Origin: a virus
Length of the DNA: 20,139 nt
Direction: 5' to 3' (one strand)
IMG/VR virus record: IMGVR_UViG_3300032820_000160
Location: 1 to 20,139 of that record
The position numbers and the translations under genes are program-made. The notes below the pieces were generated by a model. That model searched no databases. It had not been told where the DNA came from and saw only the letters and a list, made by a program, of their open reading frames with translations. Below are positions 1-20,139 of this stretch, piece after piece; the stretch's first letter is position 1, and every line of letters starts with the position of its first letter.

Positions 1-2
1 CT

Positions 3-62
3 CGATTACCTAGCGTCAAAAAACATAACCTAGAACCCGACACTATAGGAAAATATCAATGA
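3..62 (+). CDS. possible 3' end of an upstream gene (partial)
   Basis: One reading frame is open from the left edge and ends at a TGA (60-62) that overlaps the ATG of the next gene as ATGA, the coupling used at many other junctions here. Only about 19 residues are visible, ending in IGKYQ, so no function can be given. A second frame is open from base 1 to a TAG at 31-33 and could equally be the end of the upstream gene. Confidence 0.3.
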   Translation, partial: RLPSVKKHNLEPDTIGKYQ

Positions 63-685
63 GCGCAAACGTAACGGCAACTATCGATAGTGGTTCAATC
101 AAGAACGTCGACATTAACGCTTCCGCTGAAATTACGCGAAGCAAGCTGGCTCTAGAAACAAAGCAGCAGTCGATCAAAAAAGAGTCGTTGAGGATTTTCG
201 ACAGTGCAACAAATGCAGTTCTGCCAAACGCCGCGGCGGGAGATGACCTGGGGTTTGTGCTTGGCACGCTGGGAACCGACGCGCACAGCATACAGACCAG
301 CGACTCAAAGGCCGCGAGCGTCACGCAGAAAGCGCGGTTCACGGTGACGCTTGGCGACAACTACGAACCCGGCGGAAGCATCAGCCTTGCCGCGCATGCA
401 GGAATGTTGACAACAGTGTCGGACACTACCGCCACGATCACATTTTCTGCTTATGCCTCAGACGAAGATGATCTTTCCCACGGATCAAATCTAGTCACAG
501 ATTCCGCCAAAACCATAAATTCAATCAGCCTTGCAGCCAAATCATTCACGATAAATCCTGCCGGACTTGTCTCCGGCGATGAACTGTCGGTACTAATGAC
601 GATCGCCGTTGTAGACTCATCGACTGGTACGGCAGTCATCGGACTCGTCAGCAAGATCTACCTCAACACTCAGGTACGCGGTTGA
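59..685 (+). CDS. conserved phage protein, probable virion-associated beta-rich protein
   Basis: This 208-residue protein is rich in Ser, Thr, Ala and Asp, with no signal peptide or membrane segment. Its body alternates short beta-type stretches, such as KARFTVTLGDNYEPGGSISL near residues 92-111 and GMLTTVSDTTATITFSAYAS after it, which suggests a beta-sandwich. The pattern DDLGF..GTLGTDAHSIQT followed by GMLTTV and FTINPAGL is one I recall from uncharacterised proteins near structural genes of environmental phages; this is memory, not a search. The ATG has AGGA about 8 bases upstream. The gene ends at TGA 683-685, overlapping the TTG start of the HNH gene. A decoration or fibre-like role is possible but unproven. 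Confidence 0.75.
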   Translation: MSANVTATIDSGSIKNVDINASAEITRSKLALETKQQSIKKESLRIFDSATNAVLPNAAAGDDLGFVLGTLGTDAHSIQTSDSKAASVTQKARFTVTLGDNYEPGGSISLAAHAGMLTTVSDTTATITFSAYASDEDDLSHGSNLVTDSAKTINSISLAAKSFTINPAGLVSGDELSVLMTIAVVDSSTGTAVIGLVSKIYLNTQVRG

Positions 686-981
686 TTCAGCGCGCGTGCG
701 TTTGCGGCGGAGTCATTGCGGCCGGCAAGTGCGACCGTTGCGACACCAGTCGCACGAGGCGCGCAAATGTATATGGACGAGACTACCGAAAGGTGCGGAA
801 AGGCTATCTAGCGCGACATCCATTGTGCAGCGATTGCGACAGAAGAGGAGTGCCTAAGACCGCGAAAGAAGTACATCACGTGCGGAAAGTTTCTCAACGA
901 CCGGATCTAAAGCTAAGTTGGACAAACCTGATGGGGCTGTGCCGTGCATGTCATGCCAAGCGGACTGCGCGCGGCGAATAA
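682..981 (+). CDS. HNH endonuclease, phage packaging-associated type
   Basis: This 99-residue protein has the HNH signature: VHHVRKVS (HH near residues 64-66), the Asn in SWTNLMGLC, and the final His in CRACHAKRT. Zinc ligands are plentiful: CVC and CDRC near the N-terminus, CSDC in the middle and CRAC near the end. HNH proteins beside terminase genes, such as HK97 gp74, are known to work with terminase in cutting DNA for packaging in cos phages, and the gene lies just upstream of the small terminase. The start is a TTG whose last two bases form the preceding gene's stop (TTGA); no in-frame ATG gives the N-terminal Cys pair. The endonuclease call is secure; the packaging role is inferred from context. 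Confidence 0.9.
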   Translation: MIQRACVCGGVIAAGKCDRCDTSRTRRANVYGRDYRKVRKGYLARHPLCSDCDRRGVPKTAKEVHHVRKVSQRPDLKLSWTNLMGLCRACHAKRTARGE

Positions 982-1114
982 ATACCTGAAATAACGTGAA
1001 ATGCGCATAATGGAGGGGGGGTAGGCTAGATTCTATCCCGAATTGGCGAAGCGGACAGCGGTGCCACTATTCACGGAAATCCACAAAAAAAACTTTCGCG
1101 ATGGAGTATAGCAA
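982..1114 (+). other. 133-base gap between HNH and small terminase genes
   Basis: No open frame of useful length. It holds a G-rich stretch (GGAGGGGGGG at about 1012-1021) and an A-run (about 1084-1092), then GGAG at 1103-1106 serving the small terminase start. No convincing promoter or terminator is seen. In HNH/terminase phages the cos site often lies near here; I see no sequence that proves it. Confidence 0.4.
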
Positions 1115-1612
1115 ATGCCGAGTGGCCGAAAACCGCTGTCGACAGCTTCACACGAACTCACTGGCGCGCACGATAAGAATCCAGGCCGCCGAAACGCACG
1201 CGAACCGCGGCCGCCATCCGGCACGCCGGACATACCCGCACATCTAAAAGGTGTCGCTGCAAAAAAATGGCGACAACTGGCGTCATTACTATATGGCATG
1301 CGCGCGGTGACAGTCGCAGACTCCGACATGTTAGAGCTTTATTGTGACACGTATGCAGCGTACCGCCTCGCCCGAAAAAACGTCGCAGAGACGGGTCAGG
1401 TAATCGTGGTCAGAAAAGAAGCAGGCGGGCTAGTCGAGGTCAAACGAAATCCGCACTCGACAGAATATCACCGTTACGCCGATCGACTGGCAAAGCTACT
1501 GGCAGAAATGGGGCTGACCCCGTCAAGTAGAACTAGGATTGCGGTTACCGCACAGGAAGACGACGACCCATTCATGGAGTGGCTGAGCGCAAACAGGGAG
1601 GCGTTGAATTGA
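1115..1612 (+). CDS. terS: terminase small subunit, P27 family
   Basis: This 165-residue protein recognises phage DNA and brings it to the large subunit. The basic N-terminus (about 1-45) carries PGRRNAREPRPPSGTPDIPAHL, here split by Pro and Gly, followed by KKWRQLASLL and TVADSDMLELYCDTYAAYR. This is the P27-type layout: P.HL, a Trp in the first helix, then a D...L..YC..YA..... helix. The C-terminal SLIE-type segment appears as EYHRYADRLAKLLAEMGLTPSSRTRI, split here as helix plus SSRTRI, also a family trait. GGAG lies about 8 bases before the ATG. The stop overlaps the large terminase start as TTGA. Order HNH, small and large terminase, portal supports the call. Confidence 0.9.
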   Translation: MPSGRKPLSTASHELTGAHDKNPGRRNAREPRPPSGTPDIPAHLKGVAAKKWRQLASLLYGMRAVTVADSDMLELYCDTYAAYRLARKNVAETGQVIVVRKEAGGLVEVKRNPHSTEYHRYADRLAKLLAEMGLTPSSRTRIAVTAQEDDDPFMEWLSANREALN

Positions 1613-3318
1613 TCGCGGCGAACACCTACGCGGCGCAGATGGAGCGATACTGCAAAGGAGTAGAGTCCGGCAATGTGATTGCATGCAAGGCAGTGCAGGC
1701 CGCGGTGGCGAGGCATCGCGTAGACATGGCTAGGCAAGACACTGAGGACTTCCCATTCCGGTTTGACGCTGACCGCGCGGAGGCATCATGTGCGTTCTTC
1801 ATGTTCGCGCTGCGCCACAGCATCGGCAGCGGTTGGGCCGACAAGCCGTTCGTACTGTCGCCGTGGCAGGTTTTTGTGAACTCCAATATTTTCGGGTGGA
1901 AGCGTAGCGACGGAACACGCAAGTTTCGGCGAGTGCATATCAGCGTCGCTAAGAAAAATGGTAAAAGCACGTATGCCGCCGGGCTGGCGTTGTCACTGCT
2001 CTACGCCGATCACGAATCGGTGGCGCAGATTTTTGTCGGTGCCACCAAGTTCGATCAGGCGAAAATAATCTTCGACGAAGCGGAAAGGATGTTGCGCCAG
2101 TCTCCGCACCTCCTCAAAATTTCAGAAGTCCGCCGCGCGCCGCCAAGCATAATTTCGGGATGGTCGTTTATTAAGCCGCTGGGGTCGGACCGCGCATTTA
2201 ATGGCCTGAATCCGCACGGCGTATTTTTCGATGAACTCCACGAATGGAAAGAACACCACCGAGAATTTTATGACGCAATGACGACCGGCAGCGGGTCACG
2301 AACGCAACCGCTGCAAGTAACCACAACGACCGCGGGCGATCAAATGTCGTTGCTTTGGCGGGAGGAAACAGAATACTGCCGCGACGTACTTTCCGGCGAT
2401 CATGTGGACGAGTCCTTGTTTGCATTTCTCGCAGAGCTAGACGCAGGCGACGACCCGCTAGACGAATCGGTCTGGGAAAAAGCGAACCCGAATATCGATA
2501 TATCTATTTCGCGAGAGTACCTACGAGAGCAGGCAACACGCGCAGGCCGGCAGGCGACCGCGCTAAACACGTTTGTGCGATACCATGCCAACCGGGAAGT
2601 ATCATCGAGCACAAGCGTAATCGACCGCGATGAATGGGATGCATGCGCCGGCCAGTTAAGCGATTGGGCGACGGCAGACGCCATCTGCGGCGGCATTGAC
2701 CTGGGCGGCGGGTTTGACCTAGCAGCCACAGCATTCTGCGCCCGGTGGCGAATCGACACACCGACAGCCGATGACGGCGGAACTCCCCTATATCGTTTCG
2801 AGATACAAAGCAGGAGTTACATCGACACTAAGAGCGAGCGAGACACGACGCAGCAACCGTGGCAACAGTGGATTGCAGACGGCAGTTTGATTGCGTCCGA
2901 GTGGGTGTTGCAGCGATTGGGCGACGACTTTCTTGAGTCTGCGCAATCGCTGGGCGCGGCAGAATTCGCGTTTGATCCCTGGAACATGAAACTACTGGCG
3001 GAACAGCTTTCTGAACAAGGGATGACCGCAACCGAATTTCCGCAAAGGGGACCGCACTACGCGGAGCCCATTGAGCAGTTTTTGAAAGCGATCGATGACG
3101 GCAGAATAACGCACGACGGCAACGACGAGGTATTACGCTGGTGCGCAACAAACTTAGCGCTCAAGCCAGGGTTCCGCGGCGGATGGATGCCGGACCGCAA
3201 AAACAGTCGCTCTAAAATAGACGCAATCGTCGCGGTGTTGATGGCTTTTAGAATGGCTTTATTTGCGCCGCCGACACCGTTATGGTTTTATGCGGAACAA
3301 GAATTGGAAATATCATGA
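1609..3318 (+). CDS. terL: terminase large subunit (ATPase and nuclease)
   Basis: This packaging motor has an N-terminal ATPase and a C-terminal RNase H-like nuclease, 569 residues in all, normal for the family. Walker A is AKKNGKST (about 114-121), Walker B is GVFFDELHEW with the Asp-Glu pair at about 208-209, and TTTAG follows as coupling motif. The nuclease begins at GGIDLGGGFDL with a first metal-binding Asp near 364. I chose TTG at 1609 because GGGAGG lies 7-8 bases upstream, the stop of the small subunit overlaps it (TTGA), and the protein then starts near YAAQMERYCKGVESG, where this family usually starts. GTG at 1579 is an in-frame alternative adding ten residues. The stop overlaps the portal ATG (ATGA). 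Confidence 0.95.
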   Translation: MIAANTYAAQMERYCKGVESGNVIACKAVQAAVARHRVDMARQDTEDFPFRFDADRAEASCAFFMFALRHSIGSGWADKPFVLSPWQVFVNSNIFGWKRSDGTRKFRRVHISVAKKNGKSTYAAGLALSLLYADHESVAQIFVGATKFDQAKIIFDEAERMLRQSPHLLKISEVRRAPPSIISGWSFIKPLGSDRAFNGLNPHGVFFDELHEWKEHHREFYDAMTTGSGSRTQPLQVTTTTAGDQMSLLWREETEYCRDVLSGDHVDESLFAFLAELDAGDDPLDESVWEKANPNIDISISREYLREQATRAGRQATALNTFVRYHANREVSSSTSVIDRDEWDACAGQLSDWATADAICGGIDLGGGFDLAATAFCARWRIDTPTADDGGTPLYRFEIQSRSYIDTKSERDTTQQPWQQWIADGSLIASEWVLQRLGDDFLESAQSLGAAEFAFDPWNMKLLAEQLSEQGMTATEFPQRGPHYAEPIEQFLKAIDDGRITHDGNDEVLRWCATNLALKPGFRGGWMPDRKNSRSKIDAIVAVLMAFRMALFAPPTPLWFYAEQELEIS

Positions 3319-4853
3319 CAGACCTTAGCTTTGAATATGTCGCGGGAGTGCATCGCGCAGAAACGCGCGGACTTAACGAGCCGACGTTCGACCTTTCCGA
3401 TCCGCATAGTTGGCAGCAAATATTTGGCGGTGAGACCGCGTCGCATTCCGGCGTGACGGTCACAGCGAAAAGCGCGCTAGAATATTCTCCGGTCTGGCAG
3501 GCAGTGAACTTGATTTCCGGCGACGTGGCAAAACTGCCACTCAATATATACAGCAGGCTACCAGACGGTACGAAAGCAGTTGACAGGTCACACCCAGCGC
3601 AGAAGGTGCTGCGGCGGTATGCCAACCCGGGCATGTCTGCGTTTAAATTCTGGCGGAGGATGATGGTGCACGCTCTGATCTGGAATAACGCTTATGCTAA
3701 AATCTTCCGCAACGCCCGCGGCGAAGTCACCGAGCTGCTTCCGCTGCTGCCCGACAGAACGCGACCAGAAGCGACCGCGGACGGCATCGTATACGCTAGT
3801 GAAATAGGCGGCGAACTTCGCGCATACTTTCCCCACGAGATATTCCATATAGAAGGCATCTCAGTCAACGGGCTGGCAGATTGCGAACTGGTCAGCAACG
3901 CGAGGCACTCATGGGGCCTGGGGCTGGCGTCAGAACGGTTTGCGAGCAGGTTCTTTGCAAGCGGCGGCAGAATCGGCGGCATACTGGAGCTACCGCTAGG
4001 TATGCCAAAGATCGCACGAGACACGATTGAAGAAGGGTTCCGCCGCACGTACGAGAGAGATGACAGCGCGTTCAAGACCGTCATTTTGCGCGACTCGGCA
4101 AAGTTTCACGCCGGCCAGTTCGACCCGCAAAAAGGCCAGTTGGTCGAAAGCCGCAAGGAACAAGTCCGCGATGTGGCGCGCTGGTACAACCTGCCGCCGC
4201 ACAAACTCGGCGACGATACGCGCGTGAGTTACAACAGCCTGGAGCAAGAAAACAGAAGCTACCTTGATTCAACATTGTCGCACTGGTTGCGAACAATCGA
4301 GGGTGAAGCAAACGTGAAATGCCTGCTTACCAAGGAGCAAGCCACCGACTCGCATTACGCTGAATATAATACTGACGCATTTATCGCCGCCGATATCAAG
4401 ACGCAAACGGAAATCGGGCGACTAGAAATAGATATGGGAACCCTAAGCCCGGACGAATTCCGCGCGATGAAAAACCGCACGGCGCGCAAAGACGGCCGCG
4501 GCGGACTGTATCGCGAGCCAGCCGCAAATCACACCGTATCTGCCGCCGACAATAGCGACAAAGAGCGCGGGGCTATTCTAGCAATTCTGAGGAGGACCAC
4601 TCGCCGACTATCCAAGCAGTCGCCGGCGCGATTTGTAAAATGGGTGGACTACCTAGCGCGTAAGGAATTCGAATCTGATTTCTTGCAGGAAGTTCCAGGG
4701 GCAACGGCGGAACACGCGCGCCGCCGGGTCGCGCCGATAATAGACGGACTAGTGGCCTGTATCTTCTTGCCGCAAGAAGAGATCTCAAGCGCGGTGCTAG
4801 GGTTTTGTGAAACACAAACGGAGAAAATCAATGCAGCGATTTGTAACGAGTAA
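3315..4853 (+). CDS. portal protein, HK97 family
   Basis: The portal forms the dodecameric ring at one capsid vertex through which DNA enters and leaves. The 512 residues show the family pattern SPVWQAVNLISGDVAKLPL near residues 57-75, WRRMMVHALIWNNAYAKI, the stem-region text LLPLLPDRTRPE, and VARWYNLPPHKLGD followed by YNSLEQENRSYLDSTLSHWL. A basic, helical C-terminal extension (about 410-512) is probably internal or tail-facing and is less conserved. I chose ATG 3315, which overlaps the terminase stop (ATGA); an in-frame ATG at 3282 adds 11 residues inside the terminase gene. The end overlaps the protease gene by 23 bases. Confidence 0.93.
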   Translation: MTDLSFEYVAGVHRAETRGLNEPTFDLSDPHSWQQIFGGETASHSGVTVTAKSALEYSPVWQAVNLISGDVAKLPLNIYSRLPDGTKAVDRSHPAQKVLRRYANPGMSAFKFWRRMMVHALIWNNAYAKIFRNARGEVTELLPLLPDRTRPEATADGIVYASEIGGELRAYFPHEIFHIEGISVNGLADCELVSNARHSWGLGLASERFASRFFASGGRIGGILELPLGMPKIARDTIEEGFRRTYERDDSAFKTVILRDSAKFHAGQFDPQKGQLVESRKEQVRDVARWYNLPPHKLGDDTRVSYNSLEQENRSYLDSTLSHWLRTIEGEANVKCLLTKEQATDSHYAEYNTDAFIAADIKTQTEIGRLEIDMGTLSPDEFRAMKNRTARKDGRGGLYREPAANHTVSAADNSDKERGAILAILRRTTRRLSKQSPARFVKWVDYLARKEFESDFLQEVPGATAEHARRRVAPIIDGLVACIFLPQEEISSAVLGFCETQTEKINAAICNE

Positions 4854-5439
4854 GCCAGTTGAGGCGCGGCAAGAAGATGGTGTGACTGTGTTGAGCGGTT
4901 ACGCCGCGGTGTTTTACGATCCGACTGACGCCGGGACAGAGTTCGAATTATTCGATGGGTTTGTTGAGCGTATTTTGCCGGGTGCATTTTCGGCAGCAAT
5001 GGTCCACGATGATGTTCGAGCGTTGTTCAATCATTCGCCCGACATGATTCTAGGTCGAAACAAAGCTGGAACACTTAGACTGAAAGAAGACAACGTAGGC
5101 CTGCTGTATGAAATCGACCTTCCGCCTACTCAAGTCGGCCGCGACGTTGCAGCGTCAGTGGATCGCGGCGACGTGACTGGAAGCAGTTTTGCGTTTCAGA
5201 TTCAGGAGCAAAACCGGCGAACAACAAACGCCGGAATTGACGTGCGAGAACTCTGTCAGGTGAGCTTGTTCGACGTGGGGCCGTGTTCATTTCCCGCGTA
5301 CTCGTCAACGAGCGTGTCAGCAAGAACAGGACAGACAGACGGCGAAGTGATCGCCATTAAGGCCGAACTAGAGTCCCGCAAAAAAACAAGGGAGAGCGTG
5401 CGGCGCAGGTTGATGCTGATCGAAAAGGGATTGACTTAA
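4831..5439 (+). CDS. prohead maturation protease, HK97 (U35) family
   Basis: This serine protease is packaged in the prohead and cleaves the capsid protein's delta domain and itself. The 202-residue protein carries the catalytic His in FNHSPDMILGR (His68) and the nucleophile in VTGSSFAF (Ser119, the Ser before Phe). The N-terminus has the expected GYAAVFYDPTD and FVERILPGAF strands. The C-terminal tail from about residue 165 is charged and helical. ATG 4831 is chosen because GGAG lies 6 bases upstream; a GTG at 4807 is in frame but lacks support. It overlaps the portal end and precedes the capsid gene, the usual order. Its last codons contain the -35 of a candidate capsid-gene promoter. Confidence 0.93.
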   Translation: MQRFVTSKPVEARQEDGVTVLSGYAAVFYDPTDAGTEFELFDGFVERILPGAFSAAMVHDDVRALFNHSPDMILGRNKAGTLRLKEDNVGLLYEIDLPPTQVGRDVAASVDRGDVTGSSFAFQIQEQNRRTTNAGIDVRELCQVSLFDVGPCSFPAYSSTSVSARTGQTDGEVIAIKAELESRKKTRESVRRRLMLIEKGLT

Positions 5440-5460
5440 TCGCTGTCGCGCAGGTATTAT
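5431..5460 (+). promoter_or_regulatory. candidate sigma70-type promoter for the capsid gene
   Basis: TTGACT (5431-5436) and TATTAT (5455-5460) each match the consensus at five of six bases and are 18 bases apart. Transcription would start near 5467, giving a leader of about 145 bases before the capsid ATG. The -35 lies in the last codons of the protease gene. Confidence 0.6.
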
Positions 5461-5503
5461 GAAGGTGCAATTCAGGATTTAACTATCCACGGAAGCGACC
5501 CCG

Positions 5504-5572
5504 CAGGGCAGTAGCTTTCACTAGCCGCGAACGCAATGTTTCATGGCCGGTGCAAGCTACTGCCCTGTTTTT
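5504..5572 (+). terminator. long stem-loop with T-run in the capsid gene leader
   Basis: The perfect 14-bp arms CAGGGCAGTAGCTT (5504-5517) and AAGCTACTGCCCTG (5554-5567) enclose 36 bases that can pair further after single mismatches. Five T (5568-5572) follow directly, as in an intrinsic terminator, yet the capsid ATG is only 40 bases downstream and no second promoter is seen. It could be a partial terminator or attenuator, an RNase III-type processing or mRNA-stabilising hairpin, or the end of a short RNA started at the promoter 5431-5460. Confidence 0.65.
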
Positions 5573-5611
5573 GTGCGCAGACGAAGCCAAAAAACAACAG
5601 GAGAAACAATA

Positions 5612-6967
5612 ATGGCATGCGACCTAATCCAAGAAAAGCATGAAGAAAAACAAGTTCTGGCCGCTCAAATCAAAGAACTCGGTGCTAGTCCTGACGAGTG
5701 GTCCGCCGAGGATCGGTCAAGCTGGGATACATTAAACGCTGCGTATGATCTGATTGACGGCGAAATAGCAGAAATCACGGAGCGCGCTGAACGTGCGGTC
5801 CGTCTCGCGCACATCGAAGAATCGGCAGAGCGGCAGGAGTCCGCGCGAAAAACTGAGGTTGGCCAGGCGCGGCAGATTAAAAGCGGCCGCCCGACAGAGG
5901 AGCAGCGAGCGTTGGCACTTCAAGCATTTTTTCGCGCGCACGCTGGACGCGAGTTGAAGGATCGACACAAAGAGGCACTGGCTGTCACCGGGATGAATCC
6001 ATCCGCGCCAGAATTCAAAAGCCGATGGGCCAGAACCTTCGCGCCGAACGGGTTGCAAAAATGGCAGCGCGGGACATCCGCGGTGCCTGGCGAACAGCGC
6101 GCAGACCTTCAAGTCGGAACGGACAGTGAAGGCGGTTACACGGTTCCAGAAGGATTTATGACGAGTCTCGAAACCGCGCTGTCATCATTTGGCGGACTCC
6201 GAAACATTGCACAGATTGTTTCTACTTCGACCGGCAGTGACATCCCTTGGCCGACGCTGGATGACACTGGAAATACGGGTGAGCTACTCGCAGAAGAAGC
6301 AAGTATTGGTTCAAGCGTCGCGCCTACATTTGGCGTCGTGACGCTCAAGGCGTACAAATATTCTTCGAAGCCAATTCTCGTTTCGGCCGAACTGCTAGAA
6401 GATTCTGCTTTCAACCTCGCCGCAATTCTGGGGTCAGCACTGGGGGAGCGAATCGGAAGAATCACCAGCACACATTACGCCACAGGGGACGCATCATCGA
6501 AGCCACAAGGCGTTACCGTTGGCGCGTCTGCTGGTGTCACGGCGGCAGGCGCTGCCGCGGTAACGTCGGACGAAGTTATTGCGCTACAAGAGTCGCTCGA
6601 TCCGGCATACCAATCGTTCCCCAGTACGGGGTGGGCGTTTCATCAGTCGACGCGAAAGGCAATTCGCCAGTTGAAAGACGGCGACGACCAGTATCTATGG
6701 CAGCCGGGACTGCGAGCCGGCGAACCTGACCTGATCCTTGGTCGGCCATATTCAGTAGTGCAGGACATGCCAGAAATGGCAACCGGCGTGGTCTCAATTG
6801 TTTACGGCGCGTTTGAAAAATACATCATTCGCGATGCTGGCGCAGCAAGGTTCTTCCGCCTCGACGAACTTTACCGCGCGAACGATCAGACAGGTTTTGT
6901 GATGTTCAGCCGGCATGACGGCCGCGTCTTGCAGACCAATGCACTCAAAAAATTAACACAGGCATAA
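5612..6967 (+). CDS. major capsid protein, HK97 family
   Basis: This 451-residue protein forms the icosahedral shell. The N-terminal part (about 1-110) is charged and helical with heptad-like Glu, Lys and Ala, as expected for the scaffolding delta domain removed by the prohead protease. The shell domain starts near TDSEGGYTVPEGFMTSLE, with typical following text such as STGSDIPWPTLDDTGNTGEL, YKYSSKPILVSAELLEDSAF, LGERIGRITSTHYATGD and GRPYSVVQDMPEMATG. The end, VMFSRHDGRVLQTNALKKL, is family-like. ATG 5612 has AGGAG 8 bases upstream; an in-frame ATG at 5543 lies inside the leader hairpin loop and would add 23 unrelated residues, so I reject it. Expression probably depends on the promoter and hairpin in the leader. 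Confidence 0.95.
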   Translation: MACDLIQEKHEEKQVLAAQIKELGASPDEWSAEDRSSWDTLNAAYDLIDGEIAEITERAERAVRLAHIEESAERQESARKTEVGQARQIKSGRPTEEQRALALQAFFRAHAGRELKDRHKEALAVTGMNPSAPEFKSRWARTFAPNGLQKWQRGTSAVPGEQRADLQVGTDSEGGYTVPEGFMTSLETALSSFGGLRNIAQIVSTSTGSDIPWPTLDDTGNTGELLAEEASIGSSVAPTFGVVTLKAYKYSSKPILVSAELLEDSAFNLAAILGSALGERIGRITSTHYATGDASSKPQGVTVGASAGVTAAGAAAVTSDEVIALQESLDPAYQSFPSTGWAFHQSTRKAIRQLKDGDDQYLWQPGLRAGEPDLILGRPYSVVQDMPEMATGVVSIVYGAFEKYIIRDAGAARFFRLDELYRANDQTGFVMFSRHDGRVLQTNALKKLTQA

Positions 6968-6971
6968 CGCA

Positions 6972-7157
6972 ATGAAGATTCGGTTCCTGACCTCTGTTGC
7001 CGGCAACCCGACTGCCAGCCGCGGCGACGTAAGGGAAGTGCGCGACGACGAAGCCATGCGGTTTATTGCCAGCCATGCCGCTGTCGCGATGCCTCCCGCC
7101 GCGCCGCATCCAGAACCGCCGCCGAAAAAGAAGTATCGGTCAAAGGTTAAAAAATGA
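6972..7157 (+). CDS. small capsid-linked hypothetical protein
   Basis: This 61-residue protein starts MKIRFLTSVAGNPTASRGDV, then has DDEAMRFIASHAAVAM and a Pro/Lys-rich basic tail. Short proteins of the form M-K-x-R-F-L...G......G.......DDEA.R.I..G.A are often encoded between the capsid gene and the gp6-like connector in siphoviruses, but their role is unknown. It starts 4 bases after the capsid gene stop, and its own stop overlaps the next start (ATGA). The Shine-Dalgarno match is poor, so translation is probably coupled to the capsid gene. Confidence 0.75.
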   Translation: MKIRFLTSVAGNPTASRGDVREVRDDEAMRFIASHAAVAMPPAAPHPEPPPKKKYRSKVKK

Positions 7158-7768
7158 CATACGGTGTCAGTGTAACCACCGACCCAATAGAAGAACCTAT
7201 AGGACTGGCCGAAGCCAAGTCCTACTGCCAGATTGCGCAGAGCATTACAGCGCATGACCAGGATTTAGTCCGCAGCATCCGCGCCGCGCGTCAATTTATC
7301 GAGGCGACTACGCATCGGTCTATAATCACGCAGACACGAGAGCTAACGATTGACCGATTCCCGCACGGCAGGAACTATATTCTTCTGCCGTTCACTCCGC
7401 TGAAATCGATAACGTCGATATTCTACATCGACACTGAAGGCGTCTCGACGGAGTGGGCATCCGACAAGTTCGACGTAAGCACTTCGCGACAGCCGGGAGA
7501 AGTCCGCCGCGCGTGGGATGAAAACTGGCCGACTGTCAGGCCGGTTGTTGACGCGGTCACGATAACGTACGTGGCTGGATACGGCGCGACATCCGACGTT
7601 CCGCACAATTTGCGCGCGGCAATGTTGCTGTTAATAGAGCATTGGTTTGTCAACCGGAGTGCAGTCGTCACCGGAACGATTGCGACCACGATTCCGCTCG
7701 CAGTAGATGCTCTTCTCAGTGGACTTTCAGTTGGCGACGAATTTCTAACCTACGGCGGCCCCCCATGA
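7154..7768 (+). CDS. head-tail connector, gp6-like / phiE125 gp8 family
   Basis: This 204-residue protein probably forms the ring below the portal. The N-terminus has the family signature EPIGLAEAKSYCQI, then HDQDLVRSIRAARQFIEATT with the polar pattern of the gp6-like helical bundle, followed by TQTRELTIDRFP and LPFTPLKSITSIFYID, which fit the longer phiE125 gp8-like form. The C-terminal helices contain LRAAMLLLIEHWFVNR, also typical. The start overlaps the preceding stop (ATGA) and the stop overlaps the next start (ATGA), so the set is translated as a coupled chain. Confidence 0.87.
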   Translation: MTYGVSVTTDPIEEPIGLAEAKSYCQIAQSITAHDQDLVRSIRAARQFIEATTHRSIITQTRELTIDRFPHGRNYILLPFTPLKSITSIFYIDTEGVSTEWASDKFDVSTSRQPGEVRRAWDENWPTVRPVVDAVTITYVAGYGATSDVPHNLRAAMLLLIEHWFVNRSAVVTGTIATTIPLAVDALLSGLSVGDEFLTYGGPP

Positions 7769-8103
7769 CGATTAAACGGCACGTCTGCGACATCAAGCGA
7801 CCTAGCGAGACCCGCGATAGCCGCGGTCAGGTCACCGGGACGGACACTACTATAGCTGTCGACGTACCGTTTTCTCTAAAGCCGCTCACTGGCCGCGAAC
7901 GCGAGTTAGCTCGGCAGGAGTTCGCCGACGCTTCGTCCTTGGTGAACATCCATCTTGACCCGGCGTGGGGCGTTACGCCGGCAGATTATCTTGTGCGCCG
8001 CGGTGGCGTGCTGTCTGGCCGGTCGCTGGCGATTAAGTATATTCGAGACGACGAAACGAGCGGACTAAATACGGAAATGCTTTGCGGTGAGGGGGATCTG
8101 TGA
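7765..8103 (+). CDS. head closure / head-tail joining protein (SPP1 gp16-like fold)
   Basis: The 112-residue protein begins MTIKRHVCDIKRPSETRDSR and continues with GQVTGTDTTIAVDVPFSLKP, a pattern of the phage head-tail joining family (IERP...RD..G....W......V...I.PL.GRE). LTGRERELARQEFADA and a beta-rich C-terminus also match. It would cap the connector ring and seal the filled head. Start ATG 7765 overlaps the connector stop as ATGA; longer in-frame starts lie deep in the connector gene and are not credible. Confidence 0.85.
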   Translation: MTIKRHVCDIKRPSETRDSRGQVTGTDTTIAVDVPFSLKPLTGRERELARQEFADASSLVNIHLDPAWGVTPADYLVRRGGVLSGRSLAIKYIRDDETSGLNTEMLCGEGDL

Positions 8104-8597
8104 TGGGATTAGAGATCGACACCGCATCACTCGAACGGGACATCTTGCGCACAGGCCGCCGGCTAGATGGCATGACAGCGAAGGTACAGAAAGCAATCTT
8201 GCGCAAGTCAGTACGCGCCGCTGTCGCGCCGCTCACAAAGGAACTAAAAGCCAATGCCCCTGCGACATCTGGACGTGACCTGCGAAGGACGTTTGGCGTC
8301 ATGGTTCGCACGCTGCCCGCGGCAGTTATGGCCGCGGCCGGCCAGTCAAAGGCAAAGCGCAAGAGGCGACGCGCCGCTCATCTGCACGTGGTTGACCAGA
8401 GTACAAAACCGCACGCGATAACCGGAAGATTTCGAGGTCGAGACGGAGTAGTAAGAGAAGGCACATTTGCCCACCCAGGAACTCGCGGGCAAGAGTTTGT
8501 CGAGCAAACGGCGCAAAGTACGCTCAAGAAGTCGCTGGGAATATTCGCAAAAAAACTGGCCGCGGAAATAGAAAAGGAAGCAGATGGGAAGCGTTGA
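8103..8597 (+). CDS. HK97 gp10-like head-tail / tail completion protein
   Basis: The protein of 164 residues has the expected pattern of the HK97 gp10 family: an N-terminal helix (RRLDGMTAKVQKAILRKSVR), LTKELKANAPATSGRDLRRTF, a very basic KAKRKRRR patch, and HPGTRGQEFVEQ followed by a C-terminal helix. The family acts at the head-tail junction. ATG 8103 is preferred since GAGGGGG (8089-8095) lies 7 bases upstream; GTG 8100 is the coupled alternative, with the stop of the preceding gene overlapping it as GTGA. The end overlaps the next gene by 14 bases. Confidence 0.85.
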   Translation: MGLEIDTASLERDILRTGRRLDGMTAKVQKAILRKSVRAAVAPLTKELKANAPATSGRDLRRTFGVMVRTLPAAVMAAAGQSKAKRKRRRAAHLHVVDQSTKPHAITGRFRGRDGVVREGTFAHPGTRGQEFVEQTAQSTLKKSLGIFAKKLAAEIEKEADGKR

Positions 8598-9000
8598 CGA
8601 ATCACTAGTTTCATATCTGCTAGGACGGTCCGGCATCACGTCGCTGGTGGAAGCCAGGGTGTCCCAGGCGACCGTACCAGAGCGCGAATCACTGCCGTAC
8701 ATTTGGGTCAACAGGGGCGCGTCAGAGACACTGGACGACCTATCAGCAAACCCTAGTGATACCACAGCATTTTACGAGTCGTTCGACGTAGAGTGCGTAT
8801 CGGGCGATCTTGCCAAAGCACAGCTATTAGCGGCCGAGGTTAAGTCGCTGCACAAGAATCGGGGCGAGTTCGGGGCAGGAGAAGTACAAGCGCTGATTGT
8901 GTCCGACCATTCCGATCACTACCGACCAAAGAATATTGGTGATGACGACGGCCGCCACGTAGCGTCAGTGGAAATTGAAATCATCGGTTATACGGAGTAA
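8584..9000 (+). CDS. tail completion protein (DUF3168-like)
   Basis: This 138-residue protein opens with VDESLVSYLLGRSGITSLVE and continues with VPERESLPYIWVNR, a mid strand FYESFDVECVS, then LAKAQLLAAEVKSLHK and a final SVEIEIIGY strand. This is the layout of the short tail terminator/completion proteins placed between the gp10-like gene and the major tail protein. It would close the head-proximal end of the tail tube. The ATG lies inside the preceding gene. Confidence 0.8.
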   Translation: MGSVDESLVSYLLGRSGITSLVEARVSQATVPERESLPYIWVNRGASETLDDLSANPSDTTAFYESFDVECVSGDLAKAQLLAAEVKSLHKNRGEFGAGEVQALIVSDHSDHYRPKNIGDDDGRHVASVEIEIIGYTE

Positions 9001-9004
9001 AAAC

Positions 9005-9481
9005 ATGGCAGCGAAATCAGTCGCGCTAGGAACCCTTGTCAGAATCGATTTTGACGGTGGAACTACATATACAACCGTTGGGAGAATTAAGGGAGCGCAA
9101 CCGCCAAACCAAACCGGAACAGAGGCCGATGGCAAGGAGCTTAACGACACTCTTGACGTGCCGATCCCAGGCATCGAGTCGCCTAGCGAATTTACGTTTA
9201 CGCAATACTGGTATCCAGGCGATACCGAGGGCGCCAAAGTTGACGACGCATTTGACGCGCGCCGCGATGACGCAGGGTCTGGCGGCGGCGTGTTAGGTGT
9301 GCAGTTGGCGTACCCGCACGACGGCACGGATTCATCGGACACCATGCCAACAGAGACATTCGACGTTAGACTTCTGGCTGTCGCGAAAGCTCCGGCCGAT
9401 GACCCGAACTCTGTGTTTATTCGCGACGTGACCTGCCGCCGGATTACAGCGATCACAGCCGGCACCTATACAGTGCCCTAA
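9005..9481 (+). CDS. major tail (tube) protein
   Basis: The 158-residue protein is beta-rich and acidic, with GTLVRIDFDGGTTYTTVGRI at its start, a middle SEFTFTQYWYPGDTEG, and VRLLAVAKAPADD before the end. Its position between the completion protein and the tail chaperones, with an in-frame ATG preceded by CGGAG 6 bases upstream, supports the tube protein role. Subunits would stack as rings around the tape measure protein. It has no added Ig-like domain. Codons at 9191-9205 contain a 15-base match to the complement of the operator-like dyad described elsewhere. Confidence 0.85.
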   Translation: MAAKSVALGTLVRIDFDGGTTYTTVGRIKGAQPPNQTGTEADGKELNDTLDVPIPGIESPSEFTFTQYWYPGDTEGAKVDDAFDARRDDAGSGGGVLGVQLAYPHDGTDSSDTMPTETFDVRLLAVAKAPADDPNSVFIRDVTCRRITAITAGTYTVP

Positions 9482-9502
9482 CAATTCCAGTAAGGCTCAA
9501 GC

Positions 9503-9877
9503 GTGACGTTCTTTAATTTCGCCGGCGTACAAAACCCAACCGACACCCATCGCGATATATTCGTTGAGTCCCTCGGCGCACACATAAGAATGCTGAAGCT
9601 TACAGGGCTTCAGCTACTGCCGATGCTCACTATGCGCGACGGTTACGAAAAAACAGAGGGCGGCAAGCTAGCCAATGATGAAGACGTATTAGAATGGGCC
9701 GTCTCAATGGTCGCAAAGTCCGCGGCGAACGACAAAGGTGAATTGCAGTTCGACAGCGAAGAGGGACGGGAGTTTCTTAATACATCGCTGGCCGTTTTCG
9801 AGCTACTGCCGGTTGCGCACGAGCTGAACGAACTCGACAAGAATCCAGCAAAAAAAAAGCGGAAGTCGAGGCGCTAG
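9503..9877 (+). CDS. tail assembly chaperone G (frame-0 product)
   Basis: The 124-residue protein starts at GTG with TAAGG about 10 bases upstream. By position and by its downstream -1 extension it is the G-type chaperone that coats the tape measure protein during tail assembly and is not in the finished virion. Helical segments near IRMLKLTGLQLLPMLTM and DEDVLEWAVSMVAKSA lead to a basic end, KKKRKSRR. Near codons 116-119 it crosses nine A (9850-9858), where part of the ribosomes should move to the -1 frame. Confidence 0.88.
   Translation: MTFFNFAGVQNPTDTHRDIFVESLGAHIRMLKLTGLQLLPMLTMRDGYEKTEGGKLANDEDVLEWAVSMVAKSAANDKGELQFDSEEGREFLNTSLAVFELLPVAHELNELDKNPAKKKRKSRR
9850..9859 (+). promoter_or_regulatory. 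-1 programmed ribosomal frameshift site
   Basis: In the G frame the codons are GCA AAA AAA AAG. This contains two overlapping X XXY YYZ heptamers: A AAA AAA (9850-9856) and A AAA AAG (9853-9859), the latter an efficient slippery site in bacteria. Slipping by -1 continues GCG GAA GTC into the T extension; frame 0 stops at TAG 9875-9877. No strong downstream stem is obvious; cgctagcg nearby is a palindrome too tight to fold. Confidence 0.85.
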
Positions 9878-10098
9878 CGTTTGCATTTGACCTATGCGAG
9901 AAGCTTGGTTGCCCCCACCCCGACTTCCTGTTGAGCGTGTTGAGCTGGAGTCAATTTACGGATTGGATAACGCACTATACCGAAGACGATGACCCGCACG
10001 GGGCAGAACTAGAAACGCTGATGTTTAAGATGAAGGCAGCGGAACGTGGCAAAAAAAACAATCTCTCAGTTGAACATCAAGGTCACAGCCAGTTCTGA
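9859..10098 (+). CDS. tail assembly chaperone T extension, expressed as G-T fusion
   Basis: This frame is open from the slip site to TGA 10096-10098 and has no suitable start of its own. It reads AEVEALAFAFDLCEKLGCPH, then FLLSVLSWSQFTDWITHY, and ends soon after GAELETLMFKMKAA. The segment L..LS..QF..W..HY is the hallmark I know for T-type chaperone domains (lambda gpT, DUF4035-like). With the frameshift the fusion would be about 198 residues. The last 53 bases overlap the tape measure gene start. Lambda gpG/gpGT is the model for its job: the T part recruits tube protein to the tape measure-chaperone complex. Confidence 0.85.
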   Translation, partial: AEVEALAFAFDLCEKLGCPHPDFLLSVLSWSQFTDWITHYTEDDDPHGAELETLMFKMKAAERGKKNNLSVEHQGHSQF

Positions 10099-11374
10099 TG
10101 GTGTCAAAAGGGGGCTAGGAAAAGCGAAGGGGGAACTTCGCGGATTTAAGAGCGGTGCAGCCGCCGCAATGCGCGGAGTGGCCGCGGGCGCAGCAGTCGC
10201 CGCCGCGGCGGTGGCTGGTATTGGGCTGGCAGCAAAAAAAGCATTGTCGAAGCTACTGGCAGCAAGCGCGGAATTCGACGAGACGATAAAGCGAGCAAGG
10301 GCACTTAACGTCGAGGCGTCGAAGCTTGAAGCAGTGCAACTGCTTGCGGAGTTCAGCGGGGCGGACGCAGGCAAGGCAGGCGTGGCACTTGAGCGGCTTG
10401 CTATGTCTATCGGCGACGCAACTCGAGGCACAGGCGAAGCCGCCGACGCATTCGCGACACTCGGCCTGAATGTTGACGCATTGAAGGATCAGAGCGTTAT
10501 CGATTCGATGGAAGACATCGGGCGCGCACTGTCTGGAGTCGGCACGCGAGCGGAACAGCTAGACATCCTAGGCGCGATTATTGGCAGTCGCCAGGCCGGA
10601 TCTCTTATCAATACATTTGAGGCCATGAAAGGCGGCTTGGGTGCAATCAGCGAACTAATGGACGCGATAGGGCTGAATCTTGATGACATCCAGAAAGACA
10701 ACCTAGAAGAAATGAACGACGCTATCGTCGCGGCGAAGGAAGCCAGTAAGGCGTTTTGGAGGCACCTAGCGGCCGAACTTGCACCCTCGATTACGGTACT
10801 AGCTACTGCGTCGGCTGAATTCATGTCAGAGCTAATTCCGTTCGTCCCTGTCATTGCAAGAACGATTGAATCTGTTGCGAAGTTGGCGACCGCAATGAAC
10901 CCTCTGGTCTGGTTAATGACGCGCGTCATTAAAGCCGCAAGGGCAATGGGGCTGATGGTCGACAACGAGGTTGCTGCCAAGTTTCGGGCGGCAAGAGAAC
11001 CAGTTGTGGCGATGACGGAAACGATGGAAGAAACGCGCGCCGCTGTCGACGAGATACATACATCGATGGTAGACGCTTTCGACCCATCGCGAATTGCCGA
11101 CCTTAAGGCGGAACTGTCCGGTATTGCTGACGCGGAGGGTCCGGCCTTTCGGGTCGGTAGCACATTCGGCGGCGACATCCGATCGCAAGGCGGCATGTCG
11201 GCGGTCAATGCGGCGGTGCAAAGAAGACACGAGCAGATGCGAGAAGATAGAAAACTGGCCGACGAGCAGGCAAAGCGAGATATTGAGCGCGACAGGATAC
11301 TACGGGAGATTTCCGCAGAACTCCGCAAGCCACGCAAGCCGGTTTCCGTTTCCGAGGCGACTATAGTAGGGTGA
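10046..11374 (+). CDS. tape measure protein
   Basis: This 442-residue protein sets tail length and later passes through the membrane with the DNA. It is Ala-rich and mainly helical, with a basic N-terminus, a hydrophobic run near residues 36-60 (AAGAAVAAAAVAGIGLAA), LAASAEFDETIKRARAL typical of tape measure N-terminal domains, a second hydrophobic area near 270-295 and a charged coiled C-terminus (EQMREDRKLADEQAKRDIER). At about 0.15 nm per residue it predicts a tail near 65 nm, short for a siphovirus. GTG 10046 is chosen because it starts MAKKTISQLNIKV; translation is probably coupled to the overlapping T extension. Confidence 0.9.
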   Translation: MAKKTISQLNIKVTASSDGVKRGLGKAKGELRGFKSGAAAAMRGVAAGAAVAAAAVAGIGLAAKKALSKLLAASAEFDETIKRARALNVEASKLEAVQLLAEFSGADAGKAGVALERLAMSIGDATRGTGEAADAFATLGLNVDALKDQSVIDSMEDIGRALSGVGTRAEQLDILGAIIGSRQAGSLINTFEAMKGGLGAISELMDAIGLNLDDIQKDNLEEMNDAIVAAKEASKAFWRHLAAELAPSITVLATASAEFMSELIPFVPVIARTIESVAKLATAMNPLVWLMTRVIKAARAMGLMVDNEVAAKFRAAREPVVAMTETMEETRAAVDEIHTSMVDAFDPSRIADLKAELSGIADAEGPAFRVGSTFGGDIRSQGGMSAVNAAVQRRHEQMREDRKLADEQAKRDIERDRILREISAELRKPRKPVSVSEATIVG

Positions 11375-11378
11375 CACG

Positions 11379-12458
11379 ATGGCCGTATTCAAAGGCACGG
11401 TTGCGCTCGCGTGGGCTGGATCGACTGGCTCTATCGACCGCGATGGTTCAGTCGAATACCTAGCAGTTTGGCACTTGCAGGTTGACACACCGTTTGACCA
11501 GGCGCAAAACATTCTGATCTGGTGGCAGGAAAATATGTTCGGCCTTGGGGCTGAATATAAGTACGCCAATGATAGTTTTGGAAGTTTGGCGACCGCGCAA
11601 AACATCCGCGCGATACGAAAGCCTGAGACTTCCGACTGGTGGAATGTAGAGGTTTCCTACACTCGCGAAACAGATAATTCCAAACGCACAGTTGACGACC
11701 AGCCGGCGACCTCTGACCCGCTGCTAAACCGGCCTATTGTGCAATGCTCGTCCAACGCCGTTACGCTACCTGCAACTGACCTGCATTACCTGGGAGGGTA
11801 TTCTCCTAGAATTTCAGCGAAGCTAGACGGCATGATAGGTATGGTTCCGGTGTCGTCGAACATGCTGCCGTTCGACCCGTTGCCGGAAGTGGACAAGTTC
11901 GTATGGTACATTTCCGTCGAGATGAATTTAAAGAGGTTCGACGGCAATAAGAGCTACGTCGGATTCACAAACAAGAAAACATTTAGCGTAGATTACAAAG
12001 GGTTTACGCGGGGGCCAGTATCGCGCGCGCAGGCAAAAATACGCGACTGCGAAGTCCAGTTCCGCCGCGAGCATACTATAGATTTTTGGAACGTACGTTA
12101 TTACTTCGAGGTGCTGTCAGACGGCGACGACTTTTTGATGCGACTACCTGACATTGGGATGTCTGCGCTCGCGTGCGACGACGATGACGACGACATGGAC
12201 GGCGGACATTACGGTCGGTATGGCGGCGCAACGCCGATACTTCCCGGCAGAGCAAAAGATGTCGGCATCGTTGACCCGCGAGGAATGCCAATTAGGTCGC
12301 CCGTGAACCTAGACGGTGACGGGGGCGTACTGGAGGTCTGTGACTTTCCGGTGGAGTTTGTGTCGTCGACATGGTGGGAAGGAAAAGAAGTAGACTTTAA
12401 CGACGTTCCGGTGATACAGGAGATACTCGACGCGAAAGAACGGGGAGAGATCGACTAA
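11379..12458 (+). CDS. tail-region protein of unknown function (distal tail candidate)
   Basis: I do not recognise this 359-residue protein. Its place directly after the tape measure gene, where distal tail proteins normally sit, and its beta-rich, Trp- and Tyr-rich sequence suggest a tail-tip component. Visible marks are WHLQVDTPFDQAQNILIWWQ near residues 32-51, FVWYISVEMNLKRFDG (about 173-188), a paired strand region DFWNVRYYFEVLSDGDDFLM (about 230-249), and an acidic Asp-run CDDDDDDMDGG (about 259-269) that could bind calcium or form a linker. The C-terminal GVLEVCDFPVEF leads to a charged end. It starts 4 bases after the tape measure stop, and its stop overlaps the next start as TAATG. 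Confidence 0.75.
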   Translation: MAVFKGTVALAWAGSTGSIDRDGSVEYLAVWHLQVDTPFDQAQNILIWWQENMFGLGAEYKYANDSFGSLATAQNIRAIRKPETSDWWNVEVSYTRETDNSKRTVDDQPATSDPLLNRPIVQCSSNAVTLPATDLHYLGGYSPRISAKLDGMIGMVPVSSNMLPFDPLPEVDKFVWYISVEMNLKRFDGNKSYVGFTNKKTFSVDYKGFTRGPVSRAQAKIRDCEVQFRREHTIDFWNVRYYFEVLSDGDDFLMRLPDIGMSALACDDDDDDMDGGHYGRYGGATPILPGRAKDVGIVDPRGMPIRSPVNLDGDGGVLEVCDFPVEFVSSTWWEGKEVDFNDVPVIQEILDAKERGEID

Positions 12459-14107
12459 TGCCGCCGGCCGACATCACAGGATTTGACAAGGGGTCGGTCA
12501 AGAAGATCGCCGCCGCCGTTGCGCGCCTCAAGTACCAGTCGGAAAGCATCAGGGCGCGAATAAGATCGGTGGAAACACGCGCGGATCAAAACGCAGTGCA
12601 AGTGCGCACCGCGATCACAGGAGCAACCGCGGCGACTCCAGACTATCCGGCCGGCGGATGTCAGTTTCCGTTCCACGTTTACGACATAGCCTTCGACGCT
12701 GGGGTTACCGGCGAGTGTCCCGATACCGCAAAACGCGAGCGGACAAAGGACGGCAAGCTAACCAATGAGGCGCACGTCGGCCGCGCGATCGACGGTAAAT
12801 ACATACCGGCCGGCACCGAAATACTCTATGCCGAGGTGCCAAGTCCAGACGGCCGCCATTTCTGGATTTTGCCGAGCGGATACACGCCAGGCACTGTGCT
12901 ATTTACGCTGAATGAGGATCGCTCTCGAGAGCAAGACGCAGACGACAAGCCATTTGGTCGGGCCGCCGCAACGGTGGAAGCGACAGTCGGTGACGTGCCA
13001 GTATCAGTTGGTGAGACGATAGAAGTCACGTTTGGTGGTCGTAGGTTCTTGGGTGCGGTTGGCCCTGGGTTTGCGCCGGATGGCAAGGGGTGCGAAGGCA
13101 TAGCAGATTACTATGGCGCGAACGACGACGGAGATACATGGATCGTCAAGGTCTGTCAGGAACTAACGGCGGGGTTCTGGTTCACAACGGGAGAGGACCG
13201 AGACCCCGAAAGTACAGACGAAGATATCGCGCTTGAAGACATCACCAAGAACGTAGGTCACGCGAATGCGGACTTTCCGGCCTTGCACTGGAAATCTCTT
13301 AACGGAAGCGATCCGCTCAAAGTCAGGTTTCACGGCGACAGTTTTCCACGCGCGTTTTCGGGCGCGGTTGGGTACGCCGTTTTGGATGTCGATATCGACA
13401 ACCTGACATCCAATTCTACGATGCGATATGTCGCGACGATTTGCGACCAAGGCGCAATCATAAATTCAGTTGTAGCAGACGGCTTTTGCCCAGGCGAAAC
13501 ACCGAGTATTAGATATCACCATCCGTCCACGTGGTTTCCGTTTGGGCAAAAGTGGCCGGCAGAACAGATATTGCGCGCCGCGGACAAGATGCAGTTCGCG
13601 ATGAAGAATACAGGCACTTGCTATACGGTTTTCGACGAGACGCTAAAAGAACACGTACTGCTTGGTGTAGAACATGCAGAGCATGAGTTCATGCAGCCGC
13701 CCAAGAAAGACACGCAAGGCGTATGCCTGCCGCCGGCCGCGTTAAAAATACAGGCGATGACATGCAAGCAACCGACCCCGGCAGACGGTCTCGCCCTGGA
13801 CTACGCCATAACGTCTGCCGACTTGTCTTATGGGGTAGTAGACGCCGGCGGCACCGGAAGCGGGCAGGCATGCAGTAGCCCGACGCTGAAGCTAAACTAT
13901 AAGCGAAGGCCGTTTCTGTTCTGCGGTGACGAATCGGAGCTGATAAGTTCGACGATTGACCTGGAACAGGTACTAGTGACTGCCGACGTCGCCGACGACG
14001 ACGAATGTATATATCAGGACCAAGTCCATCTTATTGTTTTCGGCAAGTGCGACACGATCACGGAAAATATCGTCTGCACGACTGACGAACAATGCGACGA
14101 GGAATGA
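12458..14107 (+). CDS. large tail-region protein of unknown function (tip or receptor-binding candidate)
   Basis: This 549-residue protein has no domain I can name. Residues 1-60 form a charged helix (KKIAAAVARLKYQSESIRAR) that may trimerise; the rest looks like beta-strand domains with many Gly and Asp, for example GRRFLGAVGPGFAPDGKGCE and AVLDVDIDNLTSNSTMRYVA. Cysteines increase toward the C-terminus (GTGSGQACSSPTL, RPFLFCGDESEL, CIYQ, GKCDTI, VCTTDEQC), which suggests disulphides or metal binding in an exposed part. The start overlaps the preceding stop (TAATG). The stop TGA is in the same frame as the following cysteine-rich gene. It may be the tail hub or receptor-binding protein; this is inferred only from order and composition. 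Confidence 0.75.
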   Translation: MPPADITGFDKGSVKKIAAAVARLKYQSESIRARIRSVETRADQNAVQVRTAITGATAATPDYPAGGCQFPFHVYDIAFDAGVTGECPDTAKRERTKDGKLTNEAHVGRAIDGKYIPAGTEILYAEVPSPDGRHFWILPSGYTPGTVLFTLNEDRSREQDADDKPFGRAAATVEATVGDVPVSVGETIEVTFGGRRFLGAVGPGFAPDGKGCEGIADYYGANDDGDTWIVKVCQELTAGFWFTTGEDRDPESTDEDIALEDITKNVGHANADFPALHWKSLNGSDPLKVRFHGDSFPRAFSGAVGYAVLDVDIDNLTSNSTMRYVATICDQGAIINSVVADGFCPGETPSIRYHHPSTWFPFGQKWPAEQILRAADKMQFAMKNTGTCYTVFDETLKEHVLLGVEHAEHEFMQPPKKDTQGVCLPPAALKIQAMTCKQPTPADGLALDYAITSADLSYGVVDAGGTGSGQACSSPTLKLNYKRRPFLFCGDESELISSTIDLEQVLVTADVADDDECIYQDQVHLIVFGKCDTITENIVCTTDEQCDEE

Positions 14108-14116
14108 ACAACCGCC

Positions 14117-14626
14117 GTGGTCAACTTGGTGCGAAGATCGGACGGGCTACTGTATCGCGAGGGCGGCCGACTGATCCGCGCCACTGCTGCCAGTCTGGCA
14201 GCCTATCAAGACTGTTGCTGCGTGGACTGCTGCGCATGCGAGAGGCTAAATTCAATCCGCTGCGTACACGTTGAACTGACGGGCGGGATCACAGATTCAT
14301 ACGATCTTGCAGATTTTTCGGTCGGTGACTGCGGCCGCTGGGCTGACACCAGGAACCTTGGCGGTGATTGCAGTTCACAATGGCTCAATGCGGTAACACG
14401 GCTGGAATGCGATTCGGACACCTCCGCCGCCGCCGCCGTGTCTCTCGTGATTGACGCGACATCTGCCGCGACTTGCGACATTGGCGCGTTTGCGCTGCAA
14501 TCAATCAACTGCAGTGATCCGTTCAGCGCAGTGTTTACAGCGGTGCTGACCGAACTGATCGCGGGCGGGTGCGACGACTGCGGCGGTGACGGCGAGACGG
14601 TGACGGCGACTCTGTCAGAATGCTAA
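14117..14626 (+). CDS. cysteine-rich tail-region protein, unknown
   Basis: This 169-residue protein holds 15 cysteines, about 9%, including the cluster DCCCVDCCACER near residues 32-43 and GGCDDCGG near the end. No family is recognised. The rest is acidic, with Ala, Thr and Ser. Such cysteine density in a phage tail operon suggests extracellular disulphide stabilisation or metal clusters. The GTG start lies 9 bases after the previous stop, in the same frame as the previous gene; GAGGAA is about 13 bases upstream, a loose fit. A start at ATG 14104 would read a different, shorter frame ending at 14274, which I think is a shadow. Confidence 0.7.
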   Translation: MVNLVRRSDGLLYREGGRLIRATAASLAAYQDCCCVDCCACERLNSIRCVHVELTGGITDSYDLADFSVGDCGRWADTRNLGGDCSSQWLNAVTRLECDSDTSAAAAVSLVIDATSAATCDIGAFALQSINCSDPFSAVFTAVLTELIAGGCDDCGGDGETVTATLSEC

Positions 14627-14641
14627 CAAGGGAAGCCGGGC

Positions 14642-15034
14642 GTGAAGAAAATCACACTGATCGAAGAGAGAAACGCGAGGCGGGCCGCCCGCGCTTTATT
14701 GCGTAAACGTAAACGCAATGGCGATGAGGCAACGCATCGCGGCGTTGGCGATATTCTGAGCGACATGATCCAGTCGCGAACGGGCGCCCCGCCCTGCCAG
14801 AAGTTCTGCAGGGCGACCGCGGGCAAGATGAATTCCTGGGGGGCCGCTAGGTGTCGTGAAAACTGCGACGAACTCGCCGCCGAAATACGCGCGAACGTGT
14901 CGCGGATGGGTTGGGCGTCCGCATTCGGCACCAAGGCTATCGCCGCGGTTGTGGAGGCAGCGGCAGGCGATGCGGTTTATCGCGCGCTGGTCCTTCGCGC
15001 GTGCGAACTGAGCGACTCGCGGCCGCAAGGCTAA
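14642..15034 (+). CDS. small basic protein with two CX3C pairs, unknown
   Basis: This 130-residue protein starts at GTG with AAGGGAAG about 8 bases upstream. The N-terminus is very basic (ERNARRAARALLRKRKRNGD), then comes HRGVGDILSDMIQS and the pairs PPCQKFC and RCRENC (about 56-81), which could bind one metal ion. The C-terminal helices are Ala-rich. GVGD followed by a Cys-pair segment recalls small uncharacterised proteins at the ends of tail operons, from memory only. Codons 20-26 contain the operator-like 20-bp dyad (14699-14718). This is the last gene of the structural block. Confidence 0.7.
   Translation: MKKITLIEERNARRAARALLRKRKRNGDEATHRGVGDILSDMIQSRTGAPPCQKFCRATAGKMNSWGAARCRENCDELAAEIRANVSRMGWASAFGTKAIAAVVEAAAGDAVYRALVLRACELSDSRPQG
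14699..14718. promoter_or_regulatory. operator-like 20-bp dyad, copy 1 (inside a gene)
   Basis: TTGCGTAAACGTAAACGCAA is symmetric at eight of ten base pairs (arms TTGCGT and ACGCAA, centre ACGT). It matches the intergenic copy at 18692-18711 at 19 of 20 bases. It also reads as codons for LRKRKR, so selection on the protein cannot be ruled out. Confidence 0.4.
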
Positions 15035-15116
15035 TTCCTTGTGGTCCGCAGTAACCCAGTTGTGCGCTACCTGATGAGTTTCGCGCGCGCTAGTGTGTCC
15101 TTAATCCCCCGGCGGT

Positions 15117-15192
15117 ATGCGCGGGTATGCGCGGGTATGCGCGGGTATGCGCGGGTATGCGCGGGTATGCGCGAGGTATGCGCGAGGTATGC
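15117..15192 (+). repeat. tandem array of a 10-bp unit
   Basis: Five exact copies of GCGGGTATGC (15121-15170) are preceded by a degenerate copy (GGCGGTATGC, 15111-15120) and followed by two 11-base copies GCGAGGTATGC (15171-15181 and 15182-15192). Ten bases is close to one helical turn, so bound proteins would line up on one face. The array lies about 110 bases upstream of a strong promoter, in a stretch with no credible gene. Iteron-like binding sites or a replication origin element are possible. Confidence 0.9.
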
Positions 15193-15245
15193 GCGGGGCT
15201 GTCTCAACCGACAAACAACCGCCAGACCTATCGAAACCACACTAA

Positions 15246-15345
15246 TCCGCCCCCAGCTAGGAACCAGAAAAAAAACACACAAAATTACAGATGCGGACTT
15301 GCGGTGCCGATTAATACTGTGTATAATTAGGGCATGACAACAACG
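15246..15345 (+). repeat. promoter module, copy 1
   Basis: This 100-bp segment matches 15846-15945 at 96 of 100 bases, exactly 600 bp apart, with no gaps. It comprises TCCGCCCCCAGCTAGG, an A-rich tract (15268-15284) and the promoter up to ATGACAACAACG. The differences are at 15277, 15305, 15307 and 15312. Confidence 0.97.
15299..15327 (+). promoter_or_regulatory. sigma70-type promoter, copy 1
   Basis: TTGCGG (15299-15304), a 17-base spacer and a perfect TATAAT (15322-15327), with an A-rich tract upstream that could act as UP element. The predicted start site is 15334, the A of an ATG, so the message would be leaderless from that ATG or have a 36-base leader before the better ATG at 15370. 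ATACTGTGTAT (15314-15324), a short dyad, overlaps the -10 and could be an operator. Confidence 0.8.
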
Positions 15346-15369
15346 CAACCCACAACCGGAGTTCAAGCC

Positions 15370-15522
15370 ATGACTATCACCGGATTAAGCCTTGAGGACA
15401 TGATTGACGCGGTCGCCGCACTGGTGCGCAGGGGCGTCCAGTTTCGGGCCTGCAAGCTCGACGAAAAATCACGACCGTCCCTCGATAACACCTGGACGAT
15501 TACGCTGACTGGAGGTTACTAG
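15370..15522 (+). CDS. small orphan protein in first promoter cassette
   Basis: This 50-residue protein begins MTITGLSLEDMIDAVAALVR, a plausible helix, and ends NTWTITLTGGY with strand-like residues. It resembles nothing I can name. ATG 15370 is chosen because GGAG lies 9 bases upstream; the in-frame ATG at 15334 sits on the predicted transcription start and would add MTTTQPTTGVQA as a leaderless product. It is the first gene after promoter copy 1. Confidence 0.6.
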   Translation: MTITGLSLEDMIDAVAALVRRGVQFRACKLDEKSRPSLDNTWTITLTGGY

Positions 15523-15552
15523 CCCCCCCTGTCGCGTTTACCCCCACCCCAC
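15523..15552 (-). other. C-rich tract (G-rich on the opposite strand)
   Basis: Runs of seven, five and four C (15523-15529, 15541-15545, 15547-15550) lie just after the stop of the preceding gene. The complementary strand carries the matching G-runs, which could form a quadruplex with one long loop of about 11 bases. Confidence 0.35.
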
Positions 15553-15569
15553 CACAAGGAATAAGAGAC

Positions 15570-15860
15570 ATGACCATGAGCAACAACCACCGCCGGCAGT
15601 ACATCCTGTCGACAAACGCGCAGTCTCCCAGCGGAAAATGGCTTCTGTTTGTGAACGACTCAGGGGAAGCGACCGCGGACGGGATCATAGACGCTGTCGA
15701 GTATCCCGAAGACATGCGAGAACTGCTGCGTTACTTGGGTGTCGACAGGGTGGAAATGGACGTCGACGACAACGGGACCATGCGCCAAATACCTGTCGAG
15801 TGGATCGGTGACGGCGAACCGCTGGTGGGATCGCGCCGCGCTCTGTCCGCCCCCAGCTAG
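15570..15860 (+). CDS. orphan protein ending inside the second promoter module
   Basis: This 96-residue protein has MSNNHRRQYILSTNAQSPSG, a strand WLLFVNDSG, acidic DAVEYPEDMRELLRYLGVDR and VEMDVDDNG. No family is recognised. AAGGA lies about 11 bases before the ATG. The last four codons and the TAG stop (15858-15860) lie within promoter module copy 2, so insertion or duplication of that module seems to have set the present C-terminus. It is probably co-transcribed with the gene at 15370 from promoter copy 1. Confidence 0.65.
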   Translation: MTMSNNHRRQYILSTNAQSPSGKWLLFVNDSGEATADGIIDAVEYPEDMRELLRYLGVDRVEMDVDDNGTMRQIPVEWIGDGEPLVGSRRALSAPS

Positions 15861-15945
15861 GAACCAGAAAAAAAACCCACAAAATTACAGATGCGGACTT
15901 GCGGCGACGATCAATACTGTGTATAATTAGGGCATGACAACAACG
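15846..15945 (+). repeat. promoter module, copy 2
   Basis: Second copy of the 100-bp module at 15246-15345, 96% identical and exactly 600 bp downstream. The A-tract, the -35, the 17-base spacing, the TATAAT and the ATGACAACAACG end are all kept, while three of the four changes are in the spacer, so the promoter function has been preserved. Confidence 0.97.
15899..15927 (+). promoter_or_regulatory. sigma70-type promoter, copy 2
   Basis: TTGCGG (15899-15904), 17 bases, TATAAT (15922-15927); predicted start at 15934, again the A of an ATG. The dyad ATACTGTGTAT (15914-15924) overlapping the -10 is kept exactly. Confidence 0.8.
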
Positions 15946-15981
15946 AAGCCCAAGCAGAACCCAAACCTGAAAGGACACGAC

Positions 15982-16230
15982 ATGTACGAGATTTCGAACA
16001 ACTTCCACAACACTTTTGCCCGCACCCTTGGAGGACGACTTTCGGAACGACAGGAGAAGCGAATCAAGGCCAAACTCTGCGGGATTTCCGGGTGCTGCTG
16101 CGGCGGCGAAATTGGCGAGCGAGGCCCGCAGACCTGCGAAATTTCTTACGATTCGGACGGTCGCGTGATCGTTACCGAACCGGAAGACGGATCGCTCGCG
16201 AGTTATCTGGCAACGGGATATGACGGCTAA
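15982..16230 (+). CDS. orphan protein with cysteine cluster (MYEISN family 1)
   Basis: This 82-residue protein begins MYEISNNFHNTFARTL, followed by a basic SERQEKRIKAKLCGISGCCC cluster and a strand-rich acidic end ISYDSDGRVIVTEPEDGS. The four cysteines CGISGCCC plus one later (QTCE) might bind metal. ATG 15982 has AAAGGA about 8 bases upstream and the same context as two downstream genes; the in-frame ATG 15934 lies at the predicted transcription start. First gene behind promoter copy 2. Its N-terminal MYEISN is shared with the next gene. Confidence 0.7.
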   Translation: MYEISNNFHNTFARTLGGRLSERQEKRIKAKLCGISGCCCGGEIGERGPQTCEISYDSDGRVIVTEPEDGSLASYLATGYDG

Positions 16231-16258
16231 GTAATACCAGTTCTGGAAAGGACAAGTC

Positions 16259-16501
16259 ATGTATGAGATTTCAAACAAAAAAGCGCGCACGAAGACATCA
16301 GAGATTAAATTTAGCATGCACCTCAAGGACGGCGTTATCACGGTCACGAGTCATGGCAAGAACGGCGAAAAAACACACAAAATTATAGACTCCGCGTCAA
16401 TGTTCTGCTCTGGGTCGTACTATACAGACGAGGAATACCGCGCGGCATTCGCCGCGGTCGAGTGGTCGTCTGAGATAACAGAAGCACACCACGTAATCTG
16501 A
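16259..16501 (+). CDS. orphan protein (MYEISN family 2)
   Basis: This 80-residue protein begins MYEISNKKARTKTSEIKF, then a strand HLKDGVITVTSHGKNGEKTH and a helix TDEEYRAAFAAVEWSS. It has no recognised family. Ribosome-binding segment AAAGGACAAGTCATG is identical to that of the next gene, and the first six residues equal those of the previous gene, so 5' ends seem to have been copied. Bases 16368-16389 share 21 of 22 with the A-rich part of the promoter module (15270-15291). Confidence 0.7.
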   Translation: MYEISNKKARTKTSEIKFSMHLKDGVITVTSHGKNGEKTHKIIDSASMFCSGSYYTDEEYRAAFAAVEWSSEITEAHHVI

Positions 16502-16512
16502 AAGGACAAGTC

Positions 16513-16821
16513 ATGGCATTTCACAAAAGCAATCTTGGGTCAAACGGCTTGCGTATCGCCTCAGACCTCCACGGGTTTGTGGCGACAGCGGACACCGATG
16601 CATGGGAACTCGAGTTCGACCACGGCGGCGAGTCGACGCACGACGCAGCCGGCGAACTCACGGAATATGGCGAATGGTTTGAGGATGAGGCGTTTCCACG
16701 CATCAAAGCGCAGGCGATCCAAGAAACGATCGCCGCCGAGAACGACCTTCGCCGCCAGATGCACGACGCCCGCCGTGCGAGCGTAGGACTTGACCGAGCG
16801 TCGAAAGAGGAAGGCGAGTAA
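16513..16821 (+). CDS. orphan acidic protein
   Basis: This 102-residue protein begins MAFHKSNLGSNGLRIAS, has strands GFVATADTDAWELEFDHG, then a helix from about residue 48 (EYGEWFEDEAFPRIKAQAIQ) that extends through ENDLRRQMHDARRA. Overall acidic. I cannot name it. Start ATG has AAAGGA 7-8 bases upstream. It follows the preceding gene by 11 bases and is probably in the operon of promoter copy 2. Confidence 0.7.
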   Translation: MAFHKSNLGSNGLRIASDLHGFVATADTDAWELEFDHGGESTHDAAGELTEYGEWFEDEAFPRIKAQAIQETIAAENDLRRQMHDARRASVGLDRASKEEGE

Positions 16822-16867
16822 TTACGGCATTGACGACATTTGACAAACCATCTTGAAAGGTAAAGAG

Positions 16868-18028
16868 ATGATCATTGAAGAAAAAGCTATCACCGTGGCT
16901 CAATCGCTTGGATCTTCCGCACGCACCCCCCGTGGTGCCATCCGCTACCTCGCAGGGTGCCAACGTGGGGACATCGCGCGGGCAGTCCGACCCCGGATCA
17001 CCCGGATGAGTCGCGCGCAATACAAACACGACCACGCATCTCGAAAATCCGACCCGGAGGCGAAGCGAGCGATCAAGGACAAGGTGTTTCGTAAGAAATA
17101 TCTGGCGCGACTCCTCCGCGCGGAACGGAGAATCTTGCGGTGCGATTCCGGCCTAGATGCTGCGATGCTCTTCGCAGATGAATACGGCGCGAAGCACAAG
17201 GCATGGCGGGAGTTGCAGAAGCTGCGAGCGACCGTTACGGGAGTCTGGGACCAAACAAAAAATGGCGCGGCGTACCCAATGGGATTTCCGCGCAACCGAA
17301 ACGGAATAATGGTCCCCCTTGCGGATGGCAATCGTGCCTGTGCTGCAACCGCGCGGCGTGCTGGCGTGAAAGTGGTGATGCGGGGGCGCGACTGGTCAGT
17401 TGCTCCGTGCCGAGAAGCGAGCCACCATGAGCATTTCGAAGGTGAAACCGAATGGAGCGGCGGGCGACCAAGCAACTACACTCGCGCCGTCAACAACACT
17501 TGGGTCAGATCAATCGCTGTGATCGTCTCGCCAACAGTCGTCGACTACATGCTGCACGAGACTCGCCACACGGTCACCCTGCCACACGGGCTGCACTGGG
17601 AGCGCGCGCATGAATCTCGCCTGGGCAGGCTGGTCGCCGTGGCGGACGAATGCACCCTGGACGATTTTCATCCTTCCGCCGACGACTTGGTTTCTGGCGG
17701 CGCGCACGTCGCGCAAAAACTGGCCGAAAACCGCGAAGCGAGGCACCGTCTGAGCGCAGAGGTTGCCGCCGAAGCAGCCGATTCGGCTGGAATATACGTC
17801 TGCGCGGCAGATTCCACCCGCGCTGGGAACTGCCCGCAGGGCACGTCCGATTTCGCCGCGCGACACGATCTTGATAGTGCGAAACATTACACAGCGTCAG
17901 ATTTACTGGCGATCGCAAACGGCGAGGCGGGACGAGTCAGGCTGGCCATCAAATCCGCAACCCTTCGACACCACCGCGAATCAGAAAAGGGATTCTGCGT
18001 GATGGCCGATCACTATTGGGACTGTTAG
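16868..18028 (+). CDS. conserved protein of unknown function, basic, with DSTRAGNC motif
   Basis: This 386-residue protein is the largest of the right-hand block. The first half is very basic (KRAIKDKVFRKKYLARLLRA near 73-92) and could bind nucleic acid. The C-terminal part contains CAADSTRAGNCPQGTSDFAA followed by HYTASDLLAIANGEAGRVRL; I recall a DS.RAGNC..GT motif in proteins of planctomycetes, where its function is not known. Ten cysteines and histidines such as HHEHFEGE may bind metal, but no standard finger is seen. ATG 16868 with AAAGG about 9 bases upstream is chosen over a TTG at 16853. It ends in WDC. Confidence 0.65.
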   Translation: MIIEEKAITVAQSLGSSARTPRGAIRYLAGCQRGDIARAVRPRITRMSRAQYKHDHASRKSDPEAKRAIKDKVFRKKYLARLLRAERRILRCDSGLDAAMLFADEYGAKHKAWRELQKLRATVTGVWDQTKNGAAYPMGFPRNRNGIMVPLADGNRACAATARRAGVKVVMRGRDWSVAPCREASHHEHFEGETEWSGGRPSNYTRAVNNTWVRSIAVIVSPTVVDYMLHETRHTVTLPHGLHWERAHESRLGRLVAVADECTLDDFHPSADDLVSGGAHVAQKLAENREARHRLSAEVAAEAADSAGIYVCAADSTRAGNCPQGTSDFAARHDLDSAKHYTASDLLAIANGEAGRVRLAIKSATLRHHRESEKGFCVMADHYWDC

Positions 18029-18059
18029 CCAGTTGGCAAAATGGAGAAGGTGATCGAAT

Positions 18060-18356
18060 ATGACAACTTTAAATTGGATGTCGAACCGCATAATGCAGGG
18101 CCAGATGGTAACAGAACAGCACCCCCAGATTTCCGGCGCGGCGGAAGGACAAGAGGGGCAAGCCGAGGGACTCAGGGTCGTGTATGACCAGAGTAATGGA
18201 GAATGGGTACTGTACGCCGACCAGAAGTTGACCGCCGTGGTCGCACGCGTCAACCGTCTATCGGGTCACGTTTGGCCGAGTGTCGAAGAAGCCATGCGGC
18301 TTCGCTCGCGCTATCGAGCAGTCGCACGTCCGCGCCTCCCATCCGCGGACGTGTAG
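18060..18356 (+). CDS. hypothetical protein
   Basis: This 98-residue protein starts MTTLNWMSNRIMQGQMV, then has a disordered Glu/Gly/Gln segment (residues 24-37) and a compact part with strands VVYDQSNGEWVLYADQ and VVARVNRLSGHVWPSVEEA. The tail is basic. GGAGAAGG lies 9-16 bases upstream of the ATG. No family recognised; WVLYADQK plus a following helix suggests a small alpha-beta domain. Confidence 0.65.
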   Translation: MTTLNWMSNRIMQGQMVTEQHPQISGAAEGQEGQAEGLRVVYDQSNGEWVLYADQKLTAVVARVNRLSGHVWPSVEEAMRLRSRYRAVARPRLPSADV

Positions 18357-18381
18357 TAAATTAAAAAGGACAGATCCCAAC

Positions 18382-18591
18382 ATGAAAAAAGCAGAGCGGA
18401 GAAATATAACCCAGCCACCAGACTGGTGGCGCGAATTCGAGCTGCAGGCCAACCGCGACGGCGTAGACTTAAGCGGCTGGGTCGGCGAGTGTTGCCGCGC
18501 GAACCTGACCGATGCAATCGCTGCAAGACTGTCGTTCAGGACTCCGCGCGGCCGGCCGCGGCGGCATGTGGGAGGCAAGAAAAAGACCTAG
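18382..18591 (+). CDS. small probable DNA-binding protein (ribbon-helix-helix-like)
   Basis: This 69-residue protein has a basic N-terminus (KKAERRNITQPPDWWREFEL), helix FELQANRDGVDLSGWVGECC, and a highly basic Arg/Lys/Gly tail (TPRGRPRRHVGGKKKT). The pattern PPDWW..F...A...G..LS.W....C...L resembles small phage and planctomycete proteins with a CopG-like helix arrangement; strand residues ahead of the helices are short, so the fold is uncertain. ATG 18382 has AAAGGA 12 bases upstream. An upstream in-frame GTG lies in the previous gene. It may regulate nearby operators. Confidence 0.55.
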   Translation: MKKAERRNITQPPDWWREFELQANRDGVDLSGWVGECCRANLTDAIAARLSFRTPRGRPRRHVGGKKKT

Positions 18592-18595
18592 CCTG

Positions 18596-18677
18596 CCATC
18601 GGTCGCGGCTTCCATGCGCCGCCAGGCCGGCCGGCAGTCGGTTTACCTTTCGCTGACTGCCGGCCTGGCCCCGATGG
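18596..18677. repeat. inverted repeats / hairpin in intergenic region
   Basis: Outer arms CCATCGG (18596-18602) and CCGATGG (18671-18677) enclose a stem GGCCGGCAGTC (18629-18639) with GACTGCCGGCC (18655-18665), loop 15 bases; GCCAGG (18621-18626) can also pair with CCTGGC (18664-18669). No T-run follows, so a plain intrinsic terminator is not favoured. A regulatory structure or origin element is possible. Confidence 0.6.
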
Positions 18678-18691
18678 TAATGACTTCCAAT

Positions 18692-18711
18692 TTGTGTAAA
18701 CGTAAACGCAA
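18692..18711. promoter_or_regulatory. operator-like 20-bp dyad, copy 2 (intergenic), with weak promoter
   Basis: TTGTGTAAACGTAAACGCAA matches copy 1 at 19 of 20 bases; this copy keeps seven of ten symmetric pairs. A weak promoter overlaps it: TTGTGT (18692-18697), 17 bases, TATTAA (18715-18720), start near 18727, 8 bases before the next gene's ATG. A repressor here would block that promoter. Confidence 0.4.
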
Positions 18712-18734
18712 CCATATTAACCTGAGGCGACACA

Positions 18735-19019
18735 ATGCAAGAACCAGGAAATGAAAAGCTGCGCATCGGTGGCGTAGTCGACGAACTAGACGAAAATCCA
18801 AAAATCGAACGTACCTTCCACCCGCGATGTCAGCCGCTCAGTCTGCCGACAAAATGCCGCCTGCGATTGCGTGAGATCAGGAATGAGCTGAGAGATTTGG
18901 CGGCAGAGGTCGGCGAGAAAAACTACTGGCTGAGGCGCGAACTCATGTCAAGCGCGGTGAACGTCACTGATGCAATCTCCTGGATTGACGGCGACGAGGA
19001 AAAAGAGGTGAGAGGATGA
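18735..19019 (+). CDS. hypothetical protein with WIDGDEE tail
   Basis: This 94-residue protein begins MQEPGNEKLRIGGVVDELDE, has Cys in HPRCQPLSLPTKCRLRL, then a long charged helix (REIRNELRDLAAEVGEKNYW) and ends AISWIDGDEEKEVRG. The helix may dimerise. GAGG lies 9 bases upstream of ATG. Its end overlaps the next gene's ATG (ATGA). The C-terminal WIDGDEE is shared with that next gene, so the two are linked in some way. Function unknown. Confidence 0.7.
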   Translation: MQEPGNEKLRIGGVVDELDENPKIERTFHPRCQPLSLPTKCRLRLREIRNELRDLAAEVGEKNYWLRRELMSSAVNVTDAISWIDGDEEKEVRG

Positions 19020-19606
19020 GTTTGGTGTTGTCGCGACTGGCTGACGTGGAATCGCTGCCGGCAGTGGGGTCACACGTCGCGAGATGCTGTCAGATAATCG
19101 ACCTTGGGAGGCAGTGGGATGCCCGCCGGAAAGCGAGCAGGCCAATGGTGCTGATCGGCTGGGAACTCCCGCTTTCGTCGGCCGCCGGCACGCCTCCACC
19201 GATTGTGCAGAGGCGTTACGCCAAGTCGCTGGATGAAAACAGTAACCTGCTGGACGACCTTAACTCGTGGCGCGGAAGAGAATTCACGGCCGAAGAATAC
19301 GACGGATTTGATCTGCAAAAAATCGCAGGCGAGACATGCCTAATTACGGTCTCGCATTCGCGAAACGTCACGGCGGCCGGCCGCCGAAACGCACGCGCAA
19401 AGGTGACCGCCGTGGGATCGCTTGCGGGTTCGTTCGAGCCACCGCCGGCGATGCATCCCGTTGTAATTTACGACATCGACCGACATGACGAAAAAGTGTA
19501 TCTGGCGTTTCCAGATTACCTCAAGCGCATGATCGACGAGAGCGACGAGAGAAATTACGCGAGGCGGGCGGCCTGGATCGACGGCGACGAAGAACAATGT
19601 GGATAA
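19016..19606 (+). CDS. probable phage ssDNA-binding-type protein
   Basis: This 196-residue protein shows a pattern I know from phage early regions: CQIIDLGRQWD, VLIGWELP, QRRYAKSLDENSNLLDDLNS, WRGREFTAEEYDGFDLQKIA, GETCLITVSHS, then AKVTAVGSL. The relatives (IGWELP...Y..SL.E...L...L..WRGR.F...E...FDL..L.G..C...V) are small OB-fold-like proteins usually placed near recombination or replication genes and often called ssDNA-binding. The acidic C-terminus WIDGDEEQCG would fit an SSB-type tail. Family assignment is from memory and the biochemical role is inferred. Start overlaps the preceding stop (ATGA) and the end overlaps the next start (TAATG). Confidence 0.65.
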   Translation: MSLVLSRLADVESLPAVGSHVARCCQIIDLGRQWDARRKASRPMVLIGWELPLSSAAGTPPPIVQRRYAKSLDENSNLLDDLNSWRGREFTAEEYDGFDLQKIAGETCLITVSHSRNVTAAGRRNARAKVTAVGSLAGSFEPPPAMHPVVIYDIDRHDEKVYLAFPDYLKRMIDESDERNYARRAAWIDGDEEQCG

Positions 19607-19725
19607 TGAGACTATCGGGTGAATGGTTCGATGGCCATCGGATTATTCCAACGCAACGCGGGCGAGCGGCATACATGCCTTTCTGCCGTTTCGCCCAAGT
19701 TGGCCCGAGTCGGAAAGGCTGGTGA
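19606..19725 (+). CDS. 39-residue coupled small ORF
   Basis: The ATG shares its A with the previous gene's TAA (TAATG), and TGA at 19723-19725 ends it. The protein is MRLSGEWFDGHRIIPTQRGR and 19 more residues, basic, ending in GW. No family known. Coupled position is the main support; it could also be a spacer read by chance. Confidence 0.4.
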   Translation: MRLSGEWFDGHRIIPTQRGRAAYMPFCRFAQVGPSRKGW

Positions 19726-19728
19726 TTC

Positions 19729-20139
19729 GTGACGACCAATATTTCGCGTATGCATTTTATCGAAGTGTGCGATGCAATCATCTCGCATTTGGAAGGGGAC
19801 GACGATCCTGCCGACGTCGATAAATACCTAGTACGCCAACTGAATGCCTGCCTACGGGAGTTGTCGATCGCGGGCGAACCGATTCGCGTCGAAAGGGACT
19901 GGGGGAACAGTGACACATTGTGGCTTGATAGCCCACCGGGTAGCGAACGTGGAAGTGTCGGCCGGCTAGCCACCTACAACGAGTCAGGACGAATACCCCA
20001 GAATGTCGCTAGAAATCGCAGTGAGATGTTATTCATAATTGGGCAATGGGTGCGATTCGTCAAGTATTCGCCGGAGGCATACGACCGGAGCGACTTGGCT
20101 AAGCTGTCAAAACTCCAGCGGTCTGCAGTTACCAAGTAC
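19729..20139 (+). CDS. hypothetical protein, runs off the right end (partial)
   Basis: A GTG 3 bases after the small ORF's stop opens a frame of 137 codons that is still open at the edge. It reads MHFIEVCDAIISHLEGDDDP, then VDKYLVRQLNACLRELSIAG and RNRSEMLFIIGQWVRFVKYS. AAAGG is about 11 bases upstream. Mixed helices and strands with many charged residues; no family is recognised and the C-terminus is unseen. ATG 19750 is an in-frame alternative start without a ribosome-binding site. Confidence 0.65.
   Translation, partial: MTTNISRMHFIEVCDAIISHLEGDDDPADVDKYLVRQLNACLRELSIAGEPIRVERDWGNSDTLWLDSPPGSERGSVGRLATYNESGRIPQNVARNRSEMLFIIGQWVRFVKYSPEAYDRSDLAKLSKLQRSAVTKY

Follow-up and report, generated by a model that had tools for sequence, protein, structure and literature searches.

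Tandem early promoters for the host RNA polymerase—A1, A2, and A3—stand at the head of the early small-gene operon in T7-like phages, and in T7 this early region is the first to be transcribed by the host polymerase. T4-type phages carry promoter-early stem-loop (PeSL) cassettes (Arbiol et al. 2010; Comeau et al. 2014), described in PMC4503421 as an early promoter and a stem-loop located between small genes. These cassettes are repeated in a plastic region among small unknown genes and are considered to mediate the shuffling of genes (PMC4503421 and PMC4177764); PMC4177764 also discusses semi-legitimate recombination at regulatory signals. Another kind of repeat is found in cluster K mycobacteriophages, in which the start-associated sequences (SAS/ESAS) are short gene-start repeats found only in the non-structural half of the genome, SAS being 13 bp long and present in 11–19 copies at translation starts (PMC3203893).

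The locus described here belongs to an uncultivated tailed phage. The window analysed is the whole IMG/VR record (20,139 bp), which is classed as linear and is probably a genome fragment. Its gene order from left to right is HNH endonuclease, terminase, portal, protease, major capsid protein, and tail genes including the tape measure. The last tail-region gene (14642–15034) is followed by a 300-bp non-coding gap and then by small rightward genes up to the end of the record. A scan of bacterial genomes found no relatives of the terminase or of gene 1, the first gene past the structural block.

Two copies of a 107-bp direct repeat occupy positions 15246–15352 and 15846–15952 (+ strand), lie 600 bp apart from start to start, and are identical at 101 of 107 positions (E about 2e-42). 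The initial annotation had reported a 100-bp module duplicated exactly 600 bp apart, and this is borne out and extended to 107 bp; the four differences counted in the first 100 bp (15277, 15305, 15307, and 15312) are correct, and two more lie at 15346 and 15348. The roundness of the 600-bp offset carries no information. The left limit of copy 2 falls in the last codons of gene 2 (15570–15860, + strand, up to 96 aa), to which the repeat indeed supplies the end, namely codons SAPS and the stop TAG, and the right limit lies between the predicted +1 and the next Shine-Dalgarno. Because these limits coincide with a gene 3′ end and a 5′ UTR, the copied segment is regulatory sequence, a few codons excepted. 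The flanks of the two copies do not align, and the flanking genes are unrelated.

Further copies had been proposed as worth seeking in this phage and in relatives. The 20-kb record holds no other full copy, only these two and one 22-nt fragment, a near-copy of the cassette A-rich tract (16368–16389, + strand, 21/22 in the self-comparison) inside gene 4; more may exist outside the record, since it probably holds only part of the genome. Neither near nor distant nucleotide matches turned up in phage records, so no cross-genome conservation backs the promoter, and exact scans of viral contigs with two parts of the cassette were likewise empty. Two relatives, L058 and L062, are 51%–73% identical in the proteins compared and are collinear with the window up to 14642–15034, beyond which they lack the cassette and have different genes, among them sugar-metabolism-like ones. 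A 14-nt cassette match in L062 was treated as chance, the site having no promoter. The cassette region therefore appears lineage-specific as far as seen, the contigs of both relatives being fragments too.

We give a probability of about two in three to the reading that the 107-bp unit is a predicted intergenic early-promoter cassette for a host sigma-70-type RNA polymerase, placed at the head of a rightward early operon. As in the T7-like arrangement, predicted host-polymerase promoters precede small genes, and gene 1 comes from a family found in that region; unlike A1, A2, and A3, the two promoters here are almost identical duplicates, and two genes separate the second from the first. The window shows no phage RNA polymerase gene. 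PeSL cassettes share with the present unit its small size, intergenic position between small unknown genes, promoter-like content, and plastic surroundings, but the cassette has no stem-loop terminator and only two copies, and the structural genes are those of an HK97-like siphovirus rather than of T4. It is not classed as PeSL because the stem-loop feature fails. In placement and presumed role, the cassette resembles semi-legitimate recombination at regulatory signals (PMC4177764). SAS is matched in placement by a different element of this region, a 16–33-bp translation-start repeat at 15969, 16246, and 16500, whereas the cassette is 107 bp long and promoter-like; the sequences are unrelated. 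The cassette is thus a real, well-delimited example of a kind already described and is not categorically new.

Both copies contain a perfect TATAAT and a 17-bp spacer, with an A-rich tract further upstream. Copy 1 has its A-rich tract at 15268–15291, a −35 TTGCGG at 15299–15304, the −10 at 15322–15327, and a predicted +1 at 15334; in copy 2 the −35, −10, and +1 fall at 15899–15904, 15922–15927, and 15934. In pattern form, the promoter type is TATAATTAG. The only other + strand TATAAT motifs in the window are at 4365 and 7321, and the AT content of the A-rich tract reaches the 99.97th percentile. An approximate sigma-70 matrix with generic base frequencies, from which the promoter preferences of the host may differ, ranked the cassette sites second and third among all positions on both strands. 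A strict promoter consensus scan listed neither site, because TTGCGG matches the −35 consensus at only three of six positions. The claimed promoter elements are therefore present as regards the −10, spacer, and A-tract, but the −35 is weak. That all of them are intact is no sign of constraint; with four changes per 100 bases, all 12 hexamer bases would be spared in about 60% of cases by expectation. The short dyad described over the −10 (ATAC-TGT-GTAT) is at chance level, a 4-bp dyad turning up in 37% of cases when these 30 bases are shuffled, and an operator dyad in the cassette was rejected on this ground. With these corrections, the reading of a promoter cassette duplicated ahead of two small-gene sets finds support.

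The best sigma-70-like site of the window lies elsewhere, between the protease and major capsid genes (TTGACT-18-TATTAT, with the −10 at 5455). On its 3′ side is a 28-nt inverted repeat (5504–5531/5540–5567) that is 82% complementary, and the whole segment (5431–5567) resembles a capsid promoter of its own or a regulatory hairpin.

The unit could instead serve DNA recombination or replication, as a gene-exchange repeat or as part of an origin, with its promoter likeness incidental. A tandem array of 8.2 copies of the 10-bp unit GGTATGCGCG (15114–15197, no strand assigned; Tandem Repeats Finder) lies just upstream of copy 1, in the non-coding gap after the last tail-region gene, and is the only tandem array in the window. 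Repeats also cluster in the region: of the eight self-repeats with E < 0.03, four have both copies in or at the edge of the right-hand 5 kb and three have one copy there, whereas no hit with E < 0.01 appeared when shuffled windows were compared with themselves in the same way. However, the array is not repeated at copy 2, the cassette forms no strong stem (folding z-score 0.33) and matches no Rfam family, and TATAAT, 17-bp spacing, and an A-rich tract right before genes are most simply read as a promoter. A role of this kind is accordingly unlikely. Together with a terminator scan, the stem and Rfam results also led to the rejection of a terminator or RNA structure within the cassette. The 10-bp unit is about one helical turn in length, and the array is possibly an iteron-like binding array.

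No terminator-like site was found on the + strand across 15034–15952, and copy 1 transcripts should consequently run through copy 2, which may be redundant for the same reason. Separate control of the second gene set is not supported, since the scan showed no terminator between the copies. Under the promoter reading, host polymerase would most likely start at both copies soon after infection, and initiation at copy 2 would add to read-through from copy 1, giving the downstream small genes more transcript.

The predicted +1 was said to be the A of an ATG, and it is correctly placed in both copies (15334 and 15934); the translated genes, however, probably start further downstream. Each of these ATGs is in frame with the downstream start with no intervening stop, which speaks for leaderless transcription; genes 1 and 3 would then gain N-terminal extensions of 12 and 16 residues (MTTT…), and the codon scores of these extensions are positive. 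Against this, the homologs of gene 1, when aligned, begin at the residue that corresponds to the ATG at 15370, the next one in frame, which stands behind a GGAG (15358–15361). The downstream ATG of gene 3, 15982, is preceded by GAAAGGA (15969–15975) and lies inside a 33-bp segment (15969–16001, + strand; Shine-Dalgarno plus MYEISN codons) repeated at 29 of 33 positions at the start of gene 4 (16246–16278, + strand), such that genes 3 and 4 have a common Shine-Dalgarno and MYEISN start. The first 16 bases of this second copy recur exactly at 16500–16515. The extension common to both cassettes is explained by the DNA duplication, and 12–16 codons are too few for codon statistics. Leaderless starts are hence unlikely, although the codon scores make leaderless isoforms conceivable. 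Judged from sequence, the probable start codons are 15370 for gene 1 and 15982 for gene 3, both preceded by a Shine-Dalgarno of their own, and the 5′ leaders would be 36 and 48 nt long.

Gene 1 (15370–15522, + strand, 50 aa, ending in TITLTGGY) had been called an orphan but is a member of the early-protein family phrog_33188 (profile E 1.7e-8), with both the conserved core and the C-terminal LTGGY present. The family comprises proteins of about 40 residues, mostly in T7-like phages near 40 kb. A tblastn search with the gene 1 protein matched 33 phage records; one with a Klebsiella-phage member matched 151, the majority of them T7-like genomes around 40 kb in size, with some doubtful cases among the weaker matches. 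In Vibrio phages R25D and VEN, annotation at the left end begins with the family member, and in the enterobacterial T7-like phages inspected it lies near ocr or the 0.7 kinase. Members also occur in two metagenomic phages (L066 and L067). Comparison with solved structures gave insignificant matches only. The view of these genes as an early or host-takeover set gains independent support from the homology of gene 1 to T7-like early-region proteins, its base being one protein of 40–50 aa.

GGAGG or a similar motif lies in the codons for the invariant C-terminal TGGY of the family; in L066, L067, L069, and L071 these codons carry the Shine-Dalgarno of the gene that starts just downstream. Part of the protein conservation of the family may thus stem from an RNA signal. 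In gene 1, the corresponding GGAGG (15511–15515, + strand) is stranded, the next ATG being 55 nt away, so that gene 2 has probably taken the place of the original downstream partner.

Codon scores speak for the reading frames annotated for genes 1–5. Genes 2, 3 (15982–16230, + strand, 82 aa), and 4 (16259–16501, + strand, 80 aa) gave no tblastn matches in phages, and no relatives of them were found; nothing significant was obtained in PHROGs, Pfam, or NCBIfam for genes 2–6, including gene 5 (16513–16821, + strand, 102 aa). A 391-aa ORF at 16853–18028 likewise has no convincing relatives in these three databases, in phage records, or in viral contigs. Two further repeats involve coding sequence. 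One is a repeated gene junction (18979–19004/19572–19597, 23 of 26 bases identical), at which two consecutive ORFs both end in WIDGDEE codons. The other links gene 2 (15666–15695) to the portal gene (3768–3797) over 27 of 30 bases in the same frame (EATADGI); this patch is not preserved in the L058 relative of the portal, and it could be a short copied segment or a coincidence.

As to how the two copies arose, they are direct, close together, and 600 bp apart, as would be expected if a whole 600-bp unit of promoter plus genes had been duplicated in tandem and its genes had later diverged or been replaced. Self-comparison of 15353–15845 with 15953–16445, however, shows no similarity beyond the 107 bp, and genes 1 and 2 are unrelated to genes 3 and 4 apart from short stretches. 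With the promoter 94% identical, genes of the same age should still align unless replaced, which makes a whole-unit origin improbable. That the second copy is an assembly artefact of the metagenomic record is very improbable, because the longest exact run common to both copies is 33 nt—so that an assembler with k ≥ 35 sees no repeat, and k-mers of the usual lengths tell the copies apart—and each copy has unique flanks.

Under the promoter-cassette reading, copy 2 may have arisen by recombination at a gene junction, bringing in or re-expressing small genes, and such an event would account for both the copying of the cassette and the stranded Shine-Dalgarno of gene 1. The clustering of self-repeats toward the right-hand end, several of them at gene junctions, and the break in collinearity with the relatives after 14642–15034 also speak for a plastic early region of this kind. 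The duplication was described as recent; an identity of 94%–96% fits this, but no relative that would date it covers the region. As two near-identical direct repeats flank genes 1 and 2, recombination could also delete the 600-bp unit. It is conceivable, if rather unlikely, that the cassettes form a built-in recombination switch, in which exchange excises or restores the gene 1–gene 2 unit and the phage population varies in its early takeover genes under one fixed promoter.

The locus shows how phages may add small early genes, with a regulatory junction being copied and the gene behind it swapped. It also places a previously anonymous small protein in an early-gene family spread across T7-like phages, making it a candidate for studies of host takeover, and the most conserved residues of that family coincide in part with the Shine-Dalgarno of the next gene.
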